64,000 nt of DNA, taken from positions 310,001-374,000 of the forward strand of contig NZ_MVBC01000002.1 of assembly GCF_002007105.1 (NCBI RefSeq), read 5' to 3'. Numbering within the stretch: the stretch's first letter is position 1; every line of letters starts with the position of its first letter. The position numbers and the translations under genes were made by a program. Below the pieces are notes generated by a model that saw only the letters and a program-made list of their open reading frames with translations, ran no database searches and was not told the origin of the DNA. Origin of the DNA: Hymenobacter sp. CRA2. GTDB lineage: Bacteria > Bacteroidota > Bacteroidia > Cytophagales > Hymenobacteraceae. Of this stretch, positions 1-64,000 are shown in pieces.

Positions 1-14
1 CAGGACAAACCAAA

Positions 15-52
15 AGAACGTCATTCCTCGGCTGCGCTCGGAATGACGTTCT
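15..52. repeat. Palindromic hairpin at the window edge
   Basis: Arms 15-27 and 40-52 are perfect reverse complements of 13 bp around a 12-nt loop, with a further AACC/GGTT pair outside. It lies just downstream of the minus-strand VF530 gene and could end its transcription. The word GTCATTCC is of the type found in short interspersed repeats of this group. The left context is missing. Confidence 0.6.
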
Positions 53-77
53 GGTTGTGCCGTTGTGAAACGAAGCA

Positions 78-392
78 CTACTCGCCGGCGGCCCTGTCAG
101 GGCCGCCGGTTTTTTTGGCGGCTGCCCGCTGCTGCCGCAGTACTTCGTCGGTGCGGGTATCGATGTAGAGCTGCTCCACTTTCTCCCGGGCCCAGGGCAT
201 ACGGCGCAGAAAGTTCAGGCTGCTTTTGATGGTGGGGTTGTTGGCAAAGCAGTTGATGCGAATCAGGCGGTCCAGCTCCTGCCAGCCGTAGTGCTGCACG
301 AGGTAGTCCAGGATCTGGGCCAGCTTGACGCCGTGCAGCTCGCGGATGAGGTAGCCGTTTTCGTCGCGGACTTCGTCGGGGTAAGCGGGCAT
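78..392 (-). CDS. VF530-family (DUF2132) putative DNA-binding protein
   Basis: The 104-residue protein matches the small VF530/DUF2132 family: a conserved LHGVKLAQILDYLV helix, HYGWQELDRLI, INCFANNPTIKSSLNFLR and a closing PWAREKVEQLY. Members are about 70-90 residues long, fold as a helical bundle and are annotated as putative DNA-binding proteins. I infer a cytosolic role from the lack of a signal peptide. The last 20 residues are a basic, Gly/Ala-rich tail outside the family core. A TACCTTTG box on the minus strand (419-426) lies 27 bases upstream of the ATG. Exact function is unknown. Confidence 0.85.
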   Translation of the reverse strand: MPAYPDEVRDENGYLIRELHGVKLAQILDYLVQHYGWQELDRLIRINCFANNPTIKSSLNFLRRMPWAREKVEQLYIDTRTDEVLRQQRAAAKKTGGPDRAAGE

Positions 393-771
393 CGGTAAAG
401 GAGAGGTTAGAAGAATTGCAAAGGTAAGCCAGCCGGCATGTTAGTGTCCCGGCCAGGTGGTTTACGTCGGTGGGCGCAAACCGTGACCCCCACCCCTACG
501 GCCGCGGCCCAAAACAGCTGAGCCTGCCCCTTAGAAACCCAAGGCCAGTTACGGAAGCGGCCAGTCGCCACGAAACGGTAACCTCAGGCTAAGTGCCCAC
601 CGCCCAGACCTCTGCTGCAACGAACGAATTCTGCAGATGCACACGCCCCGGCTGGTCGGGGAATGACTAATTATGCGTGCGCCGTAGCGGCGGTCCTGGC
701 TACCTTTACGCTGGACATTATTACCTACTTGGCAGCCACCATCCCGCTGCCCTTCCTGCCTTTCTATTTGT
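393..771. other. Intergenic region with little recognisable content
   Basis: About 380 bases between divergent genes. On the minus strand, 419-426 reads TACCTTTG, a -7-like box for the VF530 gene. On the plus strand, 701-708 reads TACCTTTA, a weaker candidate for the CHU_C gene; no TTG is at the expected -33 distance. I see no coding frame with family resemblance. Confidence 0.5.
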
Positions 772-3423
772 ATGGCTGATGTTTACCAGCTACCGGCCCG
801 ACTGTGGCATCTACTTGGGTTCTGGCTGCTGCTGGCCGCGTGGAGCTTCCCGGCCCAGGCCCAGTCGCCGACGTGTGATTTATTCGCCTTGGATTCCCCC
901 ACGCCCCGGCAGCAAAGCTTCTTCGGAGCGCGGGCCAGCGTGAGCGAGCGGTTTGCCATTGTGGGCGGCGATGCCGACGCGGGCGGCCCGGTACCCGGCA
1001 AGGCGGACATCTACGAATACGTAGGGGGCGTGTGGGTGCACCGCCAGACGCTTAGCGCCCCCGGCACCGTACCTTTCGATGCTTTCGGCCACCACGTTTA
1101 CATCGACGACAACACCGCCCTGGTAGCGGCCGACAACTACACCCGAGCCAACACGCCCGCTTACGGCCGCGGCGTGGTGTATGTGTACACCCGGCAGGGC
1201 ACGCAGTGGGTCCAAACGGGCCTGCTGGCAAACCCCAGCAGCACCATTTCCGCCTTCGGCTGGTCCTTGGCCAAGAGCGGCACCGACGTGGTGGTGGGCT
1301 GCAGCTACAACGGTACCCAGAATTTCGCCGCGTACGTGTTTCGGCAGCCGGCCGTGCCCGCCCAGCCCTGGACGCTGGTGGCTACCCTCACCCCCACCGG
1401 CCCCGACAACGGCTACGACTACGGTTACAGCGTAGCTATTGAAGGCGACAACCTCGTGGTGGGCGCCCTCGACGCGTTCGGGTTCGGGCAGTCGGCGGCT
1501 CATTTCTACCACCGCGACGCGGCCGGCACCTGGCGGCTGGCGCAGGTAGAAAACTACCCCCGCGGCAGCCGGGTGGGCATCAGCGTCGCGCTCCACGGCA
1601 ACTACGCCGCCATCGGGGCCGACATGAATGGCGGCGTGCGCATCTACGAGCGGACGGCCACCGGCTGGCACTTGAGGCAGACGCTGTTCAGCCCCGGCAC
1701 TGCCGGCCGCTTTGGCTTTAGCATGGCCATGAATGCCCGTATGCTATTGATAAGCAACAACTTCGACAACCGCTTCGGTGGCGGAGCCGGCGTGGTGTAC
1801 CGCTACGAGCTGGCCGGCAGCAGCTGGCAGCTGCGGCGGCGCTACTACGCGCCCCAGGCCCGCGCCGGCGACGGGCTCGGTACCTGGGTGGGCGTGGATC
1901 ATCACAGCAACAACTTTATTCTGGGCGCCCCGGGCCGCCTCTCGAACGCGGGGCAGGCCTTCGTGCAGTGGGCGCCCGCCGTGCAGCCCGCTGGCCCCTT
2001 CTGCTCCGATGATCCGGCCGTGGTGCTGCAAGCCACCGCCACGGGCGGTACCTGGGCGGGCCCCGGCATCCGCAACGGGCAAACCGGGCAGTTTGATCCG
2101 GCGCAGGCCGGCCCGGGCACCCACCAAGTTATCTACGAGCTGGCGGCCGGGGGCTGCACCTTCCGCGACACGCTGCGCTTAACGGTGGCGCCACGTCTGC
2201 GCATCAGTCGCCCGGCGGCGCTGGCCCTCACGTGTGCTCGTGACACCACGTTCGCCCTGAGCGCCAGCCTGCCGGGCGGTACGTGGTCGGGGCCGGGAAT
2301 CACCAATGCCCAGACGGGCACCTTCCGCACCTGGGCGGCGGGGCCGGGCCGCCACCTCATCACCTACCGGCTGCCGGCCGGCATTGCCTGCGGCAACGAG
2401 GACACCTTCAGCATTGTGGTGCGCCCGGCGGCGGTGCGCATCCTGAGCACCGTGCCCAGCCTTACCTGCGCCCGCGACACGGTGCTGCAGCTGCGCGCTA
2501 CGCCGGCTGGCGGCACCTGGAGCGGCCCTGGCATTAGCAATGGGGCTACCGGCAGCTTCAGCTCTGCCGCCGCGGGCCCGGGGCGGCACCGGCTCACGTA
2601 CCGTCTGCCTACCGGCGGCCCCTGCGACGGGCAGGACACGCTCAGTATCCTGATTCGTCCGCAACCGGTGCGGGTGCTCACGCCGCCGGTCACGCTCTGC
2701 CGAACCGATACGGTGCTGCAGTTGGCCGCCAGCCCGGCCGGCGGTACCTGGCGCGGCCGAGGCATCACCAATACTCAGCAGGGCACGTTCACGGCTAGCA
2801 CCGCGGGCCCGGGCCGACACGTGCTGTACTACGAAGCCGGCAACGGCGCCTGCCGCGCCGCCGACTCGGTAGCGGTGGTCGTCGCGCCCGTGGCCGCGCC
2901 TGCCCTAACGCCCAGCAGCCCGCTGGTGCTGCGGTGCGGCCAATTAAGCGGACAGCTCAGCGTGGCCCAGCCCCAACCCACCGGCACCCGCTACGATTGG
3001 CAGTACGCCGCGCTGCCCAACGGCAGCTGGCAGCCGCTGCCGACGGGCAACGGGCAGGCTACCTACCAGGCCGAGCAGCCGGGCTGGTACCGACTGCGGG
3101 TGCTGCGCAACGGGTGCGCGGCCACTTCGGGGCCCACGGAGGTGCGCATCGAGCAGCAGCAGCCGCTGGAAATACCGAACATTTTCACCCCCAACGGGGA
3201 CCGGCTCAACGACGTGTTTGCGCTGCGGCTGCAATACCCGCGCACGTTCCGCCTGCAGATTTTCAACCGTTGGGGCCGCGAAGTCTTCACCACTACCCAA
3301 GCCGATAATTTCTGGACCGGCGAGGGCGCTTCGGAGGGCGTATACTACTACCTCTGGCGTTATTCCACCGATTGCGAGCCGACCGAGCGCGTGGTCAAAG
3401 GCACCGTCACGCTCGCACGCTAA
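772..3423 (+). CDS. Secreted FG-GAP repeat protein with T9SS gliding-type (CHU_C) C-terminal domain
   Basis: 883 residues. A signal peptide with a Leu/Ala/Trp-rich core ends near AQAQS (about residue 31). Residues 40-400 contain FG-GAP/integrin-like propeller repeats (SVSERFAIVGGDAD, YSVAIEGDNLVVGA, FSMAMNARMLLIS). Residues 405-715 are four tandem repeats of 76-78 residues, each with GGTWxGxGIxN and AGPGxHxxxY; the GGTW motifs fall near residues 424, 502, 580 and 656. An Ig/PKD-like segment follows. The last 85 residues are a CHU_C domain (IPNIFTPNGDRLNDVF, FNRWGREVF, GVYYYLWRY). By family knowledge this domain directs export and surface attachment through the type IX system, so the protein is probably a cell-surface adhesin-like product. 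Ligand unknown. Confidence 0.9.
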   Translation: MADVYQLPARLWHLLGFWLLLAAWSFPAQAQSPTCDLFALDSPTPRQQSFFGARASVSERFAIVGGDADAGGPVPGKADIYEYVGGVWVHRQTLSAPGTVPFDAFGHHVYIDDNTALVAADNYTRANTPAYGRGVVYVYTRQGTQWVQTGLLANPSSTISAFGWSLAKSGTDVVVGCSYNGTQNFAAYVFRQPAVPAQPWTLVATLTPTGPDNGYDYGYSVAIEGDNLVVGALDAFGFGQSAAHFYHRDAAGTWRLAQVENYPRGSRVGISVALHGNYAAIGADMNGGVRIYERTATGWHLRQTLFSPGTAGRFGFSMAMNARMLLISNNFDNRFGGGAGVVYRYELAGSSWQLRRRYYAPQARAGDGLGTWVGVDHHSNNFILGAPGRLSNAGQAFVQWAPAVQPAGPFCSDDPAVVLQATATGGTWAGPGIRNGQTGQFDPAQAGPGTHQVIYELAAGGCTFRDTLRLTVAPRLRISRPAALALTCARDTTFALSASLPGGTWSGPGITNAQTGTFRTWAAGPGRHLITYRLPAGIACGNEDTFSIVVRPAAVRILSTVPSLTCARDTVLQLRATPAGGTWSGPGISNGATGSFSSAAAGPGRHRLTYRLPTGGPCDGQDTLSILIRPQPVRVLTPPVTLCRTDTVLQLAASPAGGTWRGRGITNTQQGTFTASTAGPGRHVLYYEAGNGACRAADSVAVVVAPVAAPALTPSSPLVLRCGQLSGQLSVAQPQPTGTRYDWQYAALPNGSWQPLPTGNGQATYQAEQPGWYRLRVLRNGCAATSGPTEVRIEQQQPLEIPNIFTPNGDRLNDVFALRLQYPRTFRLQIFNRWGREVFTTTQADNFWTGEGASEGVYYYLWRYSTDCEPTERVVKGTVTLAR

Positions 3424-3971
3424 CCGCTCCCGGCGGGCAGTCCTGTAGTCTGCAGACCGTAGCTCGCTAAGGCGGCCCCGGCTGCATTCAGACCGTCCTG
3501 CGGCACTCCCTCAAAGCATATTTCCCGAACGCCGAAGCGGCAGGGAGGCTTCGACGGGGTGCAGCAGGACGTTCTTTTGGCGTGCGGCCCACCCGAGTGC
3601 TCGGCTCCGACTGCCCCCAACAGCAACGGACGCAGCTTTCACGGCTGGGGCCAGCCTGCGGCAGCGCCATGCGAAGGCGCACTGTTCGCATCCACTTACC
3701 TTGGCTGGCACATTTTCGAACAGAGTGTCCGATTCCGGACGTGTTTGCCTGAGGCTTAAGCCATGCACCTCTTAATAAGCATTTAGCAATCAACCGATTG
3801 CACAAATGGCACCATCATTGGCTATTGATTAAACAGTAGCAGCTCCGGATTCTAAAATCGGACATTCGCGCGAAAAGCTATGCTTCCTACTGCTTATCAT
3901 CCGCAAGCAGATTCTCGCATTTTTGCAACCTTTATGATACATCATAGTCTTTGCTGCGAAACTTGCTTGCC
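3424..3971. other. Long intergenic region upstream of the MarR gene
   Basis: About 550 bases without a convincing gene; the open frames here look like chance frames. The right half (3770-3960) is AT-richer than the surroundings and is the likely promoter region for the MarR gene. Two small inverted repeats are visible: GTCCG-ATTC-CGGAC at 3727-3740 and TATGAT-AC-ATCATA at 3933-3946. Confidence 0.5.
3933..3946. promoter_or_regulatory. Palindrome upstream of the MarR gene, possible autoregulatory site
   Basis: TATGAT-AC-ATCATA is a perfect 6-2-6 inverted repeat 25 bases before the chosen ATG of the MarR regulator. It differs from the TACGAA-N4-TTCGTA sites at the neighbouring receptor genes. 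MarR proteins often bind such palindromes at their own promoters, so autoregulation is an inference from position only. Confidence 0.35.
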
Positions 3972-4415
3972 ATGCTCTCCTCCATCATTTTCTACGCCCT
4001 CGACCGCTCCATCCGCAGCTACCGGCGCATGGCTCAGGCAACCATCGACCGGGCCGGTATCAACATCACCATCGACCAGTGGCTGGTGCTGCAGGTGCTG
4101 CTGGAGCACGACGACATGACCCAACACGAAATAGCGGAGCGCGTCTTCAAGGACCAGGCCTCGGTGGCCCGCATTCTGGCGCTGCTCACCAAGCGCGGCC
4201 TGCTCTCGGCCGTGCCCCTGCCCCACGACGGCCGCCGCAGCCAGCTGCGCGTGACCGAGCAAGGCCAGCGCATCCTCGACGCCGTGCAGCCCATCATCCT
4301 CAGCAACCGCGCGGTGGCTCTGGCTGGCATTTCGGAAGAGGAACTGGCCCTAATGCGCCCCCTGCTCGAACGCATTGCCGCCAACTGTGCCGCTGCTGCC
4401 CAACGCCCTGATTAG
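3972..4415 (+). CDS. MarR-family transcriptional regulator
   Basis: 147 residues from the ATG at 3972; an in-frame TTG at 3951 would add seven residues, but the ATG fits the usual MarR length. A dimerisation helix (FYALDRSIRSYRRMAQ) is followed by a winged helix at about residues 40-105: MTQHEIAERVFKDQASVARILALLTKRGLL, then LPHDGRRSQLRVTEQG with the DxRxxxLxLT-type wing. MarR proteins are dimeric repressors released by small ligands. Two TonB-receptor genes follow, with identical palindromes in front of them, so it probably controls that uptake system. The ligand cannot be read from the sequence. Confidence 0.9.
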   Translation: MLSSIIFYALDRSIRSYRRMAQATIDRAGINITIDQWLVLQVLLEHDDMTQHEIAERVFKDQASVARILALLTKRGLLSAVPLPHDGRRSQLRVTEQGQRILDAVQPIILSNRAVALAGISEEELALMRPLLERIAANCAAAAQRPD

Positions 4416-4449
4416 GTAAGGCCAACTGCTGATTTTTTCACTTGGCGCA

Positions 4450-4478
4450 TTGCCAATACGAAACACTTCGTATGTTTA
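4450..4478 (+). promoter_or_regulatory. Candidate promoter of the first TonB-receptor gene
   Basis: TTG at 4450-4452, an 18-base spacer, then TATGTTTA at 4471-4478, one base from the Bacteroidota -7 consensus TAnnTTTG. The first palindrome (4457-4472) fills the spacer and overlaps the -7 box, a typical repressor arrangement. Confidence 0.4.
4457..4472. promoter_or_regulatory. Operator copy 1: TACGAA-N4-TTCGTA
   Basis: Perfect 6-4-6 inverted repeat with spacer ACAC, 95 bases before the receptor ATG at 4567. It is the first of a pair whose starts are 23 bases apart, about two helical turns. Probable binding site of the adjacent MarR protein (inference from position and repetition). Confidence 0.6.
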
Positions 4479-4479
4479 T

Positions 4480-4495
4480 TACGAAAATATTCGTA
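4480..4495. promoter_or_regulatory. Operator copy 2: TACGAA-N4-TTCGTA
   Basis: Perfect 6-4-6 inverted repeat with spacer AATA. It starts 23 bases after copy 1 and would cover the predicted transcription start of the first receptor gene. Confidence 0.6.
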
Positions 4496-4566
4496 TCAAC
4501 TCTGCGCCAGTTCGCTGCCGCTGCCGCCCCGCACTTCCCTACCTCTTGTTCCAGCCTTTCTTAGCT

Positions 4567-7047
4567 ATGAAAACGCTTCTCTACTCCGCCCCGGCGCTGC
4601 TTTTGGGCCTGGGAATCTCCTACTCGAGCCAGGCCCAGGCACCAGCGGCCGTGAGCGGTGCCGTGCGCAGTGCCGCCGGCGCGCCCATCGACTACGCTAC
4701 CGTGACCTTGCACCGGGCCAAGGACTCGACGGTGGTTAAAACCGAATTTAGCGATGACAAAGGCCAGTTCACGTTCGAGTCGGCGCCGGGCGGGCAGTAT
4801 GTAGTATCGGCCTCGCAGGTGGGCTTCGGGCGGCAGTGGTCCCGGCCGTTTGAGGTAGCGGGCGAGAAAGTCGTACTTCCGGCGCTGACGCTGGCCGCTA
4901 GCGCGGCTACCCAGCTGAAGGAAGTGCAGGTGGTGGGCCAGAAACCAGTGTTTGAGCGCCTGGCCGACCGCACTGTGGTGAACGTGGAAGGCTCGCCGCT
5001 CTCGGCCGGCAATACCTCACTGGACGTGCTGCGCCGCTCGCCGGGCGTCACCGTCGACAACAACGACAATCTGGCCCTGCGCGGGCGACAGGGCCTGCTG
5101 GTGCTCATCGACGGCAAGCGCCAGCCCATGACGGGCACCGAGCTGGCCGACTACCTGCGCGGCCTGCCGGCTGATCAGGTGAAGAGCATTGAGCTGATAA
5201 CCAACCCGCCGGCCAAGTATGACGCCCAGGGTGGGGCCGGCATCATTGCCATCAACCTCAAGAAGGACCAGAAGCTGGGCACCAACGGGTCCATTAACGC
5301 CAGCTACGGCTACGGGCGCTACGGCAAGCTGACCACGGGCGTGTCGCTGAACCACCGGCGCAAAAACCTGAACGTGTTCGGCACTTACACGTTTGCCGAC
5401 CGCCGCAACTGGAGCGCGCTAACCATCAACCGGGACTTTTTCCGGCAGGCCGACGCCGCCAAGCTCTACACCGGCCGCTCGTACCAAGACAACAGCAGCG
5501 TGGGCCACGGCCGCTCGCACAGTTGGAAGCTCGGCCTCGACTACAACCTGTCGGAGCGCACGGTGATGGGCGTGGTGGCCAACGGCCTGGCCCTGGATAC
5601 CGACAGCAAGGGCAGCAACGACAGCGAAATCTTTGCCCCGCGCCGGCTCAACCCGGCCGAAGACTCGCTGACCAGCCGTTTTCACTCCGACAACCGGCGC
5701 AACGGCACGCTGCCCAACTACTCGCTGAACGCAAATTTCCGGCACACTTTCCAGGATTCGCTCGGCGGCCACGAGCTGACGGCCGACGCCGACTACGCCC
5801 GCTACGATGCGAGGCGCACGCAGCTGCTGGACACGCGCTTCTCCTACCCCGCCCCAGCGCTGGACCGCCTCACCAGCGACCAGCATAACTTGCTGACTAT
5901 TCAGTCGGTTAAGACGGATTATACCAGCCCGCTGAGCAAGACGGCCCGGCTGGAGGCCGGCGGCAAAATTAGCTGGGTGAAGGCCGACAACGACCTGCTG
6001 TTTCAGGTGCCCGTGACGCCGGGCAACGTGGAAGTGCTGCAGCGTGACCCGAACCGCTCCAACCGCTTCCGCTACGACGAAAACATCATTGCGGGCTACG
6101 TGAGCCTCAACAAAACCCTGCCGCAGTGGACGCTGCAGGCCGGCCTGCGCGGTGAGCAGACCAATGCCATCGGCAAGCCCGAGGCCGATTCGGGGCGCTT
6201 CAATCGGCACTATTTCCAGTTCTTCCCGAGTGCAGCGGCCAAGCACACCTTCTCCGACAAGCACGAAACCAGCCTGTCGCTGAGCCGGCGCATCGACCGG
6301 CCCTCCTACGGGCAGCTGAACCCCTTCCGCAGCTACATCGATGCCTCCACCTACGGCGCCGGCAACCCCAACCTGCGGCCCCAGACCAGCTACAACGTGG
6401 AGCTGACCCATACCTTCCGGCAGAAGTATAGCGTGGGCTTGAGCTACGCCGTCACCCGGAACCCCATCGTGGGCACGGTGCAGCCGGAGGCGCCGAACAG
6501 CCGCATCGTGAAATCGACCACGGAAAACCTGGACTACCAGTACAACTACGCCCTGACGCTGACTGCGCCTGTGGAGCTGGCCAAGTGGTGGAGCGTGTAT
6601 AACAACGGCGTGTTTTACTATAGCCGCTTCGTGGGCAACCTGGTGGGCACCCGCCTCAACGCCGGCCGCCCGGCCTTCAACCTGAGCAGCAACAGCACCT
6701 TCGTGCTCGGCCACGACTGGAAGGCCGACCTGAACGCCACCTACCAATCGGCGGAGCGCTACGCGTACTTCCTGAGCCGCCCGCAGGGGCAGGTGTCGGT
6801 GGGCGTGCAGAAAGGCCTGTGGCACAACAAAGCCACCGTGAAGCTGAACGTAACGGACGTATTCTTCACCAACAAGAACCGCTCGACGGTGAGCTTCGAT
6901 ACGTACACGGAACGCTTCTTCCAGCGCTACGAGTCGCGGGTGGCGACCCTGTCGCTGAACTACCGCTTCGGCAACGACAAGGTAGCCCCGACCAAGCGCC
7001 GGGGCAGCGGCGCTGAGGACGAGAAGCGTCGCGCCGGCGGCAGCTAG
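4567..7047 (+). CDS. TonB-dependent outer-membrane receptor (OMP_b-brl family), MarR-linked
   Basis: 826 residues from ATG 4567, chosen because it opens a clear signal peptide (MKTLLYSAPALLLGLG ... SQAQA); the longer frame from 4450 would read through the operators. Residues about 27-110 form a carboxypeptidase-regulatory-like domain (VSGAVRSAAGAPIDYATVTL, DDKGQFTFESAPGGQYVV). Residues 125-225 are the plug (LDVLRRSPGVTVD, LVLIDGKRQPMTG, IELITNPPAKYDAQGGAG). The rest is a beta-barrel rich in aromatic strands, ending LSNYRFG-like then a basic tail. It should import a substrate across the outer membrane using TonB energy. No SusD or periplasmic partner is nearby, so substrate is unknown. Confidence 0.9.
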   Translation: MKTLLYSAPALLLGLGISYSSQAQAPAAVSGAVRSAAGAPIDYATVTLHRAKDSTVVKTEFSDDKGQFTFESAPGGQYVVSASQVGFGRQWSRPFEVAGEKVVLPALTLAASAATQLKEVQVVGQKPVFERLADRTVVNVEGSPLSAGNTSLDVLRRSPGVTVDNNDNLALRGRQGLLVLIDGKRQPMTGTELADYLRGLPADQVKSIELITNPPAKYDAQGGAGIIAINLKKDQKLGTNGSINASYGYGRYGKLTTGVSLNHRRKNLNVFGTYTFADRRNWSALTINRDFFRQADAAKLYTGRSYQDNSSVGHGRSHSWKLGLDYNLSERTVMGVVANGLALDTDSKGSNDSEIFAPRRLNPAEDSLTSRFHSDNRRNGTLPNYSLNANFRHTFQDSLGGHELTADADYARYDARRTQLLDTRFSYPAPALDRLTSDQHNLLTIQSVKTDYTSPLSKTARLEAGGKISWVKADNDLLFQVPVTPGNVEVLQRDPNRSNRFRYDENIIAGYVSLNKTLPQWTLQAGLRGEQTNAIGKPEADSGRFNRHYFQFFPSAAAKHTFSDKHETSLSLSRRIDRPSYGQLNPFRSYIDASTYGAGNPNLRPQTSYNVELTHTFRQKYSVGLSYAVTRNPIVGTVQPEAPNSRIVKSTTENLDYQYNYALTLTAPVELAKWWSVYNNGVFYYSRFVGNLVGTRLNAGRPAFNLSSNSTFVLGHDWKADLNATYQSAERYAYFLSRPQGQVSVGVQKGLWHNKATVKLNVTDVFFTNKNRSTVSFDTYTERFFQRYESRVATLSLNYRFGNDKVAPTKRRGSGAEDEKRRAGGS

Positions 7048-7156
7048 GGATTATTCGCCGCTGTCAGGTTATGCCTTCGAGCACGTATGCTCGAAGCTGA
7101 TCCGGTGTACTGATTCTAGGTACAGCAACTGAACGGTTCCACTACCAAAGCCAAGG

Positions 7157-7332
7157 CTAGCTCCCCTCCTCGGATGAGGAGGGTTGGGGGTGGTTGAAAA
7201 GCCAGAACGACCAAACAGGAACGTCATGTCGAGCGAAGCCGAGACATCTCGCGTGCTGACATCGGATAATAACCTTAATCCTAGCCTTTCAACCACCCCC
7301 AGCCCCTCCTCAACTGAGGAGGGGAGCTAGCT
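7157..7332. repeat. Large inverted repeat, about 46-bp arms
   Basis: The arm at 7157-7201 (GCTAGCTCCCCTCCTC...GGTGGTTGAAAAG) is nearly the reverse complement of 7287-7332. Each arm also holds its own small hairpin of CCCTCCTC/GAGGAGGG. The centre carries GTCATGTCGAGC and GAGACATCTCGCGTGCTGA, words typical of interspersed repeats in this group. It could terminate the upstream receptor transcript. Confidence 0.75.
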
Positions 7333-7451
7333 GTAACTCTAACTTCTCAATCGCGCTAACCTGATGGCGCGTGATTGTTCCTGCTACTTTTCACTTGATC
7401 AATGAATCCTTTATGCCAATAACATCATGATTATTAACCAAATGAATTTTC

Positions 7452-7467
7452 TACGAATTTTTTCGTT
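7452..7467. promoter_or_regulatory. Operator-like copy, one mismatch: TACGAA-N4-TTCGTT
   Basis: 6-4-6 inverted repeat with spacer TTTT; only the last base departs from TACGAA-N4-TTCGTA. It is 182 bases before the second receptor ATG, in an AT-rich stretch. Confidence 0.4.
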
Positions 7468-7613
7468 GGCTATATGCAACTGCCACGATACAGCGTGGTC
7501 CTTGTCTCAGAAGAAGCAGCACGGCTAAACGCCAGCCCGCTGCCAGCTCCACCCCACTTCTGATTTCAAGCTTGCCCGGCCTTGCGGGCTTAAGTCAACC
7601 TTTGCGCTTTATA

Positions 7614-7629
7614 TACGAAACATTTCGTA
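7614..7629. promoter_or_regulatory. Operator copy: TACGAA-N4-TTCGTA before the second receptor
   Basis: Perfect 6-4-6 inverted repeat with spacer ACAT, ending 19 bases before ATG 7649. A TTTG at 7601-7604 lies just upstream. The same half-sites at both receptor genes point to one regulator. Confidence 0.6.
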
Positions 7630-7648
7630 CTAAATCACACCGTTTCCG

Positions 7649-10222
7649 ATGTCGACACCTACTCCTGCTCAGCTCTCAGCGTCTTCATTCGTTAACAGTT
7701 CCCGTGGCCGCACTGCCGGTGTCGCGCTGGGCCTGTTGCTGAGCGCTGGGCCTTTGCTGGCCCAAACCGCCACGCCGGCCCCGGCTCAGGCCAGCCCGGA
7801 AGCGAAGTCTCTCGGCCGCATTACGGGCTCGGTGCAGAGCGCCACCACCAAAGAGCCGGTGGAGTTTGCCACGGTAGCCCTGCTGGCCAAAGGCACCGAG
7901 CGGGCCGTGCTGGCTAGCGCCTGCGACGACAAGGGCCACTTCGAGCTGCGCAACGTGCCGGCGGGTGAGTACACGCTGTCGGTCAGCTTCGTGGGCTACC
8001 AGCCGCAGCGGCAGGCAGTGACCGTAACGACGGCGCAGCCGGTGCTGCAGCTGCCGCCGGTGCTGCTGGCCACCACCACGACCCAGCTGGGCGAGGTGAA
8101 AGTAACGGGCGAGCGGGAGCTGGTGGAAAGCAAGGTGGACCGGCTGGTGTACAACGCCGACAAGGACCTGACCAACGCCGGCGGCACGGCCGCGGATGTG
8201 CTGCAGAAGGCGCCGCTGCTCACCGTGGACCTCGACGGCAACCTGCAGCTGCGCGGCTCCTCCAACATCCGGGTGCTCATCAACGGCAAGCCCTCTACCC
8301 TGCTGGCTACCAACCTAGCGGAGGCGCTGAAGCAGATTCCGGCCGACCAGATCAAGTCGGTGGAGGTGATTACGGCACCTTCGGCCAAGTACGACGCGGA
8401 AGGCACGGCGGGCGTGGTGAACATCATCCTGAAAAAGAGCACCCTGGAGGGCATGAACGGCAACGTCAACGCCGGGGTGAGCAACCGCAACGGTTTCGTG
8501 GGCGTGAACCTGAACCGGCGCAAGGGCAAGCTGGGCATCAACAGCAGCCTGGGCACCAACCCCTTCTACAACCTGGCGCGCAGCGTGGGCCGCCGCACTG
8601 ACTACCTCTCCGACACCACCCAGAGCCAGCTGCAGCAGACGGGCCGCTTCACCAACATGGGCCTGGGCGGCTGGGGCCAGCTCGGCATCGACTACGACCT
8701 GACGCCCAAGGACGTGCTCAGCTTCGGGGTGCAGGGCAACTACCGCGCCTACGTCAACGACCGTTCGCAATTCACGTCCTACCAGCTGTTTCGCACCGAC
8801 GAAAGTGCCCAGCGCCGGCTGTTCGTGGACGAATACAACCGCGACATCGAGACGCGCGACGGCAACGGCAACGTGGACGTGAACTTCGGCTACACCAAGA
8901 CGCTGGCCAAGCCCAAGCAGGAGCTGAGCGTGCTGGGCCTCTACAGCCTGAACGCGGGCCATACGCGCTACCAGCTGGACCAACAACGCGGCGAGTACAC
9001 CGACTACCGCGAGAAGAGCTTCAACGACAGCCGTAACCGCGAAATCACGCTGCAGGCCGACTACGTGCAGCCCATCGACAGCACCCAGACGCTGGAAACG
9101 GGCCTGAAAACCATCATGCGCCATGTCGACAGCGACTACCGCATCGACGCGGACAGCCTGGACGGGCGCGGTTACCGCCCGGTGCCGGCCCGCTCCAATG
9201 AATTTGGCTACGACCAGAACGTGTACGCCGGCTACGCCTCCTACGGCTTTGCCCTGGGCAAGAAGTGGACGTTCAAGGGCGGGGCGCGCCTGGAGCACAC
9301 CCGCATCGACGGCAAGTTCCTGAGCAGCGGCACCCAGCTGCAAACCGACTACACCAACCTGGCGCCCAACGTGCAGGCCGCCTGGACGGTGACGCCCGAC
9401 CACACGCTGAAGCTGAGCTACTCGCGGCGCATTCAGCGGCCTGGCATCTGGTACCTGAACCCGTACATCAACACCTCGGACCGGCGCAACGTATCGGCCG
9501 GCAACCCCAACCTCAACGCGGAGCTGACCGACGCCTACGAGCTGACCTACACCACCTTCGTCAAGAAAAGCTCAGTGACCTTCTCGGGCTACTGGCGGCA
9601 GACCAACAACGCCATCGAGAGCGTGGCGCGGCTGGTACCCGGCAGCGACATTCTGCCCACGGCCGACACCACGCGCATCCTCTACACCACCTACCGCAAC
9701 TTAGCGCGCAACTCCAGCTACGGCCTCTCGGCCTTCGGCTCGACCAAGCTGACACCCAAGTGGAGCCTGAGCGGCAACGTGAACGTGTACTGGCGGCAGG
9801 TGAACAGTCCGGCCTTGGGCCTGTCGAATAGCGGGGGCATGTTCAACTTCAACCTGAACTCCTCGTGGCAGTTCGAGAAAGGCTGGAGCGCGCAGTTCTT
9901 CGCCTTCGGCAACTCCCGGCAGGTGGCCCTGCAGGGCCGCACCTCGGGCTACCGCATGTACAGCCTGGGGGCCAAAAAGGAATTCTGGGACAAGAAGGCC
10001 AACGTGGTGGTGTCGGTCATCAACCCCTTCAACCGAATCCTGGCTTTCCGCAACGAGCTGTCTTCGCCCAGCTTTGAGTCGGTGAACAACGCCTACTTCT
10101 ACAACCGGCAGATCCGGGTGAGCTTCAGCTACCGCTTCGGCAAGCTGGACAACGGGCCGAGCCGCCCGAAAAAGAGCATTCAGAACGACGACCAGAAGCA
10201 GGGCGGCGGCGGCAACGGGTGA
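7649..10222 (+). CDS. TonB-dependent outer-membrane receptor (OMP_b-brl family), second copy
   Basis: 857 residues. The N-terminus carries a Sec signal peptide after a polar leader (VALGLLLSAGPLLAQTA). A carboxypeptidase-regulatory-like domain occupies about 55-140 (GSVQSATTKEPVEFATVALL, DDKGHFELRNVPAGEYTLSV). The plug at 150-255 shows ADVLQKAPLLTVDLDGNL, RVLINGKPS and VEVITAPSAKYDAEGTAG, followed by a large barrel ending SFSYRFG and a short polar tail. Same architecture and plug motifs as the receptor at 4567 but clearly diverged, so paralogues. The identical upstream palindrome implies shared control by the MarR protein. No SusD follows; substrate unknown. Confidence 0.9.
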   Translation: MSTPTPAQLSASSFVNSSRGRTAGVALGLLLSAGPLLAQTATPAPAQASPEAKSLGRITGSVQSATTKEPVEFATVALLAKGTERAVLASACDDKGHFELRNVPAGEYTLSVSFVGYQPQRQAVTVTTAQPVLQLPPVLLATTTTQLGEVKVTGERELVESKVDRLVYNADKDLTNAGGTAADVLQKAPLLTVDLDGNLQLRGSSNIRVLINGKPSTLLATNLAEALKQIPADQIKSVEVITAPSAKYDAEGTAGVVNIILKKSTLEGMNGNVNAGVSNRNGFVGVNLNRRKGKLGINSSLGTNPFYNLARSVGRRTDYLSDTTQSQLQQTGRFTNMGLGGWGQLGIDYDLTPKDVLSFGVQGNYRAYVNDRSQFTSYQLFRTDESAQRRLFVDEYNRDIETRDGNGNVDVNFGYTKTLAKPKQELSVLGLYSLNAGHTRYQLDQQRGEYTDYREKSFNDSRNREITLQADYVQPIDSTQTLETGLKTIMRHVDSDYRIDADSLDGRGYRPVPARSNEFGYDQNVYAGYASYGFALGKKWTFKGGARLEHTRIDGKFLSSGTQLQTDYTNLAPNVQAAWTVTPDHTLKLSYSRRIQRPGIWYLNPYINTSDRRNVSAGNPNLNAELTDAYELTYTTFVKKSSVTFSGYWRQTNNAIESVARLVPGSDILPTADTTRILYTTYRNLARNSSYGLSAFGSTKLTPKWSLSGNVNVYWRQVNSPALGLSNSGGMFNFNLNSSWQFEKGWSAQFFAFGNSRQVALQGRTSGYRMYSLGAKKEFWDKKANVVVSVINPFNRILAFRNELSSPSFESVNNAYFYNRQIRVSFSYRFGKLDNGPSRPKKSIQNDDQKQGGGGNG

Positions 10223-10346
10223 CCACGCTGCCCCTGGCCCGGCTGAGCCCGTCGAGGCATTGCTGCTAACTCCAATCGGTTCTCAAGTGAGTGAAGAACA
10301 CGTCAACCGATGAAACGGCAGCAGTGCTTCGACGGACTTTGGCGGG

Positions 10347-10901
10347 CTAGGCCACGCCGTTTACCATTAAGTCAAACCAAGACCTTCTGCGCAAGTTGAT
10401 TTTCAGGTTGAAGAAGCAGTTTCCCCCGTCGTCGACATCTACAATGTCTTTCCGCCAGTAAGGAGTTTTGTCACAGAAACAATTCACCCATACCTCCTTT
10501 TCGCCTTTTGCGTTAAGATAAGGCACCAATTGACGCCGGTAGTTTGGCAGTGTAATCAGGAATTGTGTCGAGTCCCAGGGAATATCGGGTCGCGCCTGCC
10601 GCATGCCCCGCAACTCTATGCTTTGTAGTCGGTTATGTTCAGCAATGCATACCTGCAACAAACTGTCTACCAAACCTATTTCCTCAAGGTTAAGGCCGGA
10701 GGCCTGCGCATTCTTTAGCCGGTACTTATCCCGCTCATGATCGTAAGGGAGCACGGCCACCATTGCAGTGTCAACCTTATCCCTGAAGGTTTTTAGAGAC
10801 TTAGGCACGGCGACAATATCCGCTTCTGCTGATGGGGTGGGTTTGCTTTGACAGCCAAGCAGAGCCAACAAAGCGGCAGCAACAGTCACTCGAAGTAGCA
10901 T
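10347..10901 (-). CDS. Small putative lipoprotein, last gene of the ModE/TonB-receptor unit
   Basis: 184 residues with a lipoprotein signal (LLALLGC lipobox, Cys at about residue 17), so the mature protein is expected to be membrane anchored. The body has CFCDKTPYWRKD and CFFNLKINL segments with three Cys residues and no domain I recognise. It starts four bases after the receptor stop codon, so it is probably co-transcribed and may assist that receptor. Base composition is visibly less GC-rich than its neighbours. Function unknown. Confidence 0.75.
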   Translation of the reverse strand: MLLRVTVAAALLALLGCQSKPTPSAEADIVAVPKSLKTFRDKVDTAMVAVLPYDHERDKYRLKNAQASGLNLEEIGLVDSLLQVCIAEHNRLQSIELRGMRQARPDIPWDSTQFLITLPNYRRQLVPYLNAKGEKEVWVNCFCDKTPYWRKDIVDVDDGGNCFFNLKINLRRRSWFDLMVNGVA

Positions 10902-10905
10902 AACA

Positions 10906-13542
10906 TCAATTCAGCCCGTACGTGACCGTGAGGTAGTACAAGCCACCGACGCTCGGGCCGCCCAGGAAGGACACGTAGTATTGATTCAGCACGTTGGTGG
11001 CGCCCAGCTTGAAGCGCAGGTCCGGCTTGGGCACCGTGTAGCTCAGCTGCGCATCGAGGGTGTGGTAGGCGGGCACGTAGCCGTTGACGAGGAAGGTCTG
11101 GGAGTAGTAGCGCTGCTGCCAGCGGTAGTTCAGCCCGAACCCCAAGCTGCGGAAGGCATTATCGTGGCCCAGGCTCAGGTTGTAGATCCAGCGCGGGGTG
11201 TTGAAGCCGTCTTCCAGCCCGTCGCCGGACTGAGTGCGGTCGAGGCGGGCGTAGGTGAGGTTGGCGCCGGCGAGCAGGCCGTCGGGCAGCTCGTAGCGCA
11301 GGCCCGCCGAGCCGCCGTAGTTGTACACGCGCGTCCGGGAGTTGGTCCAGAGGCGGTAGCGGTTCTGGGTGGCACGGTTGCTGAGGTAAATGGCGGCCGA
11401 GTCGGGGTTGTTGGTTTTGGGCACGTAGGCCTCCACCTGCGCAATGAAGTCCTGGTAGCGGTTGTAGTAAAAGTCCACGTCGAGGAGCAGGCGGCCGCCG
11501 GGCAGCAGGGCCGCCTTGTAGCCCAGCTCCAGGGAGCGGATGTGCTCAGGCCGCAAATACGTATAGGGGTTTTTCTGCAGCAGACCTTGGTTTTGCGCTA
11601 TGGCCAGCCGCCGCTTTTCCGCCGCCGGGGCCGAGCTGGTATTGGCGTTGATGCCGGCCGTCACGGCGGCGTTGAACGCGTCGATGCTGCTGCGCAGGTA
11701 GCTGTTCTCAAACACCCCGCTCGACATCACCCGCAGCCCGCCGATGCGCTTGACCTGCCCGCTGTTGACGTTCGAAAAGCCCTCGAACAAGCTCGGGAAG
11801 CGGTAGCCGCTCTGGTAGCTCAGGCGGAAGTGGTGCCGCGCGGTGGGCGAGAATACCGCCGTCAGCCGCGGGTTCAAGCGCACGGCGAAGTAGTCGTTTT
11901 TGTCGGCGCGCAGCGTGGCGGTGAGGCGCAGGCGCTGCTGCCACAGCCGCGCCCCGGCCTGCACGAAGCCGCCGGTTTTGCTGTAGGTCAGGTTGCTGAA
12001 CTGATCCTTACCCGGCTCGGGGTTGATGAAGTAGTTGCCGTCGGGCACGATGACGTAGGTGCGGTGGTCGAGGCCGGCGCGCAGGTCCAGCCAGGTGGCC
12101 AGCGTGGGCAGAACGCCGTTGCGCAGGGCCTGGGCCACGTCCACCTGGGCTTCGGCGTGGATGAGGTCGGCCTTCACGCGCAGGGCGGCGCCCTGGTCCC
12201 AGTTGTTGATGTCGGCCAGTTCCTGAAGCCGCTGCCGAAACTCGGGCGTGCCGGGCTGCAGACGGCCGACGTCGGCGGCGGTGCGGGCGGTGGCGTGGGC
12301 CTGCGCCACCGGCTGGCCGGCTTGCACGGCGGCATTCCAGGCGGCGGTGTAGTCTTGGTTCCACTGCGCGTCGGGCTTGAAGCTGCGGTCCAGGTTTTCG
12401 GCCATGCTGCGCAGATTGTAGCTCTGGCCGGTGTTTTCGCGGGTGAAGTAGGCGCGCGCCTGCACCACGGACGTGGTCAGCGTGAGGGCGTGTTGCTGCA
12501 GGGTGTAGCCGGCGAGGCGGAAACGGTTGGAGCGTTGGTACACGTTGTCTAGCTCAGCCACCCGGTACGCGTAGCTCAACTCAGTGCGCGCATTGGGCCG
12601 AAAGTGCAGCGCGGCGTCGGCTTTGAGGTTTTGCAGGCGGTAATCCACCACGTCCAGTTCGCGGTAGCCGGTGCGCGCCACCACGTAGCTCTTGCCGCCC
12701 AGCGTAAGTGTGGAGCGGTCCGACGATTCGTTGCCGTAGCCACTGACGGGGTCGTAGGCGGGGTTGGTAGGCCCGCCGGGCAGCCCGGTGGTGGCGTTAC
12801 CCTGCGGATACAGGTCCGTTAGGTCGTTGGCAATCCAGTCGTAGCCGCGGGTATAGGTGCCGTTGAGTTTGAAGGCCCACTTTGGGCTGAGTACCTGGGC
12901 GTAGCGCAGGCTGATTTCGGCGTAGAGCTTAGCGCCGCTGTTGGGGTCGTTGAGGTGATTGACGCCCGTTTTCTGCTGCACGCCCAGCCCCTCCGAGCTG
13001 AAGGGGTTCTTCGTGGTGAAGTTGGCCAGCCCGTTGATGGCGTTCAGCCCGTAAAGCGCAGCGGCCGTGCCCGGCACGATTTCCACCGCGGCAATGTCCA
13101 GGTCGCTCGGCCCGAGCGCGTTGCCGATGGGCCCGCCGATGTGCGGCGCTTGGTTGTCGACGCCATCCACGAGTTGGGCGAAGCGCACGTTGGTGGTATT
13201 GGCGAAGCCGCGGGCGTTGATGACTTTGAAGCCCAGGCTGGGCGTAATCACCTGCACGCCCTTTACGTTCTCGATGGCGTCGAAAAACGAGGGTGCCGGC
13301 GTCAGGCGCAGGGTCCGGGCGTTCAGCTTCTCCACCGTCACGGGCGACTGTAAAATGCTTTCCTCCACCCGCGAGGCTGCCACCACCACTTCGCTCAGCC
13401 CAATAGGTGCGCGGCGGGCCGTATCGGGCGCCGCGACTTGGTTGGCGAGCGGTATTGCCTGGGCCACGGCAGCCGTGGCGGGCCAGGTGGTCAGGCATGA
13501 AACAGCGGCAGCGGGCCGCCACCAGCGTAGCAGTAAGTTCAT
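10906..13542 (-). CDS. TonB-dependent receptor linked to a ModE-like regulator
   Basis: 878 residues from the ATG at 13542, which opens the signal peptide (MNLLLRWWRPAAAVSCL ... VAQA); the upstream in-frame ATG at 13587 would add 15 non-signal residues. Unlike the two other receptors it lacks an N-terminal carboxypeptidase-regulatory domain and goes straight to the plug (LSEVVVAASRVEESILQSPV, FFDAIENVKGVQVI, INARGFANTTNVRF, VEIVPGTAAALYGLNAING). The barrel ends GLYYLTVTYGLN. It lies 128 bases downstream of a ModE-type regulator gene and four bases before a lipoprotein gene. A molybdate- or tungstate-related substrate is a guess from the regulator; no modABC genes are in view. Confidence 0.88.
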   Translation of the reverse strand: MNLLLRWWRPAAAVSCLTTWPATAAVAQAIPLANQVAAPDTARRAPIGLSEVVVAASRVEESILQSPVTVEKLNARTLRLTPAPSFFDAIENVKGVQVITPSLGFKVINARGFANTTNVRFAQLVDGVDNQAPHIGGPIGNALGPSDLDIAAVEIVPGTAAALYGLNAINGLANFTTKNPFSSEGLGVQQKTGVNHLNDPNSGAKLYAEISLRYAQVLSPKWAFKLNGTYTRGYDWIANDLTDLYPQGNATTGLPGGPTNPAYDPVSGYGNESSDRSTLTLGGKSYVVARTGYRELDVVDYRLQNLKADAALHFRPNARTELSYAYRVAELDNVYQRSNRFRLAGYTLQQHALTLTTSVVQARAYFTRENTGQSYNLRSMAENLDRSFKPDAQWNQDYTAAWNAAVQAGQPVAQAHATARTAADVGRLQPGTPEFRQRLQELADINNWDQGAALRVKADLIHAEAQVDVAQALRNGVLPTLATWLDLRAGLDHRTYVIVPDGNYFINPEPGKDQFSNLTYSKTGGFVQAGARLWQQRLRLTATLRADKNDYFAVRLNPRLTAVFSPTARHHFRLSYQSGYRFPSLFEGFSNVNSGQVKRIGGLRVMSSGVFENSYLRSSIDAFNAAVTAGINANTSSAPAAEKRRLAIAQNQGLLQKNPYTYLRPEHIRSLELGYKAALLPGGRLLLDVDFYYNRYQDFIAQVEAYVPKTNNPDSAAIYLSNRATQNRYRLWTNSRTRVYNYGGSAGLRYELPDGLLAGANLTYARLDRTQSGDGLEDGFNTPRWIYNLSLGHDNAFRSLGFGLNYRWQQRYYSQTFLVNGYVPAYHTLDAQLSYTVPKPDLRFKLGATNVLNQYYVSFLGGPSVGGLYYLTVTYGLN

Positions 13543-13670
13543 CGGTTCCCCGTGAAGCAGGCTCCAGCGCAGCCCACCCGGGTGCACCCGAAAAGTACAG
13601 CGCAGTGCGGGTAGACACCCAATGCGTTATTTCCGAGCAAACATAACGAAACGCCCGGCCGGGGGTTGCG

Positions 13671-14030
13671 TCAGCCGCGCAGCCGGGCTGTTTCCTGCGT
13701 TACAAACTCCTGAAACCGCTGTTGCAGCGCTTCGAACTCGGCTACGGCCTGCACGCCGGCTTCGGTCAGGTGGGCGCCACCGCCGCGCTGCCCGCCGGTT
13801 TGGGTGCTCACCAGTGGCTCCCGGGCCTGCGTATTCATGGAGCTAACCAACTCCCAGGCCCGCTTGTAGGACATATTCATGGCCTGGGCGGCCTTGGAAA
13901 TGGAGCCCTGCGTCCGGATGTGCTGCAACAACTCCAGGCGGCCGATGCCGAGAAACCGGTCCGCTGGGCCTTCAATCCAGAGGCGGCCGTTGACGCGAAA
14001 CTGGGCGGGGTCGGGTAAGAGTTGTTTCAT
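13671..14030 (-). CDS. ModE-like winged-helix regulator (N-terminal domain only)
   Basis: 119 residues. The sequence RLELLQHIRTQGSISKAAQAMNMSYKRAWE is the LysR-like helix-turn-helix of the ModE family, followed by LVSSMNTQAREPLVSTQTGG and GGGAHLTEAG, the conserved wing. Full ModE proteins (about 260 residues) carry two molybdate-binding MOP domains; these are missing here, as in many short ModE-like regulators. It probably regulates the downstream TonB-receptor/lipoprotein pair, possibly in response to an oxyanion sensed in another way. Confidence 0.85.
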   Translation of the reverse strand: MKQLLPDPAQFRVNGRLWIEGPADRFLGIGRLELLQHIRTQGSISKAAQAMNMSYKRAWELVSSMNTQAREPLVSTQTGGQRGGGAHLTEAGVQAVAEFEALQQRFQEFVTQETARLRG

Positions 14031-14123
14031 GCCGAAAAGCTGCTAAGCGCCCTGCTGGTCGTATACTGTATGGAATCTGCCCCAAGGTCGCATCTACCCA
14101 GCAAAACCTCCGTTTTGATAGTT

Positions 14124-14495
14124 ATGCCACGCCCAAAGTTGCGCCCGATATTCGTAACAGCTCTCCTTGCAGCGCTGCTGGCATTCAGCGGAACCGCCCG
14201 GGCGCAGGAGCCGCTCCAGGCCACGCAGCAAGCCACCTTGGCGCAGCGCCCGGACACGGCCCGCCCGGTGTCCATTCGGCTGGTATGCACCACCACCATC
14301 CGGCCCGGCCATGAACCGCTGTATGTAGTAGATGGGCAACTTCTTTCGCAGGAGTTACTCCAGACTCTCAACCCTAATCAGATTCAGAAAATCGACGTTC
14401 TGCGCATTAGGCAGGCCCAGGCCCTGTACGGGGAGCTGGGCCGCAACGGAGTTGTGCTAATAACCACCAAGCCTTCCGCACGGCGCAAACGCTGA
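14124..14495 (+). CDS. Secreted stand-alone TonB-receptor plug-domain protein
   Basis: 123 residues from ATG 14124, which begins a signal peptide (FVTALLAALLAFSGTARAQ). The mature part contains EPLYVVDGQLL, LNPNQIQKIDVL, ALYGELGRNGVVLITTK, the core of a SusC-type plug, but no barrel follows; the frame ends in a basic tail SARRKR. Single-plug proteins of this type occur in Bacteroidota and some are linked to anti-sigma or receptor genes; role unknown. It is divergent from the ModE regulator with about 93 bases between them. A strong hairpin follows at 14534. Confidence 0.75.
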   Translation: MPRPKLRPIFVTALLAALLAFSGTARAQEPLQATQQATLAQRPDTARPVSIRLVCTTTIRPGHEPLYVVDGQLLSQELLQTLNPNQIQKIDVLRIRQAQALYGELGRNGVVLITTKPSARRKR

Positions 14496-14533
14496 GCATT
14501 CAGAGACAGGAGGCAGCTCAATATCCTCCTCTA

Positions 14534-14575
14534 AGCACAAAAAAAGGCCGGTTGTGTAACCGGCCTTTTTGTGCT
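14534..14575. terminator. Bidirectional intrinsic terminator between plug protein and porX
   Basis: Stem AAGGCCGGTT / AACCGGCCTT with a GTGT loop, flanked by A-run on the left and T-run on the right and a further AGCAC/GTGCT pairing. It serves both converging genes. Confidence 0.85.
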
Positions 14576-14589
14576 TTACTGCTTACTGC

Positions 14590-16161
14590 CTACGCCCCTT
14601 TCGCGCTCAGCGTGATGTAGGGGATGATGCACTCCTCCAGGGAAATCCCGCCGTGCTGGAAGGTGTCCTTGTAGAAGTTCACGTAGTAGTTGTAGTTGTT
14701 GGGGTAGGCGAAGAAGTAGTCGCCCAGGGTGAAGACGTAGGCCGTCGACACGTTTTCGCGCGGCAGGAACACGCGCTCCGGCTTGCGCACCACGTACACG
14801 TCGCGCGACTCGTCGAAGCCCAGGTTTTTGCCGTGCTTGTAGCGCAGGTTCGTGTTGGTGTTCCGGTCGCCCACGATTTTGTAGGGGCGCTTGCAGCGGA
14901 TGGTGCCGTGGTCGGTGGTGATGATAAGCTTGCCTTTCTTGTCGGCAATGACCTGCAGCATCTCGTACAGCGGCGAGTGCAGGAACCACGAGCGGGTGAT
15001 GCTGCGGTACGCCGATTCGTCGGCGGCCAGCTCCCGAATCATCGCCATGTCGGTGCGGGCGTGCGAGAGCATGTCCACGAAGTTGTAGACGATGACGTTG
15101 AGCTTGTAGTTGTTGTGCAGGTTGGGCATTTTGCCCAGCAAGTCCTTGCCGGCCTGCAGGTTGGTCACCTTGTTGTAGCTGTACTTCTGCTTCTGGTTGT
15201 TCTTCTGGAAGTTGATTTCCATGAACTCCGCCTCGTGCAGGTTCTTGCCCTCGTCGTCGTCGTCCCACACCCACAGGTTGGGGTATTTTTTCTGAATCTC
15301 ACCGGGCATCATGCCCGAGAAGATGGCGTTGCGGGCGTAGGCCGTGGTGGTGGGCAGGATGCTGTAGTACATTTCCTCCGTGTCCACCGTGAACATCTCC
15401 GCAATAATGGGCTCCAGCACCTTCCACTGGTCGTAGCGCAGGTTGTCGATGAGCACGAAGTACACGGGCGTGTCGCCGGTTTGCTTCATAAAGGGAAACA
15501 CGCGCTCCTTAAACAGCTGGTGCGACATGAGCGGGGCGTCCTTGTCGTCGCCGTTCACCCAGTCCTCGTAGTTCTCCGTGATGAAGCGGCCGAAGTAGGT
15601 GTTGGCCTCGTCCTTCTGCATGTTGAAGACGTCGGCCATGCTCTTGCCCTCCGTCTCGTTGATTTCCAGCTCCCAGTACGTGAGCTTCTTGTACACATCG
15701 GTCCACTCCGCGGGCGAAAGGCGGTCGGAGAGCTGCATGCCCAGCTGGCGGAAGTCGCGCTGATAGGAGCTGTTCGTCTTCTCGGACACTAGGCGCTTGT
15801 TGTCGAGCACCTTCTTCACCGAGAGCAGAATCTGGTTGGGGTTCACCGGCTTGATGAGGTAGTCGGCAATCTTGGAGCCGATGGCCTCCTCCATGATGTG
15901 CTCTTCCTCGCTCTTGGTAATCATGACCACCGGCAGCGTGGGCTTGGCGGCCTTGATTTCGGACAGCGCTTCGAGGCCCGTGATGCCGGGCATGTTCTCG
16001 TCGAGGAAGACGAGGTCGTAGGTTTTCTCCTGGACCTCTTCGATGGCGTCGGCGCCGGAATTGACGCCCGTCACGTCGTAGCCGCGCTCCTTCAAAAACA
16101 GGATGTGCGGCTTGAGGAGGTCAATTTCGTCGTCGGCCCAGAGGATACTGTAACGTTGCAT
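14590..16161 (-). CDS. porX: PorX: type IX secretion response regulator with PglZ/phosphatase-like effector domain
   Basis: 523 residues from ATG 16161. Residues 1-120 are a receiver domain: acidic pocket ADDE at 9-12, phospho-acceptor Asp54 in VFLDENMPG, and the conserved Lys in YLIKPVNP. A helical linker follows. Residues about 210-520 are a PglZ/alkaline-phosphatase-superfamily domain with the metal-site motifs ILPTTTAYARN, VDMLSHARTD and ITTDHGTIRCKRP. PorX homologues (about 518 residues) work with the PorY kinase and an ECF sigma factor to activate T9SS genes, and the effector domain has been reported to be a zinc enzyme cleaving oligonucleotides. Length and motifs fit the family throughout. 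No kinase gene is adjacent. Confidence 0.93.
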   Translation of the reverse strand: MQRYSILWADDEIDLLKPHILFLKERGYDVTGVNSGADAIEEVQEKTYDLVFLDENMPGITGLEALSEIKAAKPTLPVVMITKSEEEHIMEEAIGSKIADYLIKPVNPNQILLSVKKVLDNKRLVSEKTNSSYQRDFRQLGMQLSDRLSPAEWTDVYKKLTYWELEINETEGKSMADVFNMQKDEANTYFGRFITENYEDWVNGDDKDAPLMSHQLFKERVFPFMKQTGDTPVYFVLIDNLRYDQWKVLEPIIAEMFTVDTEEMYYSILPTTTAYARNAIFSGMMPGEIQKKYPNLWVWDDDDEGKNLHEAEFMEINFQKNNQKQKYSYNKVTNLQAGKDLLGKMPNLHNNYKLNVIVYNFVDMLSHARTDMAMIRELAADESAYRSITRSWFLHSPLYEMLQVIADKKGKLIITTDHGTIRCKRPYKIVGDRNTNTNLRYKHGKNLGFDESRDVYVVRKPERVFLPRENVSTAYVFTLGDYFFAYPNNYNYYVNFYKDTFQHGGISLEECIIPYITLSAKGA

Positions 16162-16512
16162 GCAGTTGAGTTCGGGGTTGAGAGGATGTGCGGCGTGCAA
16201 AGGCCACTTGCGGCAGGGAAACGGGCGGCACCGCCCCTATTGCGGTGCGCAACCTAACGTATCGGGGCCGATTTATGATACAGCCGCCGTGCGTCAGGCA
16301 TCAGCACTTGGAGAAAAGGTAACCCCAAACCGGGGCTTAGGGTTGCATTCGGCCGGCGCTATGTAGCCGAGGCCTCGACCAATGCCCGGCTTTGATCCAC
16401 TAGCTCCGACATTATTCAGACGTCGCGCTTGTTTCAGTTCTGACCCTACCCGCGTGCTTTCCGTACCACCGAATCCGACTACTTTTCGGCCGCCAAATCT
16501 CTTCTGCGCCCC
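16162..16512. other. Divergent intergenic region porX / HD protein
   Basis: About 350 bases. The plus strand has TACTTTTC at 16480-16487, one base from TAnnTTTG, 25 bases before the TTG start of the HD gene. No hairpin or coding frame stands out, and the promoter of porX is not obvious. Confidence 0.4.
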
Positions 16513-17745
16513 TTGAACAAGCGAAAAATCCTGAACGACCCGGTCTACGGGTTCGTCAGCGTCCCCACCGAGCTGATCTTCGACCTCATCGAGCACCGCT
16601 ACTTCCAGCGGCTGCGGCGCATCAAGCAGCTCGGCCTGACGGATTTTGTGTACCCCGGTGCCCTGCACACGCGCTTTCACCACGCGCTCGGCGCCATGCA
16701 TCTGATGTCGCTGGCGCTGCGCACGCTCAAAGACAAAGGCGTGCGCATCACGGCCCAGGAAGGCGAGGCGGCCCAGATTGCCATTCTGCTGCACGATATC
16801 GGCCACGGTCCCCTCTCCCACGCCCTGGAGCACGCCTTGTTCGAAGACGTGCCGCACGAGCGGATTTCGCTGCACCTGATGGAGCTGCTCAACCACGAGT
16901 TTGGCGGCCGCCTGCAGCTGGCCATCGACATCTTCCAGGGCTCCTACCCGCGCCCGTTCTTCCACCAGCTCGTGTCGAGCCAGCTGGATATGGACCGGCT
17001 CGATTACCTCAACCGCGACTCCTTCTATTCCGGCGTGAAGGAAGGCCAGCCCGGCGCCGACCGCCTCATCAAAATGCTCACCGTGAGCCACGACGAGCGG
17101 CTGGTGCTGGAGGAAAAGGCGGTGTACAGCATCGAAAACTTCCTGGTGAGCCGCCGCGTGATGTACTGGCAGGTGTACATGCACAAGGCCGTCACCTCGG
17201 CCGAGCAAATGGTCATCCGCCTCATGGAGCGCGCCCGCGACCTGGCCCGCTCCGGCGTGCTGGTGCCCGCCTCGCCCGAGCTGAGCTACTTCCTGCTGAA
17301 CCCGGTGCGCATGCTCGACTTCGAGCAGGACGCGGCCATCATGCAGCGCTTCGTGCGCCTCGACGACACCGATATCTGGTCGGCCGTGAAAAGCTGGGCC
17401 GCCCACCCCGATTTCGTATTGTCTTTCCTGGCCCACAGCCTGCTGGAGCGCCGGCTCTTCAAAATCACGCTCGACAACGCCCCGCTCGACGAGGACTTCA
17501 AGCTGGGCATCACCGAGCTGATTGCCGAGCACTTCCGCTTGCCCATGGCCGAAGCCGCCACCCTCATGATTGCCGGCCGCATCAGCAACCACGCCTACGA
17601 CGCCACCGGCGACGACGCCATCAACGTGCTCACCAAGCGAGGCCACGTCATCGACGTGGCCCAGGCGTCGGACCTGCCCAACATCAGCTCCCTGAGCAAG
17701 CGCGTGGAGAAGTACTACGTCTGCTACCCCAAGGATATTACCTAG
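16513..17745 (+). CDS. HD-domain phosphohydrolase (SAMHD1/dGTPase-like)
   Basis: 410 residues. No ATG fits; TTG at 16513 gives MNKRKILNDPVYGF, the conserved start of this family. The HD metal site is present: HTRFHHALGAMHLM near residue 54, LLHDIGHGPLSHALEH near 95-110 and SQLDMDRLDYLNRD near 155. Homologues hydrolyse (d)NTPs or other phosphomonoesters; substrate here is not determinable. In many Bacteroidota the gene precedes lpxD as it does here, although here a 340-base gap with a strong terminator separates them. Confidence 0.88.
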   Translation: MNKRKILNDPVYGFVSVPTELIFDLIEHRYFQRLRRIKQLGLTDFVYPGALHTRFHHALGAMHLMSLALRTLKDKGVRITAQEGEAAQIAILLHDIGHGPLSHALEHALFEDVPHERISLHLMELLNHEFGGRLQLAIDIFQGSYPRPFFHQLVSSQLDMDRLDYLNRDSFYSGVKEGQPGADRLIKMLTVSHDERLVLEEKAVYSIENFLVSRRVMYWQVYMHKAVTSAEQMVIRLMERARDLARSGVLVPASPELSYFLLNPVRMLDFEQDAAIMQRFVRLDDTDIWSAVKSWAAHPDFVLSFLAHSLLERRLFKITLDNAPLDEDFKLGITELIAEHFRLPMAEAATLMIAGRISNHAYDATGDDAINVLTKRGHVIDVAQASDLPNISSLSKRVEKYYVCYPKDIT

Positions 17746-17763
17746 CCAACGGCCGCCCCAGCT

Positions 17764-17950
17764 GTCATTGCGAGGACGAAGGACGAAGCAATCCTTCCTC
17801 TGGCAGCACCACCGAGACAGTACCTACCAACCGAAAACGGCAACGCCCGAACCCTGTTGACGCGGGGTTCGGGCGTTGCCGTTTTCGATTTCTGCCAATA
17901 ATACCGTCGTGCCGCGGGAGGAAGGATTGCTTCGCGTTGCTCGCAATGAC
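17764..17950. repeat. Inverted repeat enclosing a strong terminator
   Basis: Outer arms GTCATTGCGAG (17764-17774) and CTCGCAATGAC (17940-17950), plus a perfect 16-bp pair at 17785-17800 and 17918-17933. Inside is a separate 23-bp stem. The right arm (17918-17962) is repeated at 50762-50806 with about 90 percent identity, so it is a dispersed repeat. Confidence 0.8.
17832..17887. terminator. Hairpin terminator after the HD gene
   Basis: Perfect 23-bp stem, CGAAAACGGCAACGCC... (17832-17854) with its complement at 17865-17887, ten-base loop, and TTTT within the stem end. It separates the HD gene from lpxD. Confidence 0.8.
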
Positions 17951-18073
17951 TGCCGGTGCTACTGTCGTGTCTGCGCGCAATGACAGCGGGGTGAACCGGC
18001 TTGCTTGCTCGCCATGACGGCGGGGTGATACCGTTGCGTAAACCACCCGAACCGCCATTCCGTCTCTTTGCCC

Positions 18074-18081
18074 TACTTTTG
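18074..18081 (+). promoter_or_regulatory. Candidate -7 box of lpxD
   Basis: TACTTTTG matches the Bacteroidota TAnnTTTG consensus and ends six bases before ATG 18088, which would give a very short leader. No TTG lies at the usual -33 spacing. Confidence 0.4.
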
Positions 18082-18087
18082 CCGTCT

Positions 18088-19137
18088 ATGGAATTCACGG
18101 TAGGCCAGATTGCGGGCGTTTTGAACGGCACGGTGGAGGGCGACGCCTCCCTGCGCGTCGACCGGCTCGCCAAAATCGAAGAAGCCCGCGCGGGCGCCGT
18201 TGCGTTTTTGTCGAACCCCAAGTACGAGCCCTACCTCTACACCACGGAGGCCTCGGCCGTCATCGTGAGTCGGGGGCTGGAGCCGAAGCAACCGGTGCAG
18301 GCCGCGCTCATCCGCGTCGACGACCCGTACACGGGCTTTACCCAGCTGCTGGAGTTCTACCAGCAGTTTACCCGCGCCGGCAAGCGCGGCGTGGAGCAGC
18401 CCTGCTTCCTCGGCCAGGGTTCCACCGTGGGCGACGACGGCTACCGCGGCGCTTTCTCCTACGTGGGCGAAAACTGCCAGATCGGCCGCGGCGTGCTCAT
18501 TTTCCCGCACGCCACCATCGGCGACCGGTGCCGCATCGGCGACGGGACCATCATCTACGCCGGGGCCAAAATCTACGCCGATACCGTTATCGGGTCGCGC
18601 TGCGTGGTGCACGCCGGGGCCGTTATCGGCTCCGATGGCTTCGGCTTCGCGCCGCAGCCCGACGGCTCCTACCGCGCCATCCCGCAGATCGGCAACGTGG
18701 TGCTGGAAGACAACGTGAGCGTGGGCGCCAACGCCGCCATCGACTGCGCCACCATGGGCTCGACCATCCTGCGCGAGGGCACCAAAATCGACAACCTCGT
18801 GCAGATTGCCCACAACGTGGAAATCGGCCGGCACACGGTGGTGGCCTCCCAATCGGGTATTTCCGGCTCCACCAAAGTGGGCAACTTCTGCGTGCTGGCC
18901 GGCCAAGTAGGCCTGGCCGGGCACCTCACCCTCGCCGACCGCACCACCGTCACGGCGCAGTCGGGCGTGGGCAAATCGGTGAAGGAAGAGGGCACTGTCC
19001 TGCAGGGTGCACCGGCCTTCAACCTGCGCGACTCCCTGCGCGCCAACGCCGTATTCCGCCATTTGCCCGAACTGGAGCGCCGCGTGCTCAACCTCGAACG
19101 CGCCCAGCAGAAGCCAGACGCGGCGGAAAAGTCATAG
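18088..19137 (+). CDS. lpxD: UDP-3-O-acylglucosamine N-acyltransferase
   Basis: 349 residues from ATG 18088 (MEFTVGQIAGVLNG). The N-terminal UDP-binding domain (RLAKIEEARAGAVAFLSNPK) is followed by a left-handed beta-helix of hexapeptide repeats (IGDRCRIGDGTIIYAGAKIY, GSDGFGFAPQPDG). The catalytic His is in LVQIAHNVEIG near residue 241, close to His239 of the E. coli enzyme. LpxD adds the second acyl chain in lipid A synthesis in the cytosol. First gene of the lipid A block lpxD, lpxC-fabZ, lpxA. The usual length is about 340. Its stop codon TAG also forms the first bases of a TAGCTTTG box (19135-19142). Confidence 0.96.
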   Translation: MEFTVGQIAGVLNGTVEGDASLRVDRLAKIEEARAGAVAFLSNPKYEPYLYTTEASAVIVSRGLEPKQPVQAALIRVDDPYTGFTQLLEFYQQFTRAGKRGVEQPCFLGQGSTVGDDGYRGAFSYVGENCQIGRGVLIFPHATIGDRCRIGDGTIIYAGAKIYADTVIGSRCVVHAGAVIGSDGFGFAPQPDGSYRAIPQIGNVVLEDNVSVGANAAIDCATMGSTILREGTKIDNLVQIAHNVEIGRHTVVASQSGISGSTKVGNFCVLAGQVGLAGHLTLADRTTVTAQSGVGKSVKEEGTVLQGAPAFNLRDSLRANAVFRHLPELERRVLNLERAQQKPDAAEKS

Positions 19138-19256
19138 CTTTGCGGGCCGATGTTGGCCGTTATCTGTTGGGGGTTGTCAGTGGTCAGGACCGTTAACCGG
19201 TCTTGCGCCCCGAACTGGCAACCGACAACTGCCGCGGCCGACTCCCAACTGACACC
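19138..19256. repeat. Imperfect inverted repeat between lpxD and lpxC-fabZ
   Basis: The gap is made of recurring GTTGTCAGT / ACTGACAAC-type words in opposite orientation (about 19165-19187 and 19214-19256). Pairing is imperfect. TAGCTTTG at 19135-19142 could be a -7 box for lpxC-fabZ. Confidence 0.45.
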
Positions 19257-20651
19257 ATGTTCGACAAACAGCATACGATTAAGGCCCCGGTGACCGTGAG
19301 CGGCGTGGGGCTGCACACGGGCGTACAGGCCACCATGACCTTCTGCCCGGCCCCGGCCAACCACGGTTTCAAGTTTCAGCGCATGGACCTTGAGGGCCAG
19401 CCCACCGTCGACGCCGACGTGGACAACGTGGTGGACCTCTCCCGCGGTACCACCATCGAGCAGAACGGCGCCCGCGTGAATACCGTGGAGCACACGCTGG
19501 CCGCCCTGGTGGGCCTGCAAATCGACAACGTGCTGATTCAGCTCGACGGCCCCGAGCCGCCCATCATGGACGGCTCCTCGCTGCCCTTCGTGGAGGCGCT
19601 GCAGGAAGTGGGCCTGGAAGAGCAGAACGCGCTGCGCAACTACTTCGAGATTCCCGACGAAATCCGCTTCGTGGACAACGCGCGCGGCGTGGAAATTGCG
19701 GCCCTGCCCCTGAACGACTACCGCGTGACGGTGATGGTGGATTACAATTCGCCGGTTCTGGGCTCGCAGCACGCCTCCCTGACGAACATCACGCAGTTTG
19801 CCGACGACATTGCCGCCTCGCGCACTTTCTGCTTTCTGCACGAGCTGGAAGCCCTCTACAAGTCGAACCTGATCAAGGGCGGCGACCTGTCGAACGCCAT
19901 TGTGGTGGTCGACCGCGTGGTGAGCGAGGAAGAACTGGGCGAGCTGGCCACCATGCTGGGCAAGCCCAAAGTGGCCGTGAAGAAGGAAGGCATCCTCAAC
20001 AACGTGGACCTGCGCCACAAAAACGAGCCGGCCCGCCACAAGCTGCTCGACGTGGTGGGTGACCTGGCCCTGGTAGGCCGGCCGCTGAAAGGCCAGATCC
20101 TGGCAGCCCGGCCCGGGCACGCGGCCAACGTGGCCTTCGCCAAGAAGATCAAGAAGAAGATGATGGAGGTGGATTCGTCGCCGGTACCGCAGTACGACCC
20201 TGCGCGGCCGCCGGTGATGGACATCAACCAGATAGCGCAGATCCTGCCCCACCGCTACCCCTTCCTGCTCATCGACAAAATCATTCACCTCGACGGCACC
20301 ACGGTGACGGGCGTGAAGAACGTGACGATGAACGAGCAGTTTTTTACCGGCCACTTCCCCGGCAACCCGGTGATGCCCGGCGTGCTCCAGATCGAGGCCA
20401 TGGCCCAGACCGGCGGCATTCTGGTGCTCAACACCGTGCCCGACCCGGAAAATTACTGGACGTATTTCCTCGGCATCGAAAACTGCCGCTTCCGCCGCAA
20501 GGTTATCCCCGGCGACACGGTCATCTTCAAGTGCCAGCTGGTCTCGCCTATCAAGCGCGGCATTGCCAAGATGCGCGGGCAGGCCTTCGTCAACGGGAAA
20601 GTGGTGATGGAGGCCGAAATGTCGGCCAGCATCGTTCGCAAAGACGCCTAA
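19257..20651 (+). CDS. lpxC-fabZ: Bifunctional LpxC deacetylase / FabZ dehydratase
   Basis: 464 residues. Residues 1-305 are LpxC (UDP-3-O-acyl-GlcNAc deacetylase): TIKAPVTVSGVGLHTG start, zinc ligands in NTVEHTLAALVG and in RHKLLDVVGDLAL. Residues 318-464 are FabZ (3-hydroxyacyl-ACP dehydratase): LPHRYPFLLIDKI, catalytic His in GHFPGNPVMPGVLQIEAMAQ, then NCRFRRKVIPGDT. The fusion is a known Bacteroidota arrangement that couples the committed step of lipid A synthesis with fatty-acid elongation from the same 3-hydroxyacyl-ACP pool. Both active sites look intact. Start at 19257 gives the standard LpxC N-terminus. Confidence 0.96.
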   Translation: MFDKQHTIKAPVTVSGVGLHTGVQATMTFCPAPANHGFKFQRMDLEGQPTVDADVDNVVDLSRGTTIEQNGARVNTVEHTLAALVGLQIDNVLIQLDGPEPPIMDGSSLPFVEALQEVGLEEQNALRNYFEIPDEIRFVDNARGVEIAALPLNDYRVTVMVDYNSPVLGSQHASLTNITQFADDIAASRTFCFLHELEALYKSNLIKGGDLSNAIVVVDRVVSEEELGELATMLGKPKVAVKKEGILNNVDLRHKNEPARHKLLDVVGDLALVGRPLKGQILAARPGHAANVAFAKKIKKKMMEVDSSPVPQYDPARPPVMDINQIAQILPHRYPFLLIDKIIHLDGTTVTGVKNVTMNEQFFTGHFPGNPVMPGVLQIEAMAQTGGILVLNTVPDPENYWTYFLGIENCRFRRKVIPGDTVIFKCQLVSPIKRGIAKMRGQAFVNGKVVMEAEMSASIVRKDA

Positions 20652-20654
20652 CCT

Positions 20655-20758
20655 TCAATTATCAATGAGCAATGAACAATTATCAATGAACACAGAGTGC
20701 GGCCGTTACGGCCCAATCGTTGTGCATTGATCCTTGCTCATTGTTAATTGTTCATTGC
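20655..20758. repeat. Inverted repeat of CAATGA/CAATTAT words between lpxC-fabZ and lpxA
   Basis: Left arm about 20655-20693 (CAATTATCAATGAGCAATGA...), right arm about 20721-20758, roughly 75-80 percent complementary, around a GC-rich centre (GCGGCCGTTACGGCC). Very AT-rich against its surroundings. It occupies nearly the whole gap. Confidence 0.7.
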
Positions 20759-20762
20759 CTAA

Positions 20763-21560
20763 ATGACTCAACCGCTCGCCTACATCCACCCGGAGGCTAA
20801 GATTGCGCAAAACGTAGTCGTGGAGCCGTTTACCACGATTGCGCACGACGTTGAAATTGGGGAAGGCTCCTGGATTGGTCCGAACGTGACCATCATGGCC
20901 GGTGCGCGCATCGGCAAAAACGTGAAGATTTTCCCGGGGGCGGTGATTGCCGCCGTGCCGCAGGACCTCAAGTTCGCGGGCGAGAAAACCACCGTGCACA
21001 TCGGCGACAACACCGTCATCCGGGAGTGCGTGACGGTGAACCGCGGCACCATCGACCGCATGCGCACCATCATTGGCTCGGACTGCCTGCTGATGGCCTA
21101 CGTGCACGTGGCCCACGACTGCATCATCGGCGACCACTGCATCCTGGCCAACGCCGTGCAGCTCGCCGGCCACGTCGAAATCGGCGATTTTGCCATTGTG
21201 GGCGGCACCTCGGCCGTGCATCAGTTCGTGAAAGTGGGCGCCCACGCCATGATTTCGGGTGGCTCGCTGGTACGCAAGGACGTGCCCCCGTTCGTGAAGG
21301 CCGGGCGCGAGCCGCTGAGCTACGCCGGCATCAACTCGGTGGGCCTGCGCCGCCGCGGCTTCTCCGACGAGAAGATCATGCAGGTGCAGCAGTGCTACCG
21401 CTTCCTGTTCCTGAGCGGGCTGAACAACAACGCGGCCCTGGACCAGATCGAGCTGGAACTGGCCCCCTCGCCCGAGCGCGACGAAGTGGTAAACTTCGTG
21501 CGCAACTCCGGCCGTGGAATTATCAAAGGCTATTCGCGCAACGGCAACGGGGCTGACTAA
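20763..21560 (+). CDS. lpxA: UDP-N-acetylglucosamine acyltransferase
   Basis: 265 residues, the usual length. Begins TQPLAYIHPEAKIAQNVVVEPF and continues with hexapeptide repeats (IGEGSWIGPNVTIMAGARIG). TVNRGTIDRMRTIIGSDCLLMAYVHVAHDC spans the active site with the catalytic His near residue 117. The C-terminal helical domain includes GINSVGLRRRGFSDEKI. It starts lipid A synthesis by acylating UDP-GlcNAc in the cytosol. Same strand as lpxD and lpxC-fabZ; about 110 bases of inverted repeat separate it from the latter. Confidence 0.96.
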   Translation: MTQPLAYIHPEAKIAQNVVVEPFTTIAHDVEIGEGSWIGPNVTIMAGARIGKNVKIFPGAVIAAVPQDLKFAGEKTTVHIGDNTVIRECVTVNRGTIDRMRTIIGSDCLLMAYVHVAHDCIIGDHCILANAVQLAGHVEIGDFAIVGGTSAVHQFVKVGAHAMISGGSLVRKDVPPFVKAGREPLSYAGINSVGLRRRGFSDEKIMQVQQCYRFLFLSGLNNNAALDQIELELAPSPERDEVVNFVRNSGRGIIKGYSRNGNGAD

Positions 21561-21662
21561 GGCCTGAGACCGTGAGACACGCGAAGTGAGACAGACGCCG
21601 GTCACGACCCGTGGAACGATGTCATCAACCCCACTTCTCCTATCTCGCTTCTCACTTCTCTT
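21561..21662. repeat. GTGAGAC-word region between lpxA and the ABC ATPase
   Basis: Left side (21564-21595) has GTGAGAC-type words and the right side (21633-21660) their complement CACTTCTC/CTTCTCAC. Pairing is weak to moderate. It resembles the repeats at the two preceding junctions of the block. Confidence 0.4.
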
Positions 21663-22292
21663 ATGGTGCAGATTGAGGCCCAGGGCTTGGGCAAACGCTT
21701 CGGCCGCGACTGGATTTTCCGGGACCTGACGCGCACGTTCCAGCCCGGCTCGGCCGTGGCCCTGCTGGGGCCCAACGGCTCGGGCAAGAGCACCCTGCTG
21801 CAAGTGCTGGCCGCGTATACCCTGCCCTCGGCCGGGGAAGTGCGCTACACGCTCAGTGGCCGCGCGCTGCGCCCCGAGGACGTAGCCATGCAGCTGTCGC
21901 TGTGTGCGCCCTACCTGGAGCTGATTGAGGAGCTGACCCTGGCCGAGCTGGTGCGTTTTCACACCCGTTTTCGGCGGTTGCGCGCCGGCCTTTCGGACGC
22001 GCAATTCATTGATTTGCTGCAGCTGCCGCACGCGCGCCACAAGTTCATCCGCGACTTTTCCTCGGGCATGAAGCAGCGCGTCAAGCTCGGGCTGGCCCTG
22101 TACGCCGAGGCCCCGCTGCTGCTGCTCGACGAGCCTACTACCAACCTGGACCGCACCGGCGTGGCCTGGTACCACGAGCACGTGGCGGCCACCACGGCGG
22201 GCCGGCTGGTGCTCGTCAGCTCCAATGTGGAGGAGGAGTACGCCTTCTGCCAGGAGCGTCTCACGGTAACGGATTTTGCCCCGCGCCGCTAG
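21663..22292 (+). CDS. ABC transporter ATP-binding protein, orphan ATPase of the lpx block
   Basis: 209 residues with Walker A GPNGSGKSTLL (near 40), Q-loop region MQLSLCAPYLELIEELTL, signature FSSGMKQRVKLGLAL and Walker B LLLLDEPTTNLD; the switch residue lies in LVLVSSNVEEE, where the usual His is replaced by Asn/Ser. No membrane partner is adjacent. Its place after lpxA is common in Bacteroidota and hints at a role in envelope lipid or LPS export, but that is inference. It is short, with no extra C-terminal domain. Confidence 0.85.
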   Translation: MVQIEAQGLGKRFGRDWIFRDLTRTFQPGSAVALLGPNGSGKSTLLQVLAAYTLPSAGEVRYTLSGRALRPEDVAMQLSLCAPYLELIEELTLAELVRFHTRFRRLRAGLSDAQFIDLLQLPHARHKFIRDFSSGMKQRVKLGLALYAEAPLLLLDEPTTNLDRTGVAWYHEHVAATTAGRLVLVSSNVEEEYAFCQERLTVTDFAPRR

Positions 22293-22439
22293 CGTATCCT
22301 TGCCGCATCTTGCTTAAATTAGGGTAAGCTCAACCCGTACAGCCTGGTGCAGTGGCGTTGTTTCGGCGTGGGTGCGGCCCAAAAATCAGGCCATGGTAGT
22401 GGCCGAAAAATACGTGTAACCCCGTTTCAATTACCTGCG

Positions 22440-22475
22440 TTTGGGGGCTTAATTCGGCTTTGCGCCCTACTTTTG
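22440..22475 (+). promoter_or_regulatory. Candidate promoter for the poly-Asp protein
   Basis: TTTG at 22440-22443 and TACTTTTG at 22468-22475, spacer 24 bases, slightly longer than usual. The start codon is at 22507. Confidence 0.5.
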
Positions 22476-22506
22476 CCACCGCTACAACACTTACCTTACT
22501 CCTCTG

Positions 22507-22881
22507 ATGAGAAGCTACGACGACTTCGACGACGACGACCTGCTCGATGACGACGACGAGCTGGATACCCCACCAGGCGGCGCCAAGTCGGCTCGCGGCG
22601 GTGGACGCAAGGGCGCTTCTTCCGAAGATTCCCTCGGTGCCAAGTACGCCGACTACCTCATGTGGCGCGACACGGGTTCCTCGCACGACGAGGCCTTGGA
22701 CCTGGCCAACCTGACGGAAGACGAGTTTTCGGCTGCCGAAGCCCAGGAAGACCCGGAAGGCTCGAACCGCTACGGCGGCCTGGATGACGACGATGACGAC
22801 CTCGGCCTGGACGACGAGGACAGCTACGAGGCCCAGCGCCGCAGCCGCCGCGGCGGCCGCGACGATGACGACGACTATTAA
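22507..22881 (+). CDS. Small highly acidic hypothetical protein
   Basis: 124 residues, dominated by runs of Asp at both ends (YDDFDDDDLLDDDDELD near the start; LDDDDDDLGLDDED and a DDDDDY end). The centre has a more ordinary segment: SLGAKYADYLMWRDTGSSHDEALDLANLTEDEFSAAE, which may fold as helices. A basic patch (RRSRRGGR) precedes the acidic end. No signal peptide. A promoter box and a perfect palindromic terminator bracket it, so it is a real independent unit. Function unknown; the charge pattern suggests metal or protein binding but nothing proves it. Confidence 0.75.
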   Translation: MRSYDDFDDDDLLDDDDELDTPPGGAKSARGGGRKGASSEDSLGAKYADYLMWRDTGSSHDEALDLANLTEDEFSAAEAQEDPEGSNRYGGLDDDDDDLGLDDEDSYEAQRRSRRGGRDDDDDY

Positions 22882-22893
22882 CCGATGCCCGGG

Positions 22894-22953
22894 TAGTAAG
22901 CCCACAAAAAAGCCCGCTGAGCATGCTCAGCGGGCTTTTTTGTGGGCTTACTA
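22894..22953. terminator. 60-bp perfect palindrome, bidirectional terminator
   Basis: Bases 22894-22923 are the exact reverse complement of 22924-22953, centred on GCATGC. The stem contains AAAAAAGCCCGCTGAGC, so either strand ends in a GC-rich hairpin followed by six T. It lies between converging genes. Confidence 0.9.
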
Positions 22954-22962
22954 GGCAGCTCC

Positions 22963-23721
22963 TTAGCTTTTCTTGCTGCCGAACACGCGCTTGAGCAGGT
23001 CCGTGGTGCGCGCCACCGGGTTTTCGCGGATGTTGGCCTCCTCTTGCGCAATAAGCGTGAACAGCCCGTCGACGGCCTTGCCGGTGGCGTATTCGTTCAG
23101 GTTCGGGTTGACGGGCCGCACCAGCGGAATCTGGTTGTAGCGCGACACAAGCGAGGTGTAGTACTTCGTGGCGCTGGTTTGGTCCAGGGCCTGCTGCATG
23201 ATGGGCGAAAAGGCCGTTACCAGCTGCGTGGTGGTGGTGCGCTTCAGGTACTGCGTGGCCGCGTCTTTCTGGCCCGTCAGAATATTCCACACATCCGAAA
23301 ACGTGAGGCTCTTGATGGCCGAAATAAAGATGGGCTTGGCCTTGATGGCGGCCTGTTCGGCACCGCGGTTCAGCGCCAGCTCAAACTTGTCGACTTCCCC
23401 GCCCAGGCCAATGGCCCGCAACGAAGTAGCCACGCGCTGAGCATCGGGCGGAAACGGGATGCGAATGAGCCTGTTCAGGTAAAAGCCGTCCGTTTGTGAG
23501 GCTTGGTCGGCGCCTTTGCTGATGCCCAGGGTCAGGGCTTCCTTCAGGCCCAGGGCGGCTTCCTGCTGGGTAATGCTGCCCGTACCGGTGCTGCCGGTTT
23601 TGGTGGTGCTGGGCAGGGTAATCTTGCCGATTTTGGGCAGCTTGATGATTTGTGCCTGGGCCGTAGAAACGCCCAGCAAAGCAACAGCAACGAACAGGGC
23701 GGCGGAGAAACGATTCTTCAT
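22963..23721 (-). CDS. DUF4197 family periplasmic protein, copy 1
   Basis: 252 residues from ATG 23721 (signal peptide KNRFSAALFVAVALLG ... TAQAQ). The body is typical DUF4197: GLKEALTLGISKGADQAS, IPFPPDAQRVATSLRAIGLG, FELALNRGAEQAAIKAKPIF and a C-terminal VDGLFTLIAQEEANIRENP. DUF4197 proteins are exported and of unknown function. A paralogue lies directly upstream on the same strand with about 88 bases between the stop and this start, so the pair is a tandem duplication. Confidence 0.88.
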   Translation of the reverse strand: MKNRFSAALFVAVALLGVSTAQAQIIKLPKIGKITLPSTTKTGSTGTGSITQQEAALGLKEALTLGISKGADQASQTDGFYLNRLIRIPFPPDAQRVATSLRAIGLGGEVDKFELALNRGAEQAAIKAKPIFISAIKSLTFSDVWNILTGQKDAATQYLKRTTTTQLVTAFSPIMQQALDQTSATKYYTSLVSRYNQIPLVRPVNPNLNEYATGKAVDGLFTLIAQEEANIRENPVARTTDLLKRVFGSKKS

Positions 23722-23809
23722 GACGAGGTAAATCCCGTGAGCGGGCATTCAGTTCGCGGGAAAGGCAGAAACCGGACCAAAATCGACGGCCGGTGGTGCG
23801 GGCTTGCTC

Positions 23810-24676
23810 TTACTGCTGATCAAAGGCGCGTTTCAGCGTGGCCGTGCTGCGGGCCGAGGAGTTCAGGCGGATGCGGCTTTCCTCGTCGGCAATCAGCGTG
23901 AACAGGCCTTCGGAGGCCTTACCGGACACGTAGTCGGTGAGGTTGGTGCTGATGGGCGTGACCAGTGGTATTTTCTTGTAGCGCAGCATCAGCTCGCCGT
24001 AGGCCTGCTTGGCGCCGGTCTGCTCCAGGGCCGCATCTACCAGGGGGCGCAATTCCTGCTGCACCTGCGCCAGCTGTTGCTGCTTGAACTGCTGCGCAAT
24101 GGCCCGGCTCTCGCGGGTGTTCACGAGGGCCATCCCGTCGGCCACAGCGTAGCGCTGGGCGGCGTTAGCGAAGACGGTTTGCGTCTGCGGGTTGGCGGCC
24201 AGGGCTTCGGCGGCGCGGTTCATCTGCACCTCAAACTTGTCGATGACGGCGCCCATGCGCAGGCCGCGCAGCGTGGTGTTGACCAGTTCGGCCTCGGGCG
24301 GAAACGGGATGCGGATGTCGGGGTTGCCGTTGAAGGCGTCGGCCTCGGCGCCGGCTTGCATGGCGCGGGTGATGCTCAGCGTCACGGCTTCGCGCACGGC
24401 AGCCGTGGCTTCATCGGCCGTCAGCGGCACGGGCGCCGGGGCCGCGGCGGGGGCCGGCGCGGCTTTGGTTGTGGTGGCAGCCTTCGTGGTAGTCGTCTTA
24501 GCGGTGGTGGTTTTGGCCGTCGTTTTGGCGGGAGCCTTGGCGGTGGTTTTCTTCGCCGTGGTGGTTTTGGTAGTCGTCGTTTTGGCCGTGGTTTTCGGCT
24601 TGGTCTGGGCCGACAGATCGGTGGCGGTGAGCAGGCCCAGGGCCAGAACGAAAGCGGAGTAAGAAGTGGGCTTCAT
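23810..24676 (-). CDS. DUF4197 family protein, copy 2, with Lys/Thr-rich linker
   Basis: 288 residues from ATG 24676. After the signal peptide (YSAFVLALGLLTATDLSAQ) come about 55 residues of KTTTAK-type repeats and an Ala/Pro stretch, giving a strongly basic linker. The DUF4197 core follows from about residue 88: AVREAVTLSITRAMQAGAEA, IPFPPEAELVNTTLRGLRMG, FEVQMNRAAEALA, ASEGLFTLIADEESRIR. The linker is absent from the neighbouring paralogue. The basic repeat may bind acidic envelope polymers; this is a guess. Divergent from cinA. Confidence 0.88.
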   Translation of the reverse strand: MKPTSYSAFVLALGLLTATDLSAQTKPKTTAKTTTTKTTTAKKTTAKAPAKTTAKTTTAKTTTTKAATTTKAAPAPAAAPAPVPLTADEATAAVREAVTLSITRAMQAGAEADAFNGNPDIRIPFPPEAELVNTTLRGLRMGAVIDKFEVQMNRAAEALAANPQTQTVFANAAQRYAVADGMALVNTRESRAIAQQFKQQQLAQVQQELRPLVDAALEQTGAKQAYGELMLRYKKIPLVTPISTNLTDYVSGKASEGLFTLIADEESRIRLNSSARSTATLKRAFDQQ

Positions 24677-24810
24677 GCGGTGAAGTTGAGGAAAGGCAGG
24701 TGAAAGAGACGTGAGCCCGGAATTAAGCCAAACCAAACGTCGTCGGCGCGGTCTTACAAACGCCGTGCGCAAATTGCGCCGAAATCCCCGTCCCTCCATT
24801 TTCTTTCGCT

Positions 24811-26070
24811 ATGCCACAAACGCCAGCCGTCGAAATCATCACCATCGGCGACGAATTGCTCTACGGCCAAGTCATCGACACCAATTCGGCCTGGATGGGC
24901 CAGGAACTGGGCAAAATCGGCCTGCGTATACGCCAGATCAGCTCCGTTTCCGACCGCGCCGAGGAAATCGTGCGCGCCCTCGATGAGGCCCGGCAGCGCG
25001 CCCAGGTAGTGCTCATGACCGGCGGCCTGGGCCCCACCAAGGATGATCTGACCAAGCACGTACTGGCCCACTACTTCCACTCGGAGCTGGCCCTGTACGA
25101 ACCTTCCCTGCGCGACGTGGAAGCCATTTTTGCCCGATTCAACCGTCCCATGCTGGAAGTTAACCGCCAGCAGGCCTTCCTGCCCACCGCCTGCACCCCG
25201 CTGCGCAACACCGTGGGCACGGCCCCCGGCATGTGGTTCGACGGCGAAGACGGCGTGGTGTTCGTGTCGATGCCCGGCGTGCCTTTCGAGATGAAGCACC
25301 TGATGGCCACCCACGTCCTGCCCAAGCTGCAGCAGCACTTTCAGGTGCCGCCCATTGAGCACGCCGTGCTGCAGACTGTCGGTCAGGGCGAGTCGTTTCT
25401 GGCCGAGCAGATTGCCGACTGGGAAGCGCAGCTGCCGCCCAACATGAAGTTGGCCTACTTGCCCTACCTCGGCGGCGTGCGCCTGCGCCTCACCGCCACC
25501 GACGACGGCCAGCCTGACCTGCGCGGCCGCCTGGAAGCCCAGCTGCCCGCTGTGCGCGCTCTGCTGGGCCCCTACCTGTTTGCCGAGGGCGAAATCAACC
25601 TGGAAACTGCTCTGGGCGCTATGCTGCAGCATCGGGGCCTGACCATCGGCACGGCCGAAAGCTGCACCGGCGGCACCATTGCCCAGCGCCTGACCAGCGT
25701 GGCGGGCAGTTCGGCCTACTTCCAGGGCAGCGTGGTGGCCTACGCCAACGACGTGAAAATCCGCCAGCTGGAAGTCAGCCCCGATACGCTGGAATCGTAC
25801 GGGGCCGTGAGCGAGCAAACGGTGCGCGAAATGGCTGAGGGCTTGCGCCGCACCCTGGGCGTCGACGTGGCCGTGGCCACCAGCGGCATTGCCGGCCCCG
25901 GCGGCGGCTCCGACGAGAAGCCCGTGGGCACCTTCTGGCTGGCCTACGCCGACGCGCACCAGACGGTGGCGCGCAAGGTCAGCTTCAACCGCGGCCGCCA
26001 GCTCAACATCGAATACATCAGCACCGTGGCCCTGAACCTGGTGCGCCAGCACCTGCCGGCAGCCAACTAA
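24811..26070 (+). CDS. cinA: CinA family protein (NMN deamidase / competence-damage protein A)
   Basis: 419 residues, full length. Residues 1-170 are the MoaB/MogA-like domain (IITIGDELLYGQVIDTNSAW, VLMTGGLGPTKDDLTK). Residues about 255-415 are the CinA C-terminal domain (TIGTAESCTGGTIAQRL, GSVVAYANDVK, ATSGIAGPGGGS), which in characterised members hydrolyses nicotinamide mononucleotide to nicotinate mononucleotide in pyridine nucleotide recycling. Motifs look intact. It is followed by the E2 gene after about 190 bases. Confidence 0.93.
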   Translation: MPQTPAVEIITIGDELLYGQVIDTNSAWMGQELGKIGLRIRQISSVSDRAEEIVRALDEARQRAQVVLMTGGLGPTKDDLTKHVLAHYFHSELALYEPSLRDVEAIFARFNRPMLEVNRQQAFLPTACTPLRNTVGTAPGMWFDGEDGVVFVSMPGVPFEMKHLMATHVLPKLQQHFQVPPIEHAVLQTVGQGESFLAEQIADWEAQLPPNMKLAYLPYLGGVRLRLTATDDGQPDLRGRLEAQLPAVRALLGPYLFAEGEINLETALGAMLQHRGLTIGTAESCTGGTIAQRLTSVAGSSAYFQGSVVAYANDVKIRQLEVSPDTLESYGAVSEQTVREMAEGLRRTLGVDVAVATSGIAGPGGGSDEKPVGTFWLAYADAHQTVARKVSFNRGRQLNIEYISTVALNLVRQHLPAAN

Positions 26071-26166
26071 ACGGCCAAATCAACGTTCACGGGGGCAGCC
26101 AAGCGCTTTTTTGGGCTCAACCTAACAAGTGTTCGGCTCCGATTACGCGGCAATTGCCAAATCCGC

Positions 26167-26174
26167 TACCTTTG
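26167..26174 (+). promoter_or_regulatory. Candidate -7 box of the E2 gene
   Basis: TACCTTTG, matching TAnnTTTG, 90 bases before ATG 26264. No clear TTG at -33. Confidence 0.4.
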
Positions 26175-26263
26175 GCCCCGATTTCGGCCTCCCCAGCCGC
26201 GAATCGACTCCGAACAGATCAAGCTTCCTTTCCCACCCCCGAATTCTTCAAAGCAACCTCCGC

Positions 26264-27667
26264 ATGGCACGAGTGGAAATGGTGATGCCCAAAATGGGCG
26301 AAAGTATCATGGAAGGCACCGTCCTGAAATGGCTCAAACAGGTGGGCGACACCATTGAGCAGGACGAATCGGTGCTGGAAGTGGCTACCGATAAAGTGGA
26401 CACCGAAGTGCCCGCCATCCACGCCGGCGTGCTGCAGCAGATCCTGGTGGAAGAAGGCCAGGTGGTAGCCGTAGGCGCCCCCATTGCCATCGTCGAAACC
26501 GACGCCGCCGCGGCTTCCAACGGCCAGGCCCCTGCCGCAGCACCCGCCGCTGCCCAGGAAACCCAAGAAGCCGAAGCCGCTGCCGCTGTGCCCTTCGTGC
26601 CGAACGCTGCGGCCGCCGCCAACGCGGGTGGCGCTCAGCTCGGCGAAGCCCTTCCCGGCCGCTTCTACTCGCCGCTGGTGCTCAACATCGCCCGCGAAGA
26701 AGGCATTTCCATGGCCGATCTGGAGCGTGTGCCCGGCACCGGCCAAGGCGGCCGCGTGACGAAGAAGGACATTCTGGACTACGTAGCCAACCGCGGCCAG
26801 CAAGCTGCCCCGGCCGCGGCTCCGGCTGCTTCAGCTCCGCAGGCCCCGGCCCAACCGGCCGCTCAGGCCCAGCCGGCTGCTCCGGCACCAGCGGCTCCGG
26901 CTCCCGTGGCCCAGCAGGCGGCCGCCCCGGCCAGCAAGCCGGCTCCGTCGGTCAGCGGCAACCAGGAGCTGGTGGAGATGGACCGCATGCGCAAGATGAT
27001 TGCCCAGCGCATGGTCGACTCGAAGCGCATTTCGCCGCACGTTACCTCCTTCGTGGAAGCCGACGTGACCGAAATCGTGAACTGGCGCAACAAGCACAAG
27101 GACGCCTACAAAAAGCGCGAGGGCGAAAACCTCACCTTCACGCCCATCTTCGTGCAGGCCATTGCCCGCGCCATCCAGGACTTCCCGAACATCAACGTGT
27201 CCGTTGACGGGGACTACATCATCAAGAAGCGCGACATCAACGTGGGCGTGGCCGTGGCCCTGCCCTCGGGCAACCTCATCGTGCCGGTGATTCACGGCGC
27301 CGACCAGCTGAACCTGAACGGCCTGACCAAGCGCGTGAATGACCTGGCGAACCGTGCCCGGGCCAACAAGCTCAAGCCCGAGGACCTGGAAGGCGGCACC
27401 TACACGCTCTCCAACGTGGGCTCCTTCGGCAACGTGATGGGCACGCCCATCATCATGCAGCCGCAGGTGGCCATCATGGCTGTGGGCGCCATCAAGAAGA
27501 AGCCCGCCGTCATCGAGACGCCGCAGGGTGACCTGATCGGGGTGCGCCACTTCATGTTCCTCTCGCACAGCTACGACCACCGCGTAGTCGATGGCTCACT
27601 CGGCGGCATGTTCGTGCGCCGCGTAGCTGACTACCTGGAGCAGTTCGACCCGAACACGACCATCTAG
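26264..27667 (+). CDS. 2-oxoacid dehydrogenase E2 component (dihydrolipoamide acyltransferase)
   Basis: 467 residues from ATG 26264 (MARVEMVMPKMGESIMEGT). Residues 1-80 are a lipoyl domain with the lipoylated Lys near 44 (EVATDKVDTEVP). An Ala/Pro linker leads to the E1/E3-binding domain (YSPLVLNIAREEGISMADL, GRVTKKDIL) near 140-180. A second Pro/Ala linker precedes the catalytic domain, ending with SYDHRVVDGS, the His-Asp acyltransferase motif. Whether it serves pyruvate, 2-oxoglutarate or branched-chain 2-oxoacids cannot be decided; no E1 or E3 gene is adjacent. The MGESIMEGT lipoyl sequence is most like branched-chain-type E2 proteins. Confidence 0.92.
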   Translation: MARVEMVMPKMGESIMEGTVLKWLKQVGDTIEQDESVLEVATDKVDTEVPAIHAGVLQQILVEEGQVVAVGAPIAIVETDAAAASNGQAPAAAPAAAQETQEAEAAAAVPFVPNAAAAANAGGAQLGEALPGRFYSPLVLNIAREEGISMADLERVPGTGQGGRVTKKDILDYVANRGQQAAPAAAPAASAPQAPAQPAAQAQPAAPAPAAPAPVAQQAAAPASKPAPSVSGNQELVEMDRMRKMIAQRMVDSKRISPHVTSFVEADVTEIVNWRNKHKDAYKKREGENLTFTPIFVQAIARAIQDFPNINVSVDGDYIIKKRDINVGVAVALPSGNLIVPVIHGADQLNLNGLTKRVNDLANRARANKLKPEDLEGGTYTLSNVGSFGNVMGTPIIMQPQVAIMAVGAIKKKPAVIETPQGDLIGVRHFMFLSHSYDHRVVDGSLGGMFVRRVADYLEQFDPNTTI

Positions 27668-27689
27668 TAACGCTTTACCTCACTTGAAC

Positions 27690-27720
27690 AAGCCCGTCAC
27701 CTCGGCGGGCTTTTCTTTTT
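27690..27720 (+). terminator. Terminator after the E2 gene
   Basis: AAGCCCGTC / GGCGGGCTT stem followed by TTTTCTTTTT, 23 bases after the E2 stop codon. Confidence 0.8.
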
Positions 27721-27735
27721 GACTTCCTGCCGGTT

Positions 27736-27954
27736 ATGAAAAACTTCATCACCCTCGGGGCGCTGGTCATTTCGCTGGCCCTGATCATTTACCTCTACTT
27801 TCGGCTCTCTGCCGCCGAGCGGGACCTGGCCCAGGCCAAACGCCACGTAGCCGACTGCGAACAGGTAACCTTTCAGCTGCAAAACCAGCTGACGGCGCAG
27901 AACCGCGCCAAGGCCGCGGCGGCCGGGCAACCGGTGCCGGGCGAGCAGGAGTAA
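27736..27954 (+). CDS. Small membrane-anchored coiled-coil protein
   Basis: 72 residues. A single N-terminal membrane segment (FITLGALVISLALIIYLYF, about 4-22) is followed by a helical, heptad-like region (AAERDLAQAKRHVADCEQVTFQLQNQL) and a short Ala/Pro-rich end. It resembles small FtsB-like or assembly-helper proteins in form only. It begins 16 bases after the E2 terminator, so it needs its own promoter. Function unknown. Confidence 0.6.
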   Translation: MKNFITLGALVISLALIIYLYFRLSAAERDLAQAKRHVADCEQVTFQLQNQLTAQNRAKAAAAGQPVPGEQE

Positions 27955-27973
27955 GGTCTGGGGCAAACAGAAC

Positions 27974-28076
27974 GTCATCCTGAGCCGCAGGCGAAGGACC
28001 TTACCGCGTTGAGCGACCATCGTCACAACGACTCGTTCTGGCGGGATAAAGCCCTCCACCTGCGGCTCAGGATGAC
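27974..28076. repeat. Inverted repeat GTCATCCTGAGCCGCAGG
   Basis: Perfect 18-bp arms at 27974-27991 and 28059-28076 around 67 bases that include GCGAAGGACCTTACC. A dispersed-type intergenic element between the small membrane protein gene and the valS terminator. Confidence 0.75.
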
Positions 28077-28107
28077 AGACGATTTCCCAATCAATCAGCT
28101 ATAAAGC

Positions 28108-28144
28108 AAAACCGGCTGCCCTCCGCAAGGAAGGCAGCCGGTTT
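28108..28144. terminator. Terminator of valS
   Basis: AAACCGGCTGCC / GGCAGCCGGTTT stem. Read on the minus strand it is followed by TTTTGCTTTAT. It lies 27 bases beyond the valS stop codon. Confidence 0.75.
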
Positions 28145-28170
28145 CGTATCAGCCGAAGCCGAAAAGGCAA

Positions 28171-30801
28171 TTACAGCGCGGCCAGGCTCTGCTCCAGCGC
28201 CGAAATCTTAGCTTCGGCGTCGGCCAGTTTCTGCCGCTCCTTGTCTACCAGCTCGGGCTTGGCATTCTGCACGAATTTCTCGTTGCTAAGCTTCTGCAGC
28301 ACCGACTTGCGGAAGCCCTGCGCGTATTCCAGCTCCTTGGTCAGGCGCTCCTTCTCGGCCCCGAGGTCAATCTGGCCCTCCATCGGCACGAAGAACTCGG
28401 CCCCACCGGATACGAAGCCCACGGCAGCGGCCGGCGCGGCGTCCACCACGCTGATTTCCGTCAGGGAAGCCAGCTTGCGGATGATGCCGTCGTAGTCCTG
28501 CAGCAGCTGCGCGTCGTCGGTTTTGGCGGCCAGGGTCAGCGCCTTGTTCGGGCCGAGGCCCTTCTGGTTGCGGATGGTGCGCACGCCGCCCACGATGTCC
28601 AGGGCCTTTTCCATACGGCTGAGCAGCTCGGCGCCGTTGGCCACGGGCTGCTGCTTGGGCCAGGGCGCCACGCAGAGGTAGTCCTTGGGCCCACGCTCGG
28701 CCAGGTGATGCCAGATTTCCTCCGTGATGAAGGGCATGAAGGGGTGCAGCAGCTTCAGCAGCTGCTCGAAGAAGCCGGTGGTGCGGCGCAACGTTTCCGC
28801 GTCGATGGGTGCCTGGTAGGCGGGCTTGATCATCTCCAGGTACACCGAGCAGAAGTCGTCCCACACCAGCTTGTAGATGGTCATCAGCGCGTCCGACATG
28901 CGGAACTTGGCGAAATGCTCGTCCAGCTCAGTCAGCGTGGCCTGCAGCTTGGCCTGGAACCACTCGGCGGCCCGCTCGCCGGCGAAGGGCAGGGCGGCAT
29001 CCACTTCCCAGCCCTGCGTGAGGCGGAAGGCGTTCCAGAGCTTGTTGGTGAAGTTGCGGCCCTGCTCTACCAGCTTGATGTCGAAGAGCAGGTCGTTGCC
29101 GGCCGGCGACGAGAACAGCATGCCGGTGCGCACGCCGTCGGCGCCGTACTGGGCAATGAGGTCCAACGGGTCGGGCGAGTTGCCGAGGCTCTTGCTCATC
29201 TTACGGCCCTGGGCGTCGCGCACGATGCCGGTGAGGTACACGTTGCGGAAGGGCACGTCCTTGCGGTACTCCAGGCCGGCCATAATCATGCGGGCCACCC
29301 AGAAGAACAGGATTTCCGGGGCCGTCACGAGGTCGTCGGTGGGGTAGTAATAGTTGACGTCGGCGTTGTCCGGGTCCTTGAAGCCGTCGAACACGGAAAT
29401 CGGCCACAGCCACGACGAAAACCAGGTATCGAGCACGTCTTCGTCCTGGCGCAAGTCGCTAATCTGCAGCGACTCATTACCACTCTGCTCACGCGCCAGT
29501 TGAAGGGCTTCTTCGTCACTGAGGGCCACTACGAACGTGCCGTCGGGCAGGTAGTATGCGGGGATGCGCTGGCCCCACCAGAGCTGGCGGGAGATGCACC
29601 AGTCGCGCACGTTCTCCATCCACACCCGGTACATGTTCTTGAACTTGGCGGGGTGCAGCTTCACGCGGTCGTCCTCCACCACCTCCAGGGCGGGGCCGGC
29701 CATGTCGGCCATTTTCAGGAACCACTGCATGGACAGGCGCGGCTCGATGACGGCGCCGGTGCGCTCCGAGGTCTGCACGATGCTGGCGTACTCCTCCACC
29801 TTCACCACCAGGCCGGCTTCGTCGAGGTCCTTCACGATGGTGCGGCGGGCGGCGAAGCGGTCTTGGCCCACGTAGAGCACGGCCTTCTCGTTGAGGAAGC
29901 CCGAGTCGTCGAGGATGTCGATAACCGGCAGGTTGTGCTTCAGGCCCAGCTCGTAGTCGTTCAGGTCGTGCGCCGGGGTCACCTTCAGCGCGCCCGTGCC
30001 GAAGTCGATGCTCACGTACTCATCCAGAATCACCGGAATTTCGCGGCCCAGCAGCGGAATCTGCACTTTGGCGCCGTGCAGGTGCGTGTACCGCTCATCG
30101 TTGGGGTTCACGGCCACGGCCACGTCGGCCATGATGGTTTCGGGGCGCGAGGTAGCCACGGTGATGAACTCTCCTTCGCGGCCCATTACCGGGTAGCGCA
30201 GGTGGTACATCTTGGCCATGGTGTCCTTGGGAATCACCTCCTCATCCGACAGCGCCGTGCGGCCCTGCGGGTCCCAGTTCACCATGCGAATTCCGCGGTA
30301 GATCAGGCCCTTGCGGTACAGATCCACGAACACGCGCAGCACGGCTTCGGTCAGGTCCGGCTCCATGGTGAAGCGCGTGCGCGACCAGTCGCACGAGGCG
30401 CCGAGCTTCTTGAGCTGCTCCAGGATGATGCCGCCGTACTTCTCCTTCCATTCCCAGGCGTACTTCAGGAAGTCCTCCCGCGAGAGGTCTTTTTTCTCGA
30501 TGCCTCGCTCCTTGAGCATCTGCACCACCTTGGCTTCGGTAGCAATGGAGGCGTGGTCGGTGCCGGGCACCCAGCAGGCTTCCTTGCCCTGCATGCGGGC
30601 GCGGCGCACCAGCACGTCCTGAATGGTGTTGTTCAGCATGTGGCCCATGTGCAGCACGCCGGTTACGTTCGGGGGCGGGATGACCACCGAGTAGGCCGGT
30701 TTGCGCGGGTTGGGCTTCGACGAGAAAAAGCCTTGCTCCTGCCAGCGTTGGTACCACTTGTCTTCTACCTCGGCGGGCTGGTAGGTCTTTGGGATGGACA
30801 T
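28171..30801 (-). CDS. valS: Valyl-tRNA synthetase
   Basis: 876 residues from ATG 30801 (MSIPKTYQPAEVEDKWYQRW); the in-frame codon at 30831 is less likely. Class I signature PPPNVTGVLHMGHMLN (HIGH variant) near residue 45 and GRKMSKSLGN (KMSKS) near 535 are present, with the CP1 editing domain between (TSRPETIMADVAV, TPAHDLNDYELG). A tRNA-binding helical domain and a C-terminal coiled coil (EKERLTKELEYAQGF ... LEQSLAAL) complete the usual length. It charges tRNA-Val in the cytosol. The minus-strand box TACTTTTG (30829-30836) lies 28 bases upstream. Confidence 0.97.
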   Translation of the reverse strand: MSIPKTYQPAEVEDKWYQRWQEQGFFSSKPNPRKPAYSVVIPPPNVTGVLHMGHMLNNTIQDVLVRRARMQGKEACWVPGTDHASIATEAKVVQMLKERGIEKKDLSREDFLKYAWEWKEKYGGIILEQLKKLGASCDWSRTRFTMEPDLTEAVLRVFVDLYRKGLIYRGIRMVNWDPQGRTALSDEEVIPKDTMAKMYHLRYPVMGREGEFITVATSRPETIMADVAVAVNPNDERYTHLHGAKVQIPLLGREIPVILDEYVSIDFGTGALKVTPAHDLNDYELGLKHNLPVIDILDDSGFLNEKAVLYVGQDRFAARRTIVKDLDEAGLVVKVEEYASIVQTSERTGAVIEPRLSMQWFLKMADMAGPALEVVEDDRVKLHPAKFKNMYRVWMENVRDWCISRQLWWGQRIPAYYLPDGTFVVALSDEEALQLAREQSGNESLQISDLRQDEDVLDTWFSSWLWPISVFDGFKDPDNADVNYYYPTDDLVTAPEILFFWVARMIMAGLEYRKDVPFRNVYLTGIVRDAQGRKMSKSLGNSPDPLDLIAQYGADGVRTGMLFSSPAGNDLLFDIKLVEQGRNFTNKLWNAFRLTQGWEVDAALPFAGERAAEWFQAKLQATLTELDEHFAKFRMSDALMTIYKLVWDDFCSVYLEMIKPAYQAPIDAETLRRTTGFFEQLLKLLHPFMPFITEEIWHHLAERGPKDYLCVAPWPKQQPVANGAELLSRMEKALDIVGGVRTIRNQKGLGPNKALTLAAKTDDAQLLQDYDGIIRKLASLTEISVVDAAPAAAVGFVSGGAEFFVPMEGQIDLGAEKERLTKELEYAQGFRKSVLQKLSNEKFVQNAKPELVDKERQKLADAEAKISALEQSLAAL

Positions 30802-30828
30802 AGTCGGGTGAAATCGGTTCGGAATCGG

Positions 30829-30836
30829 CAAAAGTA
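30829..30836 (-). promoter_or_regulatory. Candidate -7 box of valS
   Basis: TACTTTTG on the minus strand, 28 bases before the valS ATG. No clear -33 TTG. Confidence 0.4.
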
Positions 30837-30927
30837 GGCATTTCGGACCGGGGGCGGAAGTACTCGGCAGCCCGGCCGCGGTGCTGAACAGCTGTTTCCC
30901 TGTTTTGGATTTAATGCAGCTTTAACG

Positions 30928-30955
30928 TTGAACCCTTCCAGGAATCATAGCTTTG
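30928..30955 (+). promoter_or_regulatory. Promoter of the nitrilase / amidotransferase pair
   Basis: TTG at 30928-30930, a 17-base spacer and TAGCTTTG at 30948-30955 match the Bacteroidota TTG-N17-23-TAnnTTTG pattern. The leader to ATG 31049 would be about 85 bases. Confidence 0.6.
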
Positions 30956-31048
30956 CGTTGCTGCCAAACCCAAAGCTGGGCAAGAATTGCCGAAGGCGAC
31001 TTACTTTTAGGTAGCCAGTTTCTGCCCGTACCCCGCCAACGAGTTCAG

Positions 31049-31990
31049 ATGTCTACTTTGTTTAGTCGCTGGAAAAAACCTGCTCCGGCTCCCGCCGCTG
31101 CTTCCGCTCCGGCTTCTTCCGCTCCCGCCGCCAATGCGCCGCACCAAGGCACCATCCGCGTAGGCATGGGCCAGCTGCTGGTGGAAGGCGGGGAGCCGCT
31201 GCGCAACCTCGACCGGGCCGCCCGCATGATTCAGGAAGCCGCCGAGCAACGCTGCGACCTGGTGCTGCTGCCCGAAACCCTGGACTTCGCCTGGACGCAC
31301 CCCAGCGCCCTCACCGAAGCCCAGCCCATTCCCGGTCCCTACTCCGACCGCCTCTGCCAGGAAGCCGCCCGCCACGGCATCTACGTGTGCGCCGGCCTCA
31401 CGGAGCGCGCCCCCGACGGCCGCATCTACAACGCCGCCGTGCTCATCAATCCGCAGGGCGACGTTCTGCTGAAGTACCACAAGATCAATCTGCTCACCGT
31501 CGAGCAGCCGTTCTACGAAGTCGGCACCACGCTGGGCGTCATCGACACGCCGCTGGGCCGGCTGGGGCTGAACATCTGCGCCGACAACTACCTCGACGGG
31601 CTGCCCATCGGGCACACGCTGGCCCGTATGGGGGCCGAAATCATTCTTTCGCCCTCGTCCTGGACGGTGGATTACTCCATCACGGAGGAAGACGACCCGT
31701 ACCGCGAGAAGTGGATCAAGCCCTACCAGATTCTGGCCTCGCTTTACAACGTGGTCGTGGTGGGCACTACCTCGGTGGGCTACATCGTGGGCGGGCCCTA
31801 CGAAGGCAAGAAGAGCATCGGCTGCTCGCTGGCCGTGTCGGCGGAGGGCGTACAGGCCCAAGGCAAGTTCAACGAGTTTGCCGGCGAGCTGATCGTGGCC
31901 GACCTGCCCCGCCCCCACCGCCCGGAACGCGGTACTGCCATCACGGAGCGCCTGCGCCAGCGCGGCTACCGCTTCGACGAACTTCCGTAA
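31049..31990 (+). CDS. Carbon-nitrogen hydrolase (nitrilase superfamily), likely glutaminase or amidase
   Basis: 313 residues from ATG 31049. After an Ala/Pro/Ser-rich lead of about 30 residues the nitrilase fold starts (TIRVGMGQLLVEGGE). The catalytic Glu is in LVLLPETLDFAW, Lys in LKYHKINLLT and Cys in LGLNICADNYLDG, so the triad is complete. These enzymes hydrolyse amides or nitriles and release ammonia. It lies 67 bases upstream of a PP-loop sugar amidotransferase gene on the same strand, so it may supply ammonia to that enzyme (inference; see the finding). Substrate not proven. Confidence 0.88.
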   Translation: MSTLFSRWKKPAPAPAAASAPASSAPAANAPHQGTIRVGMGQLLVEGGEPLRNLDRAARMIQEAAEQRCDLVLLPETLDFAWTHPSALTEAQPIPGPYSDRLCQEAARHGIYVCAGLTERAPDGRIYNAAVLINPQGDVLLKYHKINLLTVEQPFYEVGTTLGVIDTPLGRLGLNICADNYLDGLPIGHTLARMGAEIILSPSSWTVDYSITEEDDPYREKWIKPYQILASLYNVVVVGTTSVGYIVGGPYEGKKSIGCSLAVSAEGVQAQGKFNEFAGELIVADLPRPHRPERGTAITERLRQRGYRFDELP

Positions 31991-32057
31991 CTTAAGCCTT
32001 CCCTCCAGTCTGCGCCCCACCCAGCGCCTTTTTCGCCTATCGACCCACGTTTACCCA

Positions 32058-33275
32058 ATGCCAACCACCCCCGCTACGGCCACCATCGACTCACCCATCG
32101 ACCGGCCGGCCCCGCACCCCGGCTACCGGTGCTGCACCCGCTGCATCATGGATACCACCGTGCCTGGTATTCAGTTCGATAGCTCGGGGGAGTGCAACTT
32201 CTGCGCCCTGCACGACAAGATGGAGCGCGACAACCCGCTGGGCGCCGCCGGCGAAGCCTACGTGCAAGAGGCGGCGGATGACATGAAACGCCTCGGCCGC
32301 GGCAAGAAATACGACTGCGTGCTGGGCGTGAGCGGCGGCCGCGACAGCAGCTTTACGCTGTGGTACTGCGTGGTGAAGCTGGGCCTGCGCCCCCTGGCCG
32401 TGCACTTCAACGACGGCTTCGGCAACCCCGTAGCCGGCGAAAACATGGTGAAGGCCTGCCGCAAGCTCGGCGTGGAGCTGCGCACCATCACCTCCGACTG
32501 GCGCGAGTCGAAAGACCTGAAGATTGCCTTTCTGAAGGCCTCGACGCCCGACATCGAGGAGGGCACCGACGTGGGCATTGCCACGGCCCTGTACGGCGTG
32601 GCGGCCAAGGAAGGCGTGCAGCGCATCATCATCGGGCAGTCGTTTCGCACCGAGGGCATTGCGCCACTGTCGTGGAACTTCCTCGACGGCAAGTACCTGA
32701 AGGCCGTGCACCGGCAGTTCGGTACGGTACCGCTGCGCAAGTGGAGCCCCACCGATCCGGGCTTCAACCTGGACCTGAAGGAAATGTTCTACTACGCGGT
32801 GGTGCGCGGCATCCGCACGGTCACCCTGCTCTACCACGTGCCCTACGTGCGGGCCGACGTGGACCAGCTGCTGGAGCGGGAACTGGACTGGGTAAACCCC
32901 GGCGCCCACTACTTCGACGACCTCTACCAGAGCGTCATTTATTACCTGAACCGCGTCAAGTTTGGCATCGACCGCCGCCTGTTCAACTACTCGGCGCTGG
33001 TGCGTTCGGGCCAGATGACGCGCGCAACGGCGCTGGCGAAGTGCCAGCACGTCAACGCCATCGAGGACGAGAAGGTCATCAACTTGTGCATCAAGCGCCT
33101 GGGCCTCACGCGCGAGGAGTTCGAGCAGATCGTGAATGCACCGGTCAAAACGTTCCGCGACTATCCCAACAACTACTCCCTGATCCGGCTGCTGCGCTGG
33201 CCCATCAAAGTAGCCAGCAAGCTGCGCCTGCTGCCCGAGTCGGCCTACGACAAGTACTTTAACTGCGGCACATAA
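32058..33275 (+). CDS. N-acetyl sugar amidotransferase (WbpG-like PP-loop ATPase)
   Basis: 405 residues. The N-terminus has a four-Cys zinc-binding pattern (YRCCTRCIMDTTVPGI, GECNFCALH). The PP-loop SGGRDSS follows near residue 100 (VLGVSGGRDSSFTLW), then IIIGQSFRTEGIAPL and a C-terminal helical domain (YPNNYSLIRLLRWPIKV). WbpG/PseA-type enzymes activate a UDP- or free sugar N-acetyl group with ATP and use ammonia to form an acetamidino group, in LPS or surface glycan synthesis. WbpG normally works with HisH- and HisF-like partners, which are absent here; a nitrilase gene stands upstream instead. The stop codon forms the first bases of a long inverted repeat. Confidence 0.85.
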   Translation: MPTTPATATIDSPIDRPAPHPGYRCCTRCIMDTTVPGIQFDSSGECNFCALHDKMERDNPLGAAGEAYVQEAADDMKRLGRGKKYDCVLGVSGGRDSSFTLWYCVVKLGLRPLAVHFNDGFGNPVAGENMVKACRKLGVELRTITSDWRESKDLKIAFLKASTPDIEEGTDVGIATALYGVAAKEGVQRIIIGQSFRTEGIAPLSWNFLDGKYLKAVHRQFGTVPLRKWSPTDPGFNLDLKEMFYYAVVRGIRTVTLLYHVPYVRADVDQLLERELDWVNPGAHYFDDLYQSVIYYLNRVKFGIDRRLFNYSALVRSGQMTRATALAKCQHVNAIEDEKVINLCIKRLGLTREEFEQIVNAPVKTFRDYPNNYSLIRLLRWPIKVASKLRLLPESAYDKYFNCGT

Positions 33276-33333
33276 TCACGGATTTAGACGGATTCATCGG
33301 ATTTCACGGATTTGGTGGACGATTGTCGTCCAG

Positions 33334-33366
33334 GTGGTGCCACGACTCTACAAGTCGTGGCACCAC
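33334..33366 (+). terminator. Internal hairpin, terminator-like, facing the plus-strand gene
   Basis: Perfect 14-bp stem, GTGGTGCCACGACT at 33334-33347 with its complement at 33353-33366, then TTCGTTTAC. Nested in the larger inverted repeat. Confidence 0.65.
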
Positions 33367-33436
33367 TTCGTTTACGCCGCACCGCCCGAAGGATGACCAA
33401 ATATCCAGTCAGTTGTCCTTACCGGCAGCTTAAAAC

Positions 33437-33469
33437 AGAAGCGCCACGGCTCAAAGCCGTGGCGCTTCT
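33437..33469 (-). terminator. Internal hairpin, terminator-like, facing the minus-strand gene
   Basis: Perfect 15-bp stem, AGAAGCGCCACGGCT at 33437-33451 with its complement at 33455-33469. Read on the minus strand it is followed by GTTTTAAGC. Confidence 0.65.
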
Positions 33470-33532
33470 TCGTCCGGACGACAATCGTCCACCAAATCCG
33501 TGAAATCCGAACAATCCGTCTAAATCCGTGAT

Positions 33533-33883
33533 TTAGGCCACGTGCAGCCAGTCTTTCTTTTGCAGCAGGCGCTCCTGGGTTTCGCGGTAGTCGGGGTCGT
33601 CCACGCAGCAGTCGACGGGGCAGACGGCCGCGCATTGAGGTTCTTCGTGGAAGCCCACGCACTCGGTGCACTTGTCCGATACGATGTAGTAGTACTCGTC
33701 GGAGACGGGCGTCTGGGGGGAGGTAGCGTCGACTTGCTTGCCGCCATCCACCTCCACGGTGCCTTTCAGCATGGTGCCGTCGGCCCAGCGCCAGTTCGCG
33801 CCGCCTTCGTAGATGGCGTTATTGGGGCATTCCGGTTCGCAGGCACCACAGTTGATGCACTCGTCGGTAATCATGATGGCCAT
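33533..33883 (-). CDS. 2[4Fe-4S] ferredoxin
   Basis: 116 residues. Two cluster motifs are visible: CINCGACEPECP near residues 9-20 and CTECVGFHEEPQCAAVCP near 72-89, matching the dicluster ferredoxins with an insert in the second motif, plus CCVDD after it. A 50-residue insert (YEGGANWRWADGTML...YYYIVSD) separates the motifs, as is common in Bacteroidota homologues. It carries electrons in the cytosol. It is divergent from an acyl-CoA reductase gene, a pairing I have seen repeatedly in this phylum. Confidence 0.92.
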   Translation of the reverse strand: MAIMITDECINCGACEPECPNNAIYEGGANWRWADGTMLKGTVEVDGGKQVDATSPQTPVSDEYYYIVSDKCTECVGFHEEPQCAAVCPVDCCVDDPDYRETQERLLQKKDWLHVA

Positions 33884-33995
33884 GGCCGTAGGTCGTCAGG
33901 TTGAGAGTTCGAAGTAAGGCTGATACGCAGCGGCCGGGGCTTGAGGTTTGCTCACTCCACCCGACGTACGCGCAGGCGCGGTGCGCACAGCCCGG

Positions 33996-34003
33996 CAAAA
34001 GTA
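33996..34003 (-). promoter_or_regulatory. Candidate -7 box of the ferredoxin gene
   Basis: TACTTTTG on the minus strand, 113 bases before the ferredoxin ATG. No clear -33 TTG. Confidence 0.35.
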
Positions 34004-34059
34004 GTACCGGCCGCGCTTTCTTGCGAACTTTCGGCTTCGTTTCCCGCTTTTGCTACTCT

Positions 34060-35076
34060 ATGACCCACGCCGAACGACTCGCGGCTTTCATCCGCCTTGG
34101 CCAGCGCCTGCGCACTCTCTCCGACGACGAACTGTACTCCCTCGCGGCCCGCGCCCGCAACCACAACCCGTGGTTCGACGAGCCCAACGTGCGCGCGGCC
34201 TTCGCCGGCGTAGCGGAGCTGCTGGATGCCGAGCCGCTGACGGCCTGGGCCACCCGCTACCCCGCCGAGCCCCAGGGCGAGCCGCGGCGCGTGGGCGTGG
34301 TGATGGCCGGCAACATTCCCCTGGTGGGCTTTCACGATATGCTCTGCGTGCTGCTGAGCGGCCATACGCTACTGGCCAAGCTCTCGGCCGACGACAACAT
34401 CCTGCTCCGGTGGGTGGGCGCGCAGCTGCTGGAAATCGAGCCGCGCTTCGAGGACCGCCTGCGCTTCGTGGAGATGCTGCGCGAGGCCGACGCGTTCATT
34501 GCGACGGGCTCCGACAACACGGCCCGCTACTTTGAGTTCTACTTCAGCAAAAAGCCTCACCTGATTCGCCGCAACCGCTCCAGCGTGGGCGTCATTGCCG
34601 GCCTGGAGCCGCGCGAGGAACTGGCCCACTTCGGCGCCGACGTGTTTCGGTACTACGGCCTGGGCTGCCGCAACGTCTCGAAGCTGCTGGTGCCGACGGG
34701 CTACGATTTCCGCCCCTTCCTCGACGCCATGCAGTCCTGGGAAGCCGTCGATAACCACAACCGCTACCACAACAACTACGACTACCAGAAGAGCCTGCTG
34801 CTTGTGAACCGCGTGCCGCACCTCGACAACGGCTTTCTGCTGCTGACCGAGAGCATACAGCTCGTCTCCCCCATTTCGGTGCTGCACTACAGCGAGTACC
34901 AGGACGAGCAGGACTTGCGTCAGCAACTCACCGACATAGCTGAGAAAACGCAGGTGGTGGTATCGGTCAACGGCTGGTACCCGGGCTCGGTACCGGCCGG
35001 GCAGGCGCAGTGTCCGGGCGTGGCCGACTACCCCGATGGCGTCGACACGATGGCCTTTTTGACGTCGTTATCGTAG
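34060..35076 (+). CDS. Acyl-CoA reductase (LuxC-like aldehyde dehydrogenase family)
   Basis: 338 residues from ATG 34060 (MTHAERLAAFIRLGQRL). Motifs of the LuxC-type family are GVVMAGNIPLVGFHDMLCVL, FIATGSDNTARYFEFYF, SSVGVIAGLEPREELAHFG, and the likely catalytic Cys in YYGLGCRNVSKL. It would reduce an acyl-CoA to the aldehyde with NAD(P)H. The adjacent ferredoxin suggests a redox link, but coupling is not shown. Length is typical. Pathway unknown. Confidence 0.88.
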   Translation: MTHAERLAAFIRLGQRLRTLSDDELYSLAARARNHNPWFDEPNVRAAFAGVAELLDAEPLTAWATRYPAEPQGEPRRVGVVMAGNIPLVGFHDMLCVLLSGHTLLAKLSADDNILLRWVGAQLLEIEPRFEDRLRFVEMLREADAFIATGSDNTARYFEFYFSKKPHLIRRNRSSVGVIAGLEPREELAHFGADVFRYYGLGCRNVSKLLVPTGYDFRPFLDAMQSWEAVDNHNRYHNNYDYQKSLLLVNRVPHLDNGFLLLTESIQLVSPISVLHYSEYQDEQDLRQQLTDIAEKTQVVVSVNGWYPGSVPAGQAQCPGVADYPDGVDTMAFLTSLS

Positions 35077-35185
35077 AAAAGCCAGCCGCGCCACTTTTTC
35101 TGACGTTCACGCAGCCTTCACCGGACGCGCCGTCTTTGGCACGGTTGTTTGTTCTCCGTTTACTGAACCTTCCGATCTGACATCC

Positions 35186-35485
35186 ATGCTCATTGTCAAT
35201 GAATCGGCCGAAACCGTTGCCAAAGAAACGATTCCGACCCTCCACTTCCCCCAAGAAGACGTCCTTCACACCCCCGACGAGCGTAAGCTGCGCCGCTTCG
35301 ATGCCGACCGGGCCTGCGCCCTCGGCAACAACGAGCACGGTAAGCTCGACATCTATTTCAAAACCGCCGACGGGCAGACCAAGCGCGTGCAAACCACCGT
35401 TTGGGGCGTGCACGAAAGCTACCTCACCCTGAAAGCCGGCGTCACCCTCCCGATTCGCTCCATCATCGGGTTTGACTTCTATTAA
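35186..35485 (+). CDS. Conserved hypothetical protein of about 99 residues
   Basis: 99 residues, no signal peptide or membrane segment. The second half has alternating polar/hydrophobic strands (HGKLDIYFKTADGQTKRVQTTVWGVHESYLTLKAGVTLPIRSIIGFDFY) that suggest a small beta-barrel. I do not recognise a named family. Its TAA is the first part of a long inverted repeat, as in the amidotransferase gene. Probably real, because codon use is normal and the end is so precisely placed. Confidence 0.7.
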   Translation: MLIVNESAETVAKETIPTLHFPQEDVLHTPDERKLRRFDADRACALGNNEHGKLDIYFKTADGQTKRVQTTVWGVHESYLTLKAGVTLPIRSIIGFDFY

Positions 35486-35536
35486 TCACGGATTCAGCCG
35501 GATTTTTTGGATTTCACGGATTTTGTGAACGATTAC

Positions 35537-35564
35537 AGAGCCGAAGCTTTACAGCTTCGGCTCT
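35537..35564 (+). terminator. Internal hairpin after the 99-residue gene
   Basis: AGAGCCGAAGCT / AGCTTCGGCTCT stem with a TTAC loop, followed by TTCGTTTG. Terminator-like. Confidence 0.7.
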
Positions 35565-35609
35565 TTCGTTTGAAAGCGGTTGAGCAGATATGGTCCCAAG
35601 CACAAACGC

Positions 35610-35639
35610 AAACAGCCCGGCCGCATGGCCGGGCTGTTT
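35610..35639 (-). terminator. Internal hairpin after the nucleoside phosphorylase gene
   Basis: AAACAGCCCGGCC / GGCCGGGCTGTTT perfect 13-bp stem with a GCAT loop. Read on the minus strand it is followed by TGCGTTTGTG. Confidence 0.7.
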
Positions 35640-35695
35640 AGCGGACAATCGTCCACAAAATCCGTGAAATCCGACCGATCCGGCTAAATCCGTGA

Positions 35696-36568
35696 TTAGA
35701 TGCGCGACAGGGTTTTCGCAATCAGGTCGTTGACCGTCTGGTCGCTGTTTTCGGCAAATTCGCCGGTGGCGCGGTTGGCCACGATGGCGTTCAGCGACAC
35801 GACTTCGTGGCCGAGCATGCGGCCCAGGGCGTAGTAGCCGGCCGTTTCCATCTCGAAGTTGGTCAGGCGGAAAGTGCCTTCGGCGTTGCTGTACTGCACG
35901 TGGCGCAGGCGCTCCAGCAAGTCGGGGTAGCGCAGCTCCAGGCGCAGCGAGCGGCCCTGCGGCCCGTAGAAGCCGGGGCAGGTGACGGTGTTGCCCGTGA
36001 ACATACCCGCGCCGAGCTGCTCGCGCAGCAAATCGGAGCCGAGCACGCAGTACGGGCGGTAATCCAGCCCCACGGCCTGCTGCACGGCGGTGGCAAACTC
36101 CACTTCGGCGCCGGTTTCCACCAGCGGATAAAACTGCATCAAGGACTCCAGCCCGATGGCGTGCTCCGTGACCAGGTGCGAGCCGACGGGAATATCGGGC
36201 TGCAGGCAGCCGCTGGTGCCCACGCGGATGATGCGCAGGGCAATGCGCTCCTCCAAGGGCCGGGGCTGCCGCGTCACGAAGTCGATGTTGACCAGCGCGT
36301 CCAGCTCGTTGAGTACGATGTCGATGTTGTCGGTGCCGATGCCGGTGGAAATGACCGTGAGGCGCTTGCCGCGGTAATAGCCCACGTGGGTCACAAACTC
36401 GCGCTTGGACACTTCGGTCTCGATGGAATCGAAGTGCTGGCTCACGAGGCCCACGCGGTCGGGGTCGCCGACGGTGATGATGGTATCGGAAATGTGGTCG
36501 GGCAGCAGATTCAGGTGGTAGATGCTGCCGTCGCGGTTCAGAATAAGTTCCGAGGCGGGAATCGACAT
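35696..36568 (-). CDS. Nucleoside phosphorylase (uridine phosphorylase-like)
   Basis: 290 residues. PNP/UDP family motifs: TIITVGDPDRVGLVSQHFD (phosphate loop), VISTGIGTDNIDIVLNEL, IIRVGTSGCLQPDIPVGS and NFEMETAGYYALG, the ribose-binding Met-Glu signature. It cleaves a nucleoside with phosphate to base and ribose-1-phosphate in nucleoside salvage. Base specificity (uridine or other) cannot be fixed by eye. The gene downstream in transcription is separated by the long inverted repeat. Confidence 0.9.
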   Translation of the reverse strand: MSIPASELILNRDGSIYHLNLLPDHISDTIITVGDPDRVGLVSQHFDSIETEVSKREFVTHVGYYRGKRLTVISTGIGTDNIDIVLNELDALVNIDFVTRQPRPLEERIALRIIRVGTSGCLQPDIPVGSHLVTEHAIGLESLMQFYPLVETGAEVEFATAVQQAVGLDYRPYCVLGSDLLREQLGAGMFTGNTVTCPGFYGPQGRSLRLELRYPDLLERLRHVQYSNAEGTFRLTNFEMETAGYYALGRMLGHEVVSLNAIVANRATGEFAENSDQTVNDLIAKTLSRI

Positions 36569-36612
36569 GGCGCTAGGGGCTCGGGTGAGAGTGAAGGTTT
36601 GGAAAGGTCTGT

Positions 36613-37302
36613 TTAGCTTCGGTCGAAACGGGTGCCCCGCAACTCGGTTCCGAAGTGATTAATACGGTCCTGCAATTCGCGTTTTTGCTGCAGGAAACGT
36701 TTGAGGGCAATGTTTCCGGCAGCGCGCTCGTCCAGCAGTTGATCTAGCTGCTGCCGTACGCGGGCTTGCGCTAGCATTACTTGGTACAAGCGCCAAGTGT
36801 TGCTTGTACGAAACTCGGCGAAGTTGAATGCGTCTGAGCGCGCTTCGCCGGTTACTTTCTCGAAGGAGTTTCCGGCCCGATTAGGAAAAGAAACCTGCTG
36901 ACCAAATTCGAAGGAGGGCGCTCGGCGAATGTATTGTTCGAAGCCGGTAGCCTGAAAGCCCATGTGACCGTTGCGCAACTGTATCATCCATTCGTTTTCA
37001 AGTTTCCGCTCTATTCCATCTATTTCAAGGGCGTTTTCTTTTGATAACCCTTCAATGAAATCAAAGTCAAATTCTACATTCTGTACACCTAGAAACACAA
37101 GCGTCGCCGGTGCCACCCAGAAGGTAAAGCTGGTGCCGTCTACTTCAGGCTGATTCCACTGGAAGATGTAGTCAATATCCAGCAGCAGCTCCTGTCCCAG
37201 CAACCGCCAAGCATATACAGATGCATCATGCCAGCCCATTAGGTCGAAGTCAGCGTCCGTCCAAAGCCATTTTTCCACCTGGTATGCTTCTGGTGCTTCC
37301 AT
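36613..37302 (-). CDS. Hypothetical cytosolic protein, low-GC
   Basis: 229 residues from ATG 37302 (MEAPEAYQVEKWLWTDADFD). The first half contains LMGWHDASVYAWRL, LLLDIDYIFQWNQPE and FTFWVAPATLVFLGVQN, a pattern I associate with an unnamed Bacteroidota family of about 150 residues; the second half is helical and charged (ARVRQQLDQLLDERAAGNIALKRFLQQKREL). No signal peptide. The DNA is visibly less GC-rich than both neighbours, which suggests recent acquisition. Function unknown. Confidence 0.65.
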   Translation of the reverse strand: MEAPEAYQVEKWLWTDADFDLMGWHDASVYAWRLLGQELLLDIDYIFQWNQPEVDGTSFTFWVAPATLVFLGVQNVEFDFDFIEGLSKENALEIDGIERKLENEWMIQLRNGHMGFQATGFEQYIRRAPSFEFGQQVSFPNRAGNSFEKVTGEARSDAFNFAEFRTSNTWRLYQVMLAQARVRQQLDQLLDERAAGNIALKRFLQQKRELQDRINHFGTELRGTRFDRS

Positions 37303-37330
37303 AAGCTGCAAACGTCGGGCAAAAAACGAA

Positions 37331-37356
37331 AAAACCGCGGCCGTGGCCACGGTTTT
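37331..37356. terminator. Hairpin between trhO and the low-GC gene
   Basis: AAAACCGCGGCC pairs with GGCCACGGTTTT with one mismatch. On the minus strand it is followed by TCGTTTTTTG, so it can end trhO transcription. Confidence 0.65.
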
Positions 37357-37393
37357 TGGTGACGTTCCAGCAAGGGAGCTTGCGCAGAGCTGC

Positions 37394-38350
37394 TTACGAA
37401 CGCACCGGTGCGCGGTACGACGAAAGGCCCTGCTCGGGGTTGTAGTGGTTGCTAAGCTTGGGGTAGTTGCCGGTGCCGTCGTAGGGGCGCTTGTCGGGGT
37501 GCTGCTGGCAGGCGTCAGAGCAGGCGCCTTCGCGCTGCTCGGCGCAGCTTTCGCAGAGCACCACGTGGGCGTTGCAGTGCGGGTTGGCGCAGTTGACCAT
37601 CCGCTCGTCCGGCTTGCCGCAACTGATGCAAGTAGCTACTACCGTCGGGTTCACCGTATTCACGTCCACGGCCACGCGCCCGTCGAACACGTAGCACTTG
37701 CCTTCAAAGTCCTCGCCGCCAGCTTCCAGGCCGTACTTGATGATGCCGCCGTGGAGCTGGTACACGTTTTCGAAGCCCTGATCCAGCAGGAAAGCCGAGG
37801 CCTTTTCGCACTTGATGCCGCCGGTGCAGTAAGTCAGGATTTTCTTGTCCTGAAACTGACGTAGCTCCTCCACCTTCTCCGGAAACTCGCGGAAGTTGCC
37901 GATGTGGAGCGTCACGGCGTTTTTGAAGCGGCCGAGGTTATGCTCGTAGTCGGAGCGCACGTCCAGGATGACGACGTCGTCCCGGTCTTTCATGGCCTTG
38001 AACTCCTCGGGCGAAAGGTGCACGCCGGTCCGTTCGTAGGGCTTGATGGCGGGCAGGCCCACGTGCACGATTTCGGGCTTGATGCGCACGTGCAGCTTCT
38101 GGAACGTGTGCGCGGGTGCCTCTTCTACCTTGAACTCCAGCGCCGCAAAACGCGGATCGGCCTTCACGGCCTGCATGTACGCCTCGCAGTCGGCCACCGT
38201 GCCCGACACCGTCCCGTTCAGCCCTTCACCGGCCACAATGATGCGGCCGCGCAGGTTCAGGCGCAGGCACAGGCGGTGATGCTCCTCGCGAAACGCCTCG
38301 GGGTCTTCGATGTGCGTGTAGCAGTAGTAAAGCAGTACGCGGTAATCCAT
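37394..38350 (-). CDS. trhO: tRNA uridine-34 hydroxylase, rhodanese family
   Basis: 318 residues from ATG 38350 (MDYRVLLYYCYTHIEDP). An N-terminal acylphosphatase-like domain (GRIIVAGEGLNGTVSG) is followed by a rhodanese domain with the active-site Cys in ILTYCTGGIKCEKAS, and a C-terminal Cys-rich metal-binding region (CISCGKPDERMVNCANPHC ... CESCAEQREGACSDAC). TrhO (YceA) makes 5-hydroxyuridine at tRNA position 34 using oxygen. Length and motifs fit the family. Confidence 0.93.
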   Translation of the reverse strand: MDYRVLLYYCYTHIEDPEAFREEHHRLCLRLNLRGRIIVAGEGLNGTVSGTVADCEAYMQAVKADPRFAALEFKVEEAPAHTFQKLHVRIKPEIVHVGLPAIKPYERTGVHLSPEEFKAMKDRDDVVILDVRSDYEHNLGRFKNAVTLHIGNFREFPEKVEELRQFQDKKILTYCTGGIKCEKASAFLLDQGFENVYQLHGGIIKYGLEAGGEDFEGKCYVFDGRVAVDVNTVNPTVVATCISCGKPDERMVNCANPHCNAHVVLCESCAEQREGACSDACQQHPDKRPYDGTGNYPKLSNHYNPEQGLSSYRAPVRS

Positions 38351-38362
38351 TGCGGAGTAGTC

Positions 38363-38448
38363 AGTATTGAGTACTGAGTATTGAGACAACCGCCACTCAG
38401 CAGAAGTTCGGGGGTATTGCTGCCCCGATTGTCTCAATACTCAATACT
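38363..38448. repeat. Inverted repeat of GTATTGAG words upstream of trhO
   Basis: Left arm 38363-38389 (AGTATTGAGTACTGAGTATT...) pairs with 38429-38448, including a perfect 15-base stretch, TTGTCTCAATACTCA. The centre is GC-rich. It lies between trhO and the NeuD-like gene, both minus strand. Confidence 0.75.
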
Positions 38449-38460
38449 AAGGTCTCAAGT

Positions 38461-39093
38461 CTAAACCTTGGTAGCGGGGTTGCCGAACACGGTTTGGTTG
38501 GCGGGCACGTCGGCCACGACCACGGCGCCGGCACCCACGCGGGCCTTGGCCCCGATTTTCACGCCGCCGACAATCACGGCGCCCGAACCGATGAAGGCCT
38601 GCTCACCGATTTCGGCGTCGGCGTTGATGATGGCGCCGGCCCCTACCTGCACGTAGTCGGCCAGCTGGGCGCGCACGTCCACCGCGGCGCGCACGCCGAT
38701 CAGGCAGCCGTTGCCCAGTTTGGCATCGGAGGCCACCACGGCGCCGGCCGAAATCAGGTTGCCGTGTCCTAGCCAGGCATGCTCCGAGACGCTGGCCGCT
38801 TTGTGAATCGCGTTGACGGGCACCTGCTCGTACTCCTCGCGCAGCATGTTGGTCAGAGCCTTGCGGGAGGCGGTGTCCTCAGTAGCTACGAACACCTCGC
38901 ACTTCTTGCCGAGCAGCTTGAGCATTTCCTCGTCGTCGGTGGCGCCCATGATGGGCACGTCGTGCAAGTCGGTGTCTTTCAGCTTGGGGTTGTCATCGAG
39001 CAGGCAGTACACCACCACGTCGTTGCTGCTGAACGCGTCGAGAGCGGCGGTGCCAACGGTTTGGGCACCGAGGATGATTACGGGATTTTCCAT
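38461..39093 (-). CDS. NeuD/PglD-like sugar O-acyltransferase
   Basis: 210 residues. The N-terminal part is a nucleotide-sugar binding Rossmann-like domain (VIILGAQTVGTAALDAF, CLLDDNPKLKDTDLHDVPIMG), followed by a left-handed beta-helix of hexapeptide repeats (LGHGNLISAGAVVASDAKLG, IGVRAAVDVRAQLADYVQVG, IGSGAVIVGGVKIG). NeuD/PglD proteins acetylate amino-sugars for surface glycans using acetyl-CoA; the likely catalytic His is that of LGHGNLISAG or the preceding segment. Specific sugar unknown. Confidence 0.82.
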   Translation of the reverse strand: MENPVIILGAQTVGTAALDAFSSNDVVVYCLLDDNPKLKDTDLHDVPIMGATDDEEMLKLLGKKCEVFVATEDTASRKALTNMLREEYEQVPVNAIHKAASVSEHAWLGHGNLISAGAVVASDAKLGNGCLIGVRAAVDVRAQLADYVQVGAGAIINADAEIGEQAFIGSGAVIVGGVKIGAKARVGAGAVVVADVPANQTVFGNPATKV

Positions 39094-39177
39094 GCGCGAA
39101 TCTTCGGGGAAGAGGCGCCCGGCCCGGGCGCCCTAAGCCGCAAAGATACGGCAAGGCCGCACGAAAACTACGGGGCG

Positions 39178-40482
39178 CTATTCGGTCGGGCGTAGCGCAG
39201 CACGTCCGACCCGGCCGAACACGCGCAAGCGGCGCAGCCAGCCCGAGGCCGTGGGCTGACTCACGAGCACGTATACCAGCAGCGGCAACCACGGCGCGCG
39301 GTAGCGGCTCAGCGTACCGAGGTTGGGCGTGCTGAGTCCCAGCAGCGCCGCCATCAGCAGGGTATACACCACGAGCGTGAACGTAACGGCAAACGGCATG
39401 GGCACCGAGCGGCGGCGTGCCCAGTCCCAGAGGGCCAGCGCGCTGAGTATTAGCAGGCCGAGGTTTTCCCAGGCGGCAAAGCCGTAGAATACACTGTCGC
39501 CCTCCCAGGCAAAGGGACGGTACAGGGCGCTGGCCACGGCTTTGGGGGTGTGGCGCAGAATGCTCTCGGCCGTGGGCGCCAGCTCCGGCAGGGCCACGTG
39601 CGGCCGGCCCAGGGATTTTACGCGCAGCGCCGCGTAGGTGCGCGTGAGCTGGCTGGCAAACTTGTTGAAGCGCAGCACGGGCACGACTTCGCTGCCCAGC
39701 CGCAGACCTAGCACAAACGTGGCGGCAAACAGCAGCAGCTGCCAGCGACGCCGGCGCAAAGGCACCAGCAGGAGCTGCCCCACCCGCACCACCGCCAGGC
39801 ACAACAGCAGGGCCAGTAGCGCGCCGCCGAAAAAGAAACGCATCTTAAAGCTCAGCCAGGCGCCTAGCAGCGCCAGTGCCACCCAGCCCAGTCGCTGCCG
39901 CGGCTGCCCATACAGCAGTACCAGCGCAGCGGCCAACAGCGTGGCGCATCCGGCCAGCAGCAGACTTTCCTTCGTCAGTCCGCTCGACCAATACACCGCC
40001 GAAGGCCACAGCAGCAGCCCGATAATGGCCGCCCCGCGCGTGCCCGCAAACTGCCGGCTGAGTACTTTGGTTAGCAGCCAACAACCCAGGAAGCTGGCCA
40101 AGGACAGATACAGCGCCGTGACCAGCATCGAGCCCGCTGTGAGCACATTCAGGGCCGAGAGGACCTTGATGAAAAAGAACGTATTGGAGTAGCCGTGGTA
40201 GATCAGCCGGTTGCCTTCGTGCTGAAAGGTGTCCTGCCCCAGGGTCTGCAGCCATTGCCCGGGCGCCGCCCACAGCTGGTCCGTCAGGCGCCCGGCCCAC
40301 AGGTGAAAAAAGCGCGCGTCCTCCGTCGGGCGCCACACGCTGACAGCCCCGGCCAGCAGGCGCAGCGCCAGGGTGGGCAGAAGCCAGCGGCGCAACGTGG
40401 GAATGGCAAGCTGGCGCCGTAGCCACCACGCCAACAGGCACAAGATGGCGGCGTTGCCGAGCAGCAGCAGGAGCAGCTTCAC
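39178..40482 (-). CDS. Polytopic membrane protein, possible glycosyltransferase
   Basis: 434 residues, beginning at a GTG that overlaps the DUF2851 stop codon (GTGA, four bases). About ten hydrophobic helices are seen (LLLLLLGNAAILCLLAWWL at the start, GCWLLTKVL, AAIIGLLLWPSAVYW, LLLAGCATLLAAALVLLY, FTLVVYTLLMAALLG). The early loop WRPTEDARFFHLWAG with acidic/aromatic residues and the LLLWPSAVYWSSGLTKESLL segment recall GT39/GT87-type lipid-linked glycosyltransferases. Translational coupling to DUF2851 is likely. Function not established. Confidence 0.7.
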   Translation of the reverse strand: MKLLLLLLGNAAILCLLAWWLRRQLAIPTLRRWLLPTLALRLLAGAVSVWRPTEDARFFHLWAGRLTDQLWAAPGQWLQTLGQDTFQHEGNRLIYHGYSNTFFFIKVLSALNVLTAGSMLVTALYLSLASFLGCWLLTKVLSRQFAGTRGAAIIGLLLWPSAVYWSSGLTKESLLLAGCATLLAAALVLLYGQPRQRLGWVALALLGAWLSFKMRFFFGGALLALLLCLAVVRVGQLLLVPLRRRRWQLLLFAATFVLGLRLGSEVVPVLRFNKFASQLTRTYAALRVKSLGRPHVALPELAPTAESILRHTPKAVASALYRPFAWEGDSVFYGFAAWENLGLLILSALALWDWARRRSVPMPFAVTFTLVVYTLLMAALLGLSTPNLGTLSRYRAPWLPLLVYVLVSQPTASGWLRRLRVFGRVGRAALRPTE

Positions 40483-41786
40483 GTAGCGGACAGGGGCACG
40501 TTGCGTTGGAGGATGCGGCTGCCGATGGCGCAGTGCAGGCAGCGGCGCGGCTGGCAGTAGCCGCGCTGCAAAGCTAGCAAGCCCTGCGAGTCGGCGGCGG
40601 TGCGGTGGCGAAACTGCAGGGCTTCGTAGGGCGCCAGCACGCTGTTTTGCTCGCGCGGCAGCTGGGCCAGCAGTTCCACGGCGGCTTCTACGCCCTCCTG
40701 CTCCCCCACCGATTGGGCATAAGCCACCCGCAGGGGTACCACCACATTGCTGATGAGCAAATGGGCACTGCTGCGGCCCAGACCTGGCACCTTATCAGCG
40801 GGCACACCGGGGCGGTAATGCCGTTGCCAGTATTCCCCCACCGGCACGAGAAGCATCTTCTCCAGCGTCGCCACGTCGGGCGCATCGAGCAGCGGCTGAA
40901 ACAGGCGGGGCTGCGCGTGCACCAGCGCCGCCAGCTGCGCCAGCCGCACGGTAGGAAAGTTGGCGGGCCGCAGACGCAGGAAGTTCCATTCATGCGGCTG
41001 CAGGGCCGCAGACAGTAGGCTGTATTTGTGCGCCAGAAAGTCGTATTCCTGCCGTAGATCAGCGCAGTACGCATCAGGAGCAGCAGCCACTGGTGGTAAC
41101 AGGCCCGCCTGCCCGAACAGCAGCGCCTCGGTTTGGCGCTGGTCGTGGCGGTGGCGGCGCAGTACCGGCAGCGGCAGGGCCTGGGCCAGCCGGGTCAGCG
41201 GCTCGGTGTTCTTCTTGAAACCGAAGCCGGCGGCCAGCACCTGCCAGGCCGTGGTTTCCCAATCGTGGCCGGTGTGCTCGTGCAATTCCTGCACGGCGGC
41301 GGCTTTCTGCTCCACGCGCTCCAGCAGGGCCCGTTCGGTCATCATCAGCCGCGTGAGTTCGGGCACGGTGGGCAGGGCGCCGGCACAGGGCAACGGGGCC
41401 ACGTCGGCCACGCTCATGAGGCTATGGTAGGCTTGCAGCAAAGTAGGCGCCAAGCGCGGCTGCAGGGCCAGGGCGGGCACTTCACTGCCGTTGGTGCGCT
41501 GCACGGGCGCATCAAAGGAGTGCACCACGTGCAGGATTACCTGGTCGTATTTTTTGTCCGTCTGGTGCTGGTGGCGCTGCCAGTCGGAGGCGCGCAGGTG
41601 AATTTCCACGGCTCCGTTCCACTCCACTTCGCCGATGATGAGGCGGGCACCCAGGAAATCCGGACCGGCGTCGGCGTTGCGGAAGCCGGGCTTGAGCACC
41701 AGGATAGGCTGGCCGTCTTCGGTTTGCAGATTGGTTTTGTCGAAATACTGGTGCTGCCAGACGTAGTGGATAAAATCTTCCTGCAT
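40479..41786 (-). CDS. DUF2851 family protein
   Basis: 435 residues with the conserved start MQEDFIHYVWQHQYFD and LRASDWQRHQHQTDKKYDQVILHVV of the DUF2851 family, long and uncharacterised. The C-terminal part contains a Cys-pair motif (GYCQPRRCLHCAIGSRIL) that could bind metal. The family is widespread in Bacteroidota. Overlaps the next gene by four bases. Function unknown. Confidence 0.9.
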   Translation of the reverse strand: MQEDFIHYVWQHQYFDKTNLQTEDGQPILVLKPGFRNADAGPDFLGARLIIGEVEWNGAVEIHLRASDWQRHQHQTDKKYDQVILHVVHSFDAPVQRTNGSEVPALALQPRLAPTLLQAYHSLMSVADVAPLPCAGALPTVPELTRLMMTERALLERVEQKAAAVQELHEHTGHDWETTAWQVLAAGFGFKKNTEPLTRLAQALPLPVLRRHRHDQRQTEALLFGQAGLLPPVAAAPDAYCADLRQEYDFLAHKYSLLSAALQPHEWNFLRLRPANFPTVRLAQLAALVHAQPRLFQPLLDAPDVATLEKMLLVPVGEYWQRHYRPGVPADKVPGLGRSSAHLLISNVVVPLRVAYAQSVGEQEGVEAAVELLAQLPREQNSVLAPYEALQFRHRTAADSQGLLALQRGYCQPRRCLHCAIGSRILQRNVPLSAT

Positions 41787-41944
41787 AGCGGGCTAAAAGC
41801 GGTGAAAAGCCAAGTAGTTATAAACGAGCCACTAAATATAAGTGCTGGCTGGTATCTTGGCCGGCATCCACCAAGAACACCTTATTGCGGCAAGCATTTG
41901 ACACCAGCGTAGCGGCTGATAGCACCCGCCGAGCTTTACAATTT

Positions 41945-42724
41945 ATGTTCCGGGCACGCTTCGCCCGCAACTTCTGTACCCGCCACGTGCGGCGTGCCTT
42001 ACTCCTATTGCACCAAGCGGCCGAAGCCGGCAATTTTAGCGCAGCCGGGTTTCTGGGGCAGGTTTATGGGGGCTTTTGGGGCCAACCAGCCGATTATGCC
42101 GCGGCCGTGCGCTGGCTGCGCCCAGCCGCAGACGCCGGGCATCGATTGGCGTGTCACAACCTGGGCGTTGCCTACGATAACGGCTACGGCGTCGGCAAAG
42201 ACCTGTACCAAGCTTTTCATTATTACTCCTGCGCGACCGAGCTAGGCGACGTCGAAGCCATGCAGGCCGTCGGCAGCTTCTACTTTCGCGGCGAAGGCGT
42301 AGCTCAAAACTACGCCAGGGCGCGGCGTTGGTACCGGCGCAGTGCCCGGCACGGGCGCGCCGACGCCATGTGCGACCTTGCCCGCTGCTACCAGCGCGGC
42401 CTGGGCGGCCTGCGCAACCACCGCAAGGCAGTCTATTGGTTAGAGGCCGCGGTGGCCGCAGGTTCCACCCGAGCCCACGTCAACCTGGGAATAGAGTACG
42501 TCTACGAGGATTGCCAGAATTGGCCGCTCGTGCGGCATCACCTGGAACTAGCTGCGGAAGCCGGAGAAGTCCACGCCATGTACCTGCTGGGCCGTTGGGC
42601 CGCCGAGCAATGGGATGGCACTGGCAACTCTGCGGATGCCATGTTCTGGCTTGAAAAAGCGGCGGCTCAGCAGCACCAGCGGGCTATGTTGCGCCTGGCA
42701 CAATTACAGGGCGAGGAATTTTAA
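41945..42724 (+). CDS. Sel1-repeat protein
   Basis: 259 residues from ATG 41945; an in-frame TTG at 41885 would add 20 residues. Six or seven Sel1-like repeats of about 36 residues are visible, with motifs such as HNLGVAYDNGYGVGKDLYQAFHYY, SFYFRGEGVAQNYARARRWY, DLARCYQRGLGGLRNHRKAVYWL, and AMYLLGRWAAEQWDGTGNSAD. Sel1 solenoids mediate protein interactions. No signal peptide, so cytosolic. Partner unknown. A strong hairpin follows at 42745. Confidence 0.85.
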   Translation: MFRARFARNFCTRHVRRALLLLHQAAEAGNFSAAGFLGQVYGGFWGQPADYAAAVRWLRPAADAGHRLACHNLGVAYDNGYGVGKDLYQAFHYYSCATELGDVEAMQAVGSFYFRGEGVAQNYARARRWYRRSARHGRADAMCDLARCYQRGLGGLRNHRKAVYWLEAAVAAGSTRAHVNLGIEYVYEDCQNWPLVRHHLELAAEAGEVHAMYLLGRWAAEQWDGTGNSADAMFWLEKAAAQQHQRAMLRLAQLQGEEF

Positions 42725-42744
42725 GCTTACCGCCCAAGAACACC

Positions 42745-42780
42745 GCGGCCCGCCCCTGCCGGATGGCAGAAGCGGGCCGC
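42745..42780. terminator. Bidirectional terminator between the Sel1 gene and lolA
   Basis: GCGGCCCGC / GCGGGCCGC stem with an inner CTGCC / GGCAG stem, lying between converging genes. Confidence 0.75.
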
Positions 42781-42803
42781 AAGTAGTAATTGCTCAGGGG
42801 TGC

Positions 42804-43448
42804 CTAGCGCAGGTCAATCACCTTCACGCCTTTGTACTTGTTCTTGTCGAAGGTAAAGGTGCTGGCGTCCACCGGCGTGTTCGGCTCAAACTTCTTGATG
42901 GCGAAGGTGTAGCGGTTGCCGTTCTTCTTGAACATCTTCCAGCTTTTCACCGACTTATCGGCCTTGCTCACGTTCAGGCGCACTTTGTACACCTGGTTGT
43001 TGTGGTCCTCGGGCGAGAGTTCGATGACGTCACAGGCGACGCCGCCTTCCTTGGTTTCACCGGCGTAGGCGTACTTATAGCCCTTCTTGTAAAGGGTATA
43101 GATCTGCGAGGGGTTGATGTCCTGGTCTTCCGGCTCGTAGTCCGACACGTTGACTTCGTTTTCCGACTTCATGTAGGTCCACATCGTCTTGCCGTCGTTG
43201 ATGACTTCCTGGCCGTTGAGCTTCAGGCGAAACTTCGTGCCGCTGACGATGATGTCGCCGCTCATGTTTTCCTTCACCTTGGCCGTCTGGTTTTCCAGCG
43301 TCTGCGTGAACGAGGCCTTGAACGCCTTCATGCCCTGATACTTGGCGCTCATCTGGTCCAGAATCTTACCAGCCTTGGGGTCCTGCTGCGCCAGCGCTAC
43401 CTGCGAAAACGAAGCGGCGAGGGCCAGCAGGGCAACTAATTTTTTCAT
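42804..43448 (-). CDS. lolA: Outer-membrane lipoprotein carrier protein
   Basis: 214 residues with a signal peptide (KKLVALLALAASFSQVALAQ). The mature part has the LolA-type half-barrel pattern: ILDQMSAKYQGMKAFKASFTQ, GDIIVSGTKFRLKLNGQEVINDGKTMWTYM, and strand-rich KVRLNVSKADKSVKSWKMF. LolA ferries lipoproteins across the periplasm. It lies 113 bases downstream of ftsK on the same strand, an arrangement common in Bacteroidota. Confidence 0.9.
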   Translation of the reverse strand: MKKLVALLALAASFSQVALAQQDPKAGKILDQMSAKYQGMKAFKASFTQTLENQTAKVKENMSGDIIVSGTKFRLKLNGQEVINDGKTMWTYMKSENEVNVSDYEPEDQDINPSQIYTLYKKGYKYAYAGETKEGGVACDVIELSPEDHNNQVYKVRLNVSKADKSVKSWKMFKKNGNRYTFAIKKFEPNTPVDASTFTFDKNKYKGVKVIDLR

Positions 43449-43561
43449 GGGAGAGGGAGAGAGTTCAAAAGAGAACTGCGACTATGAGACGTACAAAACG
43501 TGAGTTTGTTTAAAAGAAATCCACAAAACCCAATTTTGGCCGTTTAGGCGCCGCAGTGCGG

Positions 43562-46558
43562 TTACTTCGGCAGGCTATTCAACAACTGTTCCAAAGCGTA
43601 CTCGTCCGGAATAAGTACCTCCCGCGCCTTGCTCCCTTCGAAGGGCCCCACGATGCCGGCGTGCTCCAGCTGGTCGATGAGGCGGCCGGCGCGGTTGTAG
43701 CCCAGCTTGAGCTTGCGCTGAATCAGCGAGGTGCTGCCCTGCTGGTGTAGCACGATAACTCGGGCTGCTTCCTCGAACATGGAGTCGCGGTCCGTGGGGT
43801 CGAAGTCCGAATCCCCGCCGCCGGAGTCGCCGTCGGCGCCGGCTACTTCGGGCAGCAGGTAGGCATCCGGGTAGCCCTGCTGCTCACCCACGAAGTCGCA
43901 GAGGCGGTCCACCTCCGGCGTGTCGATGAAGGCGCACTGCACGCGGATAATGTCCGAGCCCTGCGAGATGAGCATGTCGCCCTGGCCGACCAGCTGGTCG
44001 GCGCCGCCGGCGTCGAGGATGGTGCGCGAGTCGATTTTGCTGGTCACTTTAAAGGAGATACGGCAGGGGAAGTTGGCCTTGATGATGCCGGTAATCACGT
44101 TTACCGAGGGGCGCTGGGTAGCCACGATGAGGTGAATACCAATGGCGCGGGCCAGCTGCGCGAGGCGGGCAATGGGCGTCTCGACTTCCTTGCCGGCCGT
44201 CATCATCAGGTCGGCCAGCTCGTCAATTACCAGCACGATGAAGGGCATGAAGCGGTGACCCTTCTTCGGGTTCAGGCGCCGCTCCACAAACTTGCGGTTG
44301 TACTCCTTCAGGTTGCGGCAGCCGGCGTCCTTGAGCAGGTCGTAGCGGCGGTCCATTTCCATGCACAGCGAGTTGAGCGTGTGCACCACCTTCTTGGTGT
44401 CGGTGATGATGGGCTCCTCGGTGTCGGGCAGCTTGGCCAGGAAGTGCCGCTCGATCTTGTTGAAGATGCTCAGTTCCACCTTTTTCGGGTCGACGAGCAC
44501 AAACTTCAGGTGGGCGGGGTGCCGCTTGTAGAGCAGCGAGGCCAGAATCACGTTCAGGCCCACCGACTTACCCTGGCCCGTGGCACCGGCCATGAGCAAG
44601 TGCGGCATCTTCGCCAAATCGACCACGAACACCTCGTTGGTGATGGTGCGGCCGAAGGCAATGGGCAAATCCATTTCGGTGTGGGCGAACTTCTCGGTGC
44701 CGAACACCGAGCGAATCGACACCATTTCCTTCTTGGTGTTCGGTACCTCGATGCCGATGGTGCCCTTGCCCGGAATGGGCGCGATGATGCGGATACCGAG
44801 GGCCGCGAGGCTCAGGGCAATGTCGTCTTCCAGGCTCTTGATCTTGCTGATGCGCACCCCGGCATCGGGCACGATTTCGTAGAGCGTGACCGTGGGGCCG
44901 ATGGTGGCTTTGATGGAGGCGATGTTGATGCCATAGTGGCCCAGCGTCTCCACGATGCGGTCTTTGTTGGCTTCCAGTTCCTCCTTGCTTACCTGCGCTT
45001 TGGGCACGCCGTAGTCGTTGAGCAGCTCCAGCGTGGGATATTGGTAGCGCGAGAGGTCCAGCGTGGGGTCGTAGTTCACGTTGGGCATCTGCTCGGCGTC
45101 CTCGTCCTCCTCGGCAATGACGGCCATGTCGGCGCCGGCGGCGGGGTCTAGCTCGCCCGGCTGGGTTTTCTCGATGCGCAGCTCGGGCTCGGGTGCTACT
45201 TCCACCTCGAACGACGGGCCTTTGGTGGGCGCTGCCGGGCTAGTAGCCACGGGCAGCGGAGCGTTGTCATCGACCAGGTCGGCTAACGACAGCGGCGTGG
45301 GCACGCGCGGGGACGTAGGCACCACCGGCTCGGCCACGGGTGCTTCGATGGAGAAGCTGGGTCCCGAACTCAGCGCGGCGGCAACCGGAGCGACAGCCGC
45401 CGCGGCAGCGGGCACTGCGGCCGCAGCCGAAGCTGCAGTGGTAGCAGCCAAGCCACTCAGCCCCAGCGAGACAGTGCTGCTGGCGGCCGAAGCGGCCGGA
45501 GCCGACGTCACTTCCCACGGCGGGGTATCCTCGTCGGCGTCCACCGTCAGGGGCACGCTTGGGCGGGCGGGCGCAGCTTGTACCGGCTCGGGCTTAACCT
45601 CCGGCTTCGCGGCAGTGGGCCGGCTGACTTCCGCCACGGGCCCAATGTTGCGCACGGTAAAGCCCAGGTCGTTTTCCTCTTCTTCGTCGTCGAAAGCGGC
45701 GGCCGGACTGGCCGCCACGTTGGCGCCTTGCGCGGGACGCTTGTCCGGCAGCGGCTCTTCGCCGGGCAGCGCGTCCTCATCCGCATCGGCGGCGCGGCGC
45801 GGCAGGTTCAGGCTAGTCACGTTGAAGAAGCCAACCACGAAGGAAATCAGCAGGAAAGCCAGCAGCAGCACCGTGCCCCAGCCAATGAGGCTATCCAGCC
45901 ACAAAGCGGCTTCGTAGCCCACGCGGCCGCAAAGGAAATCGAGGCTGTGGGCGGTGCGCGGGTCGGTGTCGGGCGTTTGGATGCTGAGCACGAGGTAGCC
46001 CAGCAGCATGCTCAGCCAGAGCATGGCAAACAGGCACACGGCCGAAACGAAGCTCAGCGACACCTCCTGCCGGCGGAACACAATCTTGTAGCCAGCGGCA
46101 AACGCTACCGGGATGACGGCGAAAGCAGCCAGACCGAAGCCCTGCAGAATCAGCTTGTGGGCCAGCCAGGCGCCCAGCAGCCCCAGCCAGTTGCCCGACT
46201 CCTGCCCGGCTTCCTTGAGCGGCGTCTGGCTCAGCCCCTCCACCACGCTCTGATCGGCGTGCCCGGTGAAGAGGTAGGAGAAAAACGCAATGGTCAGGTA
46301 CAGCGAGGCGAGCAGGAAGAAAAAGCCGGCAAACAGCTGAAAGCGCCGGTCGCTCACGAAGCTCAGCGCCCCGCCGAAGTTGGGGAGCTTGAGCGGCTTA
46401 CGCGGCACTCGGGGCGCGGCTGGAGCCGCGCGACGAGGCTCCCGTTCGCGGGGAGCGGGTTCAGGGGCAGCGGCCTTCGGTTGATTGCGCGCCGGGCGGG
46501 GTTCGTTCGTGGCCCGAGGAGCCGAGCCGTTCGCGGGTTTGTAAGTATTCTTTGCCAT
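43562..46558 (-). CDS. ftsK: DNA translocase FtsK
   Basis: 998 residues. Four N-terminal membrane segments (FAGFFFLLASLYLTIAFFSYLF; GFGLAAFAVIPVAFAAGY; AVCLFAMLWLSMLLGYLVL; LLLAFLLISFVVGFF) are followed by a long Ala/Pro/Glu-rich linker (about 240-470). The motor has Walker A GATGQGKSVGLN near 655, VLVDPKKVELSIFN and Walker B VLVIDELADLMM. The C-terminal gamma winged helix (GSTSLIQRKLKLGYNRAGRLI) reads polar DNA sequences. FtsK moves chromosome ends to the septum and activates XerCD; xerD is 2.4 kb away on the same strand. Confidence 0.97.
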   Translation of the reverse strand: MAKNTYKPANGSAPRATNEPRPARNQPKAAAPEPAPREREPRRAAPAAPRVPRKPLKLPNFGGALSFVSDRRFQLFAGFFFLLASLYLTIAFFSYLFTGHADQSVVEGLSQTPLKEAGQESGNWLGLLGAWLAHKLILQGFGLAAFAVIPVAFAAGYKIVFRRQEVSLSFVSAVCLFAMLWLSMLLGYLVLSIQTPDTDPRTAHSLDFLCGRVGYEAALWLDSLIGWGTVLLLAFLLISFVVGFFNVTSLNLPRRAADADEDALPGEEPLPDKRPAQGANVAASPAAAFDDEEEENDLGFTVRNIGPVAEVSRPTAAKPEVKPEPVQAAPARPSVPLTVDADEDTPPWEVTSAPAASAASSTVSLGLSGLAATTAASAAAAVPAAAAAVAPVAAALSSGPSFSIEAPVAEPVVPTSPRVPTPLSLADLVDDNAPLPVATSPAAPTKGPSFEVEVAPEPELRIEKTQPGELDPAAGADMAVIAEEDEDAEQMPNVNYDPTLDLSRYQYPTLELLNDYGVPKAQVSKEELEANKDRIVETLGHYGINIASIKATIGPTVTLYEIVPDAGVRISKIKSLEDDIALSLAALGIRIIAPIPGKGTIGIEVPNTKKEMVSIRSVFGTEKFAHTEMDLPIAFGRTITNEVFVVDLAKMPHLLMAGATGQGKSVGLNVILASLLYKRHPAHLKFVLVDPKKVELSIFNKIERHFLAKLPDTEEPIITDTKKVVHTLNSLCMEMDRRYDLLKDAGCRNLKEYNRKFVERRLNPKKGHRFMPFIVLVIDELADLMMTAGKEVETPIARLAQLARAIGIHLIVATQRPSVNVITGIIKANFPCRISFKVTSKIDSRTILDAGGADQLVGQGDMLISQGSDIIRVQCAFIDTPEVDRLCDFVGEQQGYPDAYLLPEVAGADGDSGGGDSDFDPTDRDSMFEEAARVIVLHQQGSTSLIQRKLKLGYNRAGRLIDQLEHAGIVGPFEGSKAREVLIPDEYALEQLLNSLPK

Positions 46559-46649
46559 TTAGACGCACCAAAGGGCCGAAATTACGGGTTTGTGGGGAGA
46601 TGAGCGGAGGCGTGCAGAAGCGGATGGGCAGATGCGCCCGGAGAAAATC

Positions 46650-48431
46650 TTAGTAGTCAACGTTTCCAGCCCCGGGCTGATTGCCCATGGCCATTCCGCT
46701 CACCGGCTGCCTCACTTCATAAATATACAAGCCCCAGTACGCCGACGGCTCGGTGAAGTACCCAACGGGCCGCAGCCCGGCCCCTGCCGGCCGCGCCAGC
46801 CGCGCCGCCGACAGCACATAACGCCCGCCCAGCCGCCGAAAAGCCGCCGCATCGAAGTGCCAGTCCTGCACCACGGCGCTATCCTGCCGGGCCACGCGGA
46901 AGTTGCGGCCCAGCTCAGCGGCGTAGAGGTAGCAGCGGCTGCCCCAGTCATCGAAGTAATGCCGCAGCTCGGGGCTTTTGGCCAGCTCGCCGGCAATAAG
47001 GGGCCGGAACTGGTGCTTGTAGCTGAGCGGGTAAGTGCTCTGGTAGCTGTCGAGGGTGTAGAAGCCGCTGAGCTGGGCCACGCTGGGCGGCAGGCCAAGC
47101 GTGGCGACGCGCCAGGCGGAGGCGGGCTGCCCACTGCGTTGCTCCAGCGCCGTACGCACGCGGCTCAGCAGCTCAGGCGCTACATATTGGCGCCACGTGG
47201 GCTCGTGCGCGGCCGGGCGGCCGGCCCACAGGCGCAAGTTATGCCCCCACTCGATGTTGTTGGCCAGCCCCAGGAGCAACTGTAGGCCGACAAGGCTGGT
47301 CCGCCAGCGGCCGGATGGCAGCTCACGCAGGGCCAGCACCCACAGGCCAAACCACAGCAGGGGCGTAAGGAAATGAAAGCGGCTGAGGTTGAAGGCACCC
47401 AGGGAAGGCGCCACGCGCTGCACCGGCGCCATCAGCTGCGGGTAGAAACCGCAGAACACCGCCAAGGCCAGCAGCCCCAGCAGCCACCCGCTTACCACGC
47501 GCCCCCAGCCCGGCGCATAAGTCTCGGGCTGCCGCCGACGCGCCCATGCGGCCACTGCCAACGTCAGCAGAATAACGCCGCGAAAAAAGCGGCTGGCGTG
47601 GTATTGTCCCCAGGCAAAGTACTGCCACGCGCTGCGCAGTCCGGCGCCGATGCCCTTCGGCGCCAGCTCGGCCAGGCGAAATTCCACGCGGTGCGGCGCG
47701 TACTGCGGCCGCAGCAGGGTGGCGCTCAGCAGCGGCCACTCCACCACCACGTAGCTCAGCGTGAGCACCCCTACCCCAGCCCAGGCCGCCCAGTGTAGGC
47801 GGCGCGTGCGCCACACATCCAGCAGCAGCAGCAGGCCCAGGGCGGCCACCACGAAAAAGCCGGCCAGCACCAGCATCGACCAGAACGGAAACAGCACCAG
47901 GATCAGCCAATCCGGCCAGCGGCCGCGGCCGGCGCGCAGGTTCAGCACGGCCAGCACCGGCCAGGGCGTGCCCAGGGCTGAGAGACCGTACATATTGTGG
48001 GCGGGCAGCACGGCCCAGGCCAGCGCCACGCTAGCGGCCAGCAGCCGCTCTTGCGGCTCGGGCAGGCCGTAGCGGCGCAGCAATAGGTACATGCCCAGCA
48101 GGGCCAGCAGGCGCACCAGCACGTCGTTGGCCCAGTACGCGGCCACAGGCGGCAGCAGCCCGAACAGGCCCACGGTGGCGTTCAGGCCGGAGCGCTGCGC
48201 GCTGCGCGGCAGCCCGTTCATAATGGAGGGAATGGTGGCTTCGGGACGGTAATCCAGAGCCAGGCCGAAGCGGTGCAGCAGCACGGGCACGCTGACTTCG
48301 GCGTCGAGGTTGTCGTCGAGCGTCACGTAGCTATCGGCGCCGCGCAGCAGGCAGGGCAGCCACAGCAGCAGCAAAACCAGCAGGGCCCACAGCCACGGAC
48401 GGCGGGCAACAAACGGGGGCAAGGAATTCAT
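46650..48431 (-). CDS. Polytopic membrane protein, DUF6044-like
   Basis: 593 residues from ATG 48431. About eleven hydrophobic segments (LWALLVLLLLWLPCLLRG, LLALLGMYLLLRRYG, LILVLFPFWSMLVLAGFF, VVSGWLLGLLALAVFCGFY) lead to a soluble C-terminal domain of about 150 residues (SVAQLSGFYTLDSYQSTYPLSYKHQF). The early loop SYVTLDDNLDAEVSVPVLL with paired Asp residues recalls YkoS/DUF6044-type proteins, related to multi-span glycosyltransferases, but I am not certain. Role in surface glycan synthesis is plausible only. Confidence 0.65.
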   Translation of the reverse strand: MNSLPPFVARRPWLWALLVLLLLWLPCLLRGADSYVTLDDNLDAEVSVPVLLHRFGLALDYRPEATIPSIMNGLPRSAQRSGLNATVGLFGLLPPVAAYWANDVLVRLLALLGMYLLLRRYGLPEPQERLLAASVALAWAVLPAHNMYGLSALGTPWPVLAVLNLRAGRGRWPDWLILVLFPFWSMLVLAGFFVVAALGLLLLLDVWRTRRLHWAAWAGVGVLTLSYVVVEWPLLSATLLRPQYAPHRVEFRLAELAPKGIGAGLRSAWQYFAWGQYHASRFFRGVILLTLAVAAWARRRQPETYAPGWGRVVSGWLLGLLALAVFCGFYPQLMAPVQRVAPSLGAFNLSRFHFLTPLLWFGLWVLALRELPSGRWRTSLVGLQLLLGLANNIEWGHNLRLWAGRPAAHEPTWRQYVAPELLSRVRTALEQRSGQPASAWRVATLGLPPSVAQLSGFYTLDSYQSTYPLSYKHQFRPLIAGELAKSPELRHYFDDWGSRCYLYAAELGRNFRVARQDSAVVQDWHFDAAAFRRLGGRYVLSAARLARPAGAGLRPVGYFTEPSAYWGLYIYEVRQPVSGMAMGNQPGAGNVDY

Positions 48432-48537
48432 GGGCCGCAAAGGTCGCAGGCAAACCCAACCTTTTCGCGCGGGGCCCGATTATATAACCTAGTGCCGCTG
48501 CTGAGTTGAATTATTGGTTTTTAACTGAACGTCCGCC

Positions 48538-48969
48538 ATGCGCCTACTGGACTTATACAATCAGGACGAGCAGCTCTACTGCTCCATTCAGCTGGACCGG
48601 GCCAATGAATGGATTTACGCCACGTGGATGGGCTACGTGCCTACCGACGACGCGGAGCGCGGCGCCGAGGCCTACCTCTCGTCACTTAAGCACTTCACCT
48701 GCCCCTACCTGCTCAACGACAACAGCCGCATTTCGGGCCCGTGGTTCGACTCCACCACTTGGCTGGAACACGTGTGGGCACCGGTGGCCTCGGAGTTGGG
48801 GCTGCGCTACATAGCCCACGTCACGCCGCCCGACATGCTGGATACCACGGCCGACGTAGCCGACCGCCGGCCGTTCGGCAACCAGTTTGAGCTGCAGATT
48901 TTCGACGACATGGCCGCCGCGCAGGAGTGGCTGCACAGCAAGCAGCAGCTCATCCGCCAAGCCGGCTAG
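48538..48969 (+). CDS. Hypothetical STAS/SpoIIAA-like protein
   Basis: 143 residues, no signal or membrane segment. The layout (YCSIQLDRANEWIYATWMGYVP, then GLRYIAHVTPPDML and FELQIFDDMAAAQEWLHSKQQL) resembles the SpoIIAA/STAS-like proteins that are numerous in Hymenobacter: a first strand pair, a central alpha-beta unit and a closing helix. Function unknown. Convergent with xerD, 14 bases apart. Confidence 0.65.
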   Translation: MRLLDLYNQDEQLYCSIQLDRANEWIYATWMGYVPTDDAERGAEAYLSSLKHFTCPYLLNDNSRISGPWFDSTTWLEHVWAPVASELGLRYIAHVTPPDMLDTTADVADRRPFGNQFELQIFDDMAAAQEWLHSKQQLIRQAG

Positions 48970-48983
48970 TGCTTCGCACCGTG

Positions 48984-49889
48984 CTAGCTGCGCGGGTGAA
49001 AGGCCGTGATGACCTGCCGCAGGTAGTCGCGGTCGAGGTGGGTGTAGATTTCGGTGGTGGTGATGCTCTCGTGGCCCAGCATTTCCTGCACGGCGCGCAA
49101 ATCGGCCCCGCCCTCGATAAGATGGGTGGCGAAAGAGTGCCGGAAGGTGTGCGGGCTGATGGTTTTGCCGATGCCGGCTTTGGCGGCCGTGTCCTTGATG
49201 ATGTTGAACACCATCACCCGCGACAAGCCGCTGCCGCGCCGGTTCAGAAACACGATGTCCTCGGAGCCGCGCTGCACCTCCAGGTGGCAGCGCACGCCCT
49301 CCAGGTACAGGCCCACGTGCTTCAGGGCGTCGCGGCCGATGGGCACGAGGCGTTCCTTGGAGCCCTTGCCGAGCACGCGCACGAAGCCCTGGTCGACGTA
49401 CATATTCGACAGGCGCAGCCCGATCAGCTCCGACACGCGCAGCCCTGAAGAATACAGTACTTCCAGCATGGCGCGGTTGCGGGTGCCCTCGTTGGTGCTC
49501 AGGTCGATGGCGGCCAGCATTTGCTCGATTTCCTCGTAGCTGAGCGTATCAGGCAGCTTGCGCCCCAGCTTCGGCGACTCCACCGTGTCGGTCGGGTCGA
49601 CGCTGGCCAGGTCCTCGATGAGCAGAAATTTGTAGAACGCCCGCAGCCCCGACAGCGTCCGGGCCTGGGAGTTGGCCGTCAGCTCCAGCTCGCCCAGCCA
49701 AGCCAGAAAGTCGCGGATGATGCGCGAAGTCACCTGATCGGGCCGCGCAGGCAGCTTGCTGATATCCAGGTACTGGCGCAGCTTGTCCACGTCGCGCACG
49801 TAGGCCTCGATGGAGTGCCCCGACAGCGACTTTTCCAGTCGCAGGTAGCCTTCAAACTGCTTCAGGGCAATGTTCCAGTTCAGCGCCAT
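48984..49889 (-). CDS. xerD: Site-specific tyrosine recombinase XerD
   Basis: 301 residues from ATG 49889 (MALNWNIALKQFEGYLRLEK). The N-terminal SAM-like core-binding domain (SIEAYVRDVDKLRQYL) is followed by the catalytic domain with SSGLRVSELIGL (Arg), HTFRHSFATHL (His-Arg), LGHESITTTEIYTHL (His and nucleophile Tyr). Length and motifs are those of XerC/XerD housekeeping recombinases that resolve chromosome dimers. No phage or transposon context. The minus-strand box TACCTTTG (49897-49904) lies just before the ATG. Confidence 0.93.
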   Translation of the reverse strand: MALNWNIALKQFEGYLRLEKSLSGHSIEAYVRDVDKLRQYLDISKLPARPDQVTSRIIRDFLAWLGELELTANSQARTLSGLRAFYKFLLIEDLASVDPTDTVESPKLGRKLPDTLSYEEIEQMLAAIDLSTNEGTRNRAMLEVLYSSGLRVSELIGLRLSNMYVDQGFVRVLGKGSKERLVPIGRDALKHVGLYLEGVRCHLEVQRGSEDIVFLNRRGSGLSRVMVFNIIKDTAAKAGIGKTISPHTFRHSFATHLIEGGADLRAVQEMLGHESITTTEIYTHLDRDYLRQVITAFHPRS

Positions 49890-49896
49890 AGGGCGA

Positions 49897-49904
49897 CAAA
49901 GGTA
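49897..49904 (-). promoter_or_regulatory. Candidate -7 box of xerD, leader very short
   Basis: TACCTTTG on the minus strand ends seven bases before the xerD ATG, so the transcript would be nearly leaderless if this box is used. No TTG is at the usual -33 position. The box forms the outer end of the inverted repeat 49899-50125. Confidence 0.4.
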
Positions 49905-50125
49905 GACCACAGAGGCCAACGGATGATTTTAACGGATAAAACGGATTCGTTTAGGTCCGTCACCGCCTAACGGCAGCTGCCGTTGCCAAGCCGGCTGCCG
50001 CGCCCAGCTGGCCTGTTGAACCCGATTGCGGCTGAACGAATCTGTTTATCCGCTACGACTAGGTTACATCTGCCCGCATCCGTTTTATCCGTTAAAACCA
50101 TCCGTTGGCCTCTGTGGTCTACCTT
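49899..50125. repeat. Inverted repeat of AACGGAT words between divergent xerD and aroQ
   Basis: Arms 49899-49946 and 50078-50125 (48 bp) match at 47 positions. They contain AACGGAT repeated and a CCACAGAGGCC segment. The 131-base centre holds a 16-bp perfect palindrome, AACGGCAGCTGCCGTT (49969-49984). The outer ends read GGTAGACC/GGTCTACC, with -7-like TACCTT in both directions. Confidence 0.85.
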
Positions 50126-50153
50126 GCAGCCTTCGCCTTGGTTTCTCCCCACT

Positions 50154-50600
50154 ATGCAAATCCTGATCATCAACGGTCCCAACCTCAACCTGCTCGGCCG
50201 CCGCGAGCCGGGCATCTACGGCACCCGCTCCTTCGACGACTACCTGCCCGAGCTGCAGGAAGCTTTTCCCGACTTTACCATCGAGTATTTCCAGTCCAAC
50301 CACGAGGGCGAGCTGATCGACAAGCTGCACGAAGTGGGCTTCAGCTACCACGGTGTGGTGCTCAACGCGGGCGGCTACACCCACACCAGCGTGGCCCTGG
50401 CCGATGCCATTGCCGCCATTAATACCCCGGTGGTAGAAGTACACCTTTCGAACGTGGCCGCCCGGGAGGAATTCCGCCAGCGCAGCCTCATCGGGCGCAA
50501 CTGCGTGGGCTGCATCAGCGGCTTCAAGCTGGAAAGCTACCGGCTGGCGCTGCAGTACTTCCAGAACCTGCGCCCGCGCCGCGTAGGGTTTAAGGTGTAA
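50154..50600 (+). CDS. aroQ: 3-dehydroquinate dehydratase, type II
   Basis: 148 residues from ATG 50154. MQILIINGPNLNLLGRREPG with the catalytic Tyr in GIYG, then YFQSNHEGELIDKLHE, LNAGGYTHTSVAL and EVHLSNVAAREEFRQRS with the conserved His and Arg. It removes water from 3-dehydroquinate in the shikimate pathway as a dodecamer in the cytosol. Length is standard. Confidence 0.95.
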   Translation: MQILIINGPNLNLLGRREPGIYGTRSFDDYLPELQEAFPDFTIEYFQSNHEGELIDKLHEVGFSYHGVVLNAGGYTHTSVALADAIAAINTPVVEVHLSNVAAREEFRQRSLIGRNCVGCISGFKLESYRLALQYFQNLRPRRVGFKV

Positions 50601-50669
50601 AACAAACGGCTGCACTGGCCGTCATTCCGCGCATCAAGCGGCGTCAATTGGTCTTGGTCTGTAGACACG

Positions 50670-50732
50670 CCGATAACACAAGCCCCGCCCGAAACTAGCT
50701 TCTGCAGTTTCGGGCGGGGCTTGTGTTATCGG
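50670..50732. terminator. 27-bp perfect-stem hairpin after aroQ
   Basis: CCGATAACACAAGCCCCG... (50670-50696) pairs exactly with 50706-50732 around a nine-base loop. Strong terminator-like structure. Confidence 0.8.
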
Positions 50733-50761
50733 GTAGTATACGCTTTGCCGTTGTGCTACCA

Positions 50762-50806
50762 GAGGAAGGATTGCTTCGCTTCGCTCGCAATGACTGCCAG
50801 TGCTAG
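50762..50806. repeat. Dispersed 45-bp repeat, second copy
   Basis: GAGGAAGGATTGCTTCGC...CTCGCAATGACTGCC, about 90 percent identical to 17918-17962 and in the same orientation. It stands alone here, without the opposing arm. Confidence 0.7.
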
Positions 50807-50838
50807 CGCTGCATGGCAATGAAGCGGCAGAATTCCCG

Positions 50839-50868
50839 TTTGTGGAAGCTATCTGCGGTCTACCTTTG
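50839..50868 (+). promoter_or_regulatory. Promoter of the aminotransferase gene
   Basis: TTTG at 50839-50842, 18-base spacer, TACCTTTG at 50861-50868; ATG at 50896. Confidence 0.6.
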
Positions 50869-50895
50869 CCGCTCCCCTCCTAGCCTCTCACACCT

Positions 50896-51963
50896 ATGTA
50901 TACATTCAACCCCGGTCCGTCGCAAGTGTACCCCGCTATCAAGCAGTACCTGACGGCCGCCTTCGACGAGGGTTGGCTCTCGGCCCCGCACCGCGGCGAG
51001 CGGTTCACGGCCCTGGTACGCCAAACCATTGCCGAGCTGAAAACCAAGCTCAACATTCCGCAGGATTACATGGTGTTCTTCACCTCCTCGGCCACGGAAT
51101 GCTGGGAAATACTGGCCCAGAGCCTCACCAAAAAGCGCAGCTTCCACCTCTACAACGGCTCCTTCGGCGAGAAGTGGATGGACTACGCCCAGACGGAGCA
51201 CCCGCTCAGCGACGGCCACCAGTTCGGGCTGGAAGAAGTACCCGATCCGGCCCTGATTCCGGAGGACGCCGACCTGGTCTGCATCACCCAGAACGAAACC
51301 AGCACCGCCACGCAGTTGCGCGACGGGGCCGTGCTCAACCTCTACAACCGCTGCCAGCAAACCGGCGCGCTGCTGGCCGTGGACGTTACCTCCTCGCTGG
51401 GCGGCATTCAGCTCAAGCACATCAAGGCCGACGTGTGGTTTGCCTCGGTGCAGAAGTGTTTCGGGATGCCGGCTGGTCTGGGCCTGCTCATCCTGTCGCC
51501 GCGGGCCATTGCCCGGGCCCGCGAAATCGGGGAGAAAGGCCACTACAACTCGCTGGTGAGCATGTACGAGAAGATGCTCAACCACCAGACTACGCACACG
51601 CCCAACGTGCTGGCCATCTACCTGCTCTGCCGCGTGCTGCTCGACCGCGCCCCCATCAAGGCCATCGACCAGCACCTGCGCGAGCGGGCCCAGCGGCTGT
51701 ACCAGTTCTTCGAGGACAACCCGCAGTTTCAGCCCCTGGTGCAAAACCCCGAAACCCGCTCCACCACGGTGGTAGCTGTGCAGGCCCCGCCGGCCCTCAT
51801 CGACGAGGCCAAGCGCCGCGCCGCCGCGGCCGGCCTCACGCTGGGCAGCGGCTACGGGCCCTGGGCCAAGACTACGTTCCGCATTGCCAACTTCCCGGCC
51901 CTGCCCGATGTGGCCTTCGAGCAGCTGCTGCAACTGCTCGGGACGCTGCCAGCGGTGGCGTAA
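50896..51963 (+). CDS. Class V PLP-dependent aminotransferase (phosphoserine aminotransferase-like)
   Basis: 355 residues. It begins MYTFNPGPSQVYPAIKQYL and shows FTSSATECWEILAQSL, LYNGSFGEKW, ITQNETSTATQL, a PLP-binding Asp in AVDVTSSLGG and the Schiff-base Lys in WFASVQKCFGMPAG. This is the serine-pyruvate/phosphoserine aminotransferase fold. Bacteroidota often carry it beside or in place of serC, so serine synthesis is plausible, but it could use alanine/glyoxylate instead. No serA nearby. The promoter at 50839 is well formed. Confidence 0.85.
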   Translation: MYTFNPGPSQVYPAIKQYLTAAFDEGWLSAPHRGERFTALVRQTIAELKTKLNIPQDYMVFFTSSATECWEILAQSLTKKRSFHLYNGSFGEKWMDYAQTEHPLSDGHQFGLEEVPDPALIPEDADLVCITQNETSTATQLRDGAVLNLYNRCQQTGALLAVDVTSSLGGIQLKHIKADVWFASVQKCFGMPAGLGLLILSPRAIARAREIGEKGHYNSLVSMYEKMLNHQTTHTPNVLAIYLLCRVLLDRAPIKAIDQHLRERAQRLYQFFEDNPQFQPLVQNPETRSTTVVAVQAPPALIDEAKRRAAAAGLTLGSGYGPWAKTTFRIANFPALPDVAFEQLLQLLGTLPAVA

Positions 51964-52019
51964 GCGCCGGCAGAATGTTCTGCCTCGGCCGCGGCACCTC
52001 GCGTGCTGATGCTGCCTGC

Positions 52020-52027
52020 TACCTTTG
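52020..52027 (+). promoter_or_regulatory. Candidate -7 box of the MarC gene
   Basis: TACCTTTG, 96 bases before ATG 52124; no clear TTG at -33. Confidence 0.35.
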
Positions 52028-52123
52028 CCGCTCTACCAAGCCAACCCTCCGGCACGTCACCACGCGAAATGCTTCGGCAGCGCCTGGCCTGACGCGCCGG
52101 AGTGTTTCGCCTGAGCCTTTGCC

Positions 52124-52705
52124 ATGCCCGATTTTGCCTCCCTCTTCTCGCTGAAGCAGATTTCCTCGGTGACGCTGACCTTGTTCGCCATCATCGACAT
52201 TCTGGGGTCCATTCCCATCATCATTCAGATTCGCCAGCGCGAGGGCCGCATCAATTCCGAAGTGGCGACGCTGGTGGCGGGCGTCATCATGGTGGTGTTT
52301 CTGTTTCTGGGGCAGAGCATTCTGGCGCTGTTCAGCGTCGACCTGGCCTCGTTTGCCCTGGCCGGCTCGCTGATCATTTTCTTCATCGCGCTGGAAATGG
52401 TGCTCGGCGTGGAAATTTTCCGGCACAATACGCTGGCCAGCGGCACCGGCTCCATCGTGCCCCTGGCCTTCCCGCTCATCGTGGGGGCCGGCACCATGAC
52501 CACGCTGCTTTCGCTGCGGGCCTTGTACTCGCTACCCAACGTGCTGGTGGGCATCGTGGTGAACTTGGTGTTCGTGTACCTGGTGCTGAAAAGCAGCGCC
52601 TGGATCGAGCGGAAGCTGGGCAAGGCAGGCGAGGACATTCTGCGCCGCGTCTTCGGCGTAATTTTGCTCGCCATTGCCATCAAGCTCTTCAAGCAAAACT
52701 TTTGA
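52124..52705 (+). CDS. MarC family integral membrane protein
   Basis: 193 residues with six hydrophobic segments (TLTLFAIIDILGSIPIIIQI, VATLVAGVIMVVFLFLGQSIL, FALAGSLIIFFIALEMVLG, IVPLAFPLIVGAGTMTTLLSL, VLVGIVVNLVFVYLVL, RVFGVILLAIAIKLFKQ). MarC proteins are inner-membrane proteins of unclear transport role. The length is typical. Followed by rnhA after an inverted-repeat spacer. Confidence 0.9.
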   Translation: MPDFASLFSLKQISSVTLTLFAIIDILGSIPIIIQIRQREGRINSEVATLVAGVIMVVFLFLGQSILALFSVDLASFALAGSLIIFFIALEMVLGVEIFRHNTLASGTGSIVPLAFPLIVGAGTMTTLLSLRALYSLPNVLVGIVVNLVFVYLVLKSSAWIERKLGKAGEDILRRVFGVILLAIAIKLFKQNF

Positions 52706-52800
52706 TAGTTGATGAGTTTGTGAGTTAATGAGTTCTGCTCTCCCATTCCAACTCATCCTCTAACTCATAAGCCCTCTAACTCCTACCCTCCCCAACTCCT
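52706..52800. repeat. Imperfect inverted repeat of GAGTT/AACTC words between MarC and rnhA
   Basis: Left GATGAGTTTGTGAGTTAATGAG (52711-52732), right a tract of AACTCATCC, TAACTCATAAG and TAACTCC words (52748-52800). Pairing is imperfect but clearly opposite. Same kind of word-built element as at 20655 and 38363. Confidence 0.55.
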
Positions 52801-52809
52801 TAACTTCCC

Positions 52810-53277
52810 TTGATTTACCTCTTTACCGACGGTTCTTCGCGCGGCAACCCGGGACCGGGCGGCTACGGCGCCATTCTGCGCTTCGGCCCGCACGAAAAGG
52901 AACTCACCCAGGGCTTCCGCCTGACCACCAACAACCGTATGGAGCTGCTGGCCGTGATTATCGGCCTGGAAGCCATTACGCGGCCTGAGTTGCCCATCAC
53001 CGTCGTCACGGACTCCAAGTACGTGGTGGACGCGGTGGAAAAGCGTTGGGTATTTGGCTGGGAGAAGAAGCCGGACTTCGGCAAAAAGGCCAACGAGGAC
53101 TTGTGGCGGCGCTTCCTGAAAATCTATCGGCAGCGCAAGGTGCAGTTTAAGTGGGTGCGCGGCCACAACGGCCACGCCGAAAATGAGCGCTGCGACCAGC
53201 TGGCCGTGGGCAGCGCCACCCAAGGCCGCCTGCTGGTAGACGAGGGCTACGAGCTCATCGAGGCCAAGCGCGCATAA
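52810..53277 (+). CDS. rnhA: Ribonuclease HI
   Basis: 155 residues from a TTG at 52810; this gives the family start MIYLFTDGSSRGNPGPGGYGA and no ATG fits. The catalytic carboxylates are in YLFTDGSS, NRMELLAVI, VVTDSKYV and ENERCDQLA, with the His/basic region KWVRGHNGHAENE. It removes RNA from RNA:DNA hybrids. Length is standard for stand-alone RNase HI. Confidence 0.95.
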   Translation: MIYLFTDGSSRGNPGPGGYGAILRFGPHEKELTQGFRLTTNNRMELLAVIIGLEAITRPELPITVVTDSKYVVDAVEKRWVFGWEKKPDFGKKANEDLWRRFLKIYRQRKVQFKWVRGHNGHAENERCDQLAVGSATQGRLLVDEGYELIEAKRA

Positions 53278-53415
53278 GCCACCGTCGGTAGGGAAGTTCC
53301 ATCACTGCTGCTCTAATGCTGCTATTGCAGCTCCGATAGCGGCCCCTGGCTTTTCCTGTCTCAGCGCTTTGCCAGCCAGGAACACATCATCCGCCTCCTT
53401 AATTACGGCTCCGCC

Positions 53416-54135
53416 GTGCCCAACGACTACTTTCAGTTCAAGCACTTCCGCATCGAGCAGGCGGCCTGCGCCATGAAGGTGAGCACCGACGCCTGCCTGC
53501 TCGGGGCAGTAGCGGCCGTGGAAGGCGCCACGCGTATTCTGGATGTAGGCACCGGCACGGGCCTGCTGGCGCTGATGGCGGCTCAGCGCAACCCCACGGC
53601 CCGCATCGAAGCCGTGGAAATCGATGCCGGGGCGGCGGCACAGGCAGTGCAGAACACGGCGGTCAGCCCCTGGGCGGCCCGCATCCAAGTGTACGCGCAA
53701 AGTCTGGACGACTTCGCCGCCACCCAACCCGGTGCCTTCGACCACATCCTGAGCAACCCGCCCTTCTTCCGGCATTCTCTCCGCTCGCCCGATGCGCAGC
53801 GCACTGCGGCCCGCCACGCCGCCGATGACACGCTGAGCTTCGCCGAGCTGGCCGGCTTTGCCGCGGCTCACCTCACCCCTACCGGCCGCTTCACGGTGCT
53901 GTTACCTCCGCCGGAGATGCAGGAGTTTGAGCGCGAAGCCCGCCGCGCCGGCCTGTCGCCGGTTACTCGCCTGGTGGTACATCACCGGCCGGGCAGCAAG
54001 CCGCTGCGGCACGTTACGGCTTTTGGCCGCCACTCAGAAGCGGTCAGCACCGCGGCCTTGTACATCCACGCTGCCGACGAGAGCTACTCCGCGGAGTTTC
54101 GGGCGCTGCTGCGCGACTTTTACCTCGCTTTTTAG
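53416..54135 (+). CDS. trmN6: tRNA1(Val) (adenine-37-N6)-methyltransferase
   Basis: 239 residues from GTG 53416 (MPNDYFQFKHFRIEQAACAMKV). SAM motif DVGTGTGLLALMAAQRNP near 48 and the N6-adenine catalytic motif SNPPFF near 115 are those of the YfiC/TrmN6 family, with the typical FxFKxFxxxQ start and the KVSTDACLLGA segment. It methylates A37 of tRNA1(Val) from S-adenosylmethionine. Convergent with the frameshifted gene below, nine bases apart. Confidence 0.88.
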   Translation: MPNDYFQFKHFRIEQAACAMKVSTDACLLGAVAAVEGATRILDVGTGTGLLALMAAQRNPTARIEAVEIDAGAAAQAVQNTAVSPWAARIQVYAQSLDDFAATQPGAFDHILSNPPFFRHSLRSPDAQRTAARHAADDTLSFAELAGFAAAHLTPTGRFTVLLPPPEMQEFEREARRAGLSPVTRLVVHHRPGSKPLRHVTAFGRHSEAVSTAALYIHAADESYSAEFRALLRDFYLAF

Positions 54136-54144
54136 GGTTGGGGC

Positions 54145-54650
54145 CTAGCTGCCCAGTTTTTTCAGCAACAGCTCCTCGGCGCGCTGGCGGTGGCCGGCAT
54201 GACCCGTCCGCAGCGCATCCACTATGGAGAGCAGTTCGTGCAGCCGTTCGTCGTGGTGGGCCGCCGCGGGCGCCCCGGCGTACAGCGGCTCGATGGCGGC
54301 TCCGACCACCGGGCCGTCGGCGGCGGGCCAGACGTAGGGCGGCAGTGCCTGGGGCAGCTGCAGAGCCGGTACAACGCTGTGGGCCGTGGGCACGCCCGGG
54401 CCGTGGGCGCCGGGACGGGCAGGAAAAACGTAGGGTAAGCCGTGCACCAGCAGGCGCAGCAGGGGCGCGCGGCGCACGGTGCGGCCGTCGTCGAGCAACA
54501 GACCAGCGTAGCGGCGGCGTCGGAGATTTCGGCGGGACTGATCAGAAGGGCAGAGGCCAGGTCTTTGCCCTGCCAGGAAGCAGCGTCGAGGGTGGTAATC
54601 TTCAACAGCACTGCTACATCCTGGGGCCGCATACCGTTGTGCTTGCGCAT
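54145..54650 (-). pseudogene. Frameshifted winged-helix protein gene
   Basis: The start frame from ATG 54650 reads MRKHNGMRPQDVAVLLKITT ... LASALLISPAEISDAAATL, and then breaks. The expected continuation is in the next frame: YAGLLLDDGRTVRRAPLLRLLVHGLPYVFPARPG ... GVPTAHSVVP, PPYVWPAADGPVVGAAIEPLY, AEELLLKKLGS. Together they form the usual about 170-residue MarR-like winged-helix protein of Bacteroidota/Proteobacteria. The total length of 506 bases is not a multiple of three, and about ten bases between ISD and RYAGL seem missing. The break is near 54506-54512. Either a real inactivation or a sequencing error. Confidence 0.75.
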
Positions 54651-54994
54651 GGCAAAAACGGGGCTAGAAGGTCGAAATTCGCGATTCACAAACTGCGAAT
54701 CAGAGCTGATCTAGGGCCAGCGGAACGAAGATAAAGGAGCCTACTTCGCAAAAGCAATTTTATTTATAATTATTCTAAATAAGTCTTGTGGTGTAAATCA
54801 GCGCTTTTACTTTTGGGTACTTCTCGCCGTTTTCTGCCCAACGCCGCGGAAGCATCGGTACGGCAACGTTTGCCTGTGCCGGTCGGCTGCGAGACATCAA
54901 CCGCAAGCAGTTGTCCGGTGTCAGGCAAAGGCGGCAATGCCCATCCAGGATATTCCGCGTGCTGACAACGGGCAGCTATAAAAGCCTTCACCCC
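54651..54994. other. Intergenic region with one good promoter
   Basis: About 340 bases. An AT-rich patch at 54760-54785 precedes the promoter at 54786-54815. Words such as GAGACATC and CCGCGTGCTGAC (54892-54966) match the core of the repeat at 7157-7332, so this may be a decayed copy. No coding frame stands out. Confidence 0.45.
54786..54815 (+). promoter_or_regulatory. Promoter of the 106-residue gene
   Basis: TTG at 54786-54788, 19-base spacer, TACTTTTG at 54808-54815. The gene starts at 54995, so the leader would be about 175 bases, unusually long. Confidence 0.6.
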
Positions 54995-55315
54995 ATGCGC
55001 CACTGCCTGCACTCCAACGAATTCGGCTGCGCCCTGCGCTGCCCCAGCGGCTGCTGCGTCCACTTGTACTTCGGCAACGTGGCCCTAGCCGTCAAGCCCC
55101 ACGAGCTACCGCCCTGGCTGCACACTGTGCAAGACCTTTACAGCCGCCACGCCCTCGACGCCTTGGCCGAGCCCGACACGCGCCGCATCAGCCTGTGCAG
55201 CCCCGTCGACAACCTCACGCTGGTGTTCAGCCTCAACGAGCTGGTCTGGCTCCACGACTTGCTCACCAGCACTACCATACTGCTGGAAGTAGAGCGGATC
55301 TTGGCCGCTTCGTAG
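54995..55315 (+). CDS. Small conserved Bacteroidota protein (possibly DUF6686)
   Basis: 106 residues from ATG 54995. The N-terminal part is Cys-rich: CLHSNEFGCALRCPSGCCVHLYFGNVALAV, with a Cx2-4C-type arrangement, and then two hydrophobic helical parts (LPPWLHTVQDLYSRHALD; LNELVWLHDLLTSTTILLEV). The CxxC...HxxFGN pattern is what I recall for DUF6686, but I cannot confirm. No signal peptide. Function unknown. Confidence 0.65.
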   Translation: MRHCLHSNEFGCALRCPSGCCVHLYFGNVALAVKPHELPPWLHTVQDLYSRHALDALAEPDTRRISLCSPVDNLTLVFSLNELVWLHDLLTSTTILLEVERILAAS

Positions 55316-55359
55316 TGCTACGCGGCCCGGCCTATCTTATACCGGCGGCCAGCGGCCTA

Positions 55360-56064
55360 TTACTCTTCGCCCGGCAGCAGCGTGTGCAGCTGCCGCAGCT
55401 TTTCCTGGTGCAGGTTGTCCAGCAGATCGGCCGACAGGGCGCTGAACTCGGCCCGGGGATAATGCCGCGACACCCGGCCATCGGCCAGCACGGTGATGTC
55501 GTCGCAGAGCTCGGTGAGGGAGGCAAGCAGGTGCGAAGTCAGCAGCAGACCGGTACCCTGCCGCCGCAGTCGGCGCAGGATTTCCATCAGCAGCAGGTTG
55601 GCTCCCAGGTCCAGCCCGTTGAAGGGCTCATCCAGAATAAGATAGTGAAAGGGCTGCGCCAGCAACGGCAGCAGAGCGAGCTTCTTCTTCATGCCCGCCG
55701 AATACGTCTCGGCGTACTGATCGAGGGGCAGTTCGAGCAGCTCGTTCCAGGCATCGAGCCCCTTCACGGGTTGCCGGCGGGCCTGCAAACAAAAGCTCAC
55801 GTACTCGCGGCCCGTCAGGCGCGGGTAGAAATACGGCTCGTAGGGCAACAGCCCGGTGCACTGCCGAAGGGCCATTCCGCTGCTTTCCCGCACTTCGCCC
55901 CGGTAGCCGGTCAGCAGCCCGTACAGACAGTGGAGCAAGGTGGTTTTGCCCGCGCCGTTGGCGCCCACCAGGCCGTGCATCTGCCCGGGCCTCAGCTCCA
56001 GGCTCACGCCGCGCAGCACTTCGCGGCGGTCGTAGGCGTAGTGCAGGTCCTGTACGCTAATCAT
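55360..56064 (-). CDS. ABC transporter ATP-binding protein
   Basis: 234 residues. Walker A GANGAGKTTLLHCLYG near 35, the Q-loop region CTGLLPYEPYFYPRLTG, signature YSAGMKKKLALLPLL, Walker B LILDEPFNGLD and the switch His in LLLTSHLLAS are all intact. Overlaps the upstream membrane gene by eight bases (56057-56064), so the two are translationally linked. Together they would form a simple ABC-2-type exporter. Substrate unknown. Confidence 0.92.
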   Translation of the reverse strand: MISVQDLHYAYDRREVLRGVSLELRPGQMHGLVGANGAGKTTLLHCLYGLLTGYRGEVRESSGMALRQCTGLLPYEPYFYPRLTGREYVSFCLQARRQPVKGLDAWNELLELPLDQYAETYSAGMKKKLALLPLLAQPFHYLILDEPFNGLDLGANLLLMEILRRLRRQGTGLLLTSHLLASLTELCDDITVLADGRVSRHYPRAEFSALSADLLDNLHQEKLRQLHTLLPGEE

Positions 56065-56998
56065 AACGGAAGGTATTGAGGCGGTAGCGGCTGCGCCACA
56101 GCAGCCCCACCAGCGCGGCGGCTAGCAGGGCCACGTACACCGAATGCACCAGAATCAAAAAGGACAAGGCCACCACGCCGCTCTGGGCGTAGCGCATAAT
56201 GGTGACGTGGGGATAGAACGTGTACTTGGCCAGCACCACCAGCGTCAGCACCGTGAGCGACCAAAGAGACAGCAGCACTGCCCCGCCTCCACCGGCCGGT
56301 CCCAGCGCCATCGGGACCAGAAAAGGCGCCGCCGTGAGCAGCCAGTATAGCGCGGCCCAGCCCAGCCGGCCCCGCAGCCACGCCGCGGCGCTACGGGCCC
56401 CGGTCAGTAGCATCGGGGCGGGTTCGGGTGTGTCGTAGAAGCTCATAACTACCAGCAGCCAGGCCGCCAGGCACAGGCCCGGCGCCACGGCCACGTGGCG
56501 TTGCCAGCCGGCCACCACTAGTAGCCCCAGCCATACGGGCCAGCCCAGGTGCCGGCGCAACCCACTCACCCATTCAAATACCTCGCTGCGCACCGCACTG
56601 CGCCGGGCCCGCTGGGTGCGCTCCATGGCCGGGGGCAGCCACGCGCACGCTGGCGGCAGGGCCATGGTAAGCAGGGTGCTCAGCCAGTAGCCGTGGCTGG
56701 CCAGCAACAACGCTACCACGGCGCCCAGCAGCCCATACTCACCGGCCAGCCAGCGGCGGTAATGCGGAGCGGTGAGTTGTAGAAAGGTCAAGTCGGCGCG
56801 GCGGCGGTGGGCAGCGGCCACGCTCAGCAGCACCAACGCCGGCACCGCCCATTGCCAGGCTGGCGACGTGCCCAGCACCAGCCACAACTGCCGCACCGCC
56901 GACCCCATCAGGGCCAGTAGCAACAACGCCCGCCACCAGCCCAGCTCGGCCCACTGCCGGAGTTGGGTGCGCAGGCGCAGCAGCAGGTAGTCTTTCAT
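56057..56998 (-). CDS. ABC-2-like membrane component
   Basis: 313 residues with about seven hydrophobic segments (WWRALLLLALMGSAVRQLW, WQWAVPALVLLSVAAAH, YGLLGAVVALLLASHGYWL, WPVWLGLLVVAGW, VVALSFLILVHSVYVALLAAALVGLLW). It has no ATPase motif, and its gene overlaps the ATPase gene downstream, so it is the partner permease of that ATPase. No named family is certain. Confidence 0.75.
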   Translation of the reverse strand: MKDYLLLRLRTQLRQWAELGWWRALLLLALMGSAVRQLWLVLGTSPAWQWAVPALVLLSVAAAHRRRADLTFLQLTAPHYRRWLAGEYGLLGAVVALLLASHGYWLSTLLTMALPPACAWLPPAMERTQRARRSAVRSEVFEWVSGLRRHLGWPVWLGLLVVAGWQRHVAVAPGLCLAAWLLVVMSFYDTPEPAPMLLTGARSAAAWLRGRLGWAALYWLLTAAPFLVPMALGPAGGGGAVLLSLWSLTVLTLVVLAKYTFYPHVTIMRYAQSGVVALSFLILVHSVYVALLAAALVGLLWRSRYRLNTFRYD

Positions 56999-57019
56999 CG
57001 GGCCGATAACGCCGCCAGC

Positions 57020-58375
57020 CTAGGCCAGCGCGTGTTCCGATTCCACAAACTCGATTCCGTATTCCTGGGCCAGCTCCTGCAGGATGGGCGCGTACACGTC
57101 GGCATGCACCGGCACCACCACGCCGCGGTGCGCTACTTCGCCCCGGGCCAGCCGGCGCACGGCCATGCCCAGGGGCAAGCCCACCGTCTTGGCCATGGCC
57201 GTGTGCACCGCGTCGTCGCCGATGACGACCAGGGAAGACGTGCGCCGCTGCACGGCACCGCCATCGGCCGGCAGGTACTCAAACAGGTGCTGCATCACAA
57301 TCATATCGTGGTCCTGGGGCTGCAGCTGCCAGCGCGCCGTGAGCAGGCGCTCCAGCAACTGGGCCGGCGTGGCATCGGGCAGGCCCACCGGCTCGGTCGT
57401 GAACAGCCCCAGCCAGTTCAGGCGCTGCATTTCCTCGCCGGTCGGGTCGAGGCGCAGGTAAGCGGCTACGCGCCCGGCCAGCGGCTCACCCGGGGCCGCC
57501 GACGGCAAAAACGATTCGATCAATTCGGCCCAGGTAAGACCGGCGGCGTTGCCGAGGCGGTAAGAGTCGTCGGTGAGGCCCAGGGCCACCAGGGCGGCCC
57601 AGCCGGCGCAGTAGCCGGGGCGGCGCAGGGTGCCGCGCAGCATCGTCGGGATGCCGTCGAGGCCGTAGAGCGGCCGGTAGCCCAGCGAGTCGCGGTTGGC
57701 GTAGCCCTCAAACTCGCCGTAGCCCGGTACCGCCAGTCGCTCCACCCGCCGAAACAGGTGCTGGTACGGGATGAAGCGCGGCCGGCCGCCCTCAATGTAG
57801 CGGGCCGTGCCCTGCCCGGCCACCACCACGTTGCGCGGGTTCCAGGTGAACTTGTAGCGCCAGGGGTTGTCGCCCTCCGAATCGGGCGCCATCAGCCCGC
57901 CGCAATACGATTTGAACGAGGTCAGCCGCCCGCCCTGGGCCCGAATTTCCTCGATGACGGGCAGGGCCGACATGTGGTCGAGGCCGGGGTCGAGGCCGCA
58001 CTCCATCAGGAACGTGAGGCCGGCCGCCCGCGCCTCGGCCTCGAAAGCCCGGATTTCCTCGGTGGCGTAGGAGGCCGTGGCCAGGTGCCGCTGGTGCTGC
58101 AGACAGGCCTTGGCCACCAACGGGTGAAACAGGGCTGGCAACATGGAAATAACCACGTCGTGGGCTGCTACCAATTCGTGCAGCCGCTCCTGCTGACCGA
58201 TTTCGAAGGCCACGGCTTGGGCCCGCTCGCCGTACGGAGCGAGGATTGGCTGCAACGGCGCCGGATTTACGTCGGCAATGGTCAAGTGCCAGTCCTCGGC
58301 AGCCAGGTAGCGCAGCAGGTACTGAATCAGGGAAGAAGCCGAGCGGCCGGCGCCGAGCAGGAGAAGACGGGTCAT
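57020..58375 (-). CDS. Saccharopine dehydrogenase-family protein
   Basis: 451 residues from ATG 58375 (MTRLLLLGAGRSASSLIQYL); the upstream ATG at 58546 would add 57 non-family residues. Rossmann motif LLLGAGRSA, YATEEIRAFEAEARAAGLTF, MECGLDPGLDHMSAL and FKSYCGGLMAPDSEGDNPW are conserved saccharopine reductase motifs. Saccharopine is the lysine-glutamate adduct; in bacteria these proteins act in lysine catabolism or related imine reduction. No partner gene is visible. Confidence 0.85.
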   Translation of the reverse strand: MTRLLLLGAGRSASSLIQYLLRYLAAEDWHLTIADVNPAPLQPILAPYGERAQAVAFEIGQQERLHELVAAHDVVISMLPALFHPLVAKACLQHQRHLATASYATEEIRAFEAEARAAGLTFLMECGLDPGLDHMSALPVIEEIRAQGGRLTSFKSYCGGLMAPDSEGDNPWRYKFTWNPRNVVVAGQGTARYIEGGRPRFIPYQHLFRRVERLAVPGYGEFEGYANRDSLGYRPLYGLDGIPTMLRGTLRRPGYCAGWAALVALGLTDDSYRLGNAAGLTWAELIESFLPSAAPGEPLAGRVAAYLRLDPTGEEMQRLNWLGLFTTEPVGLPDATPAQLLERLLTARWQLQPQDHDMIVMQHLFEYLPADGGAVQRRTSSLVVIGDDAVHTAMAKTVGLPLGMAVRRLARGEVAHRGVVVPVHADVYAPILQELAQEYGIEFVESEHALA

Positions 58376-58578
58376 GCGGGTGGAATGGGAATGGGCAGTT
58401 GCAGGTCGGCAGTGGTTCCGGCTGCGAATGTTATCGTTTTCCGGTTGCTGGCAACCCACAACTCGCAACCGACAACCGGTTCCTGCCCGAAATGTACTAT
58501 TTTCGTCCCCCGTGGCCCAACGGGGCCACCGTTCAGGTGGCTGCACTCTCTTCTTTCCCGCCGTTTTTGAGCCTCCCG
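58376..58578. other. Intergenic region between divergent genes, GTTG-word inverted repeat
   Basis: Around 58391-58420 and 58440-58490 there are opposite GTTGC/GCAAC-type words (GGGCAGTTGCAGG; CAACCGACAACCGG; CCTGCCC). The pairing is weak. Similar words occur at 19165-19256. No promoter box is convincing. Confidence 0.35.
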
Positions 58579-59070
58579 ATGGCCCAAACCCTGAACCTAA
58601 CCATTACCGCCGACGTGCTCACGCCGGCCGAGCTATCCGCCGCCGAAGCCCGCTGCTGGGCTGCCGCCCAGGCCGCTACCGACCACGCCTACGCACCCTA
58701 CTCCCACTTCCACGTCGGCGCGGCCCTGCTGCTCGACGACGGGAGCCTTGCCTGGAACACCAACCAGGAAAACGCCGCTTACCCTTCCGGCCTCTGCGCC
58801 GAGCGCACCTTGCTCTTCGGGCTGAACGGGCAGCGCCCCGTCCGGGCGGTGAAGCTCATGGCCGTGGCCGCCCGCCCCCAGAACGGCGAGTTCGTGGCGG
58901 TGACCTCCTGCGGGGCCTGCCGGCAAGTCATGATCGAGTTTGAAAACCAGCAGGGCGCAGCCATTCCGCTGCTGCTGCCCGGCCCCGACGGCACCATCTG
59001 GCGCTTCAAGCGGCTGGCTGATCTGCTGCCGTTCCAGTTCATGCCCGACGTGCTGCCGCCCCGCAGCTAA
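58579..59070 (+). CDS. cdd: Cytidine deaminase
   Basis: 163 residues from ATG 58579. Zinc-site motifs NAAYPSGLCAERTLLF and TSCGACRQVMIEF and the substrate loop APYSHFHVGAALLLDDG are those of the homotetrameric cytidine deaminases (about 130-160 residues). It converts cytidine and deoxycytidine to uridine forms in pyrimidine salvage. The nucleoside phosphorylase elsewhere in the window could follow it in the pathway, but the genes are 22 kb apart. Confidence 0.93.
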   Translation: MAQTLNLTITADVLTPAELSAAEARCWAAAQAATDHAYAPYSHFHVGAALLLDDGSLAWNTNQENAAYPSGLCAERTLLFGLNGQRPVRAVKLMAVAARPQNGEFVAVTSCGACRQVMIEFENQQGAAIPLLLPGPDGTIWRFKRLADLLPFQFMPDVLPPRS

Positions 59071-59124
59071 GCCAACGGGTGGGCGGCGGTAACTTTAGCC
59101 CGTCAGTCCGCCCGTTTGCCCGCC

Positions 59125-59793
59125 ATGGAAGTCCACGAACACCGCCTGCAGGTGCCCCGCACCGCTCGTTATTGCCAGCTTGGTGAGCTAGGCACCGCCC
59201 GCCGGCTTTGGCTGGTCTGCCACGGCTATGGCCAGCTGGCCAGCTATTTCATCCGCCATTTTCGCATGGCGGTGGAGCACGTGCCCGATACGGTGGTTGT
59301 CGCGCCCGAGGGCTTGTCCCGGTTTTACCTGCACGGCAACGGAGGCCGCGTGGGCGCCACCTGGATGACCAGTGAAGACCGTCTCAGCGAAATCGAGGAC
59401 TTTTCTGCCTACCTCGACACCCTGCTGCACCAGCTGCGCGCCGCCTGCCCCGCCGACGTGGAGGTAACCGTTATGGGCTTTTCGCAGGGCGCCACTACCG
59501 TCAGCCGCTGGCTGCTGCGCAGTGGCTTCACGCCCGCGCACCTCGTGCTCTGGGCCGGTACTTTCCCCGAAGATGCCGATCCAGCCGAAGCTTCTGCCCT
59601 GCTCACGCGTCTGCCGCGCCTGACCTTCGTCTGCGGCGACTCCGACAATTACCTGCCCGAGAGCCGCGTCAATGCGCAGCTGGAACTTCTGCGCGGGCAC
59701 GGCGCCCAGCCAGCCATGGTTTGGTTCGAGGGGAATCACCAATTGAAAGCCCCCGTACTACGTCGCTTAGCAGAGCCGCAAGCCCAGTTATGA
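59125..59793 (+). CDS. Alpha/beta-hydrolase, carboxylesterase/phospholipase-like
   Basis: 222 residues from ATG 59125; an in-frame TTG at 59116 is an alternative. The serine nucleophile elbow is GFSQGA (near 117), followed by the acid residue in FVCGDSDNYLP and the His in FEGNHQLK. The oxyanion region is VCHGYGQLAS. This pattern is of the acyl-protein thioesterase/carboxylesterase family; substrate unknown. No signal peptide. A palindromic terminator follows. Confidence 0.85.
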   Translation: MEVHEHRLQVPRTARYCQLGELGTARRLWLVCHGYGQLASYFIRHFRMAVEHVPDTVVVAPEGLSRFYLHGNGGRVGATWMTSEDRLSEIEDFSAYLDTLLHQLRAACPADVEVTVMGFSQGATTVSRWLLRSGFTPAHLVLWAGTFPEDADPAEASALLTRLPRLTFVCGDSDNYLPESRVNAQLELLRGHGAQPAMVWFEGNHQLKAPVLRRLAEPQAQL

Positions 59794-59798
59794 CAAAA

Positions 59799-59830
59799 GC
59801 CAACGGCCCGCTGATCAGCGGGCCGTTGGC
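59799..59830. terminator. 32-bp perfect palindrome, terminator
   Basis: GCCAACGGCCCGCTGA is exactly complementary to TCAGCGGGCCGTTGGC, with A-run before and TTGTTGG after. Between the esterase gene and the SDR gene, which converge. Confidence 0.8.
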
Positions 59831-59890
59831 TTGTTGGTGCTGGCTCGTCGGTTATGTCAGACAAAGGACAACAGGCAGTTTCTCCGGTTG

Positions 59891-60649
59891 TCAGGCCTGC
59901 GTGGGCTGTTTGACGATGGTAGTAGCCGCGGCTTGAGCCCCGGCCAGAATGGTCACTTCCGATATCGTCACGTGCGGCGGCCGCGTCACCATGAACTGAA
60001 TGACTTCGGCCACGTCTTCCGGCCGCAGCGGCTCAAAGCCCTTGTACACGCCGGCCGCCCGCTCCGTGTCGCCCTTGAAGCGCACCTCCGAAAACTCGGT
60101 TTCCACCGCACCGGGGTTGACCTCAGCCACCCGAATGCCCAGGCTGATCAAATCCAGCCGCATGCCCTTGCTCAGCGAAGCCACGGCGGCCTTGGAAGCG
60201 CAGTACACGTTACCGTTGGCGTAGGCCTCGTGCCCGGCAATGGAGCCGATATTGACGATGAAACCGCTGCGGCGCTCCTGCATGACGGGCAGCACGGCGT
60301 GCGTCACGTTCAGCAGCCCGCGCACGTTGCTGTCCAGCATCAGGTCCCAGTCGCTGGGGTCGCCGCTCTGAATGGGTGCCAGACCGTGGGCATTGCCGGC
60401 GTTGTTCACCAGCACATCCACGTTGCGAAATTCCTCCGGCAGGGCCGCCACGGCCGCCAGCACAGCTGACCGGTCGCGCACGTCGAAGGTGAGCAGGTGT
60501 ACCGGCGTGCCGCTCAGCTGCGCGGCCAGTTCCTCCAGCCGCTCGCGGCGACGCCCGGTGATAACCAAACGAAAGCCGGCTTGCGCCAGCGCCACAGCCG
60601 TAGCCCGGCCAATACCGGACGAGGCCCCGGTAATCAGAGCAGTTTTCAT
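59891..60649 (-). CDS. Short-chain dehydrogenase/reductase (YdfG-like)
   Basis: 252 residues. Cofactor motif TGASSGIGRATA near residue 8, DVRDRSAV, NNAGNAHG, Ser in NIGSIAG and YCASK (Tyr-x-x-x-Lys) are intact. The VITGRRRERLEEL segment with Arg after the second strand suggests NADP preference. YdfG-type enzymes act on 3-hydroxy acids such as serine or 3-hydroxypropionate; the actual substrate is not known. The GVYKGFEPLRPEDVAEVIQF tail is typical of this subgroup. Confidence 0.9.
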   Translation of the reverse strand: MKTALITGASSGIGRATAVALAQAGFRLVITGRRRERLEELAAQLSGTPVHLLTFDVRDRSAVLAAVAALPEEFRNVDVLVNNAGNAHGLAPIQSGDPSDWDLMLDSNVRGLLNVTHAVLPVMQERRSGFIVNIGSIAGHEAYANGNVYCASKAAVASLSKGMRLDLISLGIRVAEVNPGAVETEFSEVRFKGDTERAAGVYKGFEPLRPEDVAEVIQFMVTRPPHVTISEVTILAGAQAAATTIVKQPTQA

Positions 60650-60662
60650 CTATTAAATGGTT

Positions 60663-60742
60663 AAATGGCTGTCTGGTTGAATGGTTGGTCGTTCTAACTG
60701 CTACAGTTCAGAACCACTACCCATTCAACCAGACAGCCATTT
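60663..60742. repeat. Perfect 22-bp inverted repeat upstream of the SDR gene
   Basis: AAATGGCTGTCTGGTTGAAT... at 60663-60684 with exact complement at 60721-60742, 36 bases apart. A further ATGGTT word lies outside each arm. It is between the SDR and porT genes, both minus strand. Confidence 0.85.
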
Positions 60743-60754
60743 GACAATCAAAAA

Positions 60755-61504
60755 CTATTCAAACGTGAGGTACAGCGTCACCGTGTTGGTGCGGATGCGC
60801 TGAAAGCTGGTGGAGTAGATGTCATTGCCGGGCTTCGATAAGTTGCTCAGTCCGTGTGAGAAGCGCAGCTCGGGGGCAAACTTGAAGAACGGGTAAAACA
60901 GGTCCAGCCCCACCCCGTACTCAATGGCAAAATCGGCGTTGCCTACCTGCATCTGGCTGCGCTCGGGGTCTTTCTTGCGGTTGCCCACGTTGAAGCTGGG
61001 CCGCACACCGCCCACCATGTACACGCGCGTATTGCGCCGCCGGTCCGATTTGAACTTGATCAGCAGCGGCAGGTCTATCTGGGTCGAGCCGATTTCCTGG
61101 TCCTGCACCGAATCCGGAGCCGCGCCCACTTTCTTAAACTCCACCTGCCGCGTCAGAAACGACACGCCGGGCGTGAAACGCAGGTTCCAGTAGTCGGCCA
61201 GGCGCACGTCGCCCACAAAGCCGACGGCGAAGCCCGGGCTCATCTTGGCGTTGGCCGAAATGCCCGTGCCGCCGCGCAGCCGGTCTACGTAGGCCTGCGA
61301 ATGCTCCAGGCGGTAGCGCGAGGCGTTCAGCCCGATGTAGAAGCCCGGGTGAAACCACTTATCGTCGTAGCCGGTGAGGTTGTCGACGGTCACGGACTTT
61401 ACCTGCCCGTTTTTACCGCGCTTGGCGCTGGTATAGCTTTTTTTCTGGGCCAGGGCCGCGGCCGGTAGCCCCAGCAGGGCTAGCAGGAGCAGGCGTAGCC
61501 TCAT
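60755..61504 (-). CDS. porT: PorT-family T9SS outer-membrane protein
   Basis: 249 residues from ATG 61504. The signal peptide LRLLLLALLGLPAAALAQ is followed by an eight-stranded-type barrel with alternating strands: FHPGFYIGLNASRYRLEH, MSPGFAVGFVGDVRLADYWNL, FTPGVSFLTRQVEF, FAIEYGVGLDLFYPFFKFAPELRFSHG, TVTLYLTFE at the end. Family knowledge: PorT is needed for type IX secretion and gliding in Bacteroidota and is commonly encoded directly after ubiE/menG, as here with a four-base ATGA overlap. Position and sequence together support the call. Confidence 0.85.
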   Translation of the reverse strand: MRLRLLLLALLGLPAAALAQKKSYTSAKRGKNGQVKSVTVDNLTGYDDKWFHPGFYIGLNASRYRLEHSQAYVDRLRGGTGISANAKMSPGFAVGFVGDVRLADYWNLRFTPGVSFLTRQVEFKKVGAAPDSVQDQEIGSTQIDLPLLIKFKSDRRRNTRVYMVGGVRPSFNVGNRKKDPERSQMQVGNADFAIEYGVGLDLFYPFFKFAPELRFSHGLSNLSKPGNDIYSTSFQRIRTNTVTLYLTFE

Positions 61505-62226
61505 TTGGTGGCGGTGTAGATGGAGCTGATGCCGAAGGTAAGCGGTTGCCATTGCGGAGAAGTAAAGCCGACCTCCTTCAGGATGGTCAGAAAATCCGGG
61601 CCGTCGGGAAACGCCTGCACCGATTCGGGCAGGTACGTGTACGCCGCGCGGTCCTTGGAAATCAATTTGCCGAATACCGGCAAAATGTGCCGAAAGTAGA
61701 AGTTGTAGGCCTGCTTGAACGGAAATGCCCGAGGCTTCGAAAATTCCAGAATCACCACCTTTCCGCCCGGCCGCAGCACCCGGTGCATTTCGGCCAGGCC
61801 TTGGCGTAGGTTCTCGAAGTTGCGCACCCCGAATGAGGCCGTCACCGCGTCGAAAGCGTTGTCCTCAAAGGGCAGGTTTTCGGAGTCGCCGAGCTGCAGT
61901 TCCATGCGGTGGCCCAGGCCCCGCTCCCGCACCTTGCGGCGCCCCACTTCCAGCATGCCTTCCGAAATGTCGACGCCGGTGACATTCACCTTGTCGCCCA
62001 GCTTCAGGGTCTCGAAGGCAAAGTCGCCGGTGCCGGTAGCAATATCCAAAATGCGGCTCGGGTGCAGCTGTTTCAGCTCGCCCACGGCCTTGCGGCGCCA
62101 GTAGATATCGGTACCGGCACTCAGGAAGTGGTTCAGAAAGTCGTACTTCCCCGCGATGCTGTTGAACATCTGCGCTACCTGCGATTTTTTGCCGGTGGGG
62201 TCGTCTTTGTAGGGTACTACGGTCAT
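61501..62226 (-). CDS. ubiE: Demethylmenaquinone/ubiquinone C-methyltransferase
   Basis: 241 residues from ATG 62226. SAM motif DIATGTGDFAFETLKLG, VTGVDISEGMLEVGRRK, then ENLPFEDNAFDAVTASFGVRNFEN, the UbiE/MenG signature, and GGKVVILEFSKP. The start MTVVPYKDDPTGKKSQVAQM is normal for the Bacteroidota enzymes, where menaquinone is the quinone, so the last step of menaquinone synthesis is the expected role (menG). Four-base overlap with porT. Confidence 0.95.
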   Translation of the reverse strand: MTVVPYKDDPTGKKSQVAQMFNSIAGKYDFLNHFLSAGTDIYWRRKAVGELKQLHPSRILDIATGTGDFAFETLKLGDKVNVTGVDISEGMLEVGRRKVRERGLGHRMELQLGDSENLPFEDNAFDAVTASFGVRNFENLRQGLAEMHRVLRPGGKVVILEFSKPRAFPFKQAYNFYFRHILPVFGKLISKDRAAYTYLPESVQAFPDGPDFLTILKEVGFTSPQWQPLTFGISSIYTATK

Positions 62227-62304
62227 GGAGAGAAGGTGCGGTACAAACGGCCGAACGGGCCGCAAATTGCCCAAATAGAACGGCCCCGCCCGCATAATGT
62301 TAAA

Positions 62305-62338
62305 AAAAACGGGCCGGACTTATGGTCCGGCCCGTTTT
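62305..62338. terminator. Terminator between the OmpA gene and ubiE
   Basis: AAAACGGGCCGGAC / GTCCGGCCCGTTTT stem with TTATG loop. Confidence 0.75.
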
Positions 62339-62356
62339 CAGGAGTGCCCGCGGGGG

Positions 62357-64000
62357 CTAGTCGTTCTTGGTTTTCACCTTGGTCTTGTCGCCGGTGGCGT
62401 CTTTGGCTTTGCCGTCCAGTTCCCCGTTTTTGGTCGTGGTCTTGGTCTTTTCGCCGTTCGGAGCCTCGGTTTTGATCTTCACCTTGTCGCTGTCTTCGTC
62501 CACCTTGGTTTTCACCTTGGTGCCGTCGGCGGCTTTGGCTTTGGTCTTGCCGGGCTGCAGCGGAGCCGTGGTGCGGCCCGAGGTGCCCGTGGTAGAAGTA
62601 CCCGTGCCGGTGGTAGTGGAGCTACCCGTACCGGTACCTGCGCCAGCACCGCCGGCGCCATTGGTCATCACGTCTTGCAGGGTCTGGCCTTCCTGCAGTA
62701 CCGGGCGGAATTCCACGCGGCGGTTCAGCTGCATGTTCTCCGGCGAATCGTTCGGGGCAGCCGGGCGACGCTCGCCGTAGCTTACCGTCACCATGCGGGT
62801 CTGCGTGATGCCGTTCTTCTTCAGATAGTTGAAGGCCGAGTTAGCACGGTTCTGACCCAGTACCATGTTGTACTCGTCGGTGTTGCGCGAGTCGCAATGG
62901 CCTTCGATGGAGATGTTCAGACCGGGGTTGGCCTTCAGCACCGTCGCCACGTTGTTCAGCTCACGCACCGACTCGGGGCGCAGGTTGTACTTGTCCGTGT
63001 CGAAGTAGATGTTCTTCAGACCCAGACCGGCAATGCTGGTCGTGTCAACGTAGTTGATGTAGAAGTTCTTGGTGATGGTGGTCGAATCATCCGTTACCAC
63101 CGGCACGGCAAACTCCTGCGTCTCGATCTGCTTGCCGTCCTTCGACAGGGCGACCTGGTACGAGCGGCCCGAGAGCACCGTCACCTGGTAGTTGCCCGAG
63201 TCGGGCTTGGTCACGTCGCGGAAGCTGATAGCCGTCTTGTCAGCGGTCTGGCCGTTAAACACCAGCTCTACACCCGGAATCACCGTCGTGCTGTCGCGCG
63301 AGGAGAAGACCTTACCGCGGATGTTGACGTTCTTGATGTAGTTGATGGTGTAGATATCCTTCTCCCCGTAGCCACCGATGCGGTAGGACGAGAGGTAGGC
63401 GTACGAACCATCCGGCGACAGGCGGTAGTAGGTGTCGTCGTCCGGGGTGTTCACGGGGTAGCCCATGTTCTCCACGGCGCCCCACTTGCGGCCGATCGAG
63501 TCGTAGGTCGACTTGAAGATGTCGTAGCCGCCCATGGTGTTGTGGCCGCGCGACGAGAAGTACAGCGTTTTGCCGTCGCGGCTCAGGTACGGGCTATCGT
63601 CGTCAAACTTGGTGTTGATCGGGCCCGGCAGCTGCTTGGCTGGTCCCCAGTCGCCACCCGGCTGGCGGGTCGCGTAGTAGATGTCCAGCGTGTTGTCTTC
63701 CGAGTACTTGCTCGTCGAGAAGTAAATCGTCAGGCCGTCCGGCGTGATGAAGGCATCCGACTCAAACGCTTTCGAGTTGATGTTGCCGTTCAATTTCTTG
63801 GGCGCCGTCCAGTCCGTGCCGCTGCGCTCCGAGTAGAAGATGTCGCCGTTTTCGTCCTGGCGGTACATCAACATTTTGGTATCGTTGTCGAATACCTGGA
63901 TGGAAGCGTCGTGGCCTTTGCCGTTCAACGAGCCCGACAAGGAACGGGGCTTCTCCCACTCGTCTTCGTTGATGCGCTTGGCTTCGAAGATGTCCTCGTA
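62357..64000 (-). CDS. PD40-repeat / OmpA-family protein, PorE-like (5' end outside window)
   Basis: The frame is open to the right edge, giving at least 547 residues; the ATG is not in the window. Near the N-terminus are PD40/WD40-like propeller repeats (DIFEAKRINEDEWEKP, DAFITPDGLTIYFSTS, SPYLSRDGKTLYFSSRGHNTMGGYDIF). A carboxypeptidase-regulatory-like domain follows (VNIRGKVFSSRDSTTVIPGVE). The OmpA C-terminal peptidoglycan-binding domain has IYFDTDKYNLRPES and ISIEGHCDSRNTDEYN with conserved peptidoglycan residues, then RRVEFRPV. After that comes a Gly/Thr-rich linker and a Lys/Thr tail of about 60 residues. Architecture matches PorE of the T9SS, a peptidoglycan anchor, but similar proteins accompany PorP/SprF. 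Confidence 0.8.
   Translation of the reverse strand, partial: YEDIFEAKRINEDEWEKPRSLSGSLNGKGHDASIQVFDNDTKMLMYRQDENGDIFYSERSGTDWTAPKKLNGNINSKAFESDAFITPDGLTIYFSTSKYSEDNTLDIYYATRQPGGDWGPAKQLPGPINTKFDDDSPYLSRDGKTLYFSSRGHNTMGGYDIFKSTYDSIGRKWGAVENMGYPVNTPDDDTYYRLSPDGSYAYLSSYRIGGYGEKDIYTINYIKNVNIRGKVFSSRDSTTVIPGVELVFNGQTADKTAISFRDVTKPDSGNYQVTVLSGRSYQVALSKDGKQIETQEFAVPVVTDDSTTITKNFYINYVDTTSIAGLGLKNIYFDTDKYNLRPESVRELNNVATVLKANPGLNISIEGHCDSRNTDEYNMVLGQNRANSAFNYLKKNGITQTRMVTVSYGERRPAAPNDSPENMQLNRRVEFRPVLQEGQTLQDVMTNGAGGAGAGTGTGSSTTTGTGTSTTGTSGRTTAPLQPGKTKAKAADGTKVKTKVDEDSDKVKIKTEAPNGEKTKTTTKNGELDGKAKDATGDKTKVKTKND

Follow-up and report, generated by a model that had tools for sequence, protein, structure and literature searches.

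Inverted arms spanning stop codon to stop codon in Hymenobacter and their probable kinship with GxxExxY nuclease-associated repeats

Introduction

The described systems closest to the repeats analysed here are the REP/REPIN-RAYT families, short repeats found singly or paired in inverted dimers, for the most part next to coding regions (PMC3733652). According to this source, tyrosine transposases accompany REPs, REPtrons and TIRtrons, REP units are hairpins that carry a GTAG or CGTC tag, REPtrons and TIRtrons are gene-carrying versions flanked by inverted repeats, and CGTC repeats have no transposase dedicated to them (PMC3733652). Here we analyse a stretch of 64,000 nucleotides from Hymenobacter sp. 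CRA2 (NCBI RefSeq assembly GCF_002007105.1, contig NZ_MVBC01000002.1, positions 310,001 to 374,000 of the forward strand; hereafter the window), in which two junctions between converging genes are spanned by inverted arms made of CGGATT-type words. These arms resemble REPs and REPINs in being short, in occurring solo or as inverted dimers and in lying mostly beside coding regions, and their longer, nuclease-carrying copies recall the layout of REPtrons and TIRtrons. They differ in being rows of 6-9-bp words rather than tagged hairpins, in having ends that hug stop codons and TAnnTTTG boxes, unlike REP/REPIN, and in enclosing, where they enclose a gene, a PD-(D/E)XK-type protein instead of the Y1/HUH transposase of REPIN/RAYT.

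Three other systems invite comparison. The intervening sequences of 23S rRNA, with their S23/IVP protein, are small selfish inserts that encode one small protein, as longer copies do here, and genes of that protein family (PF05635) likewise have inverted word repeats alongside. However, 23S intervening sequences with PF05635 sit inside 23S rRNA, whereas the elements of the window have protein genes on both sides and hold no gene of their own, and their longer relatives enclose PF13366 and use words other than those of the PF05635 repeats. Homing endonucleases, some of which have a PD-(D/E)XK fold, spread by cutting and copying, as we propose below, but differ from the situation here, in which the GxxExxY gene lies between inverted arms at many unlike loci. 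The integron attC site is a recombination site close behind a stop codon that is recombined by IntI; here the genes on either side of both junctions are syntenic in eight of eight genomes, so that it is the repeat that varies and not the gene. Within the open-licence articles of PubMed Central, preprints aside, we found no description of an arm-GxxExxY association or of stop-hugging arms; the family name GxxExxY (TIGR04256) states no function, and a mention of GxxExxY in PMC8934634 is unrelated.

Results

Element 1 occupies positions 33274-33533 of the window, between an N-acetyl sugar amidotransferase gene on the plus strand (TIGR03573, WbuX; 32058-33275) and a 4Fe-4S ferredoxin gene of the YfhL family on the minus strand (33533-33883). 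Its arms (33274-33331, plus strand, and 33476-33533, minus strand) are 58 nt long and lie 144 nt apart, and 56 of 58 positions pair (97% complementary, two mismatches), just as the initial annotation of this DNA had read them. The same annotation had both arms beginning in the TAA of a converging gene, and this also holds: the first base of the left arm is the second base of the TAA at 33273-33275, and the terminal base of the right arm is the last TAA base of the ferredoxin gene. Between the arms lie a perfect 14-bp hairpin facing the plus-strand gene (33334-33366, plus strand; stems 33334-33347 and 33353-33366), a spacer (33367-33436) and a perfect 15-bp hairpin facing the minus-strand gene (33437-33469, minus strand; stems 33437-33451 and 33455-33469), an interior that differs in related elements. 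The two hairpins, one per gene, and their orientation were thus correctly described at the outset, but their designation as terminators is less secure: we regard them as probable terminators, their T tracts are weak, and a consensus terminator scan, itself noisy in the window (seven found against 3.5 expected), reported neither. The RNA fold of the element reaches -177 kcal/mol against a shuffle mean of -71.9 (z -19, 0 of 200 shuffles as low) and the pattern TAATCACGGATT occurs 19 times genome-wide against one occurrence of a reversed control pattern, figures on which we reject a chance inverted repeat. An Rfam search of the window at gathering scores returned 0 matches.

A second, independent element (35483-35698) lies 2 kb away and shares this design, running from TAA to TAA of converging genes but enclosing different hairpins. 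Its left arm (35483-35534, plus strand) starts at the TAA of a 99-aa gene that lacks a Pfam or NCBIfam match (35186-35485, plus strand), and its right arm (35646-35698, minus strand) ends at the TAA of a nucleoside phosphorylase family gene (PF01048; 35696-36568, minus strand). The enclosed terminator-like hairpins (35537-35564, plus strand, and 35609-35640, minus strand) both pass the terminator scan. We aligned 30 arms (alignment A1, consensus TAATCACGGATTTAGACGGATTTnTCGGATTnCACGGATTTTGTGGACGATTG) and built from them a sequence-only model, R1; at E values up to 10, a search of the window returned precisely four arms, those of elements 1 and 2, the matches in element 1 covering 33273-33325 and 33482-33533.

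Across the genome of the host, R1 finds 43 arms at an E value of 0.01, of which 22 form 11 inverted pairs and 21 are solo. When the 840 nt behind each solo arm were searched for a hidden partner, none rose above shuffles in 21 of 21 cases, and by eye many of the 14 solo arms that were printed are followed by a hairpin and some are not. The repeat unit is the single arm, rather than the whole module. The initial proposal of one fixed module, arm-terminator-spacer-terminator-arm, does not survive these 21 solos among 43 arms, nor the other hairpins found at the corresponding junction of Hymenobacter gummosus. Within inverted pairs, arm identity is 0.805 compared with 0.773 between pairs (reached by 8 of 2000 permutations), and the own partner is the best-matching arm in only 3 of 11 pairs. 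The initial annotation had interpreted the near-identity of the arms as homogenisation or recent formation; on these figures we reject strong within-pair homogenisation in favour of a weak effect.

Copy number varies widely in the genus, with 43, 23, 65, 63, 4, 1, 6 and 16 arms found by R1 in eight genomes, the one match in G005 being weak (E 0.004) and gone under a stricter search. The exact arm pattern was found in 23 stretches of a species collection, all of them titled Hymenobacter. A search of plasmids did not find the arm.

We then compared arm positions with stop codons, the gene calls in this and the following box test being crude open frames. In the host genome, where a stop counted if it closed a frame with 100 or more open codons, one lies 1-4 nt before CACGG in 30 of 43 arms, compared with 885 of 63158 sampled positions in the arm loci (1.4%). 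The initial annotation had suggested looking for the arms at stop codons in relatives, and there they are neither absent nor randomly placed: in G003, 35 of 54 arms (contained in 41 fetched stretches) have a stop at -1 to 5 nt, against a background of 621 of 31554 (2.0%). The outer ends of the host arms read (A)ATCACGG, and TAA accounts for 29 of the 30 adjoining stops, although across the loci fetched it makes up no more than 81 of 149. Arms of G003 mostly read ACCACGG; the stops that adjoin them are TGA (7) or TAA (9) at distance 1 and TAG in 7 of 7 cases at distance 2, while distance 3 has two TAG and two TAA, and distance 4 has TAA in 5 of 6 cases. The type of stop follows the end letters of the arm, so that in most cases the arm provides the final letters of the stop.

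The alignment with stops is recurrent but not universal, and in this respect the original observation needs qualification. The motif TAnnTTTG, which we take to be the Bacteroidota -7 promoter box, occurs within 6 nt outside the arm in 13 of 97 arms from the two genomes, compared with 65 of 53090 positions (0.12%). Among the 32 arms away from stops, 9 have this box, 2 adjoin a start codon and 21 are unassigned. We considered insertion at TA dinucleotides, which fits the TAA, TAG and TAnnTTTG edges but fails on the 7 TGA edges in G003 and was rejected. For one insertion event to bring each arm up against its own stop, the two stops must already have been in contact or the sequence between them must have been replaced.

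The four flanking genes of both junctions are syntenic in the eight genus genomes. By eye, G000 and G001 have CGGATT arms at junction 1, where G002, G003 and G006 have inverted repeats of the TCATTGCGAG type and G004, G005 and G007 have repeats whose words resemble GCGAAGGACCT. Junction 2 has CGGATT arms in G000, G007 and G001 (in the last behind an extra small gene), TCATTGCGAG-type repeats in G002, G003 and G006, hairpins only in G004 and one hairpin in G005. As inverted copies around a hairpin, the TCATTGCGAG-type repeats resemble the CGTC-tagged REP-like repeats of PMC3733652; their sequence is unrelated to the CGGATT arms and they do not run exactly from stop to stop. Both junctions of H. 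gummosus carry CGGATT arms at the same stops, enclosing different hairpins, while H. rigui keeps the right arm alone at junction 1, next to an inserted gene, and has shortened arms at junction 2. At junctions where the arms persist, the interior can change. What had been presented as a property of the junction is thus not a general one, as the same junctions of congeners hold other repeat families or none.

Of the 54 arms sampled in G003, 17 share a gene end with an arm of the host genome, which indicates that those arms are not recent insertions. Arm identity is 0.755 between orthologous arms, 0.784 within G003, 0.721 within the host genome and 0.726 between unrelated cross pairs, so that orthology leaves a slight signal, which 16 of 2000 permutations reach. 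The host arm is closer to some host paralogue than to its G003 orthologue in 16 of 17 cases, a count biased upward by setting one orthologue against the best of many paralogues. Between the two species the stop letters co-vary with the arm (GACTGAC vs GACTAAAT; ATCTAGAC vs ATTTAAAT), and species-specific change of the arms is visible. Arm turnover or conversion across loci, with positions staying put, fits this comparison.

In G007, the orthologue of junction 2 holds in its interior a GxxExxY gene (PF13366). The initial annotation had missed the nuclease gene within longer copies. The genus has six full-length GxxExxY genes and one broken one, in four of eight genomes, and three of the six full-length genes lie inside CGGATT arms (L078, L079 and L080), hairpins separating the gene from both arms in two of these three (L078 and L079). 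At L081, L082 and L083, the gene lies, by eye, within inverted repeats of other words. PF13366 is present in 44 of 80 genomes of the host's family, and in a sample of 148 genomes of the phylum, 75 contain GxxExxY genes. The protein of L079 scores 140.3 bits (cut-off 35) and 135.5 bits (cut-off 22) and so belongs to TIGR04256/PF13366, and that of L082, like L079, exceeds the curated TIGR04256 cut-off. An alignment of 29 proteins, chosen from the 61 family genes described below, has 12 invariant columns, which include the GxxExxY motif, D70, E80 and K82. The protein has weak profile similarity to Cas4, and a profile search for a solved structure of a relative found none. We predict that it is a PD-(D/E)XK nuclease.

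To score inverted arms automatically, we took the best inverted match between 450-nt flanks and set a threshold of 34, which L081 and L082 pass and L083 (30) does not. In the family, 55 of 61 near-full-length GxxExxY genes reach 34 and so lie between inverted arms; the 61 do not include 15 PF13366 rows that were partial or broken, and these genes are not independent events, several being orthologous, for example a group with a common start-side distance of about 133 nt. Among controls, none of 305 dinucleotide shuffles and none of 60 open reading frames of the window reached the threshold, and 1 of 143 open reading frames from 23 Hymenobacter loci did. In a cross-locus control on the first 32 loci, 30 of 32 reach 34 with their own flanks, compared with 125 of 992 pairs of left and right flanks from different loci, which reach it because loci share words or are orthologous. 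On the stop side, 49 of 60 distances from arm to neighbouring gene fall between -8 and +18 nt, and those on the start side are more spread; the gene calls here, too, are crude open frames.

The words of the arms follow the type of protein that they enclose. Among cassettes with inverted arms, all 32 of clade A, with a ..GF[PQR]E motif, use GGAT-type words, and all 20 of clade B, with a GPG..E motif, use CGCAG-type words; the clade and word classes behind these 52 classified cassettes were defined after the arms had been inspected, and outside the 52 stand two cassettes with an unrecognised motif and L081, which was assigned to clade B by hand and fits. The rule holds in all five genomes that have both classified clades, and a sixth, G064, has a clade B cassette together with an unclassified one with GGAT words. 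Within clade A, protein and arm covary (rho 0.70, 0 of 2000 permutations), a correlation confounded with host genus, and in clade B the covariation is not significant (rho 0.155, 237 of 2000 permutations). With the classifier fixed, we turned to 30 loci of the phylum sample, which are the best-scoring rather than a random selection. Of these, 13 reach 34; 8 of the 13 are unclassified and the five classifiable ones are all clade B, four with CGCAG words and one a tie, while L243, of clade B and below the threshold at 25, counts as GGAT. In a rerun with one short locus trimmed differently, 12 of 30 reached 34 compared with 0 of 300 shuffles. The arms are weaker across the wider phylum than in the family.

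We applied the same score to other genes. PF05635 genes, which encode a four-helix protein, reach 34 at 18 of 30 loci (0 of 300 shuffles), with words of another kind, and Y1_Tnp genes of the genus do so at 10 of 13 when 600-nt flanks are used, with repeats that are not CGGATT pairs. Flanking by inverted repeats is therefore not special to GxxExxY.

Discussion

We consider it on balance probable, judging from the sequence comparisons, that the junction, which holds terminators but no gene, belongs to a nuclease-associated family of inverted arms that spreads and homogenises by cutting and copying. Gene-carrying members are ordered arm-GxxExxY nuclease gene-arm, and we infer that the GxxExxY protein recognises and cuts the arms and makes them mobile. 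In such a scheme, the PD-(D/E)XK enzyme would recognise either the words of its own arms or a structure formed by the inverted arms and cut the DNA there, and repair of the cut would copy the arm and interior sequence from another copy. Copying of this kind would carry the nuclease gene into further arm pairs, exchange one interior for another and homogenise arms across loci, and loss of the interior or of one arm would leave gene-less copies and solos. Copies would persist where they do no harm, in the space that separates a stop codon from the functional base that follows it, and the enclosed hairpins would keep the transcripts of the neighbouring genes apart. Arm counts are higher in genomes with a CGGATT-armed nuclease (7 vs 24 genomes, p 0.010), with overlapping groups and with the first group limited, by a choice made post hoc, to genera g1 and g5 and to R1-like arms. 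Several observations speak against this reading: the 63 arms that G003 has with no PF13366 match, the 17 arms at gene ends common to two species, the inverted repeats that also flank Y1_Tnp and PF05635 genes, the cross-locus pairs that reach 34, the lack of significant covariation in clade B and its confounding in clade A, the weaker arms of the wider phylum together with L243, and the plasmid-collection loci, of which three of eight exceed their own shuffles. The match between clade and word offers a direct and cheap route to testing what GxxExxY proteins recognise.

The cut-and-copy model alone does not account for arm ends that hug and complete stop codons. More tentatively, and with clearly less confidence than in the family relationship itself, we raise the possibility of a new class of mobile DNA, in which the GxxExxY enzyme would recognise its own periodic words and place or copy inverted arms exactly at gene boundaries (stop codons, promoter boxes and ribosome-binding sites), completing the stop with the arm's own end letters. 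If true, this would be a new and precise target rule that spares genes, and further word repeats scattered close to gene ends would descend from such elements as copies without a gene. Placement from boundary to boundary would show how repeats can colonise packed genomes without harming genes, and our observations suggest unrecognised mobile DNA tucked between genes that it does not break.

The alternative that fares best, although we hold it to be unlikely, is that the arm is a host 3'-UTR element, a functional spacer between stop and terminator that serves transcript ends or the insulation of convergent genes, with the nuclease merely homing in. Arms do sit between a stop and a hairpin, including several of the 14 printed solos; they have been kept at the 17 gene ends common to two species despite sequence drift; and G003 retains 63 arms yet has no PF13366 match, so that the nuclease is not needed to keep arms. 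A function as spacer before a terminator would indeed fit much of the evidence that counts against the explanation that we prefer. Against it, congeners have unrelated repeat families, or none, at the same junctions, the copy number within one genus runs from 1 to 65, and some arms adjoin TAnnTTTG boxes or start codons instead of stops.

Less likely still is a passenger role for the nuclease, in which a gene of, say, repair or defence has landed repeatedly in existing repeats, the clade-word match then reflecting descent and not recognition. Against such a passenger, the five two-clade genomes all obey the clade-word rule, and the 55 of 61 genes that lie between arms of several words suggest that arms and gene travel together. 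The weak similarity to Cas4 would nonetheless suit a passenger, the match of clade and word is partly structured by host genus, with the clade A correlation confounded, and Y1_Tnp and PF05635 genes are likewise flanked by inverted repeats.

We see little prospect that the arms are REPINs served by a RAYT, or ordinary MITEs moved by a known transposase, even though the arms are short, lie scattered close to gene ends as inverted pairs or solos, and Y1 transposase genes occur in six of eight genus genomes. The transposase search, which covered Y1_Tnp, found no match in the host genome with its 43 arms, and none of 13 Y1 loci in relatives has a CGGATT arm pair, one (L253) having a single arm. No target duplication of at least 3 nt is seen by eye in three host pairs (J1, C33 and C42), and the outer end of the arm, (A)ATCACGG, carries no GTAG or CGTC tag of the kind that ends the imperfect palindrome in REPIN/RAYT units; on the missing Y1_Tnp match, the 13 Y1 loci and the missing tag, we reject membership in REPIN/RAYT. 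Finally, ordinary convergent terminators combined with a chance or local inverted duplication would explain two hairpins for two genes, both of which pass the terminator scan in element 2, but are scarcely credible in the face of 43 dispersed copies, a stop alignment about 50-fold over background and a fold z of -19.

GxxExxY was found in 8 of 72,556 plasmid records (one query) and in none of the viral contigs (two queries). Three of the eight loci from the plasmid collection, from Bernardetia, Bacteroides and Sphingomonas, have inverted arms that outscore 100 shuffles of the same locus. The nuclease gene of Sphingomonas parapaucimobilis lies between fabD and fabG, with a left arm that begins directly after the fabD TAA and a right arm that ends 3 nt before the GGAGG of fabG.

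Inverted word repeats are also present around genes encoding the four-helix protein 23S_rRNA_IVP (PF05635), which we examined at the loci L112-L141. When a score of 34 was applied as the threshold for the best inverted match between a gene's two flanks, 18 of the 30 PF05635 loci reached it, compared to 0 of 300 shuffles. The words at these flanks are of a third kind, examples being AAGACACAAGAC, TTAGATGTTAGAT and GTTAGT.

Long inverted repeats likewise enclose 10 of 13 Y1_Tnp genes of relatives (L252-L264). At two of these loci, L255 and L257, the repeat unit resembles by eye the perfect hairpin at 33334-33366 of the window, the stem word of which was found away from the arms as well. Together, this likeness and the occurrence of the stem word outside the arms suggest that a separate REP-like family may be the source of the window's terminator stems.

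L081 and L082 represent one site of the predicted nuclease gene GxxExxY, located at the same gene junction in two genomes of the genus (G004 and G007), and their arm words differ (CGCTGAGG versus CGCAGAGG), as if the words of the element had changed together. A third GxxExxY clade (GFLEKVY) was encountered in other genomes of the phylum at L230, L235, L247, L250 and L251, several of which carry ACACGGAT-like flanking words. At L084/L085 (G007:C1:1511401-1511711), the GxxExxY gene is broken into two frames, and inspection by eye revealed GCTGATT-word inverted repeats on both of its sides.

In other species (L071-L077), the convergent junctions that correspond to those of the window hold inverted pairs of TCATTGCGAG-type and TCATCCT...GCGAAGGACCT-type repeats. 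Several arms (L010, L013, L018, L025, L029 and the contig sites C10:21678 and C7:55632) contain a AGCTTCGCTGAACTTCGTT-like insert of approximately 19 bp, with a word boundary that differs between arms, as if a second small repeat were nested within the arm. Two tandem arms occur at one gene end in L051 (about 7900-8000) and at another in L178 (G002:C36:250092-250192).
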